Shown here piece after piece: positions 1 through 64,000 of a stretch of DNA of 64,000 nt. Made by a program: the position numbers and the translations under genes. The notes beneath the pieces are model-generated. The model had not been told where the DNA came from, did not search any database, and saw nothing but the letters and a program-made list of their open reading frames with translations. Positions within the stretch are counted from its first letter, which is position 1. The number at the start of each line of letters is the position of its first letter. The stretch is from Paludibacter sp. (GTDB taxonomy: Bacteria; Bacteroidota; Bacteroidia; Bacteroidales; Paludibacteraceae): contig JAQUWU010000012.1 in NCBI GenBank assembly GCA_028692715.1, forward strand, positions 26,713 through 90,712, in the 5' to 3' direction.

Positions 1-413
1 GCCGAATGTTCGGAACAAAAAATATCAGAAATTCCAAACCAGTCGGCAATTCGAATAATGGTTCCAAGATTTCCCGGATCCTGAACATCCTCCAAAGCAA
101 GGTTAAGTTTATTGCTCACATCGTTTGTTGACCAGGAATATTCAAGTTTTTTGAAAACAGCTATTACACCTTGTTGTGTCTTTTGATTTGATATTTTATG
201 GAGCTCATTTTCAGTCACTTCAATTAGTTCCAATGTATTTATTGTCGGATTTGTATTCAACCATTCGACAGTAGCAACCAGAATTAAGCACTCAAAAGCA
301 GTCGACAAATCGGTCACAAGTTTGGTTCCTTCTGCTATAAAAAGACCTGTTTCGTCGCGAAACTTTTTCTGAGAAAGACCCGAAATGAATTTTATCTTGT
401 TTTTTGAAAGCAT
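1..413 (-). CDS. TrmH/SpoU-family RNA methyltransferase, 3' end outside the window
   Basis: The reading frame starts with ATG at 413 and runs off the left edge, leaving about 137 residues of the N-terminal part. It opens with MLSKNKIKFISGL and a K(K)FRDETGLFIAEG-like segment, the substrate-binding N-domain of SpoU enzymes. It continues to LEDVQDPGNLGTIIRIAD, the conserved N-terminal motif of the SPOUT fold (Asp-x-Gly-Asn-x-Gly). The family 2'-O-methylates ribose in rRNA or tRNA using SAM through a knotted C-terminal domain, which is not visible here. The exact RNA target cannot be read. It is divergent from tamL across a 179-base gap. Family assignment is secure; substrate is unknown. Confidence 0.88.
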   Translation of the reverse strand, partial: MLSKNKIKFISGLSQKKFRDETGLFIAEGTKLVTDLSTAFECLILVATVEWLNTNPTINTLELIEVTENELHKISNQKTQQGVIAVFKKLEYSWSTNDVSNKLNLALEDVQDPGNLGTIIRIADWFGISDIFCSEHS

Positions 414-548
414 GTTTAAATTTTTAAATCAGAATTTGAATATTTTTTATCATATAATTTCCTCTAAAGCAGTATTTATTACATTGATAATTTTTTAATT
501 GGTTTAAAATTTGTTGTTACAAAGCTAAGAAAGAAAATTATAAAAAGC

Positions 549-556
549 TATATTTG
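549..556 (+). promoter_or_regulatory. -7 box upstream of tamL
   Basis: TATATTTG matches the Bacteroidota -7 consensus TAnnTTTG and lies 36 bases before the ATG at 593. No good -33 TTG is seen at the usual spacing, so the promoter call rests on one box. Confidence 0.45.
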
Positions 557-592
557 CAGAATATTTTTAATTCAGTTTTTTACACCGGAATA

Positions 593-2875
593 ATGAAGTG
601 GATTTTTAAAAACTTTATCTATATATTTGTTTTATTGTTGTTTTCGTGCAACACCACTAAGTTTGTACCTGATGGTGACTATCTGTTGAATAAAGTAAGT
701 ATTAAAACCGATTCGAAGGATATTGATAAAAACGAATTACATGATTATCTTCGTCAAACGCCTAATGCTGCTATTTTTGGATTATTCAGAATGCAACTGG
801 GGCTATACAACTGGGCAGGGAAAGATTCTTCTAAATGGGTTAATAAAATGCTTAAACGTATTGGCGACCCACCGGTGATTTATAATTTTTCACTGGCATC
901 ACTTTCAACTCAGCAGCTTCAATTGCAGTTGCAAAACAAAGGATACATGAATGCTAAAGTAGAAAGTGAGCTTAATACAAAAGGGAAAAAAGCAAATGTA
1001 ACTTATGTTGTAAAGTCAAATAAACCTTATCGGGTTGGAAATTATTCGATAGATATTGATAATGATATTTTAAAAGCAATTGCTTCCGACACTTCACGCA
1101 CACTAATACGTCCCAACATGCTATTCGACACTGATGTTTTAGATGCCGAACGAGAAAGAGTTTCCTCACGGCTTCGTCTAATGGGACATTATAATTTTAA
1201 TAAAGATTTTTTGATTTATTCTGCCGATAGTACTTTAACATCCAACAATATAGATTTAAAGCTTGAATTTCAGGATTATCTGAAAAACAGTGCTGATTCA
1301 ACATTGAAAATAATTTTTAAAAGATATACCATCAGAAAGGTAAATTTTTATACAAATAATGATGCCATTGCCAAAATCGAGAATAATGGAAATCAACTTT
1401 CAGACACCACTCATTTCAGGGATTTCACTTTAATAAGTTCAAATAATTATAAACTTAAACTGGATGCATTGGTTCAAAATACGTTTATAAATCCAAATAC
1501 AAGATATAACGACAAAGCTGTAGAGCGAACTTATTCTGCACTGAACTCTCTTGGTCCTATTAAGTATGTAAATATTAGCTTTAAGGAAACAATGGACACC
1601 CTATTGGACTGTAATATTTATATTATTCCAACAAAAGCAATTTCTATTTCAACTGAATTGGAGGGAACTTATACCGGTGGATATTGGGGAGGTGCAGTCA
1701 ATGTGAATTACGCAGACAAGAATGTTTTTAATGGAGCTGAAACTTTTACTTTGCAAGGCAGAGTTGCACCCGAATGGCAAAAAGAAATTTGGGCACAAGA
1801 ATATGGTGTACAGGCCGGCCTTAAATTTCCACGATTTATGTTACCGGTTGGCAGTTACGATTTTAAACGAAATATCCATGCCAACACAGAATTTACTTCT
1901 GTCTTTTCATACCAGTTCCGACCCGAAGAGTTTTCTACCATTAGTTTAAGTGCCGGTGTAAAGTACTCGTGGGATCGACGTCAGTTTCAACATAATTTTC
2001 AGTTATTCGATTTGAATTATGTGTATTTTCCATTAATTACGACTGCTTTTAGAGACAGTTTTTTGAATGTTGTTCCACCTAAATTTAATCCCTATAACTA
2101 TACTGATCATTTTATTATGCGAATGGGATATAGCGGAACTTTTACAAATTTCAATGCAAATCGTCCACTGAGAAACTATTCTACTATGCGCTACAGTATT
2201 GAAACTGCAGGGAATTTACTTTATGCAATAAATCATTTGTTGGGTAGCGTACCTAGCAGTGACGATGGATCTTACCGAATTTTCAATATCCGTTATTCTC
2301 AATATGTAAAAGCAGAGTATAACATAACCCATCATCAGATTTACGATGCCGAAAACCGATTTGTCTATCATTTGGGTGTGGGAATAGGTGTTCCATATGG
2401 TAATGCCAATTCAATCCCTTATGAAAAACGATTTTATAGTGGCGGGGCAAATAGTGTAAGAGGCTGGAGCGAAAGCACACTAGGTCCGGGTGTTTATACA
2501 AATTCCACATCTACAAGTTACACATCCCGCGATTATAATCAAGTGGGTGATATAAAACTGGATATGAATATGGAATACCGTGCTAAAATGTTCTGGTTAA
2601 TGGAAGGAGCTCTTTTCCTTGATGCAGGAAATGTGTGGACTATACAGGATTATGATACACAAACGGGTGGCACTTTCTATTTTGACTCATTTATGAAACA
2701 AATAGCTATTGCATATGGATTTGGCGTTCGTTTCGATTTTTCGTTTTTTATCGCCCGTGTAGATGTGGGGATAAAACTTTTTGATCCGGTATTAAGTCGA
2801 CGCGAACAATGGCGCATCAATCCGACCTGGGGTGATGATTTTGCATTGCACTTCGCTATTGGATATCCTTTCTGA
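593..2875 (+). CDS. tamL: BamA/TamA-family outer membrane protein with lipobox (TamL-like)
   Basis: About 760 residues. ATG at 593 is preferred over an in-frame start at 554 because it places a signal peptide (MKWIFKNF...LLLFSC) at the N-terminus with a lipobox Cys, the mark of the lipidated Bacteroidota homologue TamL. The N-terminal half shows POTRA-like alternation, including the QLQLQLQNKGYMNAKV segment. The C-terminal half is rich in alternating aromatic strands typical of an Omp85 16-strand barrel, with a late RGW motif (GGANSVRGW) and FDFSFFIARVDVG near the end. Family members insert or assemble outer membrane proteins together with TamB. No tamB lies next to it here. The family is well supported; the TamL subtype is inferred from the lipobox. 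Confidence 0.85.
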   Translation: MKWIFKNFIYIFVLLLFSCNTTKFVPDGDYLLNKVSIKTDSKDIDKNELHDYLRQTPNAAIFGLFRMQLGLYNWAGKDSSKWVNKMLKRIGDPPVIYNFSLASLSTQQLQLQLQNKGYMNAKVESELNTKGKKANVTYVVKSNKPYRVGNYSIDIDNDILKAIASDTSRTLIRPNMLFDTDVLDAERERVSSRLRLMGHYNFNKDFLIYSADSTLTSNNIDLKLEFQDYLKNSADSTLKIIFKRYTIRKVNFYTNNDAIAKIENNGNQLSDTTHFRDFTLISSNNYKLKLDALVQNTFINPNTRYNDKAVERTYSALNSLGPIKYVNISFKETMDTLLDCNIYIIPTKAISISTELEGTYTGGYWGGAVNVNYADKNVFNGAETFTLQGRVAPEWQKEIWAQEYGVQAGLKFPRFMLPVGSYDFKRNIHANTEFTSVFSYQFRPEEFSTISLSAGVKYSWDRRQFQHNFQLFDLNYVYFPLITTAFRDSFLNVVPPKFNPYNYTDHFIMRMGYSGTFTNFNANRPLRNYSTMRYSIETAGNLLYAINHLLGSVPSSDDGSYRIFNIRYSQYVKAEYNITHHQIYDAENRFVYHLGVGIGVPYGNANSIPYEKRFYSGGANSVRGWSESTLGPGVYTNSTSTSYTSRDYNQVGDIKLDMNMEYRAKMFWLMEGALFLDAGNVWTIQDYDTQTGGTFYFDSFMKQIAIAYGFGVRFDFSFFIARVDVGIKLFDPVLSRREQWRINPTWGDDFALHFAIGYPF

Positions 2876-2894
2876 GTTTGATAGTCACAAAACA

Positions 2895-2928
2895 CCTCAC
2901 CCCTAGCCCCTCTCCCAAGTGAGAGGGG
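2895..2928. repeat. CCCCTAGCCCC...GAGGGG-type short palindromic repeat
   Basis: A C-rich arm followed by its G-rich complement, lying 19 bases after the tamL stop and between convergent genes. It belongs to the same loose family as the repeats at 7.0, 10.5, 13.0, 13.7, 42.2 and 52.1 kb. It may act as a bidirectional terminator hairpin. Confidence 0.6.
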
Positions 2929-2972
2929 AAAATATAATTGAGATACTACATTTTGTAATTATTAGTAAGGAG

Positions 2973-3629
2973 TTATTTCTTTTCCAGTTTTTTATCACCT
3001 AACAAATTATAGGTCATTCGATGATAGGGCGTGGTTCCATGTAATCGAATTCCGGCTCTGTGTTTTGGCGTTGGATAGGCTTTGTTATTATTCCAATCGT
3101 AAACAGGATATTCAGCATGAAGTTGCTGCATCTTTTCATCACGGTGAGTTTTTGCCAAAACAGAAGCAGCAGCAATGGAAAGGTATTTACTGTCGCCTTT
3201 CACAATAGTTTGGTGATGGATGTCGGCATAGGGTTTGAATTTATTCCCGTCAACAATTATAAATTCTGGACGAATTGATAATTTGTCAATGGCTCTGTGC
3301 ATAGCAAGAATGGATGCATTCAGAATATTGATTTCATCAATTTCTTCATTACTCACTTCGGCCACTGCCCATGCAAGTGCTTCACGTTCAATTATCGGAC
3401 GGAGAGTTTCGCGTTCCTTTTCCGTTAATTGTTTGGAATCATTTAATTGTGGACAAACAAAACCTGCAGGTAATATAACAGCTGCTGCTACAACTGGACC
3501 AGCCAGACAACCTCTTCCTGCTTCGTCACAACCACATTCATATTGAAAAGACGAAAAATTTGCTTTTAACCCCTTTTTTTCTTCAAAAAGCCGAATATCC
3601 GAATCAGTAAACTTCAATTTTCTCTTCAT
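2973..3629 (-). CDS. rnhB: Ribonuclease HII
   Basis: 218 residues, the usual length for RNase HII. The signature CDEAGRG (Asp35, Glu36) carries the first two acidic metal ligands, and the later VDGN segment and an Asp/His-rich stretch complete the active site. The enzyme cuts RNA in RNA-DNA hybrids and removes misincorporated ribonucleotides. Its ATG (3627-3629) lies inside the 3' end of the upstream cvpA-like gene, a 26-base overlap that suggests translational coupling. Product is confident. Confidence 0.95.
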
Positions 3630-4140
3630 TCGTTTTCTCTTTTTCTCTATTTATTGCTTTTGCATTTTTAGTTTCTTCCCACAAAGTTGGTCCGAGTTTC
3701 ATCATCGGCTGATATCCAATAGATTGTTCTTTTAAATCTTGGTTTATTAAACTAAAACGACAATCCAACGCATTAAATACATTGAGCAAAACACTTATTA
3801 TTAAAGCATATTTCAATGCACCAAAAAGTCCGCCCATCAATTTATTTAATCCTCCCAACGAAAGTGAATTAAATATCTTGTCCAGAAAATTAGCAAGAAC
3901 TAAAAGAAAAACAGCAATGACAATAAATAGTATCAAATAAGCAATGGGAGTAGCTGTTTTTTCAGAAAACTTTAATGATTTAATCAGCATTTCAGAAACA
4001 TTAGGTGCAAAAAGTTTCGCTCCAAAAATACCTAAGAAAATAGCAGCCAATGAAGTCAATTCTTTAATTAACCCTTTAAACAATCCGGAAATAAATCCGA
4101 CTCCAATAGGAATTAATATTAAAAAATCAAGTGTATTCAT
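3604..4140 (-). CDS. CvpA family membrane protein
   Basis: 178 residues with four hydrophobic segments (roughly residues 5-22, 28-46, 62-85 and 100-120) and a charged C-terminal tail ending in a Lys/Glu-rich stretch. This matches the CvpA family of inner membrane proteins, named for colicin V production in E. coli. The biochemical role is not defined for Bacteroidota members. It is the first gene of a pair with rnhB and has a recognisable -7 box 26 bases upstream. Confidence 0.8.
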
Positions 4141-4165
4141 TCTGCTTTTGTTTTTATATGATTTG

Positions 4166-4173
4166 CAAAGATA
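4166..4173 (-). promoter_or_regulatory. -7 box for the cvpA-rnhB pair
   Basis: On the minus strand TATCTTTG matches TAnnTTTG and lies 25 bases before the start codon at 4140. The first transcribed bases would fall a few bases downstream. Confidence 0.55.
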
Positions 4174-4439
4174 AAAAAATTAGGATGAAATAAAATTGTA
4201 ATTAAAACAGTTTTAAAAAAATGTACTTTTAAAAAATAAATTTTGAATAAACATACTGACGTGACAGCCTTTTTTAAATTGTTGATATTGTGATATATAA
4301 TACATGTAGCTTCGTAAACGCTTAGAAATAATATGTAAAAATATACTTTGGCACAGATATTGGATATAGTTGAGTACAATAAATTTTGAAAAGAAGATAT
4401 TGAACAGAACCACAGTATTCACAGCTAAAATATACAATT

Positions 4440-5651
4440 ATGAAAACAAAAGTAGCAAGCCTGTTAGTGGTATTATTAATAGCCACCACTCAACTATCGG
4501 CACAACAGAAAATTACAGTTGAAGCACAAAATGATGACATCAGTTACAATCTGGATTTAAAAGCTGTGGCATCTATCTTTGGAGACTCAAAGGATCTTGA
4601 GGAATTTGAAATGAAATTGAACGATTATGATAGTCAAATCTCGAATCTTGATTTAAACAACGATGGAGAAGTAGATTATTTAAGGGTAATTGAAACAACA
4701 GAAAAAAATATCAATGTAGTAGTTATACAGGCAGTATTAGACAGAGATGTTTTTCAGGATGTGGCAACCATTGTAGTAGACAGAAGCATATCGAACAGAA
4801 CAGTTGTACAGGTGATAGGCGATCCATACATGTATGGTAATAATTACATAATTGAACCTATTTACTATCGCACGCCTTTAATCTATTCATACTTCTGGGG
4901 AAGAAACTACCGAACATGGAATTCACCCTATTATTGGGGTTATTATCCATCATATTACCATAATCGTCGTCCATTTGCAATAAACATTTATCTTTCTAAC
5001 ATTCATACTCATATTAATTCGAGATATGATTACAGATATTCTAATACCTGGAGAAACGATAACTCATATAGGTTACATAACTCAATAAGTAGAAATGATT
5101 ATTACAAAGTTCATCCGGATCGCACTTTTAGCAAACGAAATGATAAGGTTGTAAATAAATATGACTTTGAAAAAAATAACAAAACCGAATCTGCAAGAAG
5201 AACAACCAGTAGTTATAATAATAATTCAAGCGGAAGTCGCAACCAATCAAGTTCCAGAAATACAAGTCCAACCTGGAGTGGTGGCCAAACGATTCAAAGA
5301 AGTTCTTCAGCAACTAATGGAAGTCGCAGCAATGACGTAAGAAGAACATCGAACACAACAACTACAGTAACAAGACCTGTTCAAACAGATTCAAGAAGAA
5401 ATAACAGCAGTCAAAATACAGTTACAACTAATAGTAGTAGAACAAATACTTACACTACTCCTTCGAGCAATACGAAAAGTGTTGATAGTCGTAAAACTAC
5501 TCCAACTGTAGTAAACAGACCTGTACCTACTGTAAGAAGTAGTAGTACGCCAAAAGTTACTACTAAAACAGCTACTCCCAGCAGAGCTACTGAATCAACA
5601 CCTGCAACAGAGAAAACAACTAAAAGTAGTACTTCAACCAATAGAAGATAG
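4440..5651 (+). CDS. Secreted protein with EF-hand-like motif and Ser/Thr/Asn-rich tail
   Basis: 403 residues. Residues 1-21 form a signal peptide (MKTKVASLLVVLL...SAQ). Residues 71-80 (DLNNDGEVDY) resemble a calcium-binding EF-hand or dockerin loop with Asp/Asn at alternate positions. Residues about 145-200 are rich in Tyr, Trp and Arg. From about residue 235 to the end the protein is low complexity (Ser, Thr, Asn, Arg, with Val-Thr-Arg-Pro-like repeats). No catalytic domain is recognised. Such proteins are common in Bacteroidota and are probably periplasmic or surface-exposed. A strong terminator follows at 5688-5720, so it appears monocistronic. Confidence 0.75.
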   Translation: MKTKVASLLVVLLIATTQLSAQQKITVEAQNDDISYNLDLKAVASIFGDSKDLEEFEMKLNDYDSQISNLDLNNDGEVDYLRVIETTEKNINVVVIQAVLDRDVFQDVATIVVDRSISNRTVVQVIGDPYMYGNNYIIEPIYYRTPLIYSYFWGRNYRTWNSPYYWGYYPSYYHNRRPFAINIYLSNIHTHINSRYDYRYSNTWRNDNSYRLHNSISRNDYYKVHPDRTFSKRNDKVVNKYDFEKNNKTESARRTTSSYNNNSSGSRNQSSSRNTSPTWSGGQTIQRSSSATNGSRSNDVRRTSNTTTTVTRPVQTDSRRNNSSQNTVTTNSSRTNTYTTPSSNTKSVDSRKTTPTVVNRPVPTVRSSSTPKVTTKTATPSRATESTPATEKTTKSSTSTNRR

Positions 5652-5687
5652 GAACCAATAAAATTAATGTTTGTTTAGTCAACAAAG

Positions 5688-5720
5688 ACCGTTGAAGAAT
5701 TGAATTTCTTCAACGGTTTT
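5688..5720 (+). terminator. Intrinsic terminator after the secreted protein gene
   Basis: A 12-bp perfect stem (ACCGTTGAAGAA with its complement) around a 6-base loop, followed by a short T run, 37 bases after the stop codon. Confidence 0.85.
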
Positions 5721-5764
5721 CATTTATACCATTTGTAATTATAAAATAACTCAAGGGTAGTAGT

Positions 5765-5970
5765 ATAATTTTGTTACTACTCAGCCCCCCAACCCCTCCC
5801 TTCTACGTCAGGAGGTAAACACCTAAAGGGGGAGTTCTGGAGCGACATTCATCATTTAGGCGCTTTAATTTGGCTGTTTTTTTGTGAAAATTACATTTTT
5901 TTACTCTGCAATTTTCCCTAAGAACGTCAAATGAAGTACTTCTTGAAGTGCTGAGTAGTCACATAATTTT
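5765..5970. mobile_element. MITE copy 1 (element 5773-5962 plus 8-bp target duplications)
   Basis: The ends are 12-bp inverted repeats of the form GTNACTACTCAG (GTTACTACTCAG on the left, the complement of GTGACTACTCAG on the right). Direct repeats ATAATTTT at 5765-5772 and 5963-5970 are exact 8-bp target duplications. This 190-bp copy is longer than the other two because the C-rich arm has about 26 extra bases near 5797-5825. It has no coding capacity. Copies 2 and 3 lie in the opposite orientation at 40775-40938 and 55470-55633. Confidence 0.88.
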
Positions 5971-6074
5971 GTTGTGCATAAAACCGCTATAAACAAGAAG
6001 TCTCAATGAGAGAATTTGCCACTACTTGTAGAAGGTATGGGCGAAGTTGGACAATACTGTTTGTGCAAACGGGA

Positions 6075-7022
6075 TTATTTTTTTACAGCATGAATTTTAG
6101 CCAGATATTCCTGTTCGGTTTGACCGGGAGTGGGTATAAATTCAGCTTTATCCAAACAGTTCAATGTCTCCAAATCCATTATGGTAGAATAACCCGAGCG
6201 ACAAATAATTTTTTTCGACCCCACCAAAAATGAAGCCAAATCATTATCGGAAAGATGAGAAAAAATGCTAATATTACCTTTTGTTTTTTTGAAGTTCTCC
6301 TTCTCCGGTTGCCCTGACACAATAAGAGTTTTATACGGTTCTGATTTGTATTTATTGATTAAATAATTTTCAAATATTGTACGTTGAGGTTCAGGTCCTG
6401 AAACAATTCCAACAACATCGTAGCTTGTATCCTGTTGAATATTTTTCATCCCTGTAAAGCGGGATTGCGCACCAATAAATCTTGCATTTTTCGGCAAAGG
6501 ATATTTATGTGATAAATCGCCCGATAATCCACTATTATCATCTACCCGATCAGGAATCCAGCATTCGTTATAACGATTCATAATCAACCGGTGAATAATC
6601 CAGATTATTGGTTCAAACAACTTTAACCGGCGAGGCATTTTCACCATTATCTGGTGTGTGATATAAATTGAATATACATTTTTGCTCCAGATTCCAAAAC
6701 GATTATCGGAGATTATCTGATCAAAATGCTCTGATAGCAATAAATTCTTAAGCCATTTATGCTCTTCATAAATACCATAGATGATATCAGGAGAATTAAA
6801 AAGCATTGCAATAATTTGCGAATTACTTGAAGAATAATATACCGTAAACGACGAATAGTCAATAAAACGAAGGGAAGGAAATTCTTGTTTTAAAAATTCC
6901 AATGGATAAGCATCGGACACAATCACAACTTCATGACCATCAGCCACAAGTTGTCGGATAATAGGAACACAGCGAGTTGCATGACCTAATCCCCAGTTTA
7001 ATGGACAAACGAGTACTTTCAT
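6075..7022 (-). CDS. Glycosyltransferase, GT28/MurG-like fold
   Basis: 315 residues, without signal peptide or membrane segment. The N-terminus (MKVLVCPLNWGLGHATR) carries the Gly-rich donor-binding loop with the GHATR motif seen in GT-B enzymes. The C-terminal half contains a GVVSGPEPQR-like segment and CRSGYSTIMD followed by IPTPGQTEQEY, the nucleotide-sugar binding region of the family (compare the GG/GQxEQ motif of MurG-like proteins). It probably transfers a nucleotide-activated sugar to a lipid or surface glycan. Acceptor and sugar cannot be told. The gene lies downstream of the radical SAM gene across a gap filled by inverted short repeats. Confidence 0.75.
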   Translation of the reverse strand: MKVLVCPLNWGLGHATRCVPIIRQLVADGHEVVIVSDAYPLEFLKQEFPSLRFIDYSSFTVYYSSSNSQIIAMLFNSPDIIYGIYEEHKWLKNLLLSEHFDQIISDNRFGIWSKNVYSIYITHQIMVKMPRRLKLFEPIIWIIHRLIMNRYNECWIPDRVDDNSGLSGDLSHKYPLPKNARFIGAQSRFTGMKNIQQDTSYDVVGIVSGPEPQRTIFENYLINKYKSEPYKTLIVSGQPEKENFKKTKGNISIFSHLSDNDLASFLVGSKKIICRSGYSTIMDLETLNCLDKAEFIPTPGQTEQEYLAKIHAVKK

Positions 7023-7023
7023 G

Positions 7024-7170
7024 ACCCCAACCCCTAAAGGGTAATTGAATAACCCCTAGCCCCTAAAGGGGAACATAAATTTCTTTTGTCTAGTATATTG
7101 TTCACTATATTCATTTCTCTTATTTTAATAATCAATACTAATATTTCTCCCCTTTAGGGGTTAGGGGTTA
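7024..7170. repeat. Inverted pair of CCCCTAAAGGGG repeats filling an intergenic gap
   Basis: The left half (7024-7072) contains two C-rich units, the second reading AACCCCTAGCCCC and closing with AAAGGGGAAC. The right half (7147-7170) is its inverse. About 75 AT-rich bases separate the arms. The pair fills the 151-base gap between the radical SAM stop codon and the glycosyltransferase start codon. The same architecture recurs at 12973-13099, 13715-13815 and 42142-42243. Confidence 0.75.
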
Positions 7171-7173
7171 TCT

Positions 7174-7944
7174 TTATCCAGCCACCGAAACATCAAATCC
7201 ACTTAGTCTTGCCTTTTCAGCAATAATATTAAGTTCTTCGACAGAAATTTTTTGTAGGCTTTCAGTAGGCGCTTCCCGATCGAGACTATATATCATAACC
7301 TTTTGTGGTCGAATTTCCTTTAAGGCACGCAACCATGCTTCTACTTCTTCATCGGTAGTATTATCAAATGGTTCACCTTTGTATACTCCACTTAAAAACA
7401 TTGTTTGTATAATCAGTTTCCCTTCAAATTTCTTTAGATTTTCAATCAACCAATTCACATTTATATGCGTACCTACAGGACAATTCATCAGTTTCATGGT
7501 TCGGTCGATGGCCGAGTCAAATTTCAGGATATTATTATCAACTTTGTTTAACGCTTTAAAAACATACGATTTATGAATTCTGGTAGAATTGGAAAGTACA
7601 CTTACTTTAGCTGTTGGACAAATATCATTGCGAAGCTCGATAGTATCATCTATAATTCCATCAAAATCGGGATGCAAAGTAGGTTCGCCATTCCCTGCAA
7701 AAGTAATGACATCAGGAATTTGGTTTTCAAAAACCATCTCCTTTAGTTTTGCTTTCAGGGTTTCTTTTACTTGTTGACGCGTAGGGATTGGTGATTCATG
7801 CATCGTTGTATTAAAGCCGCATTCACAGTAAATACAATTGAACGTACATATTTTTGCATCAATGGGTAATAAGTTTACTCCTAATGAAAGTCCCAGTCGG
7901 CGACTCTTTATGGGACCGAAAATTATTTTGTCGTATAATGTCAT
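7174..7944 (-). CDS. Radical SAM protein, COG0731-like Fe-S oxidoreductase
   Basis: 256 residues. The CxxxCxxC cluster motif is Cys33, Cys37 and Cys40 (ICTFNCIYC). A following GNGEPTLHP motif (the GGEP element that binds the SAM amino group) confirms a radical SAM enzyme. The sequence resembles the wyosine-type/COG0731 group, but the small size and absence of a flavodoxin domain leave the reaction open. Its ATG shares one base with the TAA stop of the DUF3267 gene (TAATG at 7942-7946), which implies translational coupling with that gene. Confidence 0.82.
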   Translation of the reverse strand: MTLYDKIIFGPIKSRRLGLSLGVNLLPIDAKICTFNCIYCECGFNTTMHESPIPTRQQVKETLKAKLKEMVFENQIPDVITFAGNGEPTLHPDFDGIIDDTIELRNDICPTAKVSVLSNSTRIHKSYVFKALNKVDNNILKFDSAIDRTMKLMNCPVGTHINVNWLIENLKKFEGKLIIQTMFLSGVYKGEPFDNTTDEEVEAWLRALKEIRPQKVMIYSLDREAPTESLQKISVEELNIIAEKARLSGFDVSVAG

Positions 7945-8576
7945 TATATATTTTGTTTAGCGTAAAAATAAGTTTTTCCTTCAATTTTTATATCGTAAGT
8001 TACAATTTCTTGTTCAGGTCTGTTTTGAAAAAAGCAAAGCAATCCGAAATCTCCGGCACAAAACAAACTGTGAAATGCAAAAATAGGTAGAAAAAAGAAG
8101 AAATAAGGTTGGGTGTAAAAAATAACCATTCCAAAAATGGAAAGAACAGCTACAATAACTGCAGGTGCAAGAGCCACTTTTTTAAATTGTTCGTAATTCA
8201 ACACTTGTTTATCGGCCATTACCCAGAACATAAACTTTTTCAAATCCATTCCGAATGACAGTTCTTTTGCTCCTACAAGTTTATATGCTGCCGCATGAAC
8301 TAATTCATGAAACACAATGAGAAAAGAAAAAGTAAATAATAATCCATAGCTAAGCCAGATTAGATATTGAGCCTCTCGATGAACAAAAAAAGGCATAAAA
8401 GCTTTAAAGCCACCTAACACAAAAGCCAACACACCCGTAATCTGATACATATTTGCCACACGAGACCAACCTGAATTATCGGTAATTTCCTTTACCAACA
8501 TTTCTTTCAGGTTCTTGTGCTCCAACACAGCAATTTCAGAAAAATCGGAGTTTTGTTTTAATTCTTTATAAGTCAA
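7944..8576 (-). CDS. DUF3267 putative membrane zinc metalloprotease
   Basis: 210 residues from a TTG start. In-frame upstream codons reach a stop at 8591 without an ATG, so TTG at 8576 is the only plausible full-length start. The motif HELVH (His90, Glu91, His94) lies within a hydrophobic helix, as in the membrane-embedded zincins of Pfam DUF3267. About four hydrophobic segments are visible (residues 45-62, 70-88, 125-145 and 148-170). Substrate is unknown. It lies 16 bases after dnaG and overlaps the radical SAM gene, forming a three-gene run. Confidence 0.75.
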   Translation of the reverse strand: MTYKELKQNSDFSEIAVLEHKNLKEMLVKEITDNSGWSRVANMYQITGVLAFVLGGFKAFMPFFVHREAQYLIWLSYGLLFTFSFLIVFHELVHAAAYKLVGAKELSFGMDLKKFMFWVMADKQVLNYEQFKKVALAPAVIVAVLSIFGMVIFYTQPYFFFFLPIFAFHSLFCAGDFGLLCFFQNRPEQEIVTYDIKIEGKTYFYAKQNI

Positions 8577-8592
8577 TTGATGTTGTATCTAT

Positions 8593-10542
8593 CTAGAGTT
8601 TCGTTATTATCCTTTCACCAAGTGTTTTCGAAAGTTGCTTCTTTATCACTTCCAACTGGCTCATTTCCTGCATTATTTGATCAACAACTACATTGTTTTT
8701 TGCATCATTTGCAACTTTTAAATCTCCTAGTTTCAGTTTTATCATATCAATAATCAGACAGTTTTTAAATTCATACACCACACGCGGAACTAAATCGATA
8801 AATCGTTCGGCATCAGATTCTACCCTTTTTATTTTGGAATGAATGCGGCTCAGCGTATATTTTTCAGAAATCAGATCGGCAGTAAGCATACTGATTTGGG
8901 AGTTGGAATGATAGAGAAAAAACTTCTCGGCGATAAACCCAGCCTGTTTATGATGAATTTTATATTCTTTGAGCATTAATGCGTGAATATCATTATAAAA
9001 AACAATATTATCCTTGTCAAATTCATCTAAAATATAATCGCCAACTGTTACCGGAACTTGTTTTTCTTCATCTGCATAATAGAAAATTGCCTCGCCGTGT
9101 TTTATCAGAACCTGTAAAATGTTTTTTTCCTGTTCATCAAATTTAGAAACTACCGGACCCATTTCATCTTGATAAAATTCATCTGGTGAAGGACCATCCG
9201 GAGCATCATTCGGACGACGAATAAGACTCTTTTCCTTCTCAGCACTTTTTAGTTTGTTGATTTCGTAGTAAAGCATCTGCTCTTCTACGTTCAGCAAGGT
9301 GCTACATTCTTTCACATATTCGCCACGAATTGCCGAATTGGGAATAATGGCTATACTTTTCACAATATCCAACACCAAACCGGCACGTTTTACAGGATCG
9401 TTACCAGCATCGTTCAGTAATAAATTGGTTTTGAAACGAATAAAATCAGATGCATTCTGCTGAACATATTCAATAAAATCGGAAGCATTGGTTTTGCGGG
9501 CAAAAGAATCAGGATCATCGCCATCGGGCAACAACAACACTTTTATATTTAACCCTTCTTCCAGCAATAAATCAATCCCACGGATAGATGCTTTAATGCC
9601 GGCTGCATCACCGTCGTATATCACTGTCACGTTTTCGGTAAAACGATGGATCAGTCGGATTTGTCCCGGAGTAAGCGAAGTCCCGGATGAAGCCACCACG
9701 TTTTCGATGCCACTCTGGTGCATGGAAATTACATCGGTGTAACCTTCCACCAGAAAACAGCGCTCCTGTTTTACAATAGCCTGTTTGGCAAAATAAATGC
9801 CGTAAAGCTCGTTACTTTTATGGTATATTTCTGATTCAGGCGAATTGACATACTTCGCCATTTTATCATCCTTTTTCAGAATGCGACCACCAAAAGCCAC
9901 CACTTTTCCGGAAAGAGAATGAACGGGAAACATCACACGCCCCCGAAACCGATCGGCCACATAATTATTTTCGCCTTCGATTGTAAGACCTGTTTTAATC
10001 AGGTATTCTTTGTTGTAACCGGCTTTTATGGCTGCTTGTGTAAAAGCATCGCGTTGTTCAAGACTATAACCAAGCTGAAATTTTTGAATAATATCTTCGC
10101 GAAAACCACGCTCACGAAAATAACTCAAACCGATAGATTTCCCGTCGATATGGTGATGAAGTGTTTGAGCAAAATGTTTTTGAGCAAATTCGTTTACTAG
10201 AAACATGCTTTCACGGTCATTCCGCACAGCCATTTCTTCCGGAGAAAGTTCCCGTTCCTGAACCTCAATATTATACTTTTTGGCCAAATATTTTAGCGCA
10301 TCGTAATAGCTAATCTGTTCGTGTTCCATAATAAAATGAACAGAATTTCCACCTTTACCGCACCCAAAACATTTAAAAATCCCTTTTGCCGGCGAAACGA
10401 TAAACGAAGGCGTTTTTTCATTATGAAAAGGACACAAGCCAAGCAAGTTCACTCCGCGTTTCTTCAGTGTAACGTAATCGCCCACCACATCTTGAATTTG
10501 TGCGGCTTCGGTAATGCGGTCTATGGTTGGTTGGTCTATCAT
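8593..10542 (-). CDS. dnaG: DNA primase
   Basis: 649 residues, normal for DnaG. The N-terminal CHC2 zinc-binding domain is seen as CPFHNEKTPSF followed by CFGCGKGG (residues about 38-64). The TOPRIM core has VEGYTDVISMH with the acidic EGY and DGDAAG motifs (around residues 264-320). The C-terminal region matches the DnaB-interaction domain in length. It synthesises RNA primers for chromosome replication. It is the first gene of the run dnaG, DUF3267, radical SAM. A -7 box at 10601-10608 and a short palindromic repeat lie in its leader. Confidence 0.97.
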   Translation of the reverse strand: MIDQPTIDRITEAAQIQDVVGDYVTLKKRGVNLLGLCPFHNEKTPSFIVSPAKGIFKCFGCGKGGNSVHFIMEHEQISYYDALKYLAKKYNIEVQERELSPEEMAVRNDRESMFLVNEFAQKHFAQTLHHHIDGKSIGLSYFRERGFREDIIQKFQLGYSLEQRDAFTQAAIKAGYNKEYLIKTGLTIEGENNYVADRFRGRVMFPVHSLSGKVVAFGGRILKKDDKMAKYVNSPESEIYHKSNELYGIYFAKQAIVKQERCFLVEGYTDVISMHQSGIENVVASSGTSLTPGQIRLIHRFTENVTVIYDGDAAGIKASIRGIDLLLEEGLNIKVLLLPDGDDPDSFARKTNASDFIEYVQQNASDFIRFKTNLLLNDAGNDPVKRAGLVLDIVKSIAIIPNSAIRGEYVKECSTLLNVEEQMLYYEINKLKSAEKEKSLIRRPNDAPDGPSPDEFYQDEMGPVVSKFDEQEKNILQVLIKHGEAIFYYADEEKQVPVTVGDYILDEFDKDNIVFYNDIHALMLKEYKIHHKQAGFIAEKFFLYHSNSQISMLTADLISEKYTLSRIHSKIKRVESDAERFIDLVPRVVYEFKNCLIIDMIKLKLGDLKVANDAKNNVVVDQIMQEMSQLEVIKKQLSKTLGERIITKL

Positions 10543-10543
10543 T

Positions 10544-10567
10544 ACCCCTTAATCCCCTAAAGGGGAA
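10544..10567. repeat. Short CCCCTTAATCCCC/GGGG repeat in the dnaG leader
   Basis: A C-rich half followed by AAAGGGGAAA, lying immediately before the dnaG start codon and downstream of its -7 box. It would therefore be transcribed within the 5' leader and could form a hairpin over the ribosome-loading region. Confidence 0.6.
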
Positions 10568-10600
10568 ATTTTGGTTAGAAATGTATTAAAAATTGGATTA

Positions 10601-10608
10601 CAAAGCTA
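10601..10608 (-). promoter_or_regulatory. -7 box upstream of dnaG
   Basis: The minus strand reads TAGCTTTG, a match to TAnnTTTG, 58 bases before the dnaG start. No clear -33 TTG was found. Confidence 0.45.
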
Positions 10609-10769
10609 CGGATTTTATTTGTGAAATTGGGAAGGAAGAGAATTAAAAAAGGTGCATTAGGCTTACTCTTGATAATAAAATATCTTCTGGATAGTTATTA
10701 AAATAATATTCTTTAAAAAAGAGATAAACGTCTTTATATGAAATTGAGTAGATAATTATTTGACTACAA

Positions 10770-11231
10770 TCAATATTTTACTGCGTATAATTCAATTTCA
10801 CTACTTAGTTTTTCTACTCTCCAATTATAAAAAACCACAATCAACTTATTTTTATCAAAGGAATTTAGCCTCCATTCTGAGTAATAACTAAAGCCTATAT
10901 CTGTTGATTCAGTTAAAAAAGCATTCTCGGTCGGAAGCAAGTCGAACACTTTTATACTTTTCTTATCAAGATAGTATTGCTTGTAGACAGTATCTTTTAT
11001 TGGCACTAATGAATCGTTTAACGTTTCATATCTATAACCAATAATTTCTAGGGTATTATTATTTCTAAAAAAATATTTAAATGTATCAACTGTCATATCA
11101 ATAGGATACTTACGATATGCATTAAAACAATAATAATACTCATTAAAAAGATAATTATGAGAGATATATTCTTTACATCCACAAAATAGGATTGAAAAAA
11201 CTAAAAGAGTCAATTTTAATTCTTTTCTCAT
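10770..11231 (-). CDS. Small lipoprotein of unknown function
   Basis: 153 residues. The N-terminus (MRKELKLTLLVFSILFCGC) is a lipoprotein signal peptide with the lipobox LFCGC. The mature part is rich in Tyr, Asn and charged residues, with no motif that I recognise. It stands alone between convergent or divergent neighbours, with gaps of more than 200 bases on both sides, and its AT content looks higher than the neighbouring housekeeping genes. It might be a strain-variable accessory gene. A surface or periplasmic location is inferred from the lipobox only. Confidence 0.6.
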   Translation of the reverse strand: MRKELKLTLLVFSILFCGCKEYISHNYLFNEYYYCFNAYRKYPIDMTVDTFKYFFRNNNTLEIIGYRYETLNDSLVPIKDTVYKQYYLDKKSIKVFDLLPTENAFLTESTDIGFSYYSEWRLNSFDKNKLIVVFYNWRVEKLSSEIELYAVKY

Positions 11232-11452
11232 TAGTGCAAATAACTTTTAATTTTAAAACAAAAAACAATTAACAAAACTATGAAAATTATCTTGAAAAAC
11301 AATTATATATCCGATGGTGTTTTATTGTCAATCCTTAAAACAAATAATTTGATGCGATTTATTATGCCTGTAATAAAATATTTATGAATTATAACCTTGA
11401 AATTTTGTCAACCCCCGTTCTTAATACATTGGAATGAAATTTGTAAAGCACC

Positions 11453-11483
11453 TTGAATTTCTTCCAAAAAAAGCTTATCTTTG
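11453..11483 (+). promoter_or_regulatory. Promoter of rpoN
   Basis: TTG at 11453-11455, a 20-base spacer and TATCTTTG at 11476-11483 match the Bacteroidota housekeeping promoter (TTG/TTTG, 17-23 bases, TAnnTTTG). The start codon follows 36 bases later. Confidence 0.65.
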
Positions 11484-11519
11484 CCGACAGATGATACGAA
11501 TTAGGATGTTTTCCAAGTT

Positions 11520-12971
11520 ATGTTAAAGCAGCAATTACAACAAAAGTTACAACAAAAACTATCGCCTGCGCAAATTCAGGTTATAAAAATGCTCGAAGTG
11601 CCTACTTTGGAGCTGGAAGAGCGCATCCGTCAGGAATTGGTGGAAAACCCTGCGTTGGAAGAAGGTGCTGAAATGGACAAAGAAACTGACGAAATGGATG
11701 ACCTGAGCATAGATGATGGGGGCAATAATGATGATTTCGATCCGGAGGAATATATGGCCGATGATGATATCCCTGATTATAAACTAAAAGCAAATAACAC
11801 TTCGAAAGACGACAAACACGAAGATATTCCTTTCTCGGCAGGGATGACTTTTCATGAGTTTTTGCTAAGCCAGATTGGATTAATGCAATTTTCAGACAAC
11901 GAGCGATTGCTTACTGAATACGTGATTGGGAATATTGATGATGAAGGTTATCTGCGCCGAACAGCCGAAGCTATGGTGGATGATATTGTCTTCCAGGCAG
12001 GAGTCCAGACCACTGATGAAGAAATGATTCGGGTGATTGAAAAGGTACGTCAACTTGATCCGGCAGGAGTTGGGGCTACAAATTTGCAGGAATGCTTACT
12101 GCTTCAACTCGAACGCAAAAATCAAAGCGAGGAAGTCATATTTGCCCGCGAATTGATCAAAGATTATTTTGAAGAATTCTCAAAAAAACATTTTGATAAA
12201 ATTCAAAAAGGGCTTGACATTGACGATACAGTGCTTAAAAATGTAATGAATGAAATCATTCACCTGAATCCCAAACCGGGAAATGCATGGGGAGGGAATA
12301 TACTGGAAAAATCAATGACAACCATTGTCCCTGATTTTATTCTGGAAAATGATGAAGGTTTATTATCGGTTTCGCTCAACAATTCTAATGTACCTGAACT
12401 ACGTGTAAGCAGTACTTACAATGAAATGTTGCAGGATTATGCCGGAAGTAAAGAAAATCGGAGTCGCGAAATGAAAGATGCAGTAATGTTCGTTAAACAA
12501 AAGATAGACTCTGCGCGTTGGTTTATAGATGCAATTAAACAACGTCAGCAAACGTTGCTATCCACCATGATGGCCATTGTCGATTTTCAACACGATTTTT
12601 TTATTGAAGGCGATGATACTTTTATGAAACCAATGATTCTGAAAGACATTGCTGACATTACTGGATATGATATTTCAACGATTTCGCGTGTTAGTAACAG
12701 TAAATATATTCAGACAGAATTTGGTGTTTTTGCCGTGAAATACTTTTTTTCCGAATCAATGACAAACGATTCAGGCGAAGAAGTTTCAACACGCGAAATA
12801 AAGAAAATTTTGCAAGATTGTGTGGATAACGAAAACAAGAAAAAACCATTGAATGACGATGCTTTAGCTGAAGTTCTGAAAACGAAAGGCTATTTAATTG
12901 CTCGTCGGACAGTGGCAAAATACAGAGAACAATTGAGTATTCCGGTAGCACGAATGAGGAAGGAAATATAG
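11520..12971 (+). CDS. rpoN: RNA polymerase sigma-54 factor
   Basis: 483 residues. Region I is the Gln/Leu-rich N-terminus (MLKQQLQQKLQQKLSPAQIQ), followed by an acidic region II (residues about 45-85). The core-binding and DNA-binding domains follow, and the RpoN box appears near the C-terminus as ARRTVAKYREQL. Sigma-54 directs RNA polymerase to -24/-12 promoters and needs an AAA+ activator; none is encoded in this window. The gene is preceded by a good housekeeping promoter and followed by a short repeat before the PAP2-like gene. Confidence 0.97.
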   Translation: MLKQQLQQKLQQKLSPAQIQVIKMLEVPTLELEERIRQELVENPALEEGAEMDKETDEMDDLSIDDGGNNDDFDPEEYMADDDIPDYKLKANNTSKDDKHEDIPFSAGMTFHEFLLSQIGLMQFSDNERLLTEYVIGNIDDEGYLRRTAEAMVDDIVFQAGVQTTDEEMIRVIEKVRQLDPAGVGATNLQECLLLQLERKNQSEEVIFARELIKDYFEEFSKKHFDKIQKGLDIDDTVLKNVMNEIIHLNPKPGNAWGGNILEKSMTTIVPDFILENDEGLLSVSLNNSNVPELRVSSTYNEMLQDYAGSKENRSREMKDAVMFVKQKIDSARWFIDAIKQRQQTLLSTMMAIVDFQHDFFIEGDDTFMKPMILKDIADITGYDISTISRVSNSKYIQTEFGVFAVKYFFSESMTNDSGEEVSTREIKKILQDCVDNENKKKPLNDDALAEVLKTKGYLIARRTVAKYREQLSIPVARMRKEI

Positions 12972-12972
12972 T

Positions 12973-13099
12973 CCTCACCCTAGCCCTTTACTAAGGAGAG
13001 GGAACAATAAATGAGAAACAAGTAATTTAAACAATCTACCTTATAATAACCCCCCATTTGGTAGCGCAACTCCCCTCCTTTGGAGGGATTGGGGGAGGT
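12973..13099. repeat. Inverted pair of C-rich/G-rich repeats between rpoN and the PAP2-like gene
   Basis: The left arm (12973-13002) is a C-rich unit ending in GGAGAGGG. The right arm (13070-13099) reads CTCCCCTCC, TTTGGAGGGATT and GGGGGAGG. The two arms are imperfect inverses and occupy nearly the whole 133-base gap. Confidence 0.65.
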
Positions 13100-13104
13100 A
13101 AAAT

Positions 13105-13710
13105 ATGAAAACATTATTCAACATCGTTACCTACATTTTCCAACCAATTCTGGTTCCTACCTATGGCATGACTTTACTCATGAGTATGGATATATTTTCA
13201 CCTCTTTCTTTCTTTTGGAGAATGGTAGCCATTATCGGGACTTTTATTTTTACCGGAATTCTACCAGCAGTTCCTATTTTGCTTTTAATGCGACGTGGTG
13301 AAGTACACGATATTTTTATTTCGAACCGCGAAGAACGAACCATGCCTTATTTATTTTCATTTATGGCTTATGTATTCTGGGCATTGTTCATGTGGCGCAC
13401 CATGCAGTTTCCATTGTTTATTGTATCAATGGGGATTGGGTCGGCTATTTCTATTTTCATCATTATTTTTATTAATATGAAATGGAAAATCAGTGCTCAT
13501 GTAGCCGGTATGGGTGGATTATCAGGGGCCGTTTTTGGTGTTTGCTATCGTTTAGCCATTAATCCGGTTTGGTTATTTATTCTGGTATTAACAGTATCGG
13601 CAATCGTAGCTTTATCACGTATCGAACTGAAAGCTCATACACCCCTTCAAACTATGGCCGGATTTCTTATCGGATTTTTAGCCGTATTTATTCCTTGCTT
13701 TTTCTTTTAG
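13105..13710 (+). CDS. PAP2-like multi-pass membrane protein
   Basis: 201 residues with six hydrophobic segments. Two late motifs resemble degenerate PAP2 phosphatase signatures: KISAHVAGMGG (the SxH element, with His at about residue 132) and SRIELKAHTPLQTMAGFLIGF-like sequence, cut here as SRIELKAHTPLQ (compare SR..H...Q...G). The early K(x6)RP motif is not obvious. Family members dephosphorylate lipid phosphates such as undecaprenyl pyrophosphate, but the weak first motif makes catalysis uncertain. It lies between rpoN and prfB, with short repeats on both sides. Confidence 0.6.
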   Translation: MKTLFNIVTYIFQPILVPTYGMTLLMSMDIFSPLSFFWRMVAIIGTFIFTGILPAVPILLLMRRGEVHDIFISNREERTMPYLFSFMAYVFWALFMWRTMQFPLFIVSMGIGSAISIFIIIFINMKWKISAHVAGMGGLSGAVFGVCYRLAINPVWLFILVLTVSAIVALSRIELKAHTPLQTMAGFLIGFLAVFIPCFFF

Positions 13711-13714
13711 CTTG

Positions 13715-13815
13715 CCCTCAAACCCCCTAAAGGGGATTTAAGACATTATATCACAATATTTAAAAAATAATCAAAACATAAACCGCTTTTTAGCCCCCTT
13801 CAGGGGGTTGGGGGC
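13715..13815. repeat. Inverted pair of CCCCCTAAAGGGG repeats before prfB
   Basis: The left arm (13715-13740) has AACCCCCTAAAGGGG. The right arm (13791-13815) has TAGCCCCCTTCAGGGGG followed by TTGGGGG. The pair fills the gap between the PAP2-like stop and the prfB start, so the right arm is 15 bases from the prfB start codon. Confidence 0.7.
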
Positions 13816-13829
13816 CAAAAACTAAAGAA

Positions 13830-14931
13830 ATGATAACATCAGACCAACTTAAAAATGTGTTGGAACGCGAGTCAGCGTTGAGGAGGTATCTTTGACGTCG
13901 ATACTAAATTAATCCAAATAGAAGAAGAAGAATTACGCACGCAAGTTCCAGATTTCTGGGACGATGCAAAGGCTGCTGAAGCTCAAATGCGTAAAGTGAA
14001 AGAATTGAAAAACTGGGTAGTTGGTTACACTGAAGTGAAAACTGCTGCCGATGAACTTCAGCTGGCATTCGATTTTTACAAAGAAGAAATCGTTAGCGAA
14101 GAAGAAGTGGATGAGGCTTATCGTCAGGCACTTGAATTAGTCGAGAACCTCGAAATGAAGAATATGCTTTCGAACGAAGAAGATAAACTGGGAGCAGTTA
14201 TCAAAATCGTTGGTGGAGCAGGCGGAACCGAAGCTCAGGATTGGGCACAAATGCTTTTCCGTATGTATCAGCGCTGGTGCGAACGTCAGAATTATAACTG
14301 CGAAATCACTAACCTACAGGAAGGTGACGAAGCAGGAATCAAAACGGTGACGATGCAGATTGAAGGCGAAATGGCGTACGGTTACCTGAAAAGTGAGAAT
14401 GGCGTACATCGCTTAGTGCGTGTTTCGCCGTTCAATGCACAGGGAAAACGCATGACTTCCTTTTGTTCGGTATATGTAATTCCATTGGTTGACGACACTA
14501 TTGAGATAGAGATAAATCCGGCTAATCTTACTTGGGATACGTTCCGTTCGTCGGGTGCAGGTGGTCAGAATGTAAACAAGGTGGAAACAGGCGTTCGTTG
14601 TCACTATAAATTCAAAAATCCGGTTACTGAGTTGATGGACGAAATAGTGATTGAGAATACTGAAAGTCGCTCTCAATTTGGGAATAAAGACAATGCCATA
14701 AAGTTACTTAAATCACAACTTTATGAATTGGAACTCGAGAAACGTCGTGCTGAAACGGCAAAAGTTGAAGCCGGCAAAAAGAAAATAGAATGGGGATCGC
14801 AAATTCGCAGCTATGTTTTCGACGATCGACGCGTAAAAGATCATCGCACCAATTATCAAACATCGAATGTTGGAGCAGTAATGGATGGAGATATTGATGC
14901 ATTTATTAAAGCCTATTTAATGGAGTTTTGA
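13830..14931 (+). CDS. prfB: Peptide chain release factor 2, programmed +1 frameshift
   Basis: The gene is read in two parts, 13830-13892 and then 13894-14931, giving about 366 residues. The first 21 codons end at CTT, followed by an in-frame TGA at 13893-13895. An internal Shine-Dalgarno-like AGGAGG at 13881-13886 sits just upstream, giving AGGAGGTATCTTTGAC, the classical RF2 frameshift site. Skipping one T restores MITSDQLKNVLERES...RYL-DVDTKLIQIEEEELR. The GGQ peptide-release motif is present as SSGAGGQNVNKVETG. RF2 reads UAA and UGA stops, so the UGA provides autoregulation. Both parts are clearly one gene. Confidence 0.97.
13881..13896 (+). promoter_or_regulatory. RF2 programmed frameshift site
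   Basis: AGGAGG, TAT, CTT and TGAC occur in the canonical order and spacing. The slippery CTT decoded by tRNA-Leu slips to TTT when release at TGA is slow, so low RF2 raises RF2 synthesis. Confidence 0.95.
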
Positions 14932-14962
14932 AAAAACACTCTTTGTAAGAAAACAAAATATG

Positions 14963-15003
14963 CGTATTTCAGACTTTTTAGAAAGGCTGAAATACGTTTT
15001 TTT
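14963..15003 (+). terminator. Intrinsic terminator of prfB
   Basis: A 10-bp perfect stem (CGTATTTCAG and its complement) with a 14-base loop, followed by seven T residues. Confidence 0.9.
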
Positions 15004-15139
15004 AATTTTCGACGTTTCTAAAGAATTGATTAAGTCAAAGTAATTGAGAATTGAATTAATATCGTTTTTTTTTAATATTCCATTCAAGTAATTGGGAAGT
15101 CGCTTTTTCCTTGTATAAACCAATTGTACATATTCATCT

Positions 15140-16258
15140 ATGAGAAAAATTATTTCAGTAGTAGTATTCCTTTTATATCTCAATGTTTCCTTTGCAATTG
15201 ATTACAGCAAAGTAGACAATCAATCTGCAACAGTCCCCGGAAATCCGAAAACCGTAGAAGAAATAACTTCGTCACTAACTAAAAATCTGACTTCTCCTAC
15301 TGAAAAAGCCAGAGCCATATATTATTGGATTTCACACAACATTAGTTATAACTTTCAGTATTACACATCGAACCAATCATTAGCTTCGACAGATGAATTG
15401 TTGGCAGAAACTCTGAAATCTCATCAGGGAGTCTGTGCAAATTATTCCGAGCTTTTCAAGGCGTGTTGTAAAGCAGTAGATATTGAATCGATTGTTATCA
15501 ATGGTTATACTAAAACCGATGGAAAAATAGCAGATATTAGCCATGCTTGGAATGCCATTAAAATAAATGAAAAATATTATCTGGTGGATGCTACGTGGGC
15601 AGCCGGTCATGATGAAAAAGGAAAATACATTCAGTATTTTGATGATCGGTATTTTATGATTTCACCAGAAGAGTTTATAAAAACACATATGCCTTTCGAT
15701 CTAATTTGGCAGTTTTTGGACAATCCGCTTACAAATAAAGAATTTGAAGCGAGTGATTTTTCGAAATTGAATAAACCAGGCAATTTTAATTTTTCAGATT
15801 CCATAAAAATACAATCTTCTTTGAGTCCCTTAGAAAAACTTGTCAGGGAAAACAAACGAATTTCAAATAGCGGTCTGACAAATAAATTGATTAGGAATAG
15901 AATGGCTTATAACCAGCTGAATATCACAAACGAACGCTATAATCTGACGGTAGAATTATTTAATAAATCAGTTCAGATATTCAACACCTACATTCTGGCA
16001 AAAAACAAACAATTCGATGGATTAAAAATGCCCGATGATCAAATTATTGAATTGCTTTCAACTGCAACAGCGAAACTGAATGAAGCCCAAAAAATAAACA
16101 CATTCTTAAATTCAGATAACCCTGATTTAAATAAGTTGGTAGATCAAATGGGAATCTCTATTAAAGAACTGAGAACGAATCTGGAAACTGAAGATGCTTT
16201 TATGAAAAAGTATTTAAAAAAATGGAAGCCGTTAAGAGTATTTATGTTTTATCGCTGA
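15140..16258 (+). CDS. Secreted transglutaminase-like protein
   Basis: 372 residues with a signal peptide (MRKIISVVVFLLYLNVSFA). The transglutaminase-like core spans about residues 55-160 with the Cys-His-Asp triad at Cys99 (GVCANYSE), His135 (SHAWN) and Asp150 (LVDATW). The C-terminal 200 residues are helical and charged with no recognised domain. Family members are usually proteases or protein-crosslinking enzymes outside the cytoplasm. The substrate is unknown. It stands alone after the prfB terminator. Domain call is good. Confidence 0.82.
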   Translation: MRKIISVVVFLLYLNVSFAIDYSKVDNQSATVPGNPKTVEEITSSLTKNLTSPTEKARAIYYWISHNISYNFQYYTSNQSLASTDELLAETLKSHQGVCANYSELFKACCKAVDIESIVINGYTKTDGKIADISHAWNAIKINEKYYLVDATWAAGHDEKGKYIQYFDDRYFMISPEEFIKTHMPFDLIWQFLDNPLTNKEFEASDFSKLNKPGNFNFSDSIKIQSSLSPLEKLVRENKRISNSGLTNKLIRNRMAYNQLNITNERYNLTVELFNKSVQIFNTYILAKNKQFDGLKMPDDQIIELLSTATAKLNEAQKINTFLNSDNPDLNKLVDQMGISIKELRTNLETEDAFMKKYLKKWKPLRVFMFYR

Positions 16259-16371
16259 TATAAATAATTAAATTTAAAATCATATTCTTATTTTGTAATC
16301 ATTACAACTTTTTAATCCTATAGTCGTTCAATAGTTAGAATTAAATTAGTAATGTTTTTAAAATAGGATTT

Positions 16372-16911
16372 ATGAATACAAGAAATAGGTTAATTGTAAG
16401 ATTTACGGTTTTATTCGTTGTTCTCTCTTCGTTAATAATCAGTTGTACAACAACAAATGACCCAGCTAACTCAACGACTACTACAACAAGTGGCTTAGTA
16501 GTTACAGCCAACACCAGCACTGCCGGTGGAAACTATTCTCCAAAAAATGTAATGGCCGTTTGGATTGAAAACAGTTCAGGTCAGTTTGTAAAATCCATCG
16601 CTGTTTATGCCGCATCACGGAAGTCCGATTTAACGCATTGGCAATCTGCTTCAAAAGGGAATGCTACGGATGCATCAACAAGTGCAACACGTTCGAGTTA
16701 CAAATCAATAGCACTCACCTGGAACGGAACCGATACAAATGGAAATGTAGTAGCAGATGGTAGTTACAAAGTCTGTTTTGAATTGACAGATAAAAGCTCA
16801 TCCGGGAATTATTCAAGCTTTAATTTTACGAAAGGGGCAACAGAACAAACAGAGACTCCGACAAGTGTTCCAAGTTTCTCTAACATAACAATAAAATGGA
16901 TGCCATTGTAA
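16372..16911 (+). CDS. DUF2271 lipoprotein
   Basis: 179 residues. Signal peptide with lipobox (SSLIISC), then a Thr-rich linker and a domain with AVWIENSSGQFVKSI, WQSAS and WNGTDTNGNVVADGSYKV, the pattern of DUF2271. The last element resembles the FlgD-type Ig fold used in redox or binding proteins of the family. DUF2271 genes often accompany periplasmic flavin or thiol systems, but no partner is seen here. A terminator follows at 16938-16979. Confidence 0.78.
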   Translation: MNTRNRLIVRFTVLFVVLSSLIISCTTTNDPANSTTTTTSGLVVTANTSTAGGNYSPKNVMAVWIENSSGQFVKSIAVYAASRKSDLTHWQSASKGNATDASTSATRSSYKSIALTWNGTDTNGNVVADGSYKVCFELTDKSSSGNYSSFNFTKGATEQTETPTSVPSFSNITIKWMPL

Positions 16912-16937
16912 GCTGAAACAAATTTGTTTTATAATTT

Positions 16938-16979
16938 GCCCACACAAGTTCGGAATTTGAATTGTGTGGGCATTTTTTT
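16938..16979 (+). terminator. Intrinsic terminator after the DUF2271 gene
   Basis: A 10-bp perfect GC-rich stem (GCCCACACAA and complement) followed by seven T residues. Confidence 0.92.
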
Positions 16980-17037
16980 CCATTTAAACACCCTAAATAT
17001 GCGTTAATTGTTTAAATTTGCAATTCAACAAATACCA

Positions 17038-17565
17038 ATGGAAATTATTCAGACTGAAAATATTAATTTTCGTAATAAAATTATTGCATTATATCTTGAA
17101 ACATTTTCGTCAGGTCAATCAGAACAATATATTGATTCGACGGAAATAAGTCGATATATTGATGGTTTTTTTGTGGATGGAAAAATTATAATAGCCCATT
17201 CTTCAAATCATTTAGAAGGAGTTTTACTTTACGGTCAGCTAAATAAAGACCAATTACTCCCCAACAAAATAAAAGACAATTTTCAACTTGAAAAGTGCTT
17301 ATATATAGCCGAAATAATGGTTTCAGAAGAATTTAGAGGAAAAGGAATTGGAACTCAATTAATACGTTCATTTTTTGAAAATGCTGACAAAGAACAATAC
17401 TCTGATGTTTTTATTCGGGTTTGGGATGAAAATTTGGCAGCATTATCTCTATATGAAAAGATGGGATTTCAAACAGTTTCATCAATGAATCAAAAAAAGA
17501 TAAAAGCTGACAAAAGTGGGACTTTCGATATGAAAAAAATATATTTACACAAAAAATTAGTATAA
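17038..17565 (+). CDS. GNAT-family N-acetyltransferase, paired with ovoA
   Basis: 176 residues from ATG at 17038. A TTG 30 bases upstream is in frame, but ATG is preferred. Motif A is seen as IMVSEEFRGKGIGTQLI (the R/Q-x-x-G-x-G/A acetyl-CoA loop), and motif B as ENLAALSLYEKMGF, typical of GNAT enzymes. The acceptor is not deducible. The gap to ovoA is three bases, so co-expression is very likely. A -7-like TAAATTTG at 17013-17020 lies 18 bases before the start. Acetylation in or near ovothiol metabolism is an attractive but unproven idea. Confidence 0.82.
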   Translation: MEIIQTENINFRNKIIALYLETFSSGQSEQYIDSTEISRYIDGFFVDGKIIIAHSSNHLEGVLLYGQLNKDQLLPNKIKDNFQLEKCLYIAEIMVSEEFRGKGIGTQLIRSFFENADKEQYSDVFIRVWDENLAALSLYEKMGFQTVSSMNQKKIKADKSGTFDMKKIYLHKKLV

Positions 17566-17568
17566 GTT

Positions 17569-19674
17569 ATGCAGGATTTACTGACGAAAACAGTTGACTT
17601 AAAGAATGGCCAACCGAAAGAAAAAAGAGCTGAAATTCTTGATTATTTTTTAAAAACATGGGCTATAGATGAAAAACTCTATACTCAATTAAAATCAGAT
17701 GATATTTTTTATCATCGTGGTGATCCATTGCGTCATGTTTTGATTTTTTATCTGGGACATACCGCTGTGTTTTTTATCAACAAACTTATGCTCGCAAAAA
17801 TTATTGACAACCGCATAAACCCCGATTTCGAGTCAATTTTTGCTATTGGCGTCGACGAAATGAGTTGGGACGATTTGAACGAGAAGCACTATAACTGGCC
17901 CTCGGTATCTGAAGTACGAGAATATCGCGATAAAGCAAAAAAAATAATTATTGACGTTATTCAAAACGAGAAGCTCTCATTACCAATAAAATGGGAAGAT
18001 CCATTCTGGATTATCCTTATGGGCATTGAACATGAACGCATTCATTTGGAAACATCTTCTGTTTTAATCAGACAGTTACCTTTGGATGAAGTAGTAGCAG
18101 GTAAATTTGGCGAAATTTGTAAAGAGACAGGTGAAGCACCCAAAAACGAAATGCTGACTGTGCCCGGAAAAAAAATGGAACTGGGTAAAAATGCCGATCA
18201 CCATTTTTATGGCTGGGACAACGAATATGGTCATTATACAGAAGATCTGAAAGATTTCAAGGCGTCAAAATATTTGATTTCAAACAAAGAATTTCTTTCT
18301 TTTGTAGAAGAAGGAGGATATAAAACGGAAAAATACTGGACCGAAGAAGGATGGAACTGGTGTTCTTTTAAGCAAGCCCAAATGCCACTCTTTTGGAGAA
18401 AAAATGGGATTGAATATAGTTTAAGACTTGTTGCTGAAGAAATTCCAATGCCCTGGAACTGGCCAGTTGAAATAAATTACCTCGAGGCAAAAGCGTATTG
18501 TAATTGGAAAACGAAAAAAGATGGAAGAACTTACCGCTTACCAACCGAAGCTGAATGGATTCGACTGGCAGAATATTGTAATGTACCCGATGTTGATAAA
18601 TGGGAAACTGCTCCCGGCAATATAAATTTAGAAAAATTCGCCTCACCATGCCCTGTTAATATTTTTAAAAGCGGAGATTTTTATGATGTAGTGGGCAATG
18701 TATGGCAATGGACTGAAACGCCAATTACAGGATATGCAGGTTTTAAAGTGCATCCATTGTATGATGATTTTACTACACCAACTTTTGACGGAAAACACAA
18801 TTTAATAAAGGGTGGATCGTGGATTTCGACCGGAAACGAAGCAACTTTACATGCCCGTTACGCATTTCGCCGGCATTTTTACCAACATGCAGGATTCAGA
18901 GTTGTAGAATCGGAGATACCGCTTGTCATTCATAACGATGAATACGAAACCGATGAGGAAGTAGCCATCTCCTGCGAAAATATGTGGGGAGATAATTATT
19001 CTGAATCATCAAATTATTCAAAACAAATTGCTGATTTAGTATTACAAACGGTTAAAGGTTCAACGATTCGGAATGTTCTTGATTTGAATGCTGATACAGG
19101 AAGACTGGCATTTGAACTGGCTCCGCATTTCGAAAAAATTACAGCCATAGACTTCTCAGCTCGTTTTATACGTATACCAATTCAATTGCAGGAAAAGGGT
19201 TTTATCCGTTATATAGCAAAAGATGAGGGAGAATTGGTGTTATATCGCGATGTGGTTTTATCAGATTTTAGTCTTGGAGCAAATAACGAAAATATCCTTT
19301 TTATGCAGGATAATGCAAACAACCTTAAACCTAACTACAGCAACTACGACCTGATTATTGCTCCGAATTTACTGGAAGAGCTCACCTGTCCGATATTATT
19401 CTTACAAAACATCCATGAAAGACTGAATGAGAAGGGATATTTGATACTAATTTCCACTTACGATTGGGAAACAAACAACATTAAACCCGAACATTGGCCG
19501 GGAGGTTTCAAAAAAGATGGTGAACCTGTAACCTCATTTGAAGGGATAAAATCAATTCTGAGCGAGGAATTCAAATTGCTAAATGAACCTGAAAATCTCA
19601 CACTAAATATTCGAAAATCTTCCAGAATAACAGAACAGCGATTATCTGAAGTGAGTGTATGGAGAAAAAAGTAA
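17569..19674 (+). CDS. ovoA: 5-histidylcysteine sulfoxide synthase with methyltransferase domain
   Basis: 701 residues, the full bifunctional length of OvoA. Residues about 10-165 form the DinB-like iron-binding part with YHRGDPLRH (His49) and EHERIHLE (His155, His159), the three-His non-haem iron site. Residues about 195-470 are the FGE-sulfatase domain (WNWCSFK, RLPTEAEWI, GNVWQW, GGSW, RYAFRRHFYQHAGFR). The C-terminal 220 residues form a SAM methyltransferase (VLDLNADTGRLAFEL). It joins histidine to cysteine through a C-S bond at C5 and methylates the imidazole on the way to ovothiol A. HRGDPLRH favours OvoA over EgtB. It is directly coupled to the GNAT gene. Confidence 0.9.
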   Translation: MQDLLTKTVDLKNGQPKEKRAEILDYFLKTWAIDEKLYTQLKSDDIFYHRGDPLRHVLIFYLGHTAVFFINKLMLAKIIDNRINPDFESIFAIGVDEMSWDDLNEKHYNWPSVSEVREYRDKAKKIIIDVIQNEKLSLPIKWEDPFWIILMGIEHERIHLETSSVLIRQLPLDEVVAGKFGEICKETGEAPKNEMLTVPGKKMELGKNADHHFYGWDNEYGHYTEDLKDFKASKYLISNKEFLSFVEEGGYKTEKYWTEEGWNWCSFKQAQMPLFWRKNGIEYSLRLVAEEIPMPWNWPVEINYLEAKAYCNWKTKKDGRTYRLPTEAEWIRLAEYCNVPDVDKWETAPGNINLEKFASPCPVNIFKSGDFYDVVGNVWQWTETPITGYAGFKVHPLYDDFTTPTFDGKHNLIKGGSWISTGNEATLHARYAFRRHFYQHAGFRVVESEIPLVIHNDEYETDEEVAISCENMWGDNYSESSNYSKQIADLVLQTVKGSTIRNVLDLNADTGRLAFELAPHFEKITAIDFSARFIRIPIQLQEKGFIRYIAKDEGELVLYRDVVLSDFSLGANNENILFMQDNANNLKPNYSNYDLIIAPNLLEELTCPILFLQNIHERLNEKGYLILISTYDWETNNIKPEHWPGGFKKDGEPVTSFEGIKSILSEEFKLLNEPENLTLNIRKSSRITEQRLSEVSVWRKK

Positions 19675-19790
19675 AACTCATTGTTATATATACATCTAAT
19701 TGATAATAACGAACTTCCTTTATTTTACAAAACAAACTGTTTTTTTTGTAATTTTGCAACTTTGTAAAATCAATTTCAATTAAGCAAATA

Positions 19791-22700
19791 ATGGCAATTC
19801 AATTCGGTAAAACTTGGTGGGGCGAACATTGGTTACGCTCGTTGGAAAATGTAGATTATGACAACCGCTTACCTCGTGGGGCTTCGTATGCCCGAAATGG
19901 GTATGTAAAAGAGGTGAAAATCAAAGAAAACATGATTAACGCCAAAGTAGCCGGGAGTAGACCTTCGCCGTACAAAGTCAATTTGATTGTTCCACCTTTT
20001 TTTGAGGACCAAGTTGAACAATTGATGACTAAGATAATTGAACGTCCTGCTTTGATTTCCAAGTTACTCAATCGCGATTTAGACCCCGAAATTCTAACAA
20101 TAGCCGAAGAAGTAGGACTTAAAGTTTTTCCAAAACAATGGACAGATTTTAAGATGCAATGTTCGTGTCCCGACTGGGCAGTACCTTGCAAACATTTGGC
20201 AGCAGTAATTTACATGGTCAGCCGCGAAATTGATAACAATCCCTTCCTCGTATTTGAAATTCACAAGGTAAATCTACTTGATGAATTGAAAAAACGGGGA
20301 ATTTTTATTGCCGATCAGAAAAAAACTGAGATTCCTTTACTTCGCAATTTGCTGAAAACAAACAAAGTAATTAATATTAATTACGATTCTGAAAGAGTTT
20401 ACGACAGGATCAATTTTTCCCAAATACAAAATCTTTCGGAAGCACTGGTGCAATTGTTACCCGATTCACCCCCATTTTATCCGGGTGCAAATTTTCGAGA
20501 AAAATACGCTTCGCAATTTCTTCGTAATACCAAAGAAGCCAAACGAGTTTTAGCAAAAAAGCTGGATTTTGATGTTGTTTTTCCTTTGCCAAGCAAAACG
20601 ACCGAAATCAATCATCACACAACTCTTTCAATTTTAGTCGACAGTAATAATATCACACTAATCAGCGGTGAAAATCACAAATTAAAAAGGTTGGAACAAC
20701 TTATTCCTGCTGTTTTCAAACTTAATCCCGATAGGTTGCTCGATTACCAACCTTCAGTAGCCGCTTTTCATAAAATTCTGCTGGCTTCACTGCATTTATT
20801 GGCAAATGGCATGGTTATTCCACAAATTGTGCAGCTTGAGAACAAGGAATTTATTATTCGTTGGTTGCCAGCCCTTATTGATAATCAAGTGCGTTTATTA
20901 ATAGCCAAACTAACTGAAATACTACCTCACGATTTACTCCTGACAACGAAAATTATCCGTAAAGCGGAGCAACAATTACCAATTGAAAATCAAACCGTTG
21001 AATTACTTTCATTAGTGATTACCCAGTTTGTTTCTCGTCTTTCTAAACAAACTTTTGGCGATTTGTATGAAGATCTGTTCTTCAAAAACAAAGCCTATTC
21101 TTTCAATAGTGTAGGTGAAAATGCATTAAGTGGAGGCATAAAAGTATGGCTCGACCGTTATCACCTTACAAACGAAATCTATAAACCGATAATTACTGTT
21201 ACCGATCTTGATAATGAACAATTTGATGTATCAATTAGCATTGAAGATACTTCAGATACAAATCAGATTCCGCTTTCATTATCTAAAATACTGAAGGAAA
21301 AGCAATTTGAAAAGCAGCGTTACAAAATTTTGCAAACCTTATCTTTATTGTCACCTTTTATTCGTGGGTTAGATACACACATCAACCTTGCTGCAAACCA
21401 ACCGATACTTTACGACAGCAATGAATTTGCACCCTTCTTGATGGAAATTCTCCCGGCAATTCGGTTGCTGGATATAAAAATCATGCTACCAAAGTCGTTG
21501 CAAGAATTACTTCGACCTAAAGCTTCGTTGAAATTAACAAAAAATTCCGATTCACAAGGATTTATCAGATTAGAACATTTACTTTCGTTTAACTGGCAGG
21601 TGGCCATTGGCGATACGCTTATGTCGCCTAAAGAATTTGATAAAATGATGAAAAATGCCTCACGTTTATTCAAATTCAAGGAGAATTATATCTACGTTAG
21701 CGATGCGGAAATTGAGAAACTACATAAATTTTTCAGCGAAGAGAAACCGCTGAATTCTTATCAGTTACTTCAAACGGCTTTGTCGGAAGAATATGAAGGA
21801 GCACCAATTTTAATGACTGACGAAGTGCAGGAATTGATTCGTGAACTGACTTCCAAAGAAGACATAGCTCTACCCCAAGGACTAAATGCTCAACTTCGCC
21901 CCTACCAACAACGCGGTTATTCATGGATGTATCGCAACAGTCGCATTGGCTTTGGAAGCATTTTGGCCGACGATATGGGTTTGGGAAAAACATTACAAGT
22001 GATTTCTATTTTATTGAAATTCAAAGAAGAAAAGGCAATTGACGATAAACATAAAGCTTTGATTATTGTCCCCACAGGTTTATTGACTAACTGGCAAGCT
22101 GAAATAGAAAAGTTTGCGCCTTCAATTTCATCACATATTTTTCATGGTCAAAGTCGTGATTATAAACTGTTCGATGCCGATGTAATGCTTACAACCTATG
22201 GCGTATTGCGCAGCGATGCCGAATTGCTCAAAAAACAAAAATGGCAGGTGATGATTATTGACGAAGCTCAAAATATAAAAAATCACGATACTGTTCAATC
22301 AAAAGCAGTGAAAAGTATACCTGCCAATATTCGCATTGCCATGAGTGGAACACCGGTAGAAAACCGTTTGACAGAATTTTGGTCCATCATGGATTTTGCC
22401 AACAAAGGTTATTTGGGGACCGTAAAATCGTTTAAAACGGACTATGCTGAGCCAATACAGGTGTTTAATGATGAGCAAATTGTAGCAAAATTTCGAAAAA
22501 TAACTTCACCATTCATGATGCGCCGTATGAAGTCGGATAAAAGCATTATTTCCGATTTACCGGATAAAGTGGAACAAAATCAATTTGCATTGCTCACCAA
22601 ACAACAAGCTGCATTATACGAAAAAACCATGCAAGTTGCAATGGCAGAAATCGAAGGCTTTTCCGATGATCAATCGCTATTTAAACGACAAGGTTTAGTA

Positions 22701-23297
22701 TTACAAATGATACTGGCACTGAAACAAATCTGCAATCATCCAACCAATTTTCTCAAAAACGGTCAATTCGACCCCTTGCTTTCTGGAAAGATAGAATTGC
22801 TTTTCGAACTACTCGACAGCATTATAGAAAGTGGCGAGAAAGTATTGATTTTCACACAATTTCGCGAAATGGGAGTTTTGCTTGAACGATTTATCTCTGA
22901 ACGTTTTGGAGAAAAACCCATGTTTTATCACGGTGGCAGCAGCATGAATCAGCGAAATGAAATGGTGGATCGTTTCCAGAACAATCGTGCCGATAAAATT
23001 TTCATTTTATCGCTCAAAGCAGCCGGAACGGGGCTGAACCTAACTGCTGCCTCACATGTCATACATTACGATTTATGGTGGAATCCTGCTGTAGAGAATC
23101 AGGCAACAGACCGGGCTTATCGTATTGGTCAAAAGAAAAACGTGATGGTACACCGCATGATTACAAAGAATACTTTTGAAGAACGAATTGACGAAATGAT
23201 TCAGAAAAAGAAACATCTAGCTGATATGACGGTTGCCACTGGTGAAAATTGGATTGGAAAACTTAGCAATAAAGAATTACGAGAAATTTTTAGTTAA
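19791..23297 (+). CDS. SWIM zinc finger and SNF2-family helicase
   Basis: 1168 residues. A SWIM zinc finger is at Cys124, Cys126, Cys133 and His135 (CSCPDWAVPCKH). The SNF2 ATPase occupies the C-terminal 480 residues, with Walker A DDMGLGKT at about 725, DEAQ Walker B at about 823, SGTPVENR, and helicase C motifs including YRIGQKKNVMVHR. The region between (residues 150-680) is a large helical domain typical of bacterial SNF2 helicases. Such proteins translocate on duplex DNA and may act in repair, transcription recycling or defence. A TAATTTTG -7 box lies at 19749-19756. Nothing nearby indicates a specific defence role. Confidence 0.92.
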   Translation: MAIQFGKTWWGEHWLRSLENVDYDNRLPRGASYARNGYVKEVKIKENMINAKVAGSRPSPYKVNLIVPPFFEDQVEQLMTKIIERPALISKLLNRDLDPEILTIAEEVGLKVFPKQWTDFKMQCSCPDWAVPCKHLAAVIYMVSREIDNNPFLVFEIHKVNLLDELKKRGIFIADQKKTEIPLLRNLLKTNKVININYDSERVYDRINFSQIQNLSEALVQLLPDSPPFYPGANFREKYASQFLRNTKEAKRVLAKKLDFDVVFPLPSKTTEINHHTTLSILVDSNNITLISGENHKLKRLEQLIPAVFKLNPDRLLDYQPSVAAFHKILLASLHLLANGMVIPQIVQLENKEFIIRWLPALIDNQVRLLIAKLTEILPHDLLLTTKIIRKAEQQLPIENQTVELLSLVITQFVSRLSKQTFGDLYEDLFFKNKAYSFNSVGENALSGGIKVWLDRYHLTNEIYKPIITVTDLDNEQFDVSISIEDTSDTNQIPLSLSKILKEKQFEKQRYKILQTLSLLSPFIRGLDTHINLAANQPILYDSNEFAPFLMEILPAIRLLDIKIMLPKSLQELLRPKASLKLTKNSDSQGFIRLEHLLSFNWQVAIGDTLMSPKEFDKMMKNASRLFKFKENYIYVSDAEIEKLHKFFSEEKPLNSYQLLQTALSEEYEGAPILMTDEVQELIRELTSKEDIALPQGLNAQLRPYQQRGYSWMYRNSRIGFGSILADDMGLGKTLQVISILLKFKEEKAIDDKHKALIIVPTGLLTNWQAEIEKFAPSISSHIFHGQSRDYKLFDADVMLTTYGVLRSDAELLKKQKWQVMIIDEAQNIKNHDTVQSKAVKSIPANIRIAMSGTPVENRLTEFWSIMDFANKGYLGTVKSFKTDYAEPIQVFNDEQIVAKFRKITSPFMMRRMKSDKSIISDLPDKVEQNQFALLTKQQAALYEKTMQVAMAEIEGFSDDQSLFKRQGLVLQMILALKQICNHPTNFLKNGQFDPLLSGKIELLFELLDSIIESGEKVLIFTQFREMGVLLERFISERFGEKPMFYHGGSSMNQRNEMVDRFQNNRADKIFILSLKAAGTGLNLTAASHVIHYDLWWNPAVENQATDRAYRIGQKKNVMVHRMITKNTFEERIDEMIQKKKHLADMTVATGENWIGKLSNKELREIFS

Positions 23298-23313
23298 TCA
23301 AAATTTATTTATT

Positions 23314-23883
23314 ATGAACTCACAACAACTATTAGACGAAATACTCGGTATACTTCGCACAGTGAAAGATGATAAAGCAAAATTGCAAAAGATACGAGAA
23401 TTTATGCAAAATGAAATTTTGATTGAAATTGAGGATGACAAAATTGAGATTCCGGCAAAGTTTCTATCGGTCATAAAAACCATTGTCGGAAATATTTATG
23501 CAGGGCTTATCTGTTATCTAAACACAGATACACTTGAAATTGAAGACATCCCTCAAAAGTTTGCAAATGACTATGATGAAATGGAAAAAGAAACTGGAAT
23601 TTCAGTTAATGAATTAGAATTAAAACATTTTGATTGGGAAAACTGCATTGAATTTCTTCCGCTCGAATCACGGGAATCTTTCAGAATAATGGAAGATTTC
23701 ACTATGCAACTCAAAGATACAACTTTTAAAAATAAATTGATTAACGTACTCAACAACAGGAAACCATTTGCAAATTTCAACCGGATTATCCACAATTCAG
23801 ATTTTCGACAAGAATGGTTTGACTTTAAAACGAATCAACTTCATAAACATGTGAGATTCATTATTAGCGATTTTATTGACTGA
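23314..23883 (+). CDS. UPF0158 family protein
   Basis: 189 residues from ATG at 23314, 16 bases after the SNF2 helicase stop codon. The central segment reads ENCIEFLPLESRESFRIMEDF and the C-terminal part F.N.NRPFANFNRIIHNSDFRQEWFDF-like sequence, matching the UPF0158 pattern. The family has no established biochemical activity. The close spacing suggests an operon with the helicase. No signal peptide or membrane segment is visible. Confidence 0.78.
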   Translation: MNSQQLLDEILGILRTVKDDKAKLQKIREFMQNEILIEIEDDKIEIPAKFLSVIKTIVGNIYAGLICYLNTDTLEIEDIPQKFANDYDEMEKETGISVNELELKHFDWENCIEFLPLESRESFRIMEDFTMQLKDTTFKNKLINVLNNRKPFANFNRIIHNSDFRQEWFDFKTNQLHKHVRFIISDFID

Positions 23884-23964
23884 TTAATAATTGTCTTAAT
23901 TATCAGTACAATCAGACCTACTCCATATTTAACTTTTCATTCTTAATATTCTACTTTTATAATT

Positions 23965-24133
23965 TTATAATTTTGTACATTAAAGTATTTTGATGAATAA
24001 GCGATTTTTGATGAGCAAAGAAAATTGTGCCGTTAACAGGTGAAAAAATCTCACGAAGAACTCCACCAGTAAACGGATCAAGAATTTTTGCCAGTAAATA
24101 TGCGAAGACCGTTATGAATTTGTTGTTAAGTTG
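23965..24133 (-). pseudogene. C-terminal remnant of an aspartoacylase/succinylglutamate desuccinylase-like gene
   Basis: The minus strand encodes about 54 codons ending in TAA (plus-strand 23965-23967). The peptide reads AYLLAKILDPFTGGVLREI, then FSPVNGTIFFAHQKSLIHQN. This matches the conserved C-terminal barrel-like end of the AstE/AspA family (dpf.G, then aPv.G.v....p.v..g). No start codon or N-terminal zinc-binding half is present, and rpiB begins only 44 bases away on the other strand. It is therefore probably a relic of a lost gene. The family call rests on a short segment. Confidence 0.5.
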
Positions 24134-24153
24134 AACATAAATTTCTACATTTG
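24123..24153 (+). promoter_or_regulatory. Promoter of rpiB
   Basis: TTG at 24123-24125, a 20-base spacer and TACATTTG at 24146-24153 match the Bacteroidota consensus; the start codon is 23 bases downstream. Confidence 0.65.
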
Positions 24154-24176
24154 CATTCTATAAAAAACTAGAACAT

Positions 24177-24626
24177 ATGAATCCATTCAAGAACCTGCGA
24201 ATTGCAATTTGCAGTGACCATGCCGGTTACGATTTAAAAAACAAAATCATGGAATACATTAATGGAGAGGGTGTATTGGAATTAAAAGATTTCGGAGCTT
24301 TTTCGTCCGAAAGTTGTGATTATCCTGATTTTGCTCACCCAATGGCAACAGCCGTTGAAAATGGCAAATTCGATTTTGGTATCTCCATTTGCGGAAGTGG
24401 TAACGGAATAAGCATGACTGTAAACAAACATCAGGGAATACGTGCTGCACTTTGCTGGAACGCTGAAATTGCTGCTTTGGCTCGTCGTCATAACGATGCA
24501 AATGTTCTTTCATTACCTGCCCGTTTTGTCACAGAAGCGGAAGCTTTGAACATTGTAGACACTTTTTTTATGAGTAGTTTTGAAGGTGGCAGACATAAAA
24601 CAAGAATTGATAAAATTCCCTGTTAG
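24177..24626 (+). CDS. rpiB: Ribose-5-phosphate isomerase B
   Basis: 149 residues, the usual RpiB length. It shows CSDHAGYDLK at the N-terminus, DYPDFAH and the active-site segment ICGSGNGISMTVNK, followed by RHNDANVLSLPARF. It interconverts ribose-5-phosphate and ribulose-5-phosphate in the pentose phosphate pathway. The active-site Cys is within CGSG. It has its own promoter and a terminator after it, so it is monocistronic. Confidence 0.95.
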   Translation: MNPFKNLRIAICSDHAGYDLKNKIMEYINGEGVLELKDFGAFSSESCDYPDFAHPMATAVENGKFDFGISICGSGNGISMTVNKHQGIRAALCWNAEIAALARRHNDANVLSLPARFVTEAEALNIVDTFFMSSFEGGRHKTRIDKIPC

Positions 24627-24682
24627 AAAAACAACAAAGAGTGTGTAACACCTTTGTTCGTTTTTAAAATATTTAAATCTAT

Positions 24683-24719
24683 AACTTTCCCGGGTTAATA
24701 AACTCCGGGAAAGTTTTTT
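24683..24719 (+). terminator. Intrinsic terminator of rpiB
   Basis: An 11-bp stem (AACTTTCCCGG and its complement) followed by a T run; it ends 15 bases before thiL. Confidence 0.9.
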
Positions 24720-24734
24720 CTAAAAACAAACAAT

Positions 24735-25763
24735 ATGCAACGAACAGAAATATCCAAATACGGTGAATTCGGACTCATCAAACATCTGACAGAGAAATTC
24801 AACATCCAAAACACATCCACTTTAATTGGTGTTGGTGATGATGCAGCTGTTTTGAATTATGAAAATAAAAAAATATTGGTAACCACCGATTTATTGCTCG
24901 AAGGGATTCATTTCGATTTGGTGTATGTTCCACTAATGCATCTTGGCTATAAAGCCGCTGTGGTTAATTTTTCCGATATTTATGCTATGAACGGACAACC
25001 GAAACAAATTACCGTTTCGTTAGGAGTTTCCAAGCGTTTCTCTGTAGAAGATCTGGAACAATTGTATGCCGGAATAGAATTAGCCTGTAAAAAATATGGC
25101 GTTGATTTGATTGGCGGTGACACATCCGCTTCCCTTACCGGACTTACCATTAGCATAACCTGCATTGGTGAAGGCGAAGAAGGAAAAATAGTTTATCGTA
25201 ATGGTGCCGGGCAAACTGATTTAATCTGTGTTAGCGGTGATTTAGGATCAGCCTACATGGGATTACAGTTATTGGAACGGGAGAAAATGGTGTTTTCGGG
25301 CAACGAAGAGGCACAACCCGATTTTGAAGATAAAGATTACATTTTACAACGCCAGTTGAAACCAGAAGCCAGAAAAGATATTATTGAATTATTGGCTCAA
25401 AAAGGAATTGTCCCGACTGCAATGATGGATATTTCAGACGGTTTATCGTCTGAATTAATGCATATTTGCTCACAAAGCAATACGGGTTGCCGTATTTATG
25501 AAGATAAAATTCCGATTCAATACCAAGCGGTGGTTATGGCCGAAGAACTAAACATGAACATTGTAACCGCCGCACTGAATGGTGGTGAAGATTATGAATT
25601 ACTTTTTACGGCTTCGTTGGAGGACTATGATAAAATTGTAGCGCTCGAAGGTGTTGGAATTGTGGGGCACATGACAAAACCTGAATTGGGATTACTGCTT
25701 GTTGGTCGTGAAGGCGAAGAAATTGAATTGCAGGCGCAAGGTTGGAATTCGTTGAACGATTAG
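24735..25763 (+). CDS. thiL: Thiamine-monophosphate kinase
   Basis: 342 residues. The N-terminus has GVGDDAAVL, the Mg-ATP binding loop, followed by TTDLLLEGIHFDL. VNFSDIYAMNGQPK and GGDTSASLTGLTISIT complete the AIR synthase-like fold. ISDGLSSELMHIC and NGGEDYELLF are also characteristic. It phosphorylates thiamine monophosphate to the active cofactor. No other thiamine gene lies nearby. The start 15 bases after the rpiB terminator and a following 16-bp hairpin suggest an independent unit. Confidence 0.95.
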   Translation: MQRTEISKYGEFGLIKHLTEKFNIQNTSTLIGVGDDAAVLNYENKKILVTTDLLLEGIHFDLVYVPLMHLGYKAAVVNFSDIYAMNGQPKQITVSLGVSKRFSVEDLEQLYAGIELACKKYGVDLIGGDTSASLTGLTISITCIGEGEEGKIVYRNGAGQTDLICVSGDLGSAYMGLQLLEREKMVFSGNEEAQPDFEDKDYILQRQLKPEARKDIIELLAQKGIVPTAMMDISDGLSSELMHICSQSNTGCRIYEDKIPIQYQAVVMAEELNMNIVTAALNGGEDYELLFTASLEDYDKIVALEGVGIVGHMTKPELGLLLVGREGEEIELQAQGWNSLND

Positions 25764-25811
25764 AGCCCGGAAATCAAATCAAAAAAAGTTGGTGGAATTA
25801 TTCCACGCTAT

Positions 25812-25857
25812 AAATAACTCATTAAAGTGAATTCTCAGTCGCTTTAATGAGTTATTT
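25812..25857. terminator. Strong hairpin after thiL
   Basis: A 16-bp perfect stem (AAATAACTCATTAAAG with its complement) around a 14-base loop. It can terminate thiL and is possibly bidirectional. Confidence 0.85.
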
Positions 25858-25957
25858 GTAGGAGAATCAAATATCCACTTAATTGACTGATAAGCCATAA
25901 ACACTTTAAATAAAACGTCAAAAACAAAAAATTCGGATTGTTCTATAAGTTTGATGA

Positions 25958-25990
25958 CAAAAAAGCCCTTTTCCAAAAGGAAAAGGGCTT
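25958..25990 (-). terminator. Intrinsic terminator of rpsT
   Basis: On the minus strand the stem AAGCCCTTTTCC with its complement is followed by a T run, 22 bases after the rpsT stop codon. Confidence 0.9.
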
Positions 25991-26011
25991 CTGTATTTTA
26001 GTAAGAAGCGA

Positions 26012-26266
26012 TTAGACTAATTTATTAACGTAAACAGTCAATTTTGATTTCAAATTGCTTGCTTTGTTTTTGTGAATAATGCTACGTTTAGCTAATTTGT
26101 CAAGCATTGCACTGATTTTTGGCAACATTTCAGTTGCAACAGTTTTATCAGTTGTTGCACGCAAATTGCGAACAGCATTACGAGCTGTTTTTGCATAATA
26201 ACGATTGTGCAATTTTTTCTTGTCAGCCTGACGTATTCTTTTAATCGATGATTTATGATTTGCCAT
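26012..26266 (-). CDS. rpsT: 30S ribosomal protein S20
   Basis: 84 residues, highly basic, starting [19 protein letters not shown], the S20 signature. Three helices with many Lys and Arg residues bind 16S rRNA. It is followed by its own terminator and preceded by tRNA-Glu 33 bases upstream on the same strand. The tRNA and rpsT could share a transcript. Confidence 0.97.
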
Positions 26267-26299
26267 CTCAATCTTTTTTTTTAATTTTTTAATTTCTTG

Positions 26300-26371
26300 T
26301 AGTCCCTAGGGGAGTCGAACCCCTCTTTCCAGGATGAAAACCTGGCGTCCTAACCGATAGACGAAGGGACC
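26300..26371 (-). tRNA. tRNA-Glu, anticodon UUC
   Basis: Read on the minus strand, GGTCCCT pairs with the 3' acceptor AGGGACT (one G-U at the first pair). The D-arm, the anticodon arm CCAGG-TTTTCAT-CCTGG with anticodon TTC, a short variable loop and the GGTTCGA T-loop are complete. The discriminator base is A and CCA is not encoded. The cloverleaf is intact over 72 bases. Confidence 0.93.
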
Positions 26372-26559
26372 AAATGGTCGTTGTTGTTGTTCAATTGTTC
26401 CTCACAATTGCGGGTGCAAATATACGGCAGTTTTTTGAATTTACAAAGCCTTTGCTACAAATATTTCAAATATTTTATAAAATGCTATTTATCAGTATTT
26501 AATGTTTTAAAAGTAAGATAAATATCTATTATTATAGCTTCGTTAAAGAGAATATTTCT

Positions 26560-26567
26560 TATATTTG
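26560..26567 (+). promoter_or_regulatory. -7 box of recO
   Basis: TATATTTG matches TAnnTTTG, 19 bases before the recO start codon, so the leader is very short. Confidence 0.5.
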
Positions 26568-26586
26568 CCCGTTTTACTTTCAAAAT

Positions 26587-27309
26587 ATGCAACAAAAAAC
26601 CAAAGGAATTATACTTCACAGCTTAAAATATTCCGACTCGGCATCTATTATAACAATTTATACTGAGCAATTTGGGCGTGCATCATATATGGTTCATGGC
26701 ATAAACAAGAAAAAGTCCGTTTGTCGACCGGCATTATTGCAGCCACTATCATTGGTTGACATGAATGTAAATCATACCCCGGGAAAGGAATTAAACAGCA
26801 TTAAAGAGCTGCAAATGGCCTACACGTTTACAGGCATACCCTATAACCCGGTAAAGAATGCTATCGCCCTTTTTATTTCCGAAATACTTTTCAGGACGCT
26901 GCGTCAAACCGAACCTGATGAGAGTTTATTTTTGTTTTTAGAAAATTCGATTCAACAGTTGGATTGTTCTGAAGAAGGAATGGCAAATTTCCACTTGATT
27001 TTTTTACTGAAACTGACACGTTATTTAGGATTTGAACCCAATAGTGACGAAAGTCCTTTTCGATATTTTGATTTGATGAACGGCGTTTTTCAATTCGAAA
27101 AACCCTTACATATACACTATTTGATTATAGAGGATGCGGTGGATTTTGCAGCAGTTTTACATACAGATTACAGAAATGTAAATGCGTTGATCTTTTCGCG
27201 TCAAAAACGCATTAAACTGCTTGAAGGATTGGTGGAGTATTACCGCTTACACATCCCCGATTTTCACGAATTGCATTCACTGGCTATTTTACAACATCTT
27301 TTCGATTAA
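26587..27309 (+). CDS. recO: DNA repair protein RecO
   Basis: 240 residues. The N-terminal OB-fold domain begins QQKTKGIILHSLKYSDSASIITIYTEQFGRASYMVHGI, cut here to its key SDSASIITIYT segment, which is the RecO signature. A helical C-terminal domain follows. Bacteroidota RecO proteins usually lack the full zinc-finger Cys set, and none is visible here. It acts with RecR to load RecA onto SSB-coated single-stranded DNA. It is convergent with the LysM gene, with only 6 bases between them. Confidence 0.9.
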   Translation: MQQKTKGIILHSLKYSDSASIITIYTEQFGRASYMVHGINKKKSVCRPALLQPLSLVDMNVNHTPGKELNSIKELQMAYTFTGIPYNPVKNAIALFISEILFRTLRQTEPDESLFLFLENSIQQLDCSEEGMANFHLIFLLKLTRYLGFEPNSDESPFRYFDLMNGVFQFEKPLHIHYLIIEDAVDFAAVLHTDYRNVNALIFSRQKRIKLLEGLVEYYRLHIPDFHELHSLAILQHLFD

Positions 27310-27315
27310 AAGAAA

Positions 27316-28779
27316 TCAAATTGTTTTAGGATAAACAATAAGTTTTTCTCCTTTCATTAATTTATTATCCGTTTTATTATTCCAGCTTTTTAAATCAGTG
27401 ATCGTACAACCATAGTTCTTTGCAATGGTATAAAAGGATTCACCCGGACCAACTTTATGAGTAATGAGTTTAGTTTTTTCTGTTGAAGCTAAATATTTTT
27501 CGTCCGTCTGTTTGAGATTTAATGTTTGTCCCGGGCGAATATTGCTGCCATCCAATTGATTTATTTTTTTCAATTCATCAATGGAAATATTGTATTTTTT
27601 TGAAATACTAAAAAGCGTTTCGCCGGAAACTACTTTGTGAGAAGTATTTATAGCAAGCTGTTCAGGCTTTAAAACTTCTTTTCTTATAGTATCTTTCTTT
27701 TGAGGTACTACTTTTGCAAATTCAGCCTTACTGAATGTATTTAATTTTAAAACATCGCCAAAATGAATACCGTTTCCGTTTAGTTGATTGATCTTTTTTA
27801 ATTCATCAATCGTGATATTATACATTTTAGAAATACTAAAAAGGGATTCTCCTTTTTTTACAATATGTGATGTAGGATTGGAACTTTCTGATTTCTCCGT
27901 TACATCTTTAGATTTAATGTTAGCAACTGATTTATTTTCTGCCAATTGGATATTTTCAACAGTTACAATTGTCTCTGAATCCTTTATTTTTAATTGCTGT
28001 GAAGGTTTGATTTTACTATTTGTCAGATTGTTTTTCTTTTTTAATTCGGCAACTGACAGACCAAATTTATTGGCAATAGTGCTTAAGTTTTCACCAGATT
28101 TTACCGTATGATATTTTGCCGGAATAATTTTTTTAATCTCTTTCGAAACCATTTTGACTGGAGGGGTTTTCAATGTTAATGGAGTTTCAACATCAGAATT
28201 ATCTTTATTAAATTTATCACAACATAAAACTGAAAGCATTTTATTTTGACTAATTACTCGATTAGCCTTAATAAAACGGTTTTTATAATAACTTTCAGCT
28301 GAATTTGAAATGGTTACACCATTATGTACCGATGCATGTATAAAATCAAAATCTCCTTCGTCATTTGCCGAAACTACGATACCCACATGACCAACTCTAT
28401 GACTTTTTCGTCTACCGGAAAAGAACACCAAATCGCCTGTTTTTACATTTTCAGGCTGTACCGGGTCAAATTGTTCAGCCTGATCGGCTGAAGAACGATC
28501 TAAATTGTAACCAAAATTGCTAAAAACAAATGAAGTAAATCCGGAGCAGTCAAAGGAAGAAGTTCCTGTAGAACCGTATCTATAAGGAGTGTCTAGAAAT
28601 AATTTTCCGTAATTAATTAAAGAATCTGTTATTGCTACTTTATTTTGCGACAGATAATCTACTGTTAAATTATTATTAATATTATCTGCAGTAGATATGT
28701 CCGAAGACATTTCTGCAGACGAAAATTGGACAGAAAGAAATAATGTTATTAATACGAAAAAGAGTTTTTGTAAAGTCAT
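27316..28779 (-). CDS. NlpC/P60 peptidoglycan hydrolase with four LysM domains
   Basis: 487 residues. Signal peptide (residues 1-22), then the NlpC/P60 domain with Cys78 (FDCSGF), His131 (GHVGI) and a third polar residue near His148 (IHAS). Four LysM repeats follow at about residues 223-267, 307-350, 380-425 and 438-485. Each has the xHxVxxGExLxxIxKxY pattern. The family cleaves peptide stems of peptidoglycan, and LysM domains bind glycan chains. The domain order (catalytic first, LysM last) is the reverse of many firmicute enzymes. A -7 box lies 31 bases upstream. Confidence 0.9.
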   Translation of the reverse strand: MTLQKLFFVLITLFLSVQFSSAEMSSDISTADNINNNLTVDYLSQNKVAITDSLINYGKLFLDTPYRYGSTGTSSFDCSGFTSFVFSNFGYNLDRSSADQAEQFDPVQPENVKTGDLVFFSGRRKSHRVGHVGIVVSANDEGDFDFIHASVHNGVTISNSAESYYKNRFIKANRVISQNKMLSVLCCDKFNKDNSDVETPLTLKTPPVKMVSKEIKKIIPAKYHTVKSGENLSTIANKFGLSVAELKKKNNLTNSKIKPSQQLKIKDSETIVTVENIQLAENKSVANIKSKDVTEKSESSNPTSHIVKKGESLFSISKMYNITIDELKKINQLNGNGIHFGDVLKLNTFSKAEFAKVVPQKKDTIRKEVLKPEQLAINTSHKVVSGETLFSISKKYNISIDELKKINQLDGSNIRPGQTLNLKQTDEKYLASTEKTKLITHKVGPGESFYTIAKNYGCTITDLKSWNNKTDNKLMKGEKLIVYPKTI

Positions 28780-28809
28780 GGGCTTTATTCACTGATAATT
28801 GAATACTTA

Positions 28810-28817
28810 CAAAGATA
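28810..28817 (-). promoter_or_regulatory. -7 box of the NlpC/LysM gene
   Basis: The minus strand reads TATCTTTG, 30 bases before the start codon at 28779. Confidence 0.55.
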
Positions 28818-28890
28818 TATTTTTTTTTAAAAGTAATGCATATAGCTAACGTTCTTTTTAAATAAAAAAAATAATTCTTTTCAGAAAGCC

Positions 28891-29784
28891 TTAAAATTTA
28901 AGCAGGGATGCACTTTCATTAACGTTTAATTCAACATTTTTTCCTAATACCAAAGGCATATTATCATCAACATGACCGGAAGGAAAGTTAAAACAAACCG
29001 GATAATCATATTCTTTTACTGCATCGAAAATAATTTCGGCAATGCTTTGTTTCATCTGTGGATCTTCTTCACAATCAGAGAATTGTCCTACAATCAATCC
29101 TGAAATTTGCGATAAAACACCGCTAAATCTCAGGTTTTGCATCATGCGATCGATATGATAGGGTTTTTCGGCAATATCTTCGAAAAAAAGAATATTTCCT
29201 TTGTAAGGCAAATCGAATTCACTTCCGCGTAAGCCCATTAATACGGAAAGATTTCCGCCTACGAGTTTTCCTGAGGCATTTCCCTTGCGATTTAATAGGT
29301 TTGCAGCGATAGTATATTCCGGCAATTTCCCCGTAAGGATATTTTTAACTTGTTGCACTTGCTCACAATTTTCGGGCAATTCGGTCAGTTGTTTTGCCAT
29401 AATTCCGTGAATAGAAGCAACCCCAAGGTTAGTGATAGCATTGTGTATAATGGTAATATCGCTGAACCCGATCAACCATTTTGGATTTTTTGTAAATGAA
29501 CTAAAATCGAGTTTATCAATAATTTGTGCCACTCCATAACCACCTCTACTACAAATGATCGCTTTTACTTTTGGGTCATCGAGTGCCGATTGTAAATTCG
29601 AAATACGTTGTTCTTTTGTTCCGGCAAATCGCCCGTATTCCGAGCGTGCAAATTCACCTTCCGTCACGCTGAATCCCCATGTTGTGAGTTTGCTCTTTGC
29701 ACCATCAATATATTTAGGATCAATTGCTCCCGAAGGAGATACAATACGAATTTCGTCGTTGGGTTGTAAGTAGGGCGGTATCAT
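28891..29784 (-). CDS. ldcA: S66-family LD-carboxypeptidase
   Basis: About 297 residues from ATG at 29784. An in-frame TTG at 29802 is possible but would bring the start within three bases of the cupin stop. The core holds IVSPSG, AIICSRGGYG (nucleophilic Ser in SRGGYG), WLIGFSDIT and FFEDI, the pattern of S66 enzymes. LD-carboxypeptidases remove the terminal D-Ala from the tetrapeptide of recycled murein. A related MccF-type role (microcin immunity) cannot be excluded. It lies downstream of a cupin gene and close to the NlpC/P60 gene. Confidence 0.85.
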   Translation of the reverse strand: MIPPYLQPNDEIRIVSPSGAIDPKYIDGAKSKLTTWGFSVTEGEFARSEYGRFAGTKEQRISNLQSALDDPKVKAIICSRGGYGVAQIIDKLDFSSFTKNPKWLIGFSDITIIHNAITNLGVASIHGIMAKQLTELPENCEQVQQVKNILTGKLPEYTIAANLLNRKGNASGKLVGGNLSVLMGLRGSEFDLPYKGNILFFEDIAEKPYHIDRMMQNLRFSGVLSQISGLIVGQFSDCEEDPQMKQSIAEIIFDAVKEYDYPVCFNFPSGHVDDNMPLVLGKNVELNVNESASLLKF

Positions 29785-29805
29785 CTGTTTTGTTATTTTC
29801 AAAAA

Positions 29806-30234
29806 TTATTTTTGTGCTCCATAATCTTTTATTACGAGATATTTAAGTTCTGTATCGCCCACATTGCTAATGCCATGTTCTACCATGGAAGGACAATAGA
29901 AACTGGCGTATGGCTCTGCAATAACTGAATCGCCATTCAAATAAAACTGAGCTTTGCCTTCCAGAATAAAAAAGAATTCATCCTCAGCATGTTTATGAGG
30001 TGGGTGAGTCGCATCATGCGGTTTAACAACACTCATTTTAAGCGTTCTCCCATTCAAAAAATCTTTATCGGCAAACCAATACTGATAGCCTGCTTTGGTA
30101 GGTACAGTTTTATCTGCAGAAAATTGATTTACACAATTTTTGATGGTCCACTTTGTTTGGGTGGAATCTTTTGTCTGAGCTGAAATCAAACCACACAAAC
30201 TGAATAATAGAAATAAAAATTTGATTTTTTTCAT
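29806..30234 (-). CDS. Secreted cupin-domain protein
   Basis: 142 residues with a signal peptide (MKKIKFLFLLFSLCGLISA). The cupin motif HPPHKHAEDEFFFILEG supplies metal-binding His/His/Glu residues, and a second conserved His is in MVEHGISN. The small beta-barrel could bind a metal or sugar. The exact role is unknown. It lies just upstream of the LD-carboxypeptidase on the same strand, about 20 bases apart, so they may be co-transcribed. Confidence 0.75.
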   Translation of the reverse strand: MKKIKFLFLLFSLCGLISAQTKDSTQTKWTIKNCVNQFSADKTVPTKAGYQYWFADKDFLNGRTLKMSVVKPHDATHPPHKHAEDEFFFILEGKAQFYLNGDSVIAEPYASFYCPSMVEHGISNVGDTELKYLVIKDYGAQK

Positions 30235-30264
30235 ATTTAATTTTATTTAAGAATTATATACTTT

Positions 30265-30690
30265 TCATTCATGATTTAATTGTTGAGTAAACTGTTCGAG
30301 TGTTGGTAGGGAGTTTTTAATTTCATTCGGTAATTCATTGTATGTAAATTGACTAACTCCCATAAGTTTATTTATATTTTTCAACGTAAAATCGACAACA
30401 ATATTGTTTTTGTTTTTGCAGAGTAAAATGCCAATCGTAGACTTATCATCATCGGCTTTTACTAACTGGTTGATGGCTATCATGTGAAAATTAAGTTTTC
30501 CTAAAAACTCAGGTTCAAACTCTTTGACTTTTAGTTCGATAATTACGTGACATTTCAACTTCGTGTGAGAAAAAAGCATGTCGGTTCTGTATTCTTTTCC
30601 ACCCACAACAAGTTGGAATTGCCGTCCCATAATTTGGTTTTGTGATTTCTCCATCAGCTTGTTGGATTTTATTATTTTCAAATTATCCAT
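30265..30690 (-). pseudogene. C-terminal PDDEXK nuclease fragment of a DUF1016/YhcG-type gene
   Basis: 141 residues from ATG at 30690. It contains GRQFQLVVGGKEYRTDMLF, IELKVKEFEPEFLGKLNF and IGILLCKNKNN, with the Asp and Glu-x-Lys of a PDDEXK fold. The usual YhcG protein has about 350 residues with an N-terminal helical domain, missing here. The reading frame begins only a few residues before the nuclease motif. It may be a decayed remnant or, less likely, a stand-alone nuclease domain. A direct repeat TCCATCA-CTTGTTGGA lies around the start (30651-30706). Confidence 0.6.
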
Positions 30691-30867
30691 CAACTTGTTG
30701 GAATATTATATCTGATTGACTGTTAATTAAATAGAGTTTTTCAAAAAACCCAGTAGAAATAATAAACTTATTACTCAATAATAGCAAGTTAGATTATAGT
30801 CAATAAAAAATTATATTCTCTATTTTCTGTGTGCCCTGAGTTACCATATTTTACTAAAAAAAATCTT

Positions 30868-32190
30868 TTAGTATCGTAACCACTTCCACATTTCTTTCCA
30901 ACTGGCTTTTTTACCGTACATCAGAATTCCAGTTCGGTATATTTTTCCAGCCATCCAGGTTGTTCCGATAAACGATAAAACCAGAATAGACAAAGATAAT
31001 ATTATTTGCCAAACCGGAACGTCGAATGGCAAGCGAACCATCATTACTATGGGCGAAGTGAATGGAATCATCGAGCACCAAAAGGCTAATGGTCCATCCG
31101 GATTTTGAGCGCTGTAAATGGCTGCATAAATACCAAAGATAATGGGCAAGGTTAATGGCAACGAAAATTGTTGTGTATCGGTTTCACTATCGACAGCAGA
31201 ACCTACAGCCGCAAAGAGAGAAGCATATAGCAAATAACCACCCAAAAAATAAACCACAAAAAGCACAATAATCTGCATAAAATCAAATCCGTGTAACATG
31301 GCGAAAACCTGCTGAATTTCATTTGGATTTTGTGACATAGGTGAAGCCGACATCCCCATTTGGTTCGCTTGTTGCAAAGCCTCCATGTCCAAATTACCAC
31401 CAAAGAAACTTCCTGCAGCCGTAGAAATTGCAATGGTCAAAATAAGCCACATTAAAAATTGAGTCAATCCTACCATTGCAATCCCAATGATTTTTCCCAT
31501 CATTAATTCAAAAGGTTTTACCGACGAAATCATAACTTCCACGATGCGACTTGTTTTTTCCTGAACAACACCTCCCATTACTTGTGCGCCATAAATAACA
31601 ATAAACATATAAATAACAAAGGCCGAAATCATGCCGATGACTAAGGCCAATTCGGCTGAACCTTCTTTATTATCACCGTCTTCGCCCCATTTAATAGTAG
31701 GAATGTCGATGTTTGCTTTCGATTTTTCCACCATTTCTTTTAGGTTTGGGATATTATACGATGCGAGTTTTTGTAATTCTACATATTGATTCAGCAAACC
31801 TGAAATATAATTTTTCAGTTCTAGATTGACCTGTTTTTCTGAATAAAGCGTAGCTGCTTTAGGGTTATTGGCCAAATTGTCGGTAATTAAAAGCAAAGCG
31901 GTAAATTCTTTATCATCTTTCCCTTCATTCTCTTTTTTTACATCTTCTGCAGGTTTATCCACAAAATCAAATTCATAGGTTTCGTTACTTTTCAATACTT
32001 GCGAGTAAATATTAGTGCGGTCGATAACCACAATATGTTTCTTATTGCTGTCCTTGATATTCGATAACCAAAGCGGAACAGTTATCATACCTGCAAACAG
32101 AAGTGGCGTAAGAAAGGTAAGAATGATGAAAGATTTTTTCATCACGCGGGTAGTGTATTCCCGTTTTATAATTAATGAAATTTTGCTCAT
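30868..32190 (-). CDS. ABC-2 type exporter permease (NatB-like)
   Basis: 440 residues. One N-terminal transmembrane segment (residues 18-42), a large extracytoplasmic domain (about 43-175) rich in Lys/Glu, then five further segments between about 180 and 425. VVQEKTSRIVEVMISSVKPFELMMGKIIG is the family signature, here summarised as EKTSRIVEVMISSVKP. It pairs with the ATPase at 32666-33562. NatAB of Bacillus exports Na+, but substrates differ widely in this family. A four-helix gene sits between the ATPase and this permease. Confidence 0.85.
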   Translation of the reverse strand: MSKISLIIKREYTTRVMKKSFIILTFLTPLLFAGMITVPLWLSNIKDSNKKHIVVIDRTNIYSQVLKSNETYEFDFVDKPAEDVKKENEGKDDKEFTALLLITDNLANNPKAATLYSEKQVNLELKNYISGLLNQYVELQKLASYNIPNLKEMVEKSKANIDIPTIKWGEDGDNKEGSAELALVIGMISAFVIYMFIVIYGAQVMGGVVQEKTSRIVEVMISSVKPFELMMGKIIGIAMVGLTQFLMWLILTIAISTAAGSFFGGNLDMEALQQANQMGMSASPMSQNPNEIQQVFAMLHGFDFMQIIVLFVVYFLGGYLLYASLFAAVGSAVDSETDTQQFSLPLTLPIIFGIYAAIYSAQNPDGPLAFWCSMIPFTSPIVMMVRLPFDVPVWQIILSLSILVLSFIGTTWMAGKIYRTGILMYGKKASWKEMWKWLRY

Positions 32191-32198
32191 AAAAAATA

Positions 32199-32230
32199 AT
32201 GGTAAATTGTTAATGGTAAATTATTAATGC
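32199..32230. repeat. AATGGTAAATT tract, left flank of four-helix module 1
   Basis: Two or three copies of a TTAATGGTAAATT-like unit lie directly before the permease start codon. A complementary tract with TTATCATTAACAATT lies on the other side of the four-helix gene at 32636-32670. The pair is an imperfect inverted repeat bracketing the gene. Confidence 0.55.
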
Positions 32231-32269
32231 CAATAATGTTAGATTCTTTTTGAATGGAACATCATCTCA

Positions 32270-32635
32270 TTAATTTATTTTGTTATGATTCGATTTTGCT
32301 GTTTTAATAATACTTGTAATTAGTTTTATGATTTCCAACGCATCGTTATTTATGTTATCAAATTGCTCTTGACTTAAATAATCAGTTTTTGTTAATAATT
32401 CTAACCAATAGAGTGTCTCATTCATTTCTTTTTGAGCAATAGCCATTTTATGAATAAAATCAACAGTTGACTCAGCATGTTCTGCCTCTCGAACCATTGC
32501 TCCAACACTTGTTCCACTTCGTAAAACTTGTTTAGATAAAATAAATTCTTTTTTGGTTTCTGTTAAATGTTTAAATAATTTTACAATGCGTATTGCAAAC
32601 AAAAGACTTTTGTCCTTAATTACATTCTCTTTCAT
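32270..32635 (-). CDS. Four-helix-bundle protein (S23/IVP-type), module 1
   Basis: 121 residues. The conserved core reads VLRSGTSVGAMVREAEHAES, and the rest is amphipathic helix, matching the four-helix-bundle proteins known from intervening sequences of 23S rRNA genes and from accessory (Avd-like) proteins of retroelements. No catalytic residue is evident. It interrupts an ABC exporter operon on the same strand and is bracketed by low-complexity inverted tracts. A second family member is at 33632-33976. Function here is unknown; RNA or nucleic-acid binding is inferred from the family. Confidence 0.85.
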   Translation of the reverse strand: MKENVIKDKSLLFAIRIVKLFKHLTETKKEFILSKQVLRSGTSVGAMVREAEHAESTVDFIHKMAIAQKEMNETLYWLELLTKTDYLSQEQFDNINNDALEIIKLITSIIKTAKSNHNKIN

Positions 32636-32670
32636 AATTAACCATTTATCATTAACAATTCACAATTATT
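32636..32670. repeat. Right flank tract of four-helix module 1
   Basis: AATTAACCATTTATC followed by ATTAACAATTCACAATT. Its complement resembles the tract at 32199-32230. The stop codon of the upstream ATPase (32666-32668) lies inside it. Confidence 0.5.
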
Positions 32671-33562
32671 TCTTCACCGTTTCAATGAAGATATCATTCA
32701 TGCTTGGCAATAATTCTTCGAAACTAATAATCTCAGTTTGTTTTATGATTTCATTCAACAAAATGTTGTTGCCCCCCGAACTAATTTTTTTAATGGTACT
32801 TTCTACGATTCCATTCATTTGTTTTTCGGTCAATAATTCAAAATCAGAATTTCCCTCTATTGGTGTTGCAGTTGATATTTTATAGGTTTTGCTGGCAAAG
32901 GATTTTTTTATTTCAGTTACGTTTCCTTGTAAAACAATTTTAGCGTGATTAACCAGCGATATATTTTCGCAAAGTTCCTCTACCGATTCCATATTGTGGG
33001 TCGAAAAAATAATTGTTGCTCCCTTATCCCGTAAATCCAAAATTTCTCTTTTCAGTAAATCGGTATTTACAGGGTCGAAACCACTAAAAGGTTCGTCGAA
33101 TATCAGTAGTTTAGGTTCGTGCAAAACAGTTGTGATAAATTGCACCTTCTGTGCCATTCCTTTCGAAAGTTCTTCCACTTTTTTGTCCCACCATGCCTGA
33201 ATTTCGAATTTCTCAAACCAGAATTTTAATGCTTTCAACGCATCATTTTTTTTCATTCCTTTCAGTTGAGCAAGATACAAAGCCAGTTCGCCCACTTTCA
33301 TTTTTTTGTACAAACCACGTTCTTCGGGCAAATAACCAATATGTTCCACATCGGCAGAAGTCATTCGTTTCCCATTCAAACGAACTTCACCACTATCAGG
33401 AGCAGTTATGCAATTGATAATTCGTATCAAGGTGGTTTTTCCTGCACCATTTGGCCCGAGTAATCCATACACCGAATTCTCCGGGACTTCCAGACTGACG
33501 CCATCCAGCGCCCTGTGTCCCGAATATTGTTTTACTACGTTTTCTACTTCAAGTAATGTCAT
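32666..33562 (-). CDS. ABC exporter ATP-binding protein (NatA-like)
   Basis: 298 residues. Walker A GPNGAGKTT, the signature ELSKGMAQKVQ, Walker B LLIFDEPFSGFDP and the H-loop STHNMESVEEL are all present in order, with a C-terminal extension of about 70 residues typical of NatA-type ATPases. It powers the ABC-2 permease encoded downstream. The operon is interrupted between the two genes by four-helix module 1. Cargo is unknown. Confidence 0.92.
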   Translation of the reverse strand: MTLLEVENVVKQYSGHRALDGVSLEVPENSVYGLLGPNGAGKTTLIRIINCITAPDSGEVRLNGKRMTSADVEHIGYLPEERGLYKKMKVGELALYLAQLKGMKKNDALKALKFWFEKFEIQAWWDKKVEELSKGMAQKVQFITTVLHEPKLLIFDEPFSGFDPVNTDLLKREILDLRDKGATIIFSTHNMESVEELCENISLVNHAKIVLQGNVTEIKKSFASKTYKISTATPIEGNSDFELLTEKQMNGIVESTIKKISSGGNNILLNEIIKQTEIISFEELLPSMNDIFIETVKK

Positions 33563-33567
33563 TTTAT

Positions 33568-33620
33568 TGATGTGATGATGTGATAATGAGTTGATGTGAT
33601 GATGTGATGATGTGATGATT
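33568..33620. repeat. TGATG/TGTGATGA tract, left flank of four-helix module 2
   Basis: A simple sequence built of TGATGTGATGATG units, repeated about four times. It lies between the ATPase start codon and the four-helix gene. A complementary tract (CATCAGCACATCAACTCATC and similar) is at 34010-34078 on the other side. Confidence 0.75.
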
Positions 33621-33631
33621 AAATGTATTGA

Positions 33632-33976
33632 TTATTTTGATTTCATTTTTGAGATGATACTTGACAAGAGTTTTTTTATACTTAAAATCTTAATTTTCAG
33701 CTCCGAATTAAACGGATAATTTGGTGATTTTTCACACAACAATAACCAATACTCTGTTTCATCTGCTTCTTTTGCTGCAATTTTTAGTTTATGAGTGAAA
33801 TCAGCATTGCTTTCACAATTTTGAGCTTCCCGTACATTTGCACCTATTGATGTTCCTGATTTTAGTAATTGATTTGCAAGAACAAACTTCCTTTTTTCTT
33901 CTAATAATTCTGTATATGTAATTATTTCAAGAGCAAATTCGAAGCTCAATTCTAAAATTTCGTTTCTCTTTTCCAT
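33632..33976 (-). CDS. Four-helix-bundle protein (S23/IVP-type), module 2
   Basis: 114 residues, with the conserved core LLKSGTSIGANVREAQNCES and amphipathic helices throughout. It shares the SGTS-GA-VREA core with module 1 (32270-32635) but is clearly diverged elsewhere, so the two are not a recent duplicate. It lies between the ATPase and radC on the same strand as both, and is bracketed by inverted TGATG-type tracts. Nothing else within the tracts looks coding. Confidence 0.85.
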   Translation of the reverse strand: MEKRNEILELSFEFALEIITYTELLEEKRKFVLANQLLKSGTSIGANVREAQNCESNADFTHKLKIAAKEADETEYWLLLCEKSPNYPFNSELKIKILSIKKLLSSIISKMKSK

Positions 33977-34009
33977 AATATTTAGGTTTAATCATTCATC
34001 AATTTATTA

Positions 34010-34078
34010 CAACATTACCTCATCAGCACATCAACTCATCAGCACATTAGCACATCGCCTCATCATCACATCATCCCT
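34010..34078. repeat. Right flank tract of four-helix module 2, entering radC
   Basis: Units such as CATCAGCACATCAACTCATC and CATCATCACATCATCC run through 34066-34068, the radC stop codon. The last radC codons (ATG ATG TGA) are therefore made of repeat units. This tract is complementary in kind to 33568-33620. Confidence 0.75.
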
Positions 34079-34767
34079 TCATCTGCAAAGCTATAATAAT
34101 TTCCTCTGGCAATGATGATATGATCCAGAAAACTTATACCAATGGCATCGCAGCCTGCTTTTATTCTTTTCGTAATTACTTCATCTTCGTGGCTCGGACG
34201 ATTTTGACCGGAAGGATGATTGTGTGCTACGACTATTGCCTGAGCCGATTTTTCTAACGCCATTTTCAACATCATTGGAATATCTACCACGGTTTGTCGG
34301 GTTCCACCTTGCGTCAAGCGTTTAATTTCTATTACTTTGTTTGCCCCGTTTAACAGTCCAACCCAAAACTCTTCGTGCTGTAAATCGATAAGTTGCGGTT
34401 CGAAAAGTTCAAATAAATCGATGCTGGAAGCAATTTTTTTCCGTTCCAGTATTTCATTTGTTTTGCGGCGTTTCCCTAATTCCAATGCCGCCATTATGGT
34501 AATAGCTTTTGCTTTGCCAATTCCTTTAAATCGTTTGCAAAGATCATTTACCGAAAGTTGAGCCAGCTCATTGATATTGTCCTTGCATTCACGCATAATT
34601 CTTCGGGCAAGTTCCACTGCCGATTCATCTTTGTTGCCAATGGCAATGAGAATAGCTAACAATTCTGCATCCGAAAGACTTTGAGCGCCTTTCTTCAACA
34701 TTTTTTCGCGGGGCTGATCATCTTCGGCCCACTCACGAATGGTTAGTCTTTTTTCATCGGATAGCAT
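34066..34767 (-). CDS. radC: RadC-family JAB/MPN domain protein
   Basis: 233 residues. An N-terminal helix-hairpin-helix-like region (FKGIGKAKAITIMAALELGKR, abbreviated as KGIGKAKA) is followed by a JAMM metalloprotease-like motif VVAHNHPSGQNRPSHED with two His and an Asp. The role in repair is disputed, since the E. coli radC allele proved to be recG. The last codons come from a low-complexity tract next to four-helix module 2, so the native C-terminus may have been altered. Confidence 0.92.
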   Translation of the reverse strand: MLSDEKRLTIREWAEDDQPREKMLKKGAQSLSDAELLAILIAIGNKDESAVELARRIMRECKDNINELAQLSVNDLCKRFKGIGKAKAITIMAALELGKRRKTNEILERKKIASSIDLFELFEPQLIDLQHEEFWVGLLNGANKVIEIKRLTQGGTRQTVVDIPMMLKMALEKSAQAIVVAHNHPSGQNRPSHEDEVITKRIKAGCDAIGISFLDHIIIARGNYYSFADEGMM

Positions 34768-34884
34768 TTGCCAAAAATACGAAAAAACTTTTAGTTAATA
34801 GTTATTTGGTTTTTTTCTGTAATAAAAATGTGTGAAAACACAAAAAAAATGAAAGAAGAAAAACTTTAAATATCTATTGGACTT

Positions 34885-35074
34885 TAGTAAATGGAACAAA
34901 TTAATGTACCATTTAGAAACATTAATAGAACGCTGATTTTCGCTGATTTATTGGAATTCAAATCCGTTTTTACAAATCCACTCTATCAGTGAAAATTGCG
35001 CCTGCCTGTCGCAGGCAGGTTCTATTCTTAAATATATTCATGCAAAATACGACATTATTTGTTTTCAATTACTT
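34885..35074. repeat. AAGTAA-end dispersed repeat, copy A
   Basis: Starts AGTAAATGGAACAAATTAATG and ends TTTTCAATTACTT, which are imperfect inverses of each other. The body contains GAACGCTGATTTTCGCTG and TCCACTCTATCAGTGAAAAT. Compared with copy B it lacks about 90 internal bases. A 19-bp palindrome is nested at 35001-35019. No TSD is evident. The following 35075-35310 holds no gene that I can recognise. Confidence 0.7.
35001..35019. repeat. 19-bp palindrome nested in copy A
   Basis: CCTGCCTGTCGCAGGCAGG is a near-perfect palindrome. Copy C of the host repeat shows the undisturbed sequence (TCAGCGTTCTATTC), so the palindrome entered this site. The same insertion is at 36480-36498 in copy B. 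Confidence 0.75.
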
Positions 35075-35311
35075 CTATGGCTTTATCAACAAAAAATTCC
35101 AGAAAGTATTTAATTGATTAACAGTTTATTGCAGCAAGTTGAAATCGTGTGACAGCGGGGTCGGTAGAAAATGCAAAGATGTTTAAGAAATCAGCACTAC
35201 GTGCCTCGTTCCCAAACACCTTAGGTTCGATTTCTTTGCAGAAAGTATTAGCGGGGTATCGCTAGTGAGGTCATAAGTCAAAGCTTTAAAATCAAATGCA
35301 AATAAACAAAT

Positions 35312-35342
35312 CAGGCTGTTTCAAAATTAATGAAACAGCCTG
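35312..35342 (-). terminator. Terminator-like hairpin after the M48 gene
   Basis: A 12-bp stem (CAGGCTGTTTCA with its complement) around a 7-base loop, 19 bases after the M48 stop codon on the minus strand. The following T-run is broken, so efficiency is uncertain. Confidence 0.65.
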
Positions 35343-35360
35343 TATTATAGAAATATAATC

Positions 35361-36152
35361 CTATTTTTTGTAATACTTCATTGCTTCAGGAAGAAATTCC
35401 TTCAGTTTAGCAATTCTGTTGGCATCCGATGGGTGTGTGCTCGTAAATTCCATTGGTGCTCCATTTGAATTTGCTTCCATTCGTTCCCAAAAAGCTACAG
35501 CAACATTCGGATCGTAACCAGCCATAGCTATAAAAACCAATCCTAACTGGTCAGCTTCATATTCGTGTTTACGAGAGTAGGGCAACATAACTCCAAACTG
35601 CGCTCCTATTCCATACAGCGTATTGATGCCGGTTCGTGTTGCATCAGATTTGTTGGTAAGAAGCACATCGGTAAGCGAAGCCCCGTATTGTAATAACATT
35701 TGTTGACTCAACCGTTCACTACTGTGTTTTGCAACAGCGTGAGCTACTTCGTGTCCCATAACAACTGCAATTCCTGATTCACCTTGTGCAATTGGCAAAA
35801 TTCCTTCAAAAAAGACCACTTTACCTCCTGGCATACAAAATGCATTCACCGAAGTGTCCTTAACCAGATTAAATTCCCAAGCATAATTAGCTATTTCAGA
35901 TTCCTTACCGTTACTTTTCAAATACTCTTCTACCACAGAAGATATTTTTTTTCCAACTTTTTTTATTAATTGCGTATTTGCAATATCGGTTGAAGCAGGT
36001 ACTGAGTCAATAAACTCTTTGTAACTTTGTGCGCTCATCGATAAGATTTCAGCATCGGGAACCAACAATAATTGCTTTCTGCCAGTAATTAACACGCTGG
36101 AACAAGATGCTAATACAATGGTTACCAACATGAAAGAGAATAGTTTTTTCAT
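35361..36152 (-). CDS. M48-family metallopeptidase lipoprotein
   Basis: 263 residues. Signal peptide with lipobox Cys17 (VLASC), then the zinc motif VMGHEVAHAVAKH (His134, Glu135, His138) and a third ligand in HEYEADQLG. This is the BepA/LoiP-like group of periplasmic M48 proteases that help outer membrane protein quality control. The lipobox places it on a membrane facing the periplasm. It has its own promoter (TATCTTTG at 36209-36216) and a hairpin after it. Confidence 0.9.
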   Translation of the reverse strand: MKKLFSFMLVTIVLASCSSVLITGRKQLLLVPDAEILSMSAQSYKEFIDSVPASTDIANTQLIKKVGKKISSVVEEYLKSNGKESEIANYAWEFNLVKDTSVNAFCMPGGKVVFFEGILPIAQGESGIAVVMGHEVAHAVAKHSSERLSQQMLLQYGASLTDVLLTNKSDATRTGINTLYGIGAQFGVMLPYSRKHEYEADQLGLVFIAMAGYDPNVAVAFWERMEANSNGAPMEFTSTHPSDANRIAKLKEFLPEAMKYYKK

Positions 36153-36208
36153 ATATCAATATTTTATTTGTGAATATTTCGTTTTAAAATTTCAAAATTT
36201 TATCTTTG

Positions 36209-36216
36209 CAAAGATA
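36209..36216 (-). promoter_or_regulatory. -7 box of the M48 gene
   Basis: The minus strand reads TATCTTTG. The site is part of a palindrome TATCTTTGCAAAGATA (36201-36216), so the plus strand carries the same box. Start codon is 56 bases downstream. Confidence 0.5.
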
Positions 36217-36275
36217 ATTATTCATTTTAATTATTTTTAGATTCTATTTCTTTTTTGTGACTTGTCTAAATAACT

Positions 36276-36553
36276 AAGTAAATGGAACAAATTAATGTAC
36301 CATTTAGAAACATTAATAGAACGCTGATTTTCGCTGATTTATCGGAAAATGAAGGATAAAACAAAACGGATTTTTCTTGCCTTCGGCAAGATAATTAAGA
36401 CACAACTATCTGTAAATCATTCCGATTTATCGGAATTCAAATCCGTTTTTTCAAATCCACTCTATCAGTGAAAATTGCGCCTGCCTGTCGCAGGCAGGTT
36501 CTATTCTTAAATATTTTCATGCAAAATACGACATTATTTGTTTTCAATTACTT
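36276..36553. repeat. AAGTAA-end dispersed repeat, copy B (longest)
   Basis: Starts AAGTAAATGGAACAAATTAA and ends GTTTTCAATTACTT. This 278-base copy includes an internal hairpin CTTGCCTTCGGCAAG near 36378-36392 and a palindromic TTCCGATTTATCGGAA near 36420-36435. Copy A, at 34885-35074, lacks part of the middle. It fills the gap before the VanZ gene. TSD not resolved, though a TA dinucleotide on both sides is possible. Confidence 0.75.
36480..36498. repeat. 19-bp palindrome nested in copy B
   Basis: Identical CCTGCCTGTCGCAGGCAGG at the same internal position as in copy A, so copies A and B probably descend from one palindrome-bearing parent. Confidence 0.75.
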
Positions 36554-36590
36554 ATAAAAATTATTATCATCTAACATTAATACTTCAACT

Positions 36591-36974
36591 ATGTTTATCT
36601 TAAAAAATTATTGGAAATCATTAATTATCATTTCCTGTATATTGTATTTATCATTTGCTTCACCCTCGTCATTTAAGGATATTCCTACTTTCCATAACGA
36701 AGATAAACTTGTTCACATTCTAATGTATTTTGGTTTATCAATCGTCTTAATTTTTGATTATCGACGGTCTGCAAATAATAACATAAACTTGTTAGCATTT
36801 GTTTTGATTTGTCTTATTTTTCCTACATTACTTGGCGGAGGCATCGAAATTTCTCAGGGACAATTTTTTGCCCCACGCACAGCCAGTTGGTTAGATTGGC
36901 TGGCCGATATTACCGGAGTTCTCATTGGCTGGATGGGAATGAGTTTGTTTAAACCAAAAAAACAACTAAAATAA
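36591..36974 (+). CDS. VanZ-family membrane protein
   Basis: 127 residues with about four transmembrane segments and the VanZ-like pattern DKLVHILMYFGLS followed by GGGIEISQGQF and SWLDWLADITGVLIG. VanZ itself confers low-level teicoplanin resistance, but most family members have no known role. It begins 38 bases after a dispersed repeat and is followed by dprA after 28 bases. Confidence 0.8.
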   Translation: MFILKNYWKSLIIISCILYLSFASPSSFKDIPTFHNEDKLVHILMYFGLSIVLIFDYRRSANNNINLLAFVLICLIFPTLLGGGIEISQGQFFAPRTASWLDWLADITGVLIGWMGMSLFKPKKQLK

Positions 36975-37002
36975 GCATCATATTTCCGATACTTTACTAA
37001 CT

Positions 37003-38121
37003 ATGAATGATGAACTTTTAAAATACAAAATAGGTATAACACTTATTAAAGGGATAGGCAATAACCTAGCAAAAAGCCTTATTGCATATATTGGAAGTGT
37101 GGAAGGTGTTTTCCTTGAAAAGCAACAAACACTGGCTAAAATTCCTGGGATTGGGAATATCCTCTCCCTTGAAATTGTTTCGCAAAATGTATTACAAAGA
37201 GCTGAAAAAGAAATTGAATTTATTATTAAAAATAAGATTCAAACCAGTTATTTTACGGATAAAGATTATCCATATCGCCTGAAAGAATGTCTCGATTCTC
37301 CAATTATGATTTACAGTAAAGGCAACAAAGACTTTAATAATGGAAAATTTGTTGGCATTGTAGGGACCAGAAATGCAACTGAAAACGGAAGGGATAACTG
37401 TAAAAAATTAATTGCTGATTTAGCCACTCATCAACCCAATACAATAGTTGTAAGTGGTTTAGCTTACGGTGTTGATATTTGTGCGCACAAAGCCGCACTC
37501 GATTTCGGACTCAAAACCATAGGCGTTGTGGGTCATGGGTTGGACAGAATATACCCGGCAACTCATCGTTCTGTAGCGGCAAAAATGCTGGAAAATGGGT
37601 CATTACTTACCGAATACATGAGTGAAACAAACCCCGATCGACCCAATTTTGTGCAACGAAACAGAATAATTGCCGGAATGTGTGATGCCATTATAGTAAT
37701 AGAATCGGCGTCCAGAGGTGGAGCTTTGATTACGGCCGAAATAGCAAACAATTATAATCGTGATGTATTTGCTTTTCCGGGCAGAGTGGATGATGAATGG
37801 TCGGCTGGATGTAATGCATTGATAAAAAACAATAAAGCTTCGTTAATAGAATCGGCAGATGATTTGTTGAAGTTTATGAACTGGGAAAAACAAACCCAAC
37901 AAAATGTTGCGAACGTGCAAACCACTTTATTTCTAGACCTTTCGGACGAAGAACAAGATATAGTTACTATTTTACGTCAGCAAACCGAAGGTCTACAACT
38001 GAACGAAATAGCCATTAAAATGGAAAAACCAATTAGCAGAATATCGTCCATGTTACTCGAAATGGAATTTAAAGGAATAGTGAAATGTTTACCGGGAAAT
38101 ATTTATAAAATAGTGAAATAG
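37003..38121 (+). CDS. dprA: DNA-processing protein DprA
   Basis: 372 residues. An N-terminal HhH-like region (GIGNNLAKSL, PGIGNILSL), then the Rossmann-like core with VGIVGTRNAT, VVSGLAYGVDICAHKAAL, RIYPATH and RNRIIAGM, the DprA signature. A C-terminal winged-helix domain follows (residues about 310-370). DprA loads RecA onto incoming single-stranded DNA during transformation. With comF at 62891-63580 this is one of two competence-type genes in the window, but no com pilus genes are seen. Confidence 0.95.
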   Translation: MNDELLKYKIGITLIKGIGNNLAKSLIAYIGSVEGVFLEKQQTLAKIPGIGNILSLEIVSQNVLQRAEKEIEFIIKNKIQTSYFTDKDYPYRLKECLDSPIMIYSKGNKDFNNGKFVGIVGTRNATENGRDNCKKLIADLATHQPNTIVVSGLAYGVDICAHKAALDFGLKTIGVVGHGLDRIYPATHRSVAAKMLENGSLLTEYMSETNPDRPNFVQRNRIIAGMCDAIIVIESASRGGALITAEIANNYNRDVFAFPGRVDDEWSAGCNALIKNNKASLIESADDLLKFMNWEKQTQQNVANVQTTLFLDLSDEEQDIVTILRQQTEGLQLNEIAIKMEKPISRISSMLLEMEFKGIVKCLPGNIYKIVK

Positions 38122-38209
38122 CGACTTGTCAATTAGTTAATCTGTTCTCTACAAATGAACTAATCTAAATTTGACAACTCCACTAATCATATAATAAACC
38201 AATTATCAA

Positions 38210-38662
38210 GTGTACAGCAAAGAAGAATTAAAACAACTGAAAAAAGAATTTTGGGAAGGATTTGGGACATATTGTAGTCAGATTCCTGCTTTACGACGTC
38301 GTAAAAGCAAGTTTATGTTGTACAATACCAAAATGAAAGGGGTGGAAATGAAGTTTGATGCAACACGCGATGGAGCCTTTGTAATTTTGGAAATTAATCT
38401 GAACGATCCAAAAGCACGACTGGACAAATACGAACAGTTTGAACACTATAAATTACTGATGGAAAAACAATTCCCTGATGGATTAATTTGGGATTTTGCG
38501 TATATCAGGGAAACAGGTAACGAAGTCTGTAGGATTTATACAAAAAAAACGGGTATCGATCTTCATCGCCGCATTCAATGGATGGAGTTTTATCAGTTTA
38601 TGTCCGCCGAAATGCTGAAGTTGGAAAAAGCATTTAAACTGGTAAAAGAGGCAATAGAATAA
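38210..38662 (+). CDS. DUF4268 protein, GTG start
   Basis: 150 residues starting with GTG at 38210. The sequence has EELKQLKKEFWEGFG, MKFDATRDGAFVILEI and FPDGLIWDFAYIRETG, matching DUF4268, a domain related to nucleases or their C-terminal parts. No catalytic residues are certain. It is followed by a hairpin at 38665-38694. The GTG is chosen because no ATG lies upstream in frame near the expected start. Confidence 0.75.
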   Translation: MYSKEELKQLKKEFWEGFGTYCSQIPALRRRKSKFMLYNTKMKGVEMKFDATRDGAFVILEINLNDPKARLDKYEQFEHYKLLMEKQFPDGLIWDFAYIRETGNEVCRIYTKKTGIDLHRRIQWMEFYQFMSAEMLKLEKAFKLVKEAIE

Positions 38663-38664
38663 AA

Positions 38665-38694
38665 AATCCGCTAAAGAAATTTCTCTAACGGATT
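38665..38694. terminator. Bidirectional hairpin between DUF4268 and pstS
   Basis: An imperfect 15-bp stem (AATCCGCTAAAGAAA against its complement with two mismatches) lies between convergent genes. Confidence 0.65.
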
Positions 38695-38726
38695 CATATC
38701 AAAATTTAGTTTTTTGAACTATTCAA

Positions 38727-39539
38727 TTATTTTTTCAGAGGCACATAACCTATTTCTTGTACAATTTTTTGTCCTTCTTTTGAAAAGACAAAGTTAACAA
38801 AAGCTATATTTTTTGCCTCGTCTTTTTTATCGTAATAAAAATACAATGGACGTACAATTGGATAGGTTTTATTAATGGCATTCGCCATCGAAGGTGTAAT
38901 AAATGTTTTTCCATCAAACGACGCTTTTATTGCTTTAACCGATTTGTTGATATACGCTAATCCAACGTAACCAATAGCCCCTTTTGTTTGACTAACCGAT
39001 TGAATAATAGCTCCTGTTGCCGGCATACTCAAAATAGAATTCATATAATTTTTATTCAATAAAACATGTTCTTTAAAAAATTCGTATGTTCCAGAACTTG
39101 TTTCGCGTGAGTAAGGGATAATTTTCATATTTGGACCGCCAACCTGATTCCAGTTTGTAATTTTTCCTGTAAAAATGCCTTCTAATTGTTGGCGGGTTAA
39201 TTTTGAAACCGGATTTGAAGGATTTACCACTACAGCCAAAGCATCGTAAGCAATAATTTTCTCAACAATTGTTTTTCCTGCTTCTTTACATTTAAGTTTT
39301 TCATTCAGTTTCATGCTACGTGAAGCCATAGCCATATCAGTTGTTCCTTCCATAAGAGCAGCAATACCCACACCACTACCACCTCCGATAACACTTACCG
39401 ATTGTTTATTACTTTTCATAAACACCTCAGCTTCTTTTTGAGCCAATGGTAATACAGTGTCACTTCCTTTAATTTTTTGAGCATAGAATGAAGGTGCGAT
39501 GGCGCACAACATCATTACAGATAAAATTAGTTTTTTCAT
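38727..39539 (-). CDS. pstS: Phosphate ABC transporter substrate-binding protein
   Basis: 270 residues with a signal peptide (MKKLILSVMMLCAIAPSFYA). GSDTVLPLAQKEAE, VIGGGSGVGIAAL and SRETSSGTYEFFKEH match the phosphate-binding loops of PstS. Three small residues and Arg/Thr groups contact phosphate in the family. The porin gene upstream (39576-40571) is on the same strand. No pstCAB genes follow in the window, so the remaining transporter must be elsewhere. Confidence 0.9.
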   Translation of the reverse strand: MKKLILSVMMLCAIAPSFYAQKIKGSDTVLPLAQKEAEVFMKSNKQSVSVIGGGSGVGIAALMEGTTDMAMASRSMKLNEKLKCKEAGKTIVEKIIAYDALAVVVNPSNPVSKLTRQQLEGIFTGKITNWNQVGGPNMKIIPYSRETSSGTYEFFKEHVLLNKNYMNSILSMPATGAIIQSVSQTKGAIGYVGLAYINKSVKAIKASFDGKTFITPSMANAINKTYPIVRPLYFYYDKKDEAKNIAFVNFVFSKEGQKIVQEIGYVPLKK

Positions 39540-39575
39540 TTTTTGTTTTTTAAATTAATATCTTATAGGATTTTG

Positions 39576-40571
39576 TTATAAATTTAAACCTATATTTAAA
39601 TAAATACTCTTAGAATTACTTCCATTATCAAAATCAGAATAACGGAAATTAGGCGTTATTTGAATACCTTTAACAGGGATATATTCGATTCCGGCAATAT
39701 AAACATTTCCATCTGTTGAATTCCAACCACTAGTAGTATTAGCCAATACATCGGACGTAACTTTATCAAAACGACCAAACACTGACAGTTTTTTTACAAA
39801 TGAATAGTTACCATATATTGAAACCGATGACCAGTTTCTATCGGCAATCATTTTATTTGCATTCTGCAAATTGTACTCAGCACCTATCAATCCTTTACTT
39901 GCTTTATATCCGGCAAAAACATTAAAAGTACTTTGAGCTATACCATTCTTCATATAATCGAAATAAACTCTTCCGTACAAGTTTTTTATTGGTTCTATGG
40001 TTAATCCCGCGGCTACTTTTAGCGTGCTGTCCAATTGTACTTTTTTATATCCTTCGCCATTAAACACCGATAAATCGAGACTTAACAGTGGAAGTATATC
40101 CCATTTAAATGAAGTTCCTAAATCGGCACTACTTTCGAAACAGTATTCGTCCTGTAATGATTTATACATATATCTCTTTCCCCAAAAAGATTCCTGAAAT
40201 TTGAACGAAGTAGTACTTATCATACCAAAATTTAGCTTAATGTTTTTTGTTGAATATTCAGTATAAGCATTTTTCAAAAAAGCAGTGTAGGACGAGGGCG
40301 TTAATCCAGCCGTATTCGTTACATCAAATACAACTTTCGCTGAAAAATTCTCGCTGAAGTTATATGCATATCCTAAATACGCTCTTGTAACCTCAAAACC
40401 TGCATTGCTTTTTCCATTTGAATTTTCAACAGAGAAGTCGCTGTATATTGTCACTATAGGTTTACCGTTGGGGCTAAAAGTTTCGGAACTGCTCTCAGAA
40501 TCCTGTGCGATGGCAAAACTAGAAATAAAAAGAGAGAATGCTGTTACAAGGATTTTAATTTCCGATTTCAT
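39576..40571 (-). CDS. Outer membrane porin, OprO/OprP-like, paired with pstS
   Basis: 331 residues with a signal peptide ending in SFAIAQ. The rest shows the alternating aromatic pattern of a beta-barrel and an ending in ...IYLNIGLNL that fits the C-terminal strand. It has the phosphate-selective porin O/P pattern (GFEVTRAYLGYAYNFSENF). The 36-base gap to pstS suggests a two-gene phosphate uptake operon. Selectivity for phosphate is inferred from context. Confidence 0.8.
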   Translation of the reverse strand: MKSEIKILVTAFSLFISSFAIAQDSESSSETFSPNGKPIVTIYSDFSVENSNGKSNAGFEVTRAYLGYAYNFSENFSAKVVFDVTNTAGLTPSSYTAFLKNAYTEYSTKNIKLNFGMISTTSFKFQESFWGKRYMYKSLQDEYCFESSADLGTSFKWDILPLLSLDLSVFNGEGYKKVQLDSTLKVAAGLTIEPIKNLYGRVYFDYMKNGIAQSTFNVFAGYKASKGLIGAEYNLQNANKMIADRNWSSVSIYGNYSFVKKLSVFGRFDKVTSDVLANTTSGWNSTDGNVYIAGIEYIPVKGIQITPNFRYSDFDNGSNSKSIYLNIGLNL

Positions 40572-40715
40572 AAATATTATTTAAATTACGTTTCGGTTGC
40601 AAAGAAACTGCATTTATATTACAGCTTTTTGCCAAATGTATTACAATGGTGTTACATTTTAAATTCTTGATATTTAAATGAATATGAAATCTGTCAAAGG
40701 AGTAATTTTTTGACA

Positions 40716-40746
40716 AAAAAAAGGTGCTCAATTGAACACCTTTTTA
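40716..40746 (-). terminator. Terminator hairpin beyond MITE copy 2
   Basis: On the minus strand GGTGTTCAATTGAGCACC is followed by a T run. It is separated from the C1 peptidase stop codon by MITE copy 2, so the element appears to have inserted between the gene and its terminator. Confidence 0.75.
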
Positions 40747-40766
40747 AAAAATTATAACCAGTTTAA

Positions 40767-40946
40767 ATTATTTTGTGACTACCCAGCACTTCAAAAGTAC
40801 TTCATTTGACGTTTTTAGGGAAATTGCAGAGTAAAAAAAATGTAATTTTCACAAAAAAACAGCCAAATTAAAGCGCCAAAATGATGAATGTCGCTCCAGA
40901 ACTCCCCCTTTAGGGGGTTAGGGGGGCTGAGTAGTTACATTATTTT
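40767..40946. mobile_element. MITE copy 2 (element 40775-40938 plus 8-bp target duplications)
   Basis: Left end GTGACTACCCAG, right end CTGAGTAGTTAC, and exact duplications ATTATTTT at 40767-40774 and 40939-40946. The right duplication contains the C1 peptidase stop codon (40940-40942). This copy is 164 bp and is inverted relative to copy 1. Confidence 0.88.
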
Positions 40947-42130
40947 AGTCCCAGTTTCTTCAAAATTTCTTTTGGAATAGCATCTTTATGCACTAAAATA
41001 TCAATGGTTTTGTGTTGTACAAACGAGTTGCTGGCATACCATATTCCTTTGTATTTCGAGTCGGTTCCCCATGAGTTTTTTACTAGATAATATTTTGTGC
41101 CGTTTTGATCTTTTGCAGTTCCATAAATGACCATACCATGATCGTCTGTAGTTTGATAATTATCAAATCCTTCCTGACGTAGTTCCTGAGTAACTTTAAT
41201 TTCGGGTTGTGGTTTCATTTTTTTATAAATGCTGTCTTCCATTTCTTTTTGAGAAATATTCAACCATTTGGCCTGATCAGTTCCGGGTAAATTAACTTTT
41301 TTGGTTTCCGGGTTAACCGCTACACCTTTTCTACTAAAGCCTTTTTCACTTACATCAGAAGCCCATGCTAAGCAATACCCTTTATCAATGGCATTATCCA
41401 TCACCTGCATCAATTCATTCAATGGGAGGTTATACGATTCATCGTTGCGCCAGTTATCCGGAATTTCGATGGCAAACTTAGTGTAAAACGGATGATGTGT
41501 AAAAGATGTGAGCGAAATATAGTCATCTAAGTTTAATCCCAACGATTTCTCGTAACTCATAGGAGTATATTTCTTTCCATTCACCATAAACTCTGTTGGC
41601 AATTTTCCTAGATAAGCATCTAGAATTCCATCAAAACCGATTTTCCACGCTGTAGATAATTTCTTGTTGGGATTCTTTACTATCACTTTTACATAAGCCT
41701 CGGCCAAGGCATCCAATTCGCCATGTTTATGTTTTGGTTCACCATAATTTAAACCGGTCATGATAGAATCAGGGACAATTCCATAATTTTTCATCACATA
41801 GCTTACGTCGTAAAACGAGCCTCCAGCACCAAAATTCGCAGTTCCATACATACGTACATATTGAGTTGCTTTATCTGAATAAGAGTGATGTACAACAAAC
41901 ATTTCAGATAAATCAACTTCAGGTTTTCCCATGCGCAGTAATTCCGCTTCGTAGAAACCGATACCGGAAAAACTCCAGCAGGTACCCGAACTTGCCTGAT
42001 TTTTTACAGGCGTAATTTTATTTTGCTTAACGATAGTAAATTGAAACGAATCGACAGCAGTAGTGTCCTTTTGGGCAAAGACAACTCCTGAGAACAGGAA
42101 GATTGATAGAAAAAATAATATTCTTTTCAT
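40940..42130 (-). CDS. C1-family cysteine peptidase (bleomycin hydrolase/PepC type)
   Basis: 396 residues with a signal peptide (MKRILFFLSIFLFSGVVFA), so it is exported. The catalytic triad is Cys51 (SSGTCWSF), a His near 329 (DDHGMVIYG) and Asn near 350 (VKNSWG). Bleomycin hydrolase-like insertions are present. It probably trims peptides in the periplasm or on the surface, unlike the cytoplasmic PepC. Its stop codon lies in the 8-bp target duplication of MITE copy 2. Confidence 0.88.
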   Translation of the reverse strand: MKRILFFLSIFLFSGVVFAQKDTTAVDSFQFTIVKQNKITPVKNQASSGTCWSFSGIGFYEAELLRMGKPEVDLSEMFVVHHSYSDKATQYVRMYGTANFGAGGSFYDVSYVMKNYGIVPDSIMTGLNYGEPKHKHGELDALAEAYVKVIVKNPNKKLSTAWKIGFDGILDAYLGKLPTEFMVNGKKYTPMSYEKSLGLNLDDYISLTSFTHHPFYTKFAIEIPDNWRNDESYNLPLNELMQVMDNAIDKGYCLAWASDVSEKGFSRKGVAVNPETKKVNLPGTDQAKWLNISQKEMEDSIYKKMKPQPEIKVTQELRQEGFDNYQTTDDHGMVIYGTAKDQNGTKYYLVKNSWGTDSKYKGIWYASNSFVQHKTIDILVHKDAIPKEILKKLGLK

Positions 42131-42141
42131 ATTTTTACAAT

Positions 42142-42243
42142 AAACCCCTAACCCCTAAAGGGGAACTAAGCATGTCCGTAATAAATAAACATATAAGTTT
42201 AGGAGACAAAGCTATTTTTGTTCCCCTTTAGGGGTTAGGGGTA
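42142..42243. repeat. Inverted pair of CCCCTAAAGGGG repeats between pepD and the C1 peptidase
   Basis: The left arm (42142-42166) is AACCCCTAACCCC followed by TAAAGGGGAAC. The right arm (42221-42243) is its inverse. About 54 bases separate them. The pair fills the gap between the two genes. Confidence 0.75.
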
Positions 42244-42256
42244 GTATTTTTTTAAT

Positions 42257-43720
42257 TTATTTTGTTGGTATATTTTCTAAGGTTGCTAATAAATAATCCC
42301 AGAACTTTTGCACTGTGGCAATATTTACTTTTTCATCAGGTGAGTGTGGAAAACGAATGGTAGGACCAAACGAAATCATATCCATTTTTGGATAATGGGT
42401 TCCCAAAATACCACATTCCAAACCGGCATGTATGATCATTACTTTCGGAGTTTTTCCATATTTATCCTCGTAAACTTTGCTCATAACTTTTAGGATAGGA
42501 GAATCCAAATTTGGTTTCCAACCCGGATAACCACCAACTAATTCTATCTTTGCACCCGCAAGTGAGAAAACGCTCTGAACCATTGAAGCTAATTCTTCTT
42601 TGCGTGATTCTACAGAACTACGAATCAGTGACCGTAGAATAATAGCATTCCCATCCGATTTTATTATTGCCAAATTATTTGACGTTTCGACAACGGTTGG
42701 TAATTCAGGAATAAAACGTTCCACACCATTAGGACATGCAATCACACCATTGATCAAGTCGTCCTGAACTTCTTCGGGAATGAGTCCTGAAGGTAAATCA
42801 ACCTGCTCAACTGTAAAAGAGATTTTATCTTCCACCCCTTTGTATTCTTCAATGAATATATCTTCGCATTCCTGAACATATTCTACCATATCATCTACTC
42901 CTTCGGCAGGGACAGTAATCACTGCAAATGCTTCGCGCGGAATAGCATTACGCAGACTTCCCCCATCAATGCTTGCCAAACGCGCTTCTTCGTCGGCAAC
43001 TGCATCTTTCAAAAAACGAAACATTAGTTTGTTAGCATTAGCACGTTGTAGGTTAATATCCACTCCAGAGTGACCACCTTTTAATCCAGTTAATGACACT
43101 TTCAAAGCCACATCACCTTCGGGAACCTTTACCTCTTTGTAACGGAATTCAATATCGGCATCAATACCACCGGCACAACCAACATACAGTTCACCTTCGT
43201 CTTCCGAATCGAGATTCATTAAAATATCACCTTTCAAAAAGTTTGGTTGAAGACCAAAAGCTCCAAACATTCCCGTTTCTTCGTCTACCGTAATAAACAT
43301 TTCAACAGCAGGATGAGGAATATCTGTTGATTGGATTATTGTCATTGCCGTTGCCAATCCGATTCCATTATCGGCTCCAAGTGTTGTATCATGAGCTGTA
43401 ACCCAGTCGCCATCGACATAGGCATCAATTGGATCGGTTTTAAAATCATGTTTTACATTGCTGTTTTTTTGTGGCACCATGTCCATATGAGCTTGTAGAA
43501 CCACTGCTTTACGGTCTTCCATTCCGGGAGTAGCCGGTTTGCGAATCAGAACATTACCAATTTCATCACGGAGAGTTTCCAAACCAAGTGATTTTCCAAA
43601 ATTTTCGAGAAATGCGCCAATTTCTTCTTTTTTATGAGAAGGGCGGGGAACTTGTGTAAGACTGTAGAAATTTTTCCAGAGAGCTTTTGGCTCAAGCTGG
43701 CGAATGTCATTTTCTTTCAT
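42257..43720 (-). CDS. pepD: Xaa-His dipeptidase (M20)
   Basis: 487 residues, the normal PepD length. It shows VVLQAHMDMVPQKN (metal ligand His in the HxD motif), DGDWVTAHDTTLGADNGIG, VDEETGMFGAFGL (the catalytic Glu-Glu pair) and GHSGVDINL. It hydrolyses beta-Ala-His and related dipeptides in the cytoplasm, consistent with a peptide-fermenting lifestyle. It lies upstream of the C1 peptidase on the same strand, across an inverted repeat pair. Confidence 0.93.
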   Translation of the reverse strand: MKENDIRQLEPKALWKNFYSLTQVPRPSHKKEEIGAFLENFGKSLGLETLRDEIGNVLIRKPATPGMEDRKAVVLQAHMDMVPQKNSNVKHDFKTDPIDAYVDGDWVTAHDTTLGADNGIGLATAMTIIQSTDIPHPAVEMFITVDEETGMFGAFGLQPNFLKGDILMNLDSEDEGELYVGCAGGIDADIEFRYKEVKVPEGDVALKVSLTGLKGGHSGVDINLQRANANKLMFRFLKDAVADEEARLASIDGGSLRNAIPREAFAVITVPAEGVDDMVEYVQECEDIFIEEYKGVEDKISFTVEQVDLPSGLIPEEVQDDLINGVIACPNGVERFIPELPTVVETSNNLAIIKSDGNAIILRSLIRSSVESRKEELASMVQSVFSLAGAKIELVGGYPGWKPNLDSPILKVMSKVYEDKYGKTPKVMIIHAGLECGILGTHYPKMDMISFGPTIRFPHSPDEKVNIATVQKFWDYLLATLENIPTK

Positions 43721-43962
43721 ATTCTATATATGTTAAGTTTGTAAATTTTAACGCAATGTATTGTATAAATATACGATAATTAGTTATTGCAAATATCACC
43801 ATTTTTTTTTGAACTACCGATTTTTAAGACCTGTTTTTTTATTTTATTGATAATTAAAGATATTTTTTTCAAATAGAAAATTGAATTTTTTAAATAAATT
43901 TAAATACTGAAATTTTTCTGTATTTAGCTCTCACTTTTCAAGGTAGTTTAAAAAAAAATAGG

Positions 43963-43970
43963 TAATTTTG
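43963..43970 (+). promoter_or_regulatory. -7 box of the CoA-transferase
   Basis: TAATTTTG matches TAnnTTTG, 114 bases before the start codon. The rest of the gap 43721-44084 is AT-rich with T/A runs; I see nothing else in it. Confidence 0.45.
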
Positions 43971-44084
43971 CACTCTAATTTCAGGAACCTATATTTTAAG
44001 ACTTTCCCCTAATTTAAAATCAAACAAATCATTCATATACAAACAATTGTAAATCGTACATCGTATATTGTAATTAAAAAAATT

Positions 44085-45587
44085 ATGCAAAAGACTTATA
44101 AATTTGTAACTGCTGAAGAGGCAGCAAGCTATGTAAACAACGGCGATATAATCGGGTTTAGTGGATTTACTCCTGCCGGATGTCCGAAAGAAGTACCAAC
44201 CGCCATTGCCAAACGTGCTGAAGCATTTCATGCCGAAGGAAAAGAGTTTAAAATTGGAATGTACACCGGTGCATCAACAGGCGATTCGCTGGATGGAGCT
44301 TTAGCCCGTGCAGACGCCATTTTGTTTCGTACTCCTTACCAGTCGAACAAAGATTTACGTAGTGCTTTGAATACAGAACGAGCTCCTTATTTCGATATGC
44401 ACTTATCAGCTCTTGCGTCACATTTACGTTTCGGATTTATGCCAAAACCAAATTTTGCGATAATTGAAGTATGTGATATCACTGCCGACGGTGAACTAAT
44501 TCCGACTTCGGGTGTAGGGATCTCACCAACTATTGCAAATTTAGCAGATCACATTATTGTTGAATTAAACCACAATCATCCAAAGGAACTCCGCGGATTT
44601 CACGATATTTTTGAACCGCTAGACCCACCTCACCGCTTACCAATGACTTTGTTGAAACCTTCCGACAGAATGGGAACAACAAGTATCAAAGTTGATCCGA
44701 AGAAAATTCTTTGCGTAGTAGAAACATGGCGCAATGATGAAGTAGGTGGTTTTGCTCCTACGGATGAAATAACTGATAATATCGGTAAAAATGTAGCTAC
44801 TTTTCTTGCTGGAGAAATCAAATCAGGTCGTATACCAAAAGAATTTCTGCCTATTCAGTCAGGTGTAGGAAATATTGCGAATGCGGTAATGGCTTCATTG
44901 GGAACCAATCCCGATATTCCAAACTTTGAAATGTACACTGAGGTAATTCAAGACTCTGTTATAGCATTAATTAAAAGCGGCAAAATTAAGTTTGCAAGTG
45001 GATGTTCGCTAACAATCACCACGCCGATTTTAAAAGAATTATACGCCGATTTAGAGTTCTTCCGTGACAAACTGGTGCTACGTCCACAGGAGATGTCAAA
45101 TAGTCCGGAATTGGCGCGCCGATTAGGATTAATCACCATTAATACTGCACTCGAAGCCGATATTTTCGGTAACGTAAACAGTACACACGTTATGGGCTCA
45201 AAAATGATGAACGGTATTGGTGGTTCTGCCGACTTTACACGCAGTGCTTATATATCTATTTTCACCACTCCTTCTACAGCAAAAGGTGGAAAAATCAGTT
45301 CTATAGTTCCAATGGTAACCCATGTGGATCAAAACGAACACTCCGTAAATATAATTATTACTGAACATGGTGTGGCTGATCTTCGAGGAAAATCTCCAAT
45401 TCAACGTGCTCACGAAATTATTGAAAAATGTGTAGCACCCGAATACAAAGAAATGCTTCGTGAATACTTAACACTAAACAGTAGTTGTCATACTCCTCAA
45501 AGTCTTTCGGCTTGTTTCGGTATGCACCGTGAGTTCCTGAAAACAGGAACTATGCTGGGAACCAAATGGGAAAATTATAAAGATTAA
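44085..45587 (+). CDS. Acetyl-CoA hydrolase/transferase family protein (succinyl-CoA:acetate type)
   Basis: 500 residues. GFSGFTPAGCPKEVP near the N-terminus, IPIQSGVGNIANAVM-like sequence (here LPIQSGVGNIANAVM) and GIGGSADFTRSAYIS identify the Cat1/acetyl-CoA hydrolase family. The catalytic Glu lies in the C-terminal domain (EHGVADLRG segment nearby). It probably transfers CoA between succinate or propionate and acetate in fermentation. A long leader precedes it and a terminator follows at 45609-45643. Confidence 0.85.
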   Translation: MQKTYKFVTAEEAASYVNNGDIIGFSGFTPAGCPKEVPTAIAKRAEAFHAEGKEFKIGMYTGASTGDSLDGALARADAILFRTPYQSNKDLRSALNTERAPYFDMHLSALASHLRFGFMPKPNFAIIEVCDITADGELIPTSGVGISPTIANLADHIIVELNHNHPKELRGFHDIFEPLDPPHRLPMTLLKPSDRMGTTSIKVDPKKILCVVETWRNDEVGGFAPTDEITDNIGKNVATFLAGEIKSGRIPKEFLPIQSGVGNIANAVMASLGTNPDIPNFEMYTEVIQDSVIALIKSGKIKFASGCSLTITTPILKELYADLEFFRDKLVLRPQEMSNSPELARRLGLITINTALEADIFGNVNSTHVMGSKMMNGIGGSADFTRSAYISIFTTPSTAKGGKISSIVPMVTHVDQNEHSVNIIITEHGVADLRGKSPIQRAHEIIEKCVAPEYKEMLREYLTLNSSCHTPQSLSACFGMHREFLKTGTMLGTKWENYKD

Positions 45588-45608
45588 TTCAGTAAACGTA
45601 TTTTTTAG

Positions 45609-45643
45609 AAAAGAGTGTTCAAACAAAATGAACACTCTTTTTT
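45609..45643 (+). terminator. Intrinsic terminator of the CoA-transferase
   Basis: An 11-bp perfect stem (AAAGAGTGTTC and its complement) and a T run. The 3' end of the remnant at 45619-45963 on the other strand runs into this hairpin. Confidence 0.9.
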
Positions 45644-45963
45644 GTATGTCGGGCATAGTATTGAGCTTGCAGAATGAAAGTTCCTGTATGTGCCGAGTTG
45701 ATAGGAATTGCAAGTATATCGCATGTTTCATCAAGCGTTAAAGTAAATAAATCAATGCATGATATACTTCCCATGCCTACTAAAGTCAATACTTTACATG
45801 TATCAGTTAGCGTTAATGTTCCGGGTGATTTCACGAAATTGCCATTCGTTTTGGCTGAAGTTGAAATTTTCCCTTTTATGGTAATTTTTTTCTGAAAAAG
45901 ATTAAATCCATTTTAACTTGTAAAGGTAATCAGCACAATTAAATCAAAAATTACTTTTTTCAT
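45619..45963 (-). pseudogene. Small secreted protein gene with an early in-frame stop
   Basis: ATG at 45963 begins MKKVIFDLIVLITFTS, a signal-peptide-like start, then TAA at 45913-45915. The same frame continues as NGFNLFQKKITIKGKISTS and on for about 98 codons, ending FILQAQYYARHTKKSVHFV. The repeated TLTLTDTC and TLTLDETC halves suggest a small beta-rich protein. It follows the T9SS protein by 5 bases, so it may have been co-transcribed. Nonsense mutation, sequencing error or suppression could explain the stop. Confidence 0.55.
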
Positions 45964-45968
45964 AATGA

Positions 45969-48236
45969 TTATTGTTTAATAAATCGCAACATCTTATTGC
46001 TATTTACTGTTGGTAGTTTTAAAAAGTAAATGCCTGATTTAAAAGATTTTATATCCAATTTATGATCAACACTCATTTGTTTTTCAATCAGACATCTTCC
46101 GCTTACATCATAAATTTGAACCTGTGAAATATCGGTTACTCCGTTTATTTTGATAAAATCGGAAACAGGATTTGGTGAAATTGTTATACTTGTATTTTCG
46201 GGACTAATAATTCCTGTATTATTGCTATAATGAGCAATTTGACCATAATCACCGGAAATCCAACCGTTATTTTCGTCCCAAAAAAAGACATTGAAAACAC
46301 TATATTGAAATGGAACTTGTGTTGGTGTCCAAGAATCTCCCCCATTCGTTGTTTTCAAAATATATTCATCGGAACTTCCTGAAACCGAACTTCCAAAATA
46401 GCATACATTCGCATTTAAAGCATAAACCGATCTAAACTGTGATTCCTGATTCTGATTTGTATTGGTTAGTGTGCTCCAGTGTGCTCCACCATCTATTGTT
46501 TTCATTAACAAAGCATTTCTTCCTACTATCCAACCGTGTAATACATCCGAAAAATAAATTGCTTTTGCTGATCCAATATTAGTTGCTTGTGTTGTCCAGC
46601 TTAAACCTCCATCGGTAGTGTGAAGTATATCAGTGTTTGTTCCTGAAGTTGATGCAGAAGCCCCAAACATCCAACCATTCAGTGCATCTACAAAATAATA
46701 AAATCCACCAACCGGATTTGTAACTCCATTAATTACGTCCCAATTGGTACCGCCATTTGTTGTTTTGTAAAGTAAAAAATATCCATAAAGCGAATTGTAA
46801 ACGGATGCCCAACCGGTATTATTATCGGCAAACTGGACTTGCATTCCAGCGTCACCATTTGCAGATAGGTCTTTTTGATATATTGCTAAGTAATATCCAC
46901 CAGTACCATCAGATAGTGTATTGAGACCAAGGCTTTTATCAGCACTTAAAAATCCATCAGCATCAGCACATCCAAAGCCGGTAAGAGTTCCGTCAGCAGC
47001 AATTGAAATAGAGCTGGTCATGTCGGACATTGCTTCATTATTTCTTGACATTTTTGTTGCTGATATGCTTCCAGATGCATTTATTTTATACTGACAATGT
47101 ACCCAGGCTGATGACGAACTACCAATCATTACAGAATGTAATTGCCATATTCCTACCAAATCGTCTGCTGAATAGGTAATTGCATTTTGTTTTTTCTGCA
47201 TAATGCTCAATAAATAACTGCCATCAGCCGACTGAGTTATGAAGATGGTTTGTTTATCAGCACTCATGAAACCATTTATATCTGAACCAGCGGAAGAAAG
47301 AATCCCGGTTGAAGACATGGAACCCGAAAAAGCACGACTAACCTGACCGTTAGGTGTGTCTGCTAATGTCGTTCCATTTCCGGTGGCATCCATAACTGTT
47401 GTTCCATGTACCCAGCTTGCATTAGGCTGTGTTTGAACGGAATGCATTTCCCATGTTCCCTGTAAATCGGCAGTTGTATAAACTGTCGAAGCATTTACTT
47501 TTTGCCAAACAATAAGGTTGTATCCTCCACTTCCATCTGTTTGAGTGATTATCATTGTGTTTTTATCGGCGCTCATAAAACCATCCATATCAGCACCCGG
47601 AACTGTGAATCTACCTCTTGAAGTAATATTAAACGGAGTGGTTGAATTGCGGGTGGTTGTCTGTCCCTGATTATTTGTAGTTGTGTAACTGGAACTTCCG
47701 TCTGATGCAATAGTTGTACTTCCATAAACCCATCCATTGAACACATTTTCATCATTTGGGTTATCTACAAATAAAGCATGGACTTGCCAGGTTCCTACTA
47801 AATCTGCCGAACTGTAAGTTACTGAAGGCACAAGTTTTGGAAAATCTTTCTTGGTCCAGTTTGTTCCGCCATTCTCAGTTTGATACATCGTTGCTCCATT
47901 AGGATTATCCAAACTCCCGTATGTTTTTATCGCCCAACCGTGAGTTGAATTTGTCCAACTCATGGTTAATCCAATGTCAGATGGATTACTCATTGAAGTG
48001 TCAGCCGGAAATGGAGTGACAACATTCCATTGTACACCTGCATTTGTTGTGTGAAGTAGGTTGCCGCTGTTGCCACATGCAATCCAACCTTCTGTAGCAC
48101 TTACAAATTGCATTTTTCCTAAAATTTCTGATCCCAACGGACTGGTTTGAGATGTCCATTGTGCAAATGTTGTTTCAATATTGACAACAAGAATTAAAAT
48201 GGACGTAAACATTGAAATTAAATATCGCTTTTTCAT
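45969..48236 (-). CDS. T9SS cargo with YCF48/BNR-like propeller and three inserted repeats
   Basis: 755 residues with a signal peptide (residues 1-25). Propeller-like blades with GGTNW and related Gly-x-x-W motifs occupy about residues 30-140 and 460-670, as in YCF48-like proteins. Between them (about 145-455) lie three tandem units of about 100 residues, each with a DLVGTWQ or DLQGTWE start and a DGFMSADK, NGFMSADK or DGFLSADK core. The last 75 residues (ITISPNPVSDFIKI ... GIYFLKL) form a type IX sorting domain. It is therefore secreted and attached to or released from the surface. It is preceded by the structured leader at 48245-48276. Confidence 0.85.
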   Translation of the reverse strand: MKKRYLISMFTSILILVVNIETTFAQWTSQTSPLGSEILGKMQFVSATEGWIACGNSGNLLHTTNAGVQWNVVTPFPADTSMSNPSDIGLTMSWTNSTHGWAIKTYGSLDNPNGATMYQTENGGTNWTKKDFPKLVPSVTYSSADLVGTWQVHALFVDNPNDENVFNGWVYGSTTIASDGSSSYTTTNNQGQTTTRNSTTPFNITSRGRFTVPGADMDGFMSADKNTMIITQTDGSGGYNLIVWQKVNASTVYTTADLQGTWEMHSVQTQPNASWVHGTTVMDATGNGTTLADTPNGQVSRAFSGSMSSTGILSSAGSDINGFMSADKQTIFITQSADGSYLLSIMQKKQNAITYSADDLVGIWQLHSVMIGSSSSAWVHCQYKINASGSISATKMSRNNEAMSDMTSSISIAADGTLTGFGCADADGFLSADKSLGLNTLSDGTGGYYLAIYQKDLSANGDAGMQVQFADNNTGWASVYNSLYGYFLLYKTTNGGTNWDVINGVTNPVGGFYYFVDALNGWMFGASASTSGTNTDILHTTDGGLSWTTQATNIGSAKAIYFSDVLHGWIVGRNALLMKTIDGGAHWSTLTNTNQNQESQFRSVYALNANVCYFGSSVSGSSDEYILKTTNGGDSWTPTQVPFQYSVFNVFFWDENNGWISGDYGQIAHYSNNTGIISPENTSITISPNPVSDFIKINGVTDISQVQIYDVSGRCLIEKQMSVDHKLDIKSFKSGIYFLKLPTVNSNKMLRFIKQ

Positions 48237-48244
48237 AGTCTTTC

Positions 48245-48276
48245 TGTCAGAGTTTAAAGTGCTGACTCCGCACTTT
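48245..48276 (-). promoter_or_regulatory. Conserved structured leader, copy 1
   Basis: On the minus strand AAAGTGCGGAGTCAGCACTTT forms a 7-bp stem with a 7-base loop, followed by AAACTCTGACA and the start codon of the T9SS gene about 9 bases further on. GTCAG inside the first hairpin can alternatively pair with CTGAC. Two more copies are at 50018-50050 and 50221-50252. Confidence 0.7.
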
Positions 48277-48278
48277 TA

Positions 48279-50009
48279 CTATCGTTGAATAATCAATTTT
48301 TCTGTTTTCGTTACATAGTTTGATTTTACAGTAACCAAATAAATTTTTTTGGGCAAAGTACTTACAGAAATCATCTCATTAGCTGTTACTTCTTTAGTAA
48401 ACAATGATCTGCCGTCTAAATCGGATAAAGTAATAGTTGCTGATTCTTCTATGCCGACTATTTGGAATACATCAGTGGCAGGGTTTGGATAAAAGCTGAT
48501 TTTATTATCTGCTTTTGTTTCGACAACAGCATTAGAAATACTCCCAATAAAGCTTGGATATCCATCATTAACAGTACTACTAATAGCCCATATAGAAGAA
48601 AAATCCCAACTAGCATTTGTAAAGGTACTTTGGATTTTCATTTCCGAAGTTGTTTTGCTTGTGGCATTAAAGGTAGCTTCATTATATCCGCAACCACTTG
48701 TTAATCCCGAAGTGTTGGTATCCCAAAAACTATTACTGATTGAAGCACCACCTTCATTACTTCCCAATACGCCACCATAACATCCAAGACTGTAAGCCGT
48801 ACCAGTGGAGTATGAATTGTTTATAGAAGAACTTCCATTCCGCCCGACCAAACCGCCTACATTATTAGATGTACCTGTTACATTTCCCCTTGCATAGCAG
48901 TTGCTTATAGTAGATGAAGTATTGTTATTTCCAACCAAACCGCCAGTGCTTCCTCCACCAGAAACGACACCTGTAGCAAAACAATAGTTGATAGCTGACA
49001 TATAGTTATCTCCTACTAATCCGCCAACATTACTACTGATACTTAGACCGGTCACCGAACCTGTAGCATAACTATTACTGATTGATGATGTTATATAATT
49101 ATCACCTACTAAACCACCGGCACTTGTGTACTCCTGACTTCCGATAACAGTTACCGCACCTGTAGCATAACAACTATCTACCGAGGCAGCCCCACCATCT
49201 TCACTTGTACTCTTACCAATCAAGCCTCCGATTTCCCTACAAGCCGAAACCACCCCTGTAGCATAACATTTAGTTACCGAACCAAAATTTGTACCTATTA
49301 AACCTCCTGCAGAACCACTATCATCGGTAATACCAGCGCTTGAAACCGCTCCGGTAGCATAACAATTTCTTACTACTCCACTATTTTTCCCAACCAAACC
49401 ACCAGCTTTCTGTTCGCTACAATTGATGGTACAATTTGAATAACAGTGCGTAATCACTGAACCTTCGTTCATACCTACCAATCCTCCAACCTTATTTATT
49501 CCGTTTACCGTGCCCGTGCTGTAACAATTACTTACCGTAGTGGTGGAATTATAAGTCATACCGGTTAATGCTCCTGTCATTTCGACTCCACCTGTTATTG
49601 TTACATTTACCAAACCAAGATTCTGGATAGTGGCACCGTACAATAACCCGAAAAAACCAACATTACCTATTGAAGGACGATTGATGGTTAATCCTGAAAT
49701 GCTGTGCCCTGTTCCATTGTATGAACCGGTAAATGCAATATATGAAGTTTCGCTTACAACCGACCCCAGAGGAGTCCAACCAGCTCCACTATCCCATGTG
49801 GAAGTAGTTGAAGCATTAATATCGGTTGTTTGGATAAAATTCTTATCCCACTCACTCGTGTTTTGAGATAGCCAGTAAAGATTATTCAATGTGGCAATTT
49901 GATAGGGATTAGAACTTGAACCGTCACCTATTGAAGGGACAGTAGCAGTTTGTGCTTGCAAAACAAAAGCCAGGCATAAACCGGAGATGAGTAAGATTTG
50001 TTTTTTCAT
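48279..50009 (-). CDS. GLUG-repeat surface protein with T9SS sorting domain
   Basis: 576 residues with a signal peptide (MKKQILLISGLCLAFVLQA). About ten repeats of roughly 30 residues carry GGLVG(x)N motifs (the GLUG motif) interspersed with CYATG or NCYS, spanning about residues 110-440. The C-terminal 80 residues (ISFYPNPATDVFQIVGI) form a type IX sorting domain. GLUG repeats are typical of large surface adhesins and peptidases. It is preceded by the second leader copy and lies upstream of the YCF48-like gene, possibly in one operon. Confidence 0.85.
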   Translation of the reverse strand: MKKQILLISGLCLAFVLQAQTATVPSIGDGSSSNPYQIATLNNLYWLSQNTSEWDKNFIQTTDINASTTSTWDSGAGWTPLGSVVSETSYIAFTGSYNGTGHSISGLTINRPSIGNVGFFGLLYGATIQNLGLVNVTITGGVEMTGALTGMTYNSTTTVSNCYSTGTVNGINKVGGLVGMNEGSVITHCYSNCTINCSEQKAGGLVGKNSGVVRNCYATGAVSSAGITDDSGSAGGLIGTNFGSVTKCYATGVVSACREIGGLIGKSTSEDGGAASVDSCYATGAVTVIGSQEYTSAGGLVGDNYITSSISNSYATGSVTGLSISSNVGGLVGDNYMSAINYCFATGVVSGGGSTGGLVGNNNTSSTISNCYARGNVTGTSNNVGGLVGRNGSSSINNSYSTGTAYSLGCYGGVLGSNEGGASISNSFWDTNTSGLTSGCGYNEATFNATSKTTSEMKIQSTFTNASWDFSSIWAISSTVNDGYPSFIGSISNAVVETKADNKISFYPNPATDVFQIVGIEESATITLSDLDGRSLFTKEVTANEMISVSTLPKKIYLVTVKSNYVTKTEKLIIQR

Positions 50010-50017
50010 TTTATTTT

Positions 50018-50050
50018 TGTCAGAGTTTAGGGTGCTGACGCCGCACTATT
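50018..50050 (-). promoter_or_regulatory. Conserved structured leader, copy 2
   Basis: On the minus strand it reads TAGTGCGGCGTCAGCACCC followed by TAAACTCTGACA, 9 bases before the GLUG gene start at 50009. The loop differs from copy 1 at one base and the stem at its outer pairs. Confidence 0.7.
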
Positions 50051-50102
50051 TTAGGTTTAATTCTATTTTTAAGACACAGACTTCCTAAACCAAAATTGCA
50101 TG

Positions 50103-50213
50103 CTACCGCAACTTGATTGAAATCATAGAATAATAAGATAAATAATGTTTGAGATGTGCTAGTAAGGGAATGAAAACCGCAAATAAAAATATCGGAAGAT
50201 ATTTCTTTTTCAT
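50103..50213 (-). pseudogene. Signal-peptide remnant downstream of leader copy 3
   Basis: ATG at 50213 starts MKKKYLPIFLFAVFIPLLAH and the frame ends at TAG (50103-50105) after 36 codons. It looks like the signal peptide of a lost surface protein, because it sits at the same distance from the third leader copy as the two intact genes do. It might also be a very small real peptide. Confidence 0.5.
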
Positions 50214-50220
50214 ACAGTTC

Positions 50221-50252
50221 TGTCAGTGATTAAGGTGCTGACTCCGCACTTT
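50221..50252 (-). promoter_or_regulatory. Conserved structured leader, copy 3
   Basis: On the minus strand it reads AAAGTGCGGAGTCAGCACC followed by TTAATCACTGACA, 8 bases before the ATG at 50213. The hairpin core is the same as in copy 1. It remains although the gene after it is reduced to 36 codons. Confidence 0.65.
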
Positions 50253-50489
50253 CAAAGATTTGATTAAATGTTTAGAAATCAATGAAAAACAATAGAAATA
50301 AAATGAAATTTTATGATGCAAATATGCACATTTTAAAATGATCTATTTACATGTTTTTAGTTAAATAGACAATAAAGGACATAAATAAATTTTAGGAACA
50401 AAACAACATCTTAAATCCTGGCTTTTGAAACAGATGACTTACTGATTGAAAGCAATCTAAGTTAATATTTTACAATTACATTCAATTCC

Positions 50490-50519
50490 TTTGAATATGT
50501 GAAATAATTATTATCTTTG
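50490..50519 (+). promoter_or_regulatory. Promoter of the tyrosine-phenol-lyase-like gene
   Basis: TTTG at 50490-50493, an 18-base spacer and TATCTTTG at 50512-50519, close to the Bacteroidota consensus. The start codon is 127 bases further on, giving a long leader. Confidence 0.7.
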
Positions 50520-50560
50520 CTTTTCAATTATAATGTTTTTTGAAATAGCCCTAAATTTAT

Positions 50561-50598
50561 AATCAGCATGCTTCATTTTCAATGCACGCTGATTTTTT
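50561..50598 (+). terminator. Attenuator-like hairpin in the leader of the lyase gene
   Basis: AATCAGCATGC pairs with GCACGCTGATT (10 of 11 positions, 12-base loop) and a T run follows. It lies between the promoter (50490-50519) and the start codon at 50647, with no gene in between, so it would stop transcription early. Confidence 0.75.
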
Positions 50599-50646
50599 CC
50601 GTAATAACCAAATAAAAATCTATATATTTAATCATTAATCAACATT

Positions 50647-52095
50647 ATGCAAGAAATCAAATTTTACAGCGGTGAAGACCTTCCGTTAGAGCTGCACAAA
50701 GTACGTATTGTACAAAAACTATTCTTAGTACCCATAGAACGCAGATTGGAAGCGCTTTATGAAGGTGGATTCAACACATTCCGTCTGAGCACTAAAGATG
50801 TATTTCTGGATATGCTTACTGATTCCGGAACAAATGCCATGAGCGACAACCAGTTAGCGGCCATGATGCAAGCCGACGATGCTTATGCCGGTTCACAAAG
50901 TTTTGAACGGCTACAAAAAGCGGTTAAAGACGTTTTAGGCAAAGAATATCTACTCCCTGTTCATCAGGGGCGAGCTGCTGAAAGCCTTATCTCAATTGCT
51001 TATGTAAAAAAAGGCAGTTTAGTTCCCATGAACTACCACTTTACTACCGCATTGGCACACATTACCCAAAATGGCGGTAAAATTGCAGAATTGCTTTATG
51101 ATGAAGCATATGTTATTAACTCCGACCATCCTTTCAAAGGGAACATGAATATTGAGAAACTGGAAGAAACCATTAAAAGTCATGGCGCTACCAATATTCC
51201 ATTTATTCGAATGGAAGCATCTACCAACCTTATCGGAGGTCAACCATTCTCGGTTCAGAACTTACGCGATGTTCGTGCAATGGCAGATAAATATGGAATC
51301 CGTTTAGTTCTCGATTGTAGTTTATTGGGCGAGAATGCATATTTAGTTATGAAACGCGAAGAAGAGTTTAAAAACTCCTCAATGGAAATTATCATGAAAG
51401 AAATGACGGCTCTGGCAGATTTATGCTATTTTTCAGCCCGAAAAATTTCTTCCTCGCGTGGTGGTGGTATGTGTACCGATAAAATGGAGATTTTTAGAGA
51501 GTTAGAAGCATTAGTACCTCTTTATGAAGGATTCTTGACTTACGGTGGTATTTCAATTCGTGAAATTGAAGCTATGGCTGTCGGATTATATGAAACTCAG
51601 GACGAATCCATGATTTGTCAAAGTCCTAACTTCATCAAATATTTAGTTGGAGCACTGGACAAAAAGGGAATTCCTGTAATTAAACCTGCAGGTGTATTAG
51701 GAGCACACGTTGATGCAATGCAAGTATGCGCCCATATTCCTCAAACTGAATATCCCGCAGGTGCACTGGCAGCTGCATTATTTTTAATTTCTGGTGTTCG
51801 TGGGATGGAACGTGGATCAATTTCCAACCAACGCGATGAATATGGGAACGAAACCTATGCCGATATGGAATTACTGCGTTTAGCAGTTCCACGTAGGGTA
51901 TTTACACTTTCTCAAATTAAATATGTAGAAGACCGTCTGCACTGGTTATACGATAACCGTAAATTGATTGGAGGTTTACGCTTTGTGTACGAACCACCAG
52001 TATTACGTTTCTTTATGGGAGGTCTTGAACCAACTTCTGATTGGCCACAAAAATTAATGGCGAAGTTTAAAAAAGACTTCGGAGAGAGTCTGTAA
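50647..52095 (+). CDS. Tryptophanase/tyrosine phenol-lyase-family enzyme, divergent
   Basis: 482 residues. LTDSGTNAMSD, YAGSQSFERL (Tyr80) and HQGRAAES (Arg109) match the family, and Lys266 in FSARKIS is the expected PLP lysine. Asp223 (LVLDCSLLGENA) is conserved, but the residue matching Arg226 of E. coli tryptophanase (DSAR) is Leu226. RGMERG and LRFF near the C-terminus resemble tyrosine phenol-lyase (Arg381 and Phe448) more than tryptophanase (His463). The family beta-eliminates amino acids to pyruvate and ammonia. Substrate is uncertain, and automated naming as tnaA may be wrong. An attenuator-like hairpin precedes it. Confidence 0.8.
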   Translation: MQEIKFYSGEDLPLELHKVRIVQKLFLVPIERRLEALYEGGFNTFRLSTKDVFLDMLTDSGTNAMSDNQLAAMMQADDAYAGSQSFERLQKAVKDVLGKEYLLPVHQGRAAESLISIAYVKKGSLVPMNYHFTTALAHITQNGGKIAELLYDEAYVINSDHPFKGNMNIEKLEETIKSHGATNIPFIRMEASTNLIGGQPFSVQNLRDVRAMADKYGIRLVLDCSLLGENAYLVMKREEEFKNSSMEIIMKEMTALADLCYFSARKISSSRGGGMCTDKMEIFRELEALVPLYEGFLTYGGISIREIEAMAVGLYETQDESMICQSPNFIKYLVGALDKKGIPVIKPAGVLGAHVDAMQVCAHIPQTEYPAGALAAALFLISGVRGMERGSISNQRDEYGNETYADMELLRLAVPRRVFTLSQIKYVEDRLHWLYDNRKLIGGLRFVYEPPVLRFFMGGLEPTSDWPQKLMAKFKKDFGESL

Positions 52096-52108
52096 ATTAG
52101 TTTACAGA

Positions 52109-52140
52109 CCTCACCCCGACCCTCTCCAAAGGAGAGGGAG
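52109..52140. repeat. CCTCACCCC...GGAGAGGG short palindromic repeat
   Basis: C-rich arm and G-rich arm lying 14 bases after the lyase stop codon. Same loose family as the repeats at 2.9 and 13.0 kb. Confidence 0.6.
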
Positions 52141-52193
52141 TAAGAGGTGAACTTAAAGTTTATGATATATTCTACAAAATATTTGAAAATAAT

Positions 52194-52229
52194 AAAGCCA
52201 CCAAATGAGAAATTCATTTGGTGGCTTTT
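52194..52229. terminator. Bidirectional terminator between the lyase and the S9 peptidase
   Basis: A 15-bp stem (AAAGCCACCAAATGA with its complement) with a T run on the plus strand and an A run on the other side, between convergent genes. Confidence 0.88.
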
Positions 52230-52273
52230 GTTTGGGGATTGTCAACTGTCAACTATCAACTATCCATTTTCAA

Positions 52274-54691
52274 CTATTTCAAGTATTTTTCCAAAAACTG
52301 ATCCTGTTCCCAAAGTAAGTGAAGTATATTTTCGCGGGCAACATAACCATGTTGTTCTTTCGGTAAAATAACCATTCGTGCCGGAGCTCCCAACCCTTTT
52401 AACGCCTGGAAATAACGTTCGGTCTGTAGTGTAAATGTTCCGGGATTATTATCCGCTTCGCCATGTACCAATAAAATGGGAGTTTTCATTTTTTCGGCAT
52501 TCATAAACGGTGACATGGTATTGTACACATCTGGTGCATCCCAATAGTTTCGTTGTTCGGTTTGGAAACCAAACGGAGTAAGCGTACGGTTATATGCTCC
52601 GCTACGAGCAATTCCACAAGCAAATAAATCGCAATGTGTCAGCAAGTTGGCTGTCATAAAAGCACCGTATGAATGTCCACCCACAGCTACTTTCTTTCTG
52701 TCAATAAATCCGAGTGAATCCACCGCATCGATGGCAGCTTTTGCATTAGATACTAATTGTTCAATAAATGTATCATTCGGTTCTTCTTTTCCTTCGCCCA
52801 CAATAGGGAAAGCTGCATCATCCAGAACAGCATAGCCACGGGTTACCCAATAAACGAATGAACCATAGTAAGGATAAGTAAATTCGTTCGGGTTGGCAGT
52901 AATTTGTCCGGCACTGTTTTTATCTTTATATTCAGCCGGGTAAGCCCATATTAGTAAAGGAAGTTTCTCTTTTTTTGTACGATCGTAACCAGCAGGCAAA
53001 TAAAGTGTTCCGGATAGTTCTACGCCGTCAGCTCGTTTGTATTTAATCAGTTCTTTGTACACATCTTTAATACTCTCGAACGGATTCGGAAAATAGGTTA
53101 GTTGTGTCAAATCATTTTTTTTCCGGAATTTCCTGAAATAATAATTGGGATATTCATTTTTAGATTGAATTCGAACCAATGCTTCTCCATTTTTGTAATC
53201 TTCTATATCAAATATCTCTTCAATTTTATCGGTATACGATGATTGATAAAGTCTTGAAGTTTTTAGCGTTTTAAGATTAAATTCATCAATAAATGGAAAC
53301 TGTCCTTTTGAAGTATGTCCTTCTCCAATTAAGAAAAGTGAATTTTTATCAATCGCTAAAACATATTTTCCAAATTCATTTTTCCATGTCTCAAAACTGC
53401 CGGGATCAGAATATACATCCTGAAAGTTTCTGTCATAAATTACTTTTGGATTTTCTCCGGGTTTAGATGGATTTATTAAATACGTTTTTTCATTCCTGGT
53501 GTCGTACCATTCATCTTGTAATACAGCCACATTATTATTTCCCCAGACAATATTTGAATAGCGTTGAATAGTTTTAGTCAGCAAGTATGGATTTTCAGAA
53601 AACGGTGCTTTCCAAAGATAAATAGCGTCTCTGTACGTCACTTTTAATTGTGGATCACCACCATCCAATGCTTCTACATAAAAAAGAGTAGCAGGTTCAT
53701 CGGCTCTCCAGTTCATCGACCGTTTTCCAGTTCTGACAGCCATAAATCCTTTTGGTATTACTTCCGAAAGTGGCACATCGTTTACCTTTTTGATTTCAAT
53801 CCCATTTAAGTTATATACTTTGGAAACCTGAGGGAATCGGTTTAAAGGAACAACATAAGAAAATGGTTTTTGAAAGGTGGTAACCAGCATGTAATTTCCA
53901 TCTGGTGAAATGGAAATAGTGGCATACATATCTTCCTTTTTGAATAGTTCAGTTTTTCCGTTTAAATCTACGTTATAGAGTTCTGAAGTAGTCAGTGTCA
54001 CAAAATTTGCTTCATCCACGGAATTCTTCAACAAATCAGGATAGGTTCTGTTTTGTGAAGTAGAGCCATTACTCTCCGAAACAATGGGGCCAGTAGGTAA
54101 ATCACTTTTTGAATCAATTAACGCTAGACGCTTAATAGGCAAAAAACGAACTAATAATTTTTTACTGTCGCGGTACCAGTCAAGTGGATTTCCTAAATTA
54201 GCATTTAGTACTGCATCAGTAAGTTTTTTTGCCTGTGCCGTGGCTAAATCCAACACCCAAAGTTCAACGCCTGTTGCACTGGTATTGGTAAATGCAATTT
54301 TTGTTTCATCGGGTGCCCATGTAATAAAAGCAATACGTGCATTTGTTGGCAATCCTTTCACTTGAACAGGTTCATTTCCGTACACCTTTCCGACTTTCAA
54401 ATTGTTAATATAATTTGTTGCAGAAGCAATATTCGTAACCGGATTAATACGCAATCCTCCCATACTCATTTCCACCTGATTTAAATCTTCAAGGGTTTTA
54501 TAAGTGCTTCGGTAGCTAAAGATTATAAAATTCTTTTTAGTGTCAATTGAAACCTGTGGTGCGCGTTGATAATCGGCCAGTTGCATAATGCTTTCCGGTG
54601 GGATTTGATACGCAGGATTCTCCTGAGCCATATTCTTGCTTAATATAGTCATAGTTAATGCAATAATTATAGTTAGTTTATTCATAATCAT
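52274..54691 (-). CDS. S9-family prolyl oligopeptidase-like serine peptidase
   Basis: 805 residues with a signal peptide (MNKLTIIIALTMTILSKNMA), so it is exported. The beta-propeller part occupies about residues 40-540, and the alpha/beta hydrolase domain follows. The nucleophile is in GGHSYGAFMTANL, Asp in VHGEADNNPG and His in KEQHGYVA. It resembles the glutamyl endopeptidase-like S9D group. It probably cleaves peptides in the periplasm for amino acid fermentation. The first ATG is at 54691 and a second is two codons later. Confidence 0.9.
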   Translation of the reverse strand: MIMNKLTIIIALTMTILSKNMAQENPAYQIPPESIMQLADYQRAPQVSIDTKKNFIIFSYRSTYKTLEDLNQVEMSMGGLRINPVTNIASATNYINNLKVGKVYGNEPVQVKGLPTNARIAFITWAPDETKIAFTNTSATGVELWVLDLATAQAKKLTDAVLNANLGNPLDWYRDSKKLLVRFLPIKRLALIDSKSDLPTGPIVSESNGSTSQNRTYPDLLKNSVDEANFVTLTTSELYNVDLNGKTELFKKEDMYATISISPDGNYMLVTTFQKPFSYVVPLNRFPQVSKVYNLNGIEIKKVNDVPLSEVIPKGFMAVRTGKRSMNWRADEPATLFYVEALDGGDPQLKVTYRDAIYLWKAPFSENPYLLTKTIQRYSNIVWGNNNVAVLQDEWYDTRNEKTYLINPSKPGENPKVIYDRNFQDVYSDPGSFETWKNEFGKYVLAIDKNSLFLIGEGHTSKGQFPFIDEFNLKTLKTSRLYQSSYTDKIEEIFDIEDYKNGEALVRIQSKNEYPNYYFRKFRKKNDLTQLTYFPNPFESIKDVYKELIKYKRADGVELSGTLYLPAGYDRTKKEKLPLLIWAYPAEYKDKNSAGQITANPNEFTYPYYGSFVYWVTRGYAVLDDAAFPIVGEGKEEPNDTFIEQLVSNAKAAIDAVDSLGFIDRKKVAVGGHSYGAFMTANLLTHCDLFACGIARSGAYNRTLTPFGFQTEQRNYWDAPDVYNTMSPFMNAEKMKTPILLVHGEADNNPGTFTLQTERYFQALKGLGAPARMVILPKEQHGYVARENILHLLWEQDQFLEKYLK

Positions 54692-55118
54692 ATATTTAAT
54701 ATTTTCAATACATAACGTTTATTTTTAAACAGTTTCTAGGTGTCAGGACGGTACATAAAAAGAAATTCCTCAAATAGCACAAACGCAACAAATTGTGAAA
54801 ATCAGCAAGAATGTCCCAGTTTAGAGGATATATTGTTGGCAGCAAATACAATGTAGTTTCATTGTTTTTTTCAATTTCTGGTTTGCTTTGAGCTGGAACA
54901 GCGAAAACACTTAACAAGAATTCGTTATTCTGCAAAATTACTAAAATTTTGACAAACTTCAAGAAAATGAAAATGAAACGAATGAATGGGAAAGAAAGTT
55001 TAGAAGGAATGGAGTGAAAAGAATAGTAATAGCGATACAGTCAACAAAAATTACGAGTTGCATTAAATTCCCCATTCTTGAATTGGTTTAGGCTAAGAGG
55101 AATAATACCCTATGTTCA

Positions 55119-55202
55119 CTATACCCGAAAATTGACTGCACCGCTATACATAATAAAGACTAAGGTTGAAATTACGCAAACAGCTAAAATATATTTGCTC
55201 AT
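55119..55202 (-). CDS. Possible tiny membrane peptide in a long gap
   Basis: ATG at 55202 encodes 27 residues, MSKYILAVCVISTLVFIMYSG and six more, a single hydrophobic helix. It lies in the 1,290-base gap 54692-55981. No promoter or ribosome-binding site is convincing. The rest of the gap before 55440 shows no recognisable gene. Confidence 0.2.
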   Translation of the reverse strand: MSKYILAVCVISTLVFIMYSGAVNFRV

Positions 55203-55461
55203 TTTTGACATACGAAATTATATAAATACCAAATTATAAACAAAAATAATAGAAAACAAATTTGGACATCTTGATTTTTAAAATACTGATTACGTGCGTA
55301 TTACAATTAATGATTAAATATATTTTGGACATCGATAAAATCAAAGAAAATATTATGTTAAATGGTAGTGGTTTTAAGCAGAAAAAAAATGGCAGGTCAT
55401 GAAAAAATTATACCCTCTGTAATTATAAAACAACCCAAAAGGTCTATAATAATTCTATTGT

Positions 55462-55641
55462 GGTAATTCGTGACTACTCAGCACTTCAAGAAGTACTTCA
55501 TTTGACGTTTTTAGGGAAATTGCAGAGAAAAAAAATGTAATTTTCACAAAAAAAACAGCCAAATTAAAGCGCATAAATGATGAATGTCGCTCCAGAACTC
55601 CCCCTTTAGGGGGTTGGGGGGCTGAGTAGTTGTGGTAATTC
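55462..55641. mobile_element. MITE copy 3 (element 55470-55633 plus 8-bp target duplications)
   Basis: Left end GTGACTACTCAG, right end CTGAGTAGTTGT, exact duplications GGTAATTC at 55462-55469 and 55634-55641. It is 164 bp and has the same orientation as copy 2, with an internal CCCCCTTTAGGGGG hairpin arm. Confidence 0.88.
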
Positions 55642-55685
55642 CGTTGTGACAAACAATTAATCTTAATGGGACAAAATTGAACTAT

Positions 55686-55961
55686 AAGTAAGTGGAAATA
55701 ATCCCGATAGCTATTTGGTAGTCGTATAATCAAATAAATAAAATTGATGAATAGCACGCGGATAAACGCTGATATATTGGGTTTTAAAACGGATTCTAAT
55801 TTCGACAAGTCGAAATTGATATTCATCTTATCAGTCATGCTTGCATGACTGAAATCTGTTTTAAATAAGATTAAATATTTTCCGTTCTTATCCGCCCAGT
55901 CCGTGAAAATCCGCGTTCTATTCTTTCTATAAAATACGACATTATAGATGTTCTATTACTT
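55686..55961. repeat. AAGTAA-end dispersed repeat, divergent copy D
   Basis: Starts AAGTAAGTGGAAATAATCCC and ends GATGTTCTATTACTT. The interior keeps AACGCTGAT, ATCCGCGTTCTATTC and AAAATACGACATTAT but diverges elsewhere, including hairpins TTTCGACAAGTCGAAA and CAGTCATGCTTGCATGACTG. It lies directly after MITE copy 3. Confidence 0.6.
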
Positions 55962-55981
55962 CTATGTTGGTACAAACTGGA

Positions 55982-57571
55982 TTAAATATTCTTTGAAGTT
56001 AAATCCAACAGAAATAAATCCAAATCTTTGGTATGTTTTAGATTCATCTTTTTAGCAATACGTTGTTTCATCTTATAAATTGCTTCCTGAGTAGAATTAA
56101 GTAACATAATCCGGTCTTTGTTAGGTACTTCCAAAAGCTGCAAACAACACCAGGTAATTTCTCTTTTAGTGAGTGTTGGATATTTTTCCTGAAGCAAGGA
56201 AATTATATTATTAAATGCTTTATTCATTTCGCTTTCAAAAGCCTCCCAATTGTAAAGATGCAATTTCTTTTCGTAAATTTTCTTATCCAAGATACTGCGT
56301 TCTTTTTCCGATACCTTAATACGTAAATTAGTATGCATTAGTTTTGCCTCACTCAACCCTTTCGTTAAATGTTGACTAAGAAACGCTTGTTTTGAATGTA
56401 ACTTATCCGTTATCTTTTGTATTTTATCTTTTTTCAACAAGCTACTATTGTAATAAAAATACGCTAAATATGAAATAATCAATACCAGTAATATTAAAAT
56501 AGATGTATTAATAATCAAATCTTTTTTTGCTTTACAAGCTTCGCCGGTTTTATTATGCAAATCCTCAAGTACTATGGCTTTTGTTTGTGATTCGAGAGTA
56601 TGGATTGAGTCTATATTATCTTGATATTTACTCAAGTAATTTCCCATTATCTCTACATTTCCTAGTTTATATTCTGAATTGGCTAATATCCTATAACATT
56701 CTCTTTTTATCAAAAAACTAGTCGGATATGTCAATGCTTTTGTGGAATAATACATTGCCGAATCATATTTTTCCAAATCAAAATAGACATCTCCCAATAT
56801 ATAGCATCTAATCGAATAATTGGTACCACGATATGGATAATGTAAACTATTATTTAAATAATACAAGGCTGAATCCAATATACCTTCTCTATAAAACACA
56901 TCTCCTTTTTCCTGAAAAACCGTTCCAATTATTAATGGATTTTTTGATTGACTAATAGCTGTGTCAAAATACTTACGAGATTCTTGGTTGTTCTTTAAAA
57001 ATCTATAAACACGACCAATATCAATAAGTTTAAAAGTGCTTTCAGTTGAATCTTTTACTTTACGAAAGTATGTTAAAGATAATCCGTATTTAATTAAACC
57101 TTCATTGTAATTATTTTGAAAAGTACAGATATCACCAAGATCCGAATATATCTTTGCAATATAATAGAAATCATCGGACTGTTTTAAAATATCCAAAGCT
57201 AATATATAATAGTTTGTTGCATTATCAAATCTCTGAACTTTTTTAAAGAATCGTGCTTTATAATAATAACAAATGGCTAATTCATGTCCTTCATTCTCTT
57301 TATCATAATATTTCATCGAAAAATTAATTAGGGAATCAGAATTAATTACCTCATTATTTTTATCAAGTGCTTTGTATAAAAGTAAACCGTACAAGGCTTT
57401 GTTCGATTCATTTTTTAAAGATTCAGGATGAATATTTTGAAGAAGTTTTAATGCAGAATCAGGTTTAGTTTTGAGTAACTCCTCGGCAACAGTTAGATTT
57501 GAAGGGATATTCTTACATCCGGCAAAAAGAAATATCAATAAAATATGAAGAAAGAAGAGATGTTTTTTCAT
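55982..57571 (-). CDS. Membrane-anchored TPR protein with C-terminal HTH, paralogue 1
   Basis: 529 residues. Residues 1-19 are a lipoprotein-type signal (IFLFAGC, Cys19). About eight TPR-like helical pairs span residues 25-320. A single transmembrane segment is at about 353-374. A charged coiled coil runs from 378 to 440. A LuxR/GerE-like helix-turn-helix is at about 470-520 (LTKREITWCC, then EAIYKMKQRIAKK). The layout suggests an extracytoplasmic TPR sensor with a cytoplasmic DNA-binding domain. Residues 158-322 differ strongly from paralogue 2 while both ends are nearly identical. Its promoter carries the 415-bp insertion. Confidence 0.85.
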   Translation of the reverse strand: MKKHLFFLHILLIFLFAGCKNIPSNLTVAEELLKTKPDSALKLLQNIHPESLKNESNKALYGLLLYKALDKNNEVINSDSLINFSMKYYDKENEGHELAICYYYKARFFKKVQRFDNATNYYILALDILKQSDDFYYIAKIYSDLGDICTFQNNYNEGLIKYGLSLTYFRKVKDSTESTFKLIDIGRVYRFLKNNQESRKYFDTAISQSKNPLIIGTVFQEKGDVFYREGILDSALYYLNNSLHYPYRGTNYSIRCYILGDVYFDLEKYDSAMYYSTKALTYPTSFLIKRECYRILANSEYKLGNVEIMGNYLSKYQDNIDSIHTLESQTKAIVLEDLHNKTGEACKAKKDLIINTSILILLVLIISYLAYFYYNSSLLKKDKIQKITDKLHSKQAFLSQHLTKGLSEAKLMHTNLRIKVSEKERSILDKKIYEKKLHLYNWEAFESEMNKAFNNIISLLQEKYPTLTKREITWCCLQLLEVPNKDRIMLLNSTQEAIYKMKQRIAKKMNLKHTKDLDLFLLDLTSKNI

Positions 57572-57624
57572 ATTATTGACCCTTGACTTTAAAAAAATTA
57601 GTGCTAAAAATTAAGTATTTTATG

Positions 57625-57655
57625 CAAATTTACAATTATTACTTAACTTTCGCAA
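57625..57655 (-). promoter_or_regulatory. Hybrid promoter of TPR-HTH paralogue 1
   Basis: TAAATTTG (minus strand, 57625-57632) is the native -7 box, also present in paralogue 2. TTG at 57653-57655 lies at exactly 20 bases spacing but belongs to the terminal repeat of the inserted 415-bp element. In paralogue 2 the same position reads AAAC, with no TTG. Confidence 0.55.
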
Positions 57656-58059
57656 GTTCTCATATAGGGGTTTCCACCCCTAGCCCCGACCTACTTTTTG
57701 CCTTGACGCAAAAAGTAGGCAAAAAAGTCAAGACTACGGCTGCTTCACTCGAAAAACTTACGCTCGGTAAGCTCAAATCGTCCAAACTCATTCCGACGAA
57801 ATACGTCGAAACTCAAACAAGGACGATTTTTAACCGCTTACCTCACTTGTTTTTCGGTTCACCAGCCGAGGTCGCGCATTCAAGAACGACATCGGTATAC
57901 GATAAAACGTATTTTAACTTATAGTAAAAAGATCACAAGAAACTATATACAATATTTATTCGATAAAATAGAATTTTATAACCAGCTCATTATCAATATA
58001 TAAATTTAGATATATCAATATTTATCAATAAGTTAAATGCTTGCGAAAGTTGAGTTATT
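57637..58059. mobile_element. 415-bp MITE in the TPR-HTH 1 promoter (element 57641-58055)
   Basis: Ends ACTTAACTTTCGCAAG (left) and the complement of ACTCAACTTTCGCAAG (right), 15 of 16 matching. TATT at 57637-57640 and 58056-58059 is a 4-bp target duplication. Paralogue 2 keeps the empty site (AATTATTATTAAAT at 59838-59851), which proves the boundaries. Inside is a 12-bp stem hairpin (CCTACTTTTTGC, 57690-57701, with 57708-57719). No transposase is encoded. Confidence 0.9.
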
Positions 58060-58185
58060 ATTAAATAAATCGTTTATACGCCAATGAAAAAAAATGATTA
58101 CTACTCAGTACACGGAAAAAACGGAAAAACTGATTTCCCTAGGAAAACACTGTTTGGTGTTACTTAATTGTTGGTACAAACTGGA

Positions 58186-59775
58186 TTAAATATTCTTTGA
58201 AGTTAAATCTAACAGAAACAAATCCAAATCTTTGGTCTGTTTTAGATTCATCTTTTTAGCAATACGTTGTTTCATCTTATAAATTGCTTCCTGAGTAGAA
58301 TTAAGTAACATAATCCGGTCTTTGTTAGGTACTTCCAAAAGCTGCAAGCAACACCAGGTCATTTCTCTTTTAGTGAGTGTTGGATATTTTTCCTGAAGCA
58401 AGGAAATTATATTATTAAATGCTTTATTCATTTCGCTTTCAAAAGCCTCCCAATTGTAAAGATGCAATTTCTTTTCGTAAATTTTCTTATCCAAGATACT
58501 GCGTTCTTTTTCCGATACCTTAATACGTAAATTTGTATGCATTAGTTTTGCCTCACTCAACCCTTTCGTTAAATGTTGACTAAGAAATGCTTGTTTCGAA
58601 TGTAACTTATCCGTTATCTTTTGTATTTTATCTTTTTTCAACAAGGTACTTTTGTAATAAAAATACGCTAAATATGAAATAATCAATACCAGTAATATTA
58701 AAATAGATGTATTAATAATCAAATCTTTTTTTGCTTTACAAGCTTCGTCGGTTTTATTATGCAAATCCTCAAGTACTATTGCTTTTGTTTGTGATTCGAG
58801 AGTATGGATTGAGTCAACATATTCCTGATATTTCAACAAATACTTTCCCATCACCTCTACATTCCCACGCATATATTCGGTATTTACCAAAATTCGATAA
58901 CATTCTCTTTGAAGAAAATATGTTGTGGGATATTTTAAAGCTTGTTTAGTATAATAAACAGCAGAGTCATAAAGACATTTTTCATAGTAGACATCTCCTA
59001 AAAAAGAACATCTAATTGCATTATTAGTCCCTACAAACGGGAAATTAAGACTTTTCTTTAAATAAAATTCAGCTGAATCAAATTCTTTTGTGTCAAAATA
59101 ATTAATTCCGATTTCTTGTAAAGCAGAGCCATATAACATCGAATCTTTTGTTTCATAGATAGCTTTTCTGTAATTCTTTAGAGCTTCATTGCTGTTTTTT
59201 AGAAACCGATTTACTCTGCCTATATTAACATGTGTATAACTAACTTGTGTTGAATCGTTAGCAATCTGAAAATAGTTTAGAGCCATTTGATATTTTAACA
59301 GAGACTCATTATAGTTATTTTGAATAGAACATATATCACCAAGATCCGAATATATCTTTGCAATATAATAGAAATCATCAGACTGTTTTAAGATGTCCAG
59401 AGCTACTATATAATAGCTTGTTGCATTATCAAATTGTTGGGATTTTCTTAAAAAACGCGCTTTATAATAATAACAAATGGCTAATTCATGTTCTTCATTC
59501 TCTTTATCATAATAATTCATCGAAAAATTAATTAGTGAATCAGAATTAATTATCTCATTATTTTTTTCAAATGCTTTGTATAAAAGTAAACCGTACAAGG
59601 CTTTATTCGATTCGTTTTTTAAAGATTCAGGATGAATATTTTGAAGAAGTTTTAAAGCAGAATCCGGTTTGGTCTTGAGTAACTCCTCAGCAACAGATAG
59701 GTTTGAGGGGATATTCTTACATCCGGCAAAAAGAAATATCAATAAAATATGAAGAAAGAAGAAGTATTTTTTCAT
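58186..59775 (-). CDS. Membrane-anchored TPR protein with C-terminal HTH, paralogue 2
   Basis: 529 residues, the same length and domain order as paralogue 1: lipobox Cys19, TPR array, transmembrane segment near 353-374, coiled coil and HTH. Residues 1-157 differ from paralogue 1 at few positions and residues 331-529 at only a handful, but the TPR part between is extensively changed. The duplicated unit is about 1.7 kb, 58170-59876, against 55972-58088 minus the insertion. Its promoter (TAAATTTG at 59829-59836) has no TTG at -33 spacing. The intact spacer shows the ancestral state of the paralogue 1 insertion site. Confidence 0.85.
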   Translation of the reverse strand: MKKYFFFLHILLIFLFAGCKNIPSNLSVAEELLKTKPDSALKLLQNIHPESLKNESNKALYGLLLYKAFEKNNEIINSDSLINFSMNYYDKENEEHELAICYYYKARFLRKSQQFDNATSYYIVALDILKQSDDFYYIAKIYSDLGDICSIQNNYNESLLKYQMALNYFQIANDSTQVSYTHVNIGRVNRFLKNSNEALKNYRKAIYETKDSMLYGSALQEIGINYFDTKEFDSAEFYLKKSLNFPFVGTNNAIRCSFLGDVYYEKCLYDSAVYYTKQALKYPTTYFLQRECYRILVNTEYMRGNVEVMGKYLLKYQEYVDSIHTLESQTKAIVLEDLHNKTDEACKAKKDLIINTSILILLVLIISYLAYFYYKSTLLKKDKIQKITDKLHSKQAFLSQHLTKGLSEAKLMHTNLRIKVSEKERSILDKKIYEKKLHLYNWEAFESEMNKAFNNIISLLQEKYPTLTKREMTWCCLQLLEVPNKDRIMLLNSTQEAIYKMKQRIAKKMNLKQTKDLDLFLLDLTSKNI

Positions 59776-59870
59776 ATTATTGACCCTTGACTTTAAAAAA
59801 ATTAGTACTAAAAATTAAGTGTTTTATGCAAATTTACAATTATTATTAAATAAATCGTTTATACGTCATG

Positions 59871-59901
59871 AAAAAAGAGACTGAAATTACTTTCAGCCTC
59901 C
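59871..59901 (-). terminator. Terminator of the DUF3244/HU-like operon
   Basis: On the minus strand GAGGCTGAAA with its complement (one mismatch) is followed by TTTTTT, 22 bases after the HU-like stop codon. Confidence 0.85.
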
Positions 59902-59922
59902 TTCAACACACTAACTCAAATA

Positions 59923-60450
59923 TTATGCTTTTAAAATCCAATTGCGAAAAGCAATGCCACAAGGGGGAACTTCTGCCGTTTTTTTTCTTATATTACCAAA
60001 AAATTCAGCATTTTTAGCGACACCGTCCTCATACTGTGAGTCTAATTTAGAATTAAAAACATCATAGAACTCTTCGTCAGCCCCGGTTATCTGAACATAA
60101 GTATCTGAAATAGCATATACCAGTTCATTGCTTTTTTTGATTTCAACATCAATACTATTGTAAATCGGATTCCATGATTTATTTTCGATTAATCCCGTAG
60201 CTTGCGGAATCAATTTTACTAATCCTGTATCAACTTCATTCCCATTTAGTAATAGTTCGGCAGCTTTTTTATTAAAATGCTTCATAAACTCCAAAGCACT
60301 TTCTTTATTATCAACCAACCCTTCTTTTACTATTTCGTCAATAATAGTGTCGATGGAAAAATTATTATTCACATTTACCTGAGCAAAATATGAATTCGGA
60401 TTATTGTATAGTTGTCGTCTTTTTAACCAGACTTTTAGTACGTTTTTCAT
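59923..60450 (-). CDS. HU-like DNA-binding domain protein
   Basis: 175 residues. The N-terminus LKVWLKRRQLYNNPNSYFAQV and the following FSIDTIIDEIVKEG, NKKAAELLLNGNEVDTGLVKL match the Bacteroidota family of HU/IHF-like proteins with an insert (often named DNA-binding domain-containing protein). The C-terminal half (residues 100-175) is a second domain rich in charged residues. It lies 53 bases downstream of the DUF3244 gene on the same strand, between the TPR-HTH genes. A role in DNA bending or surface expression at this locus is inferred only. Confidence 0.7.
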   Translation of the reverse strand: MKNVLKVWLKRRQLYNNPNSYFAQVNVNNNFSIDTIIDEIVKEGLVDNKESALEFMKHFNKKAAELLLNGNEVDTGLVKLIPQATGLIENKSWNPIYNSIDVEIKKSNELVYAISDTYVQITGADEEFYDVFNSKLDSQYEDGVAKNAEFFGNIRKKTAEVPPCGIAFRNWILKA

Positions 60451-60503
60451 AACGAGAGTATTTTATTTAAAGCTACGAAGTAAAACTTCGTAGCTTATCG
60501 GAT

Positions 60504-60914
60504 TTATAAATTAATTTGTTCGGTATATACGGTAGAACCATAAGTTACACTTACTGTGTAATCACCTTTTTTGAAGAAATCTACAGGTATACTTACTTCT
60601 GCTGTATTATCAGTATCAACAGCTATTTGATAGACAAGATTTGACTTCGAATTGTAAACTGAAACAGTAGCAATACCTACAGGAGAATTAAAGTTGACCA
60701 TTATATCATCTGCTACTAAATCTACAGTTATTGAGCTAATAGATGATACATCAGAAAGGGTACTAAATGTACTTAAAGTAGTTTTGGAATTTATTGTAGG
60801 AATTGTTGGATCTCCACTCGGTCTAATAAGATCACCTGCAAAAACAAACTGACTGACAACTAATGTTGTTAAAACTAATAATTGACCAATTGGCTTTTTG
60901 ATTAACTGTTTCAT
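60504..60914 (-). CDS. DUF3244-like small secreted protein
   Basis: 136 residues with a signal peptide (MKQLIKKPIGQLLVLTTLVVSQFVFA). The mature part (residues about 27-136) is beta-rich, with SSITVDLVADDIMVNF, VSVYNSKSNLVYQI and GDYTVSVTYG, matching DUF3244, a small Ig-like domain found widely in Bacteroidota. No catalytic residue. It is the first gene of a unit with the HU-like gene. Two identical 11-bp sites and a hairpin lie in its upstream region. Confidence 0.75.
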   Translation of the reverse strand: MKQLIKKPIGQLLVLTTLVVSQFVFAGDLIRPSGDPTIPTINSKTTLSTFSTLSDVSSISSITVDLVADDIMVNFNSPVGIATVSVYNSKSNLVYQIAVDTDNTAEVSIPVDFFKKGDYTVSVTYGSTVYTEQINL

Positions 60915-60953
60915 AATAATTTTTATTTTTTAAAGAATTGAACATAGAATTTT

Positions 60954-60977
60954 TCTACTGCTAAATTATGCAGTAGA
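60954..60977 (-). promoter_or_regulatory. Hairpin in the DUF3244 leader
   Basis: On the minus strand TCTACTGC and its complement form an 8-bp stem around an 8-base loop, 40 bases before the start codon at 60914. Confidence 0.5.
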
Positions 60978-61009
60978 ATTCTATTCTACAAAATATCAAG
61001 CGAAAAAAA

Positions 61010-61084
61010 GTGAGACATGCTTTTTTTTAAACAGCTGAATGTATGGCATTTATATTTGGACAAAGTGCTATTTGTGAGACATGC
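61010..61084. promoter_or_regulatory. Paired 11-bp direct repeats GTGAGACATGC
   Basis: GTGAGACATGC occurs at 61010-61020 and 61074-61084, 64 bases apart (about six helical turns), between the divergent-end TPR-HTH 3 gene (61149) and the DUF3244 start (60914). Such a repeat is a candidate operator for a helical DNA-binding regulator; no binding protein is proven. Confidence 0.5.
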
Positions 61085-61148
61085 AAAAAAATGCGAAATA
61101 TTTTAGGTTAATTTCGCGTAAATCTCTACAATGTGAAATGAGAAAAGT

Positions 61149-62735
61149 TTATTTTTCGGTAGATATGTCCTGAAGAAATTGCTCAAATTCTTTGGTGCCC
61201 GAGAGATTAAGTTTTTGAACAATTCGTTGTCTTAATTTATATAAACTAGCCAATTGACAGTCTAATATAATTAATATATCAGTGGTGGGAACTTCAAGTA
61301 AGAGGAGAGAACATAAAATTAATTCTTTACGATTAATATCCGTACTTTTTCCGTATAATACAATAAATAAATTATTAAAAGTTTGATTCATTAATTTTTC
61401 AAACCGACCCCAGTCATCTAAATGTAAACAAAAAGTATATATTTCTATGTCAATTTGTTCTCGCTCTCTAATATCGGCTTTTTTATAACTTGTAGATTTT
61501 GACAATCTAGTTTCTTCTATTTTCTTAATTAAACTTTCTTTTAAAAGGACCTGTTTATTTATCAATTTTATTTCAACATTTTTCAATTGAATATCCTTGC
61601 TTTTACTCCTTTTGCGCAATTTTAAGAAAATAAATATACTCAAAGAAATAATTAGAAGGATAAATGAAATAAGAGCAACAACATATTTTTTTGATTTCTG
61701 AACTGTACCTTTTGTTATATAAATATCTTCTAATACACTGGATTTTGTTTGAATCTCAATTTTTCTTACAGAATCTGTACAATCTTGATATTTTCCCATA
61801 TATAACTCCGTTTTCTTAAAATCTCCTTTTTTATACTCTGTATTTGCAAGTATTCTAAAGCTTTCCCTTTGAATTATGTATGTATTTGGATATTTGAATG
61901 ATAAATTTGAATAATAAATTGCAGATTCATATCTATTTAATCTGTAATAAATATCTGCCAACACATAACATCTTATAGCATAATTTGTACCTTTGAATGG
62001 GTATAACAAACTTTTATTTAAATATATTAGTGCAGAATCGTATTTTGAATCATTATAATAGTTTATACCAATTTCTTGTAAAGCTGCACCATTAACAAAT
62101 GAATCTACTGTTTGAGTTAATGCGCTATTATAGTAAACAAAGGCCTTTTTAAAATTTTTTGATAAACGCCAGACTCTACCAATATCAATTAATTTATATG
62201 ATGTCTCGATTAAATCATTTGCTTTCTGAAAATAGAATTTTGATTGTTGAAATTTTAATAATGCTTCCTTATAATCTTTTTGAAACGAACAAATATCCCC
62301 CATATCAGAGTATATTTTTCCTAACAAATAGTTCTGATTTGAATTTTGAATTAAATCCTGTGCTTTCAAATACAATTCAGTAGCCTTATCAAATCGTTGT
62401 GCAATCTTATATAACCTTGCTTTATAATAATATGCAATGGCTAATTCATTATTTTTAAAGGTGTTTTTATAATAGTTAATTGAAAAATTTATAACAGAGT
62501 CTGCAGGAAGTGAGCTATTTGTTTTATCAAGTGCCTGAAAAAGTAAAATTCCATAAAGCGCACGATTTTCATCGGATTTTAGTTGAGTGTTTTTTATGTT
62601 TTGTAATAAGTGTAGTGCTGAATCGGGGGAAGTTTCTAAAATTTGTTCAGCAATTTTTAATTCATTGGGCGAAGTTACACATCCTGTTAATAACAGAAGA
62701 AATAAATAGATGAATATACGGAATTTATACAGCAT
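61149..62735 (-). CDS. Membrane-anchored TPR protein with C-terminal HTH, paralogue 3
   Basis: 528 residues. Same layout as paralogues 1 and 2: lipobox (LLLLTGCVT), TPR array, a transmembrane segment (residues about 352-374), coiled coil and HTH (INRKELILCS, then ASLYKLRQRIVQK). It is clearly diverged at the amino-acid level over its whole length, so it is an older paralogue. A -7 box (TAGTTTTG, minus strand, 62782-62789) lies 47 bases upstream. It is the outermost gene of the regulator cluster. Confidence 0.83.
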   Translation of the reverse strand: MLYKFRIFIYLFLLLLTGCVTSPNELKIAEQILETSPDSALHLLQNIKNTQLKSDENRALYGILLFQALDKTNSSLPADSVINFSINYYKNTFKNNELAIAYYYKARLYKIAQRFDKATELYLKAQDLIQNSNQNYLLGKIYSDMGDICSFQKDYKEALLKFQQSKFYFQKANDLIETSYKLIDIGRVWRLSKNFKKAFVYYNSALTQTVDSFVNGAALQEIGINYYNDSKYDSALIYLNKSLLYPFKGTNYAIRCYVLADIYYRLNRYESAIYYSNLSFKYPNTYIIQRESFRILANTEYKKGDFKKTELYMGKYQDCTDSVRKIEIQTKSSVLEDIYITKGTVQKSKKYVVALISFILLIISLSIFIFLKLRKRSKSKDIQLKNVEIKLINKQVLLKESLIKKIEETRLSKSTSYKKADIREREQIDIEIYTFCLHLDDWGRFEKLMNQTFNNLFIVLYGKSTDINRKELILCSLLLLEVPTTDILIILDCQLASLYKLRQRIVQKLNLSGTKEFEQFLQDISTEK

Positions 62736-62781
62736 AAAAAGGCATGAGGGGATTCTCTAAATTAATTTTAGAATATCTATG

Positions 62782-62789
62782 CAAAACTA
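62782..62789 (-). promoter_or_regulatory. -7 box of TPR-HTH paralogue 3
   Basis: The minus strand reads TAGTTTTG, matching TAnnTTTG, 46 bases before the start codon. Confidence 0.45.
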
Positions 62790-62890
62790 CAAATTTAAAT
62801 TCGGTTTTTTTCTACAATACAGAACATCTTTAAATCAAAAAAACACAAAAAAACCTTAATACAACTACTTATTATACACATTACGGATGA

Positions 62891-63580
62891 TTATGCAACT
62901 GCCAACGTAAATATGCTTATTTTGACATTTGTTATTTTTGTAAGTGCTTTTATGCAGGCCTCCAAAGTAGAGCCGGTAGTTAAAACATCATCAATAAGTA
63001 AAATGTGTTTTCCTGCGTAGGTGTTTTTGTCGTTAACATCAAAAATACCTTCGGTATTTTCGTATCGTTCGTATACTGTTTTTTTAGTTTGCGTGGTATT
63101 TTCTCTGATTCTTATCAAAGTCTTTGTATCCATTGGTTTTTCGAAAATATCAGAAATTCCCTTTCCTATCCACTCACTTTGGTTATATCCCCGTTTAGCA
63201 AATTTTTTGGGATGTAGTGGAACAGGAATTATTACATCTACCGTTGAAAAATCGACTGATTCTAATAGGTCGGCAGCAGCATATTTACCCAACACCTCTC
63301 CTATTTCTTTGTTACCTTTGTATTTTAGAGCATGAAGTAATTTTTGAAAAGGAGAACCTTTTTGAAAAAAGAAAAAAGAAGTACCCCGATAGACATTCAC
63401 TTTTCCCCAGAACTTTTTTTCAATCGGATTGTCTTGTAGCAAATGAAAATTAGTTTTTGGAATTTCATGCAAACAGGACATACAAATATGTTGCTCATTT
63501 TTTATCAAATTTTCGCCACATACCAAGCATACATTTGGAAAAAATAAATCAAAAAAATCTTTCAATGGATTTGTTTTCAT
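62891..63580 (-). CDS. comF: ComF-family phosphoribosyltransferase-like protein
   Basis: 229 residues from ATG at 63580. A TTG 33 bases upstream is also in frame but less likely. Two zinc-finger-like Cys pairs (CLVCG and CMSC) lie at residues about 15-35. The C-terminal domain has DVIIPVPLHPKKFAKRGYNQ and ILLIDDVLTTGSTLEA, the PRPP-binding loop. ComF is needed for DNA uptake in transformation in some species. It stands alone after the regulator cluster. DprA is the other competence-type gene in this window. Confidence 0.92.
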   Translation of the reverse strand: MKTNPLKDFFDLFFPNVCLVCGENLIKNEQHICMSCLHEIPKTNFHLLQDNPIEKKFWGKVNVYRGTSFFFFQKGSPFQKLLHALKYKGNKEIGEVLGKYAAADLLESVDFSTVDVIIPVPLHPKKFAKRGYNQSEWIGKGISDIFEKPMDTKTLIRIRENTTQTKKTVYERYENTEGIFDVNDKNTYAGKHILLIDDVLTTGSTLEACIKALTKITNVKISIFTLAVA

Positions 63581-63876
63581 GAGCTCATTAATTTTTTTAA
63601 TGATTATCTGCAATTTGACCTAATTTAAATTTGAGACAAGAATTAAGTAATGAGAATAATATAATGTCGTATCAATATTCAAGTAATTGACTGTATATCT
63701 TAATTTTATTAAATAGTAAATACTTAATACTGGTTTTTGATTCAAAATAAATGATTCCTATAAAAAAATATAACCACGAATTTACACAAATTATAAATAT
63801 GCATTTTTAGTAAAAATTCATGGTTGAAAATGAATTCAATATTTTATTATACAAAATAATTGTGTTTAATATTTAT

Positions 63877-64000
63877 AAGTAATTGAAAACAAATAATGTC
63901 GTATTTTGCATGAAAATATTTAAGAATAGAACGCTGATTTTCACTGATAGAGTGGATTTGAAAAAACGGATTTGAATTCCGATAAATCGGAATGATTTAC
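63877..64000. repeat. AAGTAA-end dispersed repeat, copy C, cut by the window edge
   Basis: Begins AAGTAATTGAAAACAAATAA (the inverse of the right end of copies A and B) and includes AGAACGCTGATTTTCACTG. It keeps the undisturbed TCAGCGTTCT sequence where copies A and B hold the 19-bp palindrome. The gap 63614-63876 before it shows no gene. Confidence 0.7.

Follow-up and report, generated by a model that had tools for sequence, protein, structure and literature searches.

A 413-bp non-autonomous transposon (MITE) is inserted upstream of one of two tandem paralogues in the window, the whole 64,000-nt stretch of Paludibacter sp. DNA analysed here, and its cargo is a fold-conserved module that has several carriers and a wide reach in the phylum Bacteroidota. 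The most probable account, in our judgment, and a likely one, is that the MITE is moved in trans by an IS4-family transposase and carries a widespread, fold-maintained module that rides on varied transposon ends. The evidence consists of the insertion itself, its copies, insertion sequences (IS) that bear the same ends, the recurrence of the module, the compensatory changes in its pairing, and the several carriers on which it is found. Coordinates of the features are collected in Table 1.

Table 1. Features of the insertion, its structured cargo, and the flanking paralogues (window positions).
Feature	Position	Strand	Basis
TPR-domain gene, paralogue 1, insertion in its upstream region	55982-57571	-	TPR Pfam matches
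Left target-site duplication TTATTA	57636-57641	.	single copy at the paralogue's empty site
MITE with IS4-type ends, 413 bp	57642-58054	+ (orientation of the structured module as written)	terminal repeats, copies, duplications, empty site
Left terminal inverted repeat CTTAACTTTCGCAAG	57642-57656	+	same ends on IS4_4 IS of sister genomes
Conserved structured module (pseudoknot and rod)	57659-57880	+	recurs in the genus without the element ends; 20/40 pairs with compensatory change
Hairpin S1 (57690-57701 with 57708-57719), loop CTTGAC 57702-57707	57690-57719	+	folding, alignment consensus
GTCAAG pairing with the S1 loop (pseudoknot helix S2)	57727-57732	+	pair counts in aligned rows
Rod	57733-57873	+	folding, alignment consensus; similar motifs in distant genera
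Rod helices	57737-57742/57863-57868, 57750-57757/57849-57856, 57766-57772/57836-57842, 57775-57783/57821-57829	+	
Rod apex motifs AAACTC; CTCAAACA	57784-57789; 57812-57819	+	
Right terminal inverted repeat, CTCAACTTTCGCAAG on the minus strand	58040-58054	-	inverted-repeat comparison
Right target-site duplication TTATTA	58055-58060	.	comparison with the paralogue
TPR-domain gene, paralogue 2, upstream region uninterrupted	58186-59775	-	TPR Pfam matches
Empty target site, upstream region of the tandem paralogue	59840-59845	.	comparison with the interrupted copy

As an insertion, the element is an ordinary IS4-type MITE with unusually clean internal proof, supported by the neighbouring empty site: TTATTA stands on both sides of the element and once in the upstream region of paralogue 2, which confirms the original prediction of an inverted-ended insertion whose empty site survives in the tandem duplicate. 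The inverted ends and the target duplication are real, with shifted boundaries. The terminal repeats are 15 bp long (14/15 identical) instead of the predicted 16 bp, and in place of 415 bp and TATT we define a 413-bp element with a 6-bp duplication, because the outer T is missing in copies L004, L006, and partial L013, and the outer A in L008. The insertion and duplication together total 419 bp, and the inverted arms (57634-57656 and 58040-58062) are 87% complementary. The element thus combines inverted ends, a target duplication, an empty site, and many copies, and lacks a transposase: no ORF of 60 aa or more is confined to it, and the sole one that runs over it (113 aa) starts outside.

The assembly to which the window belongs (4.85 Mb, 122 contigs) matches the element in 43 places, including 12 over the full length with 94-100% identity, the others being diverged partial matches or contig-edge fragments, so the element is no chance arrangement. 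A genome-wide search for the ends, proposed earlier as a check, gave 39 occurrences of a 12-bp end motif (0 for the reversed control); the duplications at other copies are AT-rich and ~6-10 bp long, their exact size varying with where the element end is set. At three contig edges (C34, C56, and C81), the same end is followed by non-element sequence, which at C34 translates into a 78-residue C-terminal piece of a transposase. This piece finds matches in 12 of 60 genomes, our own included, and complete ISs with the element's ends are present in two sister genomes: L101 (G034) encodes a 481-aa transposase, with end motifs at 5 and 1567, and L092 (G014) encodes a 480-aa transposase with end motifs on both sides. 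Both proteins score above the cut-off of NCBIfam IS4_4 (NF049925; E=2.8e-115 and 1.9e-118, respectively). Short chance matches aside, the element has only the terminal 16-17 bp in common with these ISs and, since nothing but the ends is common to both, it is not an internal-deletion derivative; on sequence comparison, it is foreign sequence enclosed by IS4-type ends. As the IS is visible in this genome only as broken ends at contig edges, we infer, rather than observe, that an IS4-type transposase mobilises the element in trans.

The enclosed sequence is highly structured. The element folds far more stably than its shuffles (z -8.95), and in the module the CTTGAC loop of a hairpin pairs with GTCAAG further downstream to give an H-type pseudoknot, after which comes a long rod. 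Matches to the element occur in 20 of 60 genomes (own included), chiefly through positions ~22-246 alone, G014 matching at the left end as well. We oriented 61 near-complete modules, of which 40 were non-redundant; 35 of these entered the alignment, with L008, L081, L083, L084, and L119 omitted for their long internal insertions and some of about equal length retained. RNAalifold proposed 35 pairs on these 35 rows, 19 with compensatory change, and adding the pseudoknot by hand gave a consensus of 40 pairs and 1389 cells. Of these cells, 95.6% are paired, as opposed to 36-50% when the partners are slid; two-sided changes affect 20 pairs (164 cells), compared with 3-7 pairs (5-17 cells) in the slid controls. 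None of 500 shuffles equalled the alignment in paired cells, in pairs or cells with double change, or in covariation score, while the number of further pair types showed no excess (33 against a shuffle value of 34.4; 435/500 shuffles as high or higher). The slid control carries more weight than the shuffles because shuffling leaves relatedness in.

Taken by itself, the pseudoknot helix is 94.7% paired, and its 16 compensatory cells are confined to the last pair, which is C-G in 17, A-U in 10, U-A in 6, and unpaired in 1 of the 34 rows with letters; a G-C pair of the helix is unpaired (A-C) in 8 rows. Its covariation score is 0.196, against 0.000-0.069 with partners slid, and neither its double-change pair count nor its pair types exceed the shuffles. 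The compensatory changes support the pairing of the module, although they could also arise from hairpin template switching without selection.

Within the genus, three or more distinct sets of transposon ends enclose the module. Sorting the 61 copies by three end sets found by inspection, namely A (the IS4 type of the element), B (TAGTACATGACAAAA), and C (GATTATCCGCA), places 14 copies in A, 12 in B, and 8 in C, with a single end at 2 and none of the three at 25; among the A copies, twelve are near-identical and represent a single lineage. The copies of our own genome (A 13, B 3, C 5, single A end 1, none 8) and those of its relatives (A 1, B 9, C 3, single C end 1, none 17) both contribute, and 3050 shuffled flank pairs yielded A 0, B 20, and C 4 times. 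Duplications flank several B copies (AAACACAAT in L022, GAAAATTCG in L024) and several C copies (AAAAATTAT in L008, AACTTATA in L030), and are absent from others, such as L023 and L080. A free search for inverted flanks in the 25 copies with none of the three sets singled out L025 and L067 (0/100 shuffles as good) and L026 (1/100), followed by L071 (4/100), the others being unremarkable. The C pattern (3 mismatches) occurs 182 times vs. 51 for its reversed control, and the B pattern (2 mismatches) 36 times vs. 39; because the latter count is no higher than its control, the B ends are defined by paired ends around modules together with the duplications.

The same ends also enclose other cargo. 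In our own genome, palindromic interiors other than the module are found between B ends (L284, with both ends; L280, L283, right end decayed) and between C ends (L312, L319, both C ends), so ends and interiors combine variously. No autonomous partner of the B or C ends was recognised in the 17 loci inspected. One of the alternative interiors on B and C ends is a AACCACGAATT...AATTCGTGGTT palindrome; ends and interiors have seemingly been exchanged. The window itself contains, at 55740-55935, a palindromic repeat ('...GCGGATAAACGCTGATAT...AATCCGCGTTCTATT') judged by eye to be similar to the other B-ended interior (L280, L283).

Beyond the genus, blastn with one module at E<=1e-6 is positive in 8 Bacteroidota genomes out of 395, our own among them, and in six of the seven others the alignment covers only the pseudoknot region. 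The sequence beyond that region shows the succession of pseudoknot and long rod in several of these genomes (L136, L137, L141, L143, and L144), although not clearly in all (L145 and L146). A strict pseudoknot pattern (TTTTGNCTTGANNCAAAAN{4,18}TCAAGNC) occurs in 67 of the 395 sampled genomes and 29 of 171 genera, with 25 occurrences in our own genome; its reversed form had 0 among the matches listed. Same-strand tandem runs with a spacing of 270-464 bp are present in G269, G139, and G127. At L177, L178, L179, and L183, tandem pseudoknot sites on one strand form runs of up to five, with no 100-aa ORF between run neighbours.

A scan of GTDB species genomes with the pattern returned at least 118 stretches, 80 of which we assigned by record title: 70 to Bacteroidota, 6 to Balneolaceae/Rhodothermia, and 4 to others (a Neomarinimicrobiota MAG, a Patescibacteria MAG, a Kuenenia MAG, and Propionigenium maris). 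At the 77 evaluable sites of these 80, the 260 nt after the knot fold at z<-3 in 30 cases, compared with 3 of 76 control stretches. The 300 nt after the knot contain TTAACGC in 27/77 sites and CTCARACA in 27/77, each absent from 52 upstream control stretches (0/52), as well as GCTAAA (30/77 vs. 6/52) and AACTCG (31/77 vs. 6/52). CTCARACA followed by TTAACGC is found at 19 of 132 sites (18 loci) over the at least 118 stretches, with carriers that include Elizabethkingia miricola, Parabacteroides faecis, and several Chryseobacterium. From the 30/77 and the 19/132, we conclude that the rod varies or in many cases is missing; the knot is constant because the pattern search is built on it, and the motif-bearing rod belongs to only part of the family. 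Viral contigs seldom contain the pattern (18 stretches), the L363 module has 0 matches among phage records, and the L381 module partially matches three plasmid records. A Sulfurovum mangrovi plasmid, outside Bacteroidota, carries 54 nt with 89% identity to part of the Elizabethkingia module (NZ_CP087125.1, 61539-61592).

The fold may act as RNA or as single-stranded DNA, and the strand evidence is conflicting. Over 75 copies, the written strand has 2431 Watson-Crick cells, 45 A-C, and 13 G-T, and 34 disjoint nearest-neighbour pairs show 40 compensated changes next to single changes to A-C (27), G-T (8), and other mismatches (14); the count omits the five outer pairs of the first helix, the T-G pair 111/288, and neighbour pairs less than 2% or more than 25% apart. 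The excess of A-C over G-T points to the complementary strand (or its single-stranded DNA), as RNA of the written strand would be expected to show the reverse, whereas the loop lengths of the knot seem to fit the written strand better. The module has no match among the Rfam 15 covariance models at E up to 1, the matches off the module being three weak ones in the window stretch and one to the microRNA family mir-9261 (below the cut-off) in L264. Nor do the 61 copies display a clear gene-orientation bias of the kind expected of terminators (co-directional 19 and 15, convergent 6, divergent 5, undecided 9, within an ORF 7). Literature searches by sequence letters or topic, which left subscription papers mostly uncovered, found no description of the module, the sole match by letters being an unrelated goat gene.

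Three other explanations deserve weighing against this evidence. The cargo might be the inert interior of an ordinary MITE, with palindromes that persist through self-correction of hairpins by template switching. Arm-to-arm copying of this kind would yield the few single-sided G-U cells and many double changes seen here, and the other palindromic interiors on B and C ends also suit it. It sits less well with covariation in the pseudoknot helix, which lies outside a simple palindrome (albeit at one of six pairs only), or with short motifs (CTTGA/TCAAG, TTAACGC, and CTCARACA) that recur across genera, and we consider it unlikely. Far less credible is that the module is an atypical REP belonging to Y1 transposases of Bacteroidetes (TnpA-REP subclass 2.6), with a RAYT moving it as single-stranded DNA. 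Y1 genes are widespread in the phylum (271 of 395 genomes), and atypical secondary structures that have further genomic copies are reported to flank subclass 2.6 genes (PMC6006769). Even so, a relaxed pseudoknot pattern lies beside 0 of 65 Y1 loci (30, plus 7 from our own genome, plus 28) in flanks extending up to 1.5 kb in either direction, and 41 of these loci (6, 7, and 28, respectively) come from pattern-bearing genomes; a RAYT/REP origin is therefore not supported. One RAYT-like gene has a different palindrome at its flanks: L235 in G127, with NHVH and YIHNN motifs, carries CTGGTGCGAGCATCTTGCTCG on both sides, which is probably its REP.

The remaining alternative, which we find rather doubtful, takes the insertion chiefly as a promoter change, in which the element end would supply a -33-like TTG and alter expression of paralogue 1. 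In Bacteroidetes, the -7 box is TAnnTTTG and the -33 box TTTG. A -7-like TAAATTTG (57625-57632, minus strand) is present upstream of both paralogues, and 20 nt upstream of this box the element end brings in CTTG, at the place occupied by AAAC in paralogue 2; the predicted TTG at 20-nt spacing, supplied by the element, accordingly holds. From these sequences, it is possible that the element strengthens or rewires expression of paralogue 1, although the 61 module copies are without clear orientation to genes. The two paralogues (529 aa each; 80% identical in protein, 86% in DNA) had been called TPR-HTH regulators. The TPR repeats stand; Pfam detects no DNA-binding regulator domain at E<=0.1, and 'HTH' and 'regulator' are thus terms of the original prediction. 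A third, more divergent TPR-domain gene adjoins the tandem pair at 61149-62735.

Returning to a fold-maintained module carried by an IS4-type MITE, four known systems come close. STAXI is included in Rfam, unlike the module, which has no match there. STAXI is reported as a pseudoknot in tandem repeats near DNA-handling genes, and it shares with our module both the tandem-repeated knot and the question of RNA or DNA (PMC2864571). The MITEs mobilised by IS4-family elements resemble ours in being short, lacking a transposase, and having IS4-type inverted ends, AT-rich duplications, and many copies; here, however, the interior is not IS-derived, and the module is also found on different ends and in further families of the phylum. 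Among Bacteroidetes MITEs, BrickBuilt and its relatives in Porphyromonas gingivalis likewise have similar ends around unrelated interiors, with predicted stem-loops, but the interior of BrickBuilt is a minisatellite, whereas here one interior has several different ends (PMC4596501). The REPs of TnpA-REP subclass 2.6 are multicopy intergenic structured repeats of Bacteroidetes, and the module differs from them in its ~200 nt with a pseudoknot and its absence beside the Y1 genes examined (PMC6006769).

Under the reading we favour, an IS4-family transposase would act in trans, recognising the 15-16-bp ends of the MITE and making short AT-rich target duplications. The passenger between the IS ends would be a module widespread in Bacteroidota, an H-type pseudoknot with a long rod hairpin after it, that spreads by becoming enclosed in different transposon ends, of at least three kinds in the genus. 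Its fold appears to be maintained more than its exact sequence, presumably because some factor recognises the folded single strand, be it RNA or single-stranded DNA in replication or transposition.

More tentatively, and short of an even chance, these modules may constitute a phylum-wide, undescribed family of folded single-stranded elements, each a pseudoknot and a rod whose internal-loop motifs are conserved, that hitch-hike on unrelated transposases and act by their fold, as RNA or single-stranded DNA, with a dedicated protein partner. Because many copies reside in named, culturable species, the module is directly testable. MITE insertions are common; a fold-conserved module on unrelated ends, from Bacteroidales to Flavobacteriia, is not predicted by the IS/MITE or REP frameworks. 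Should the fold prove functional, the module would represent a large, unnoticed class of structured elements in a major gut and environmental phylum.
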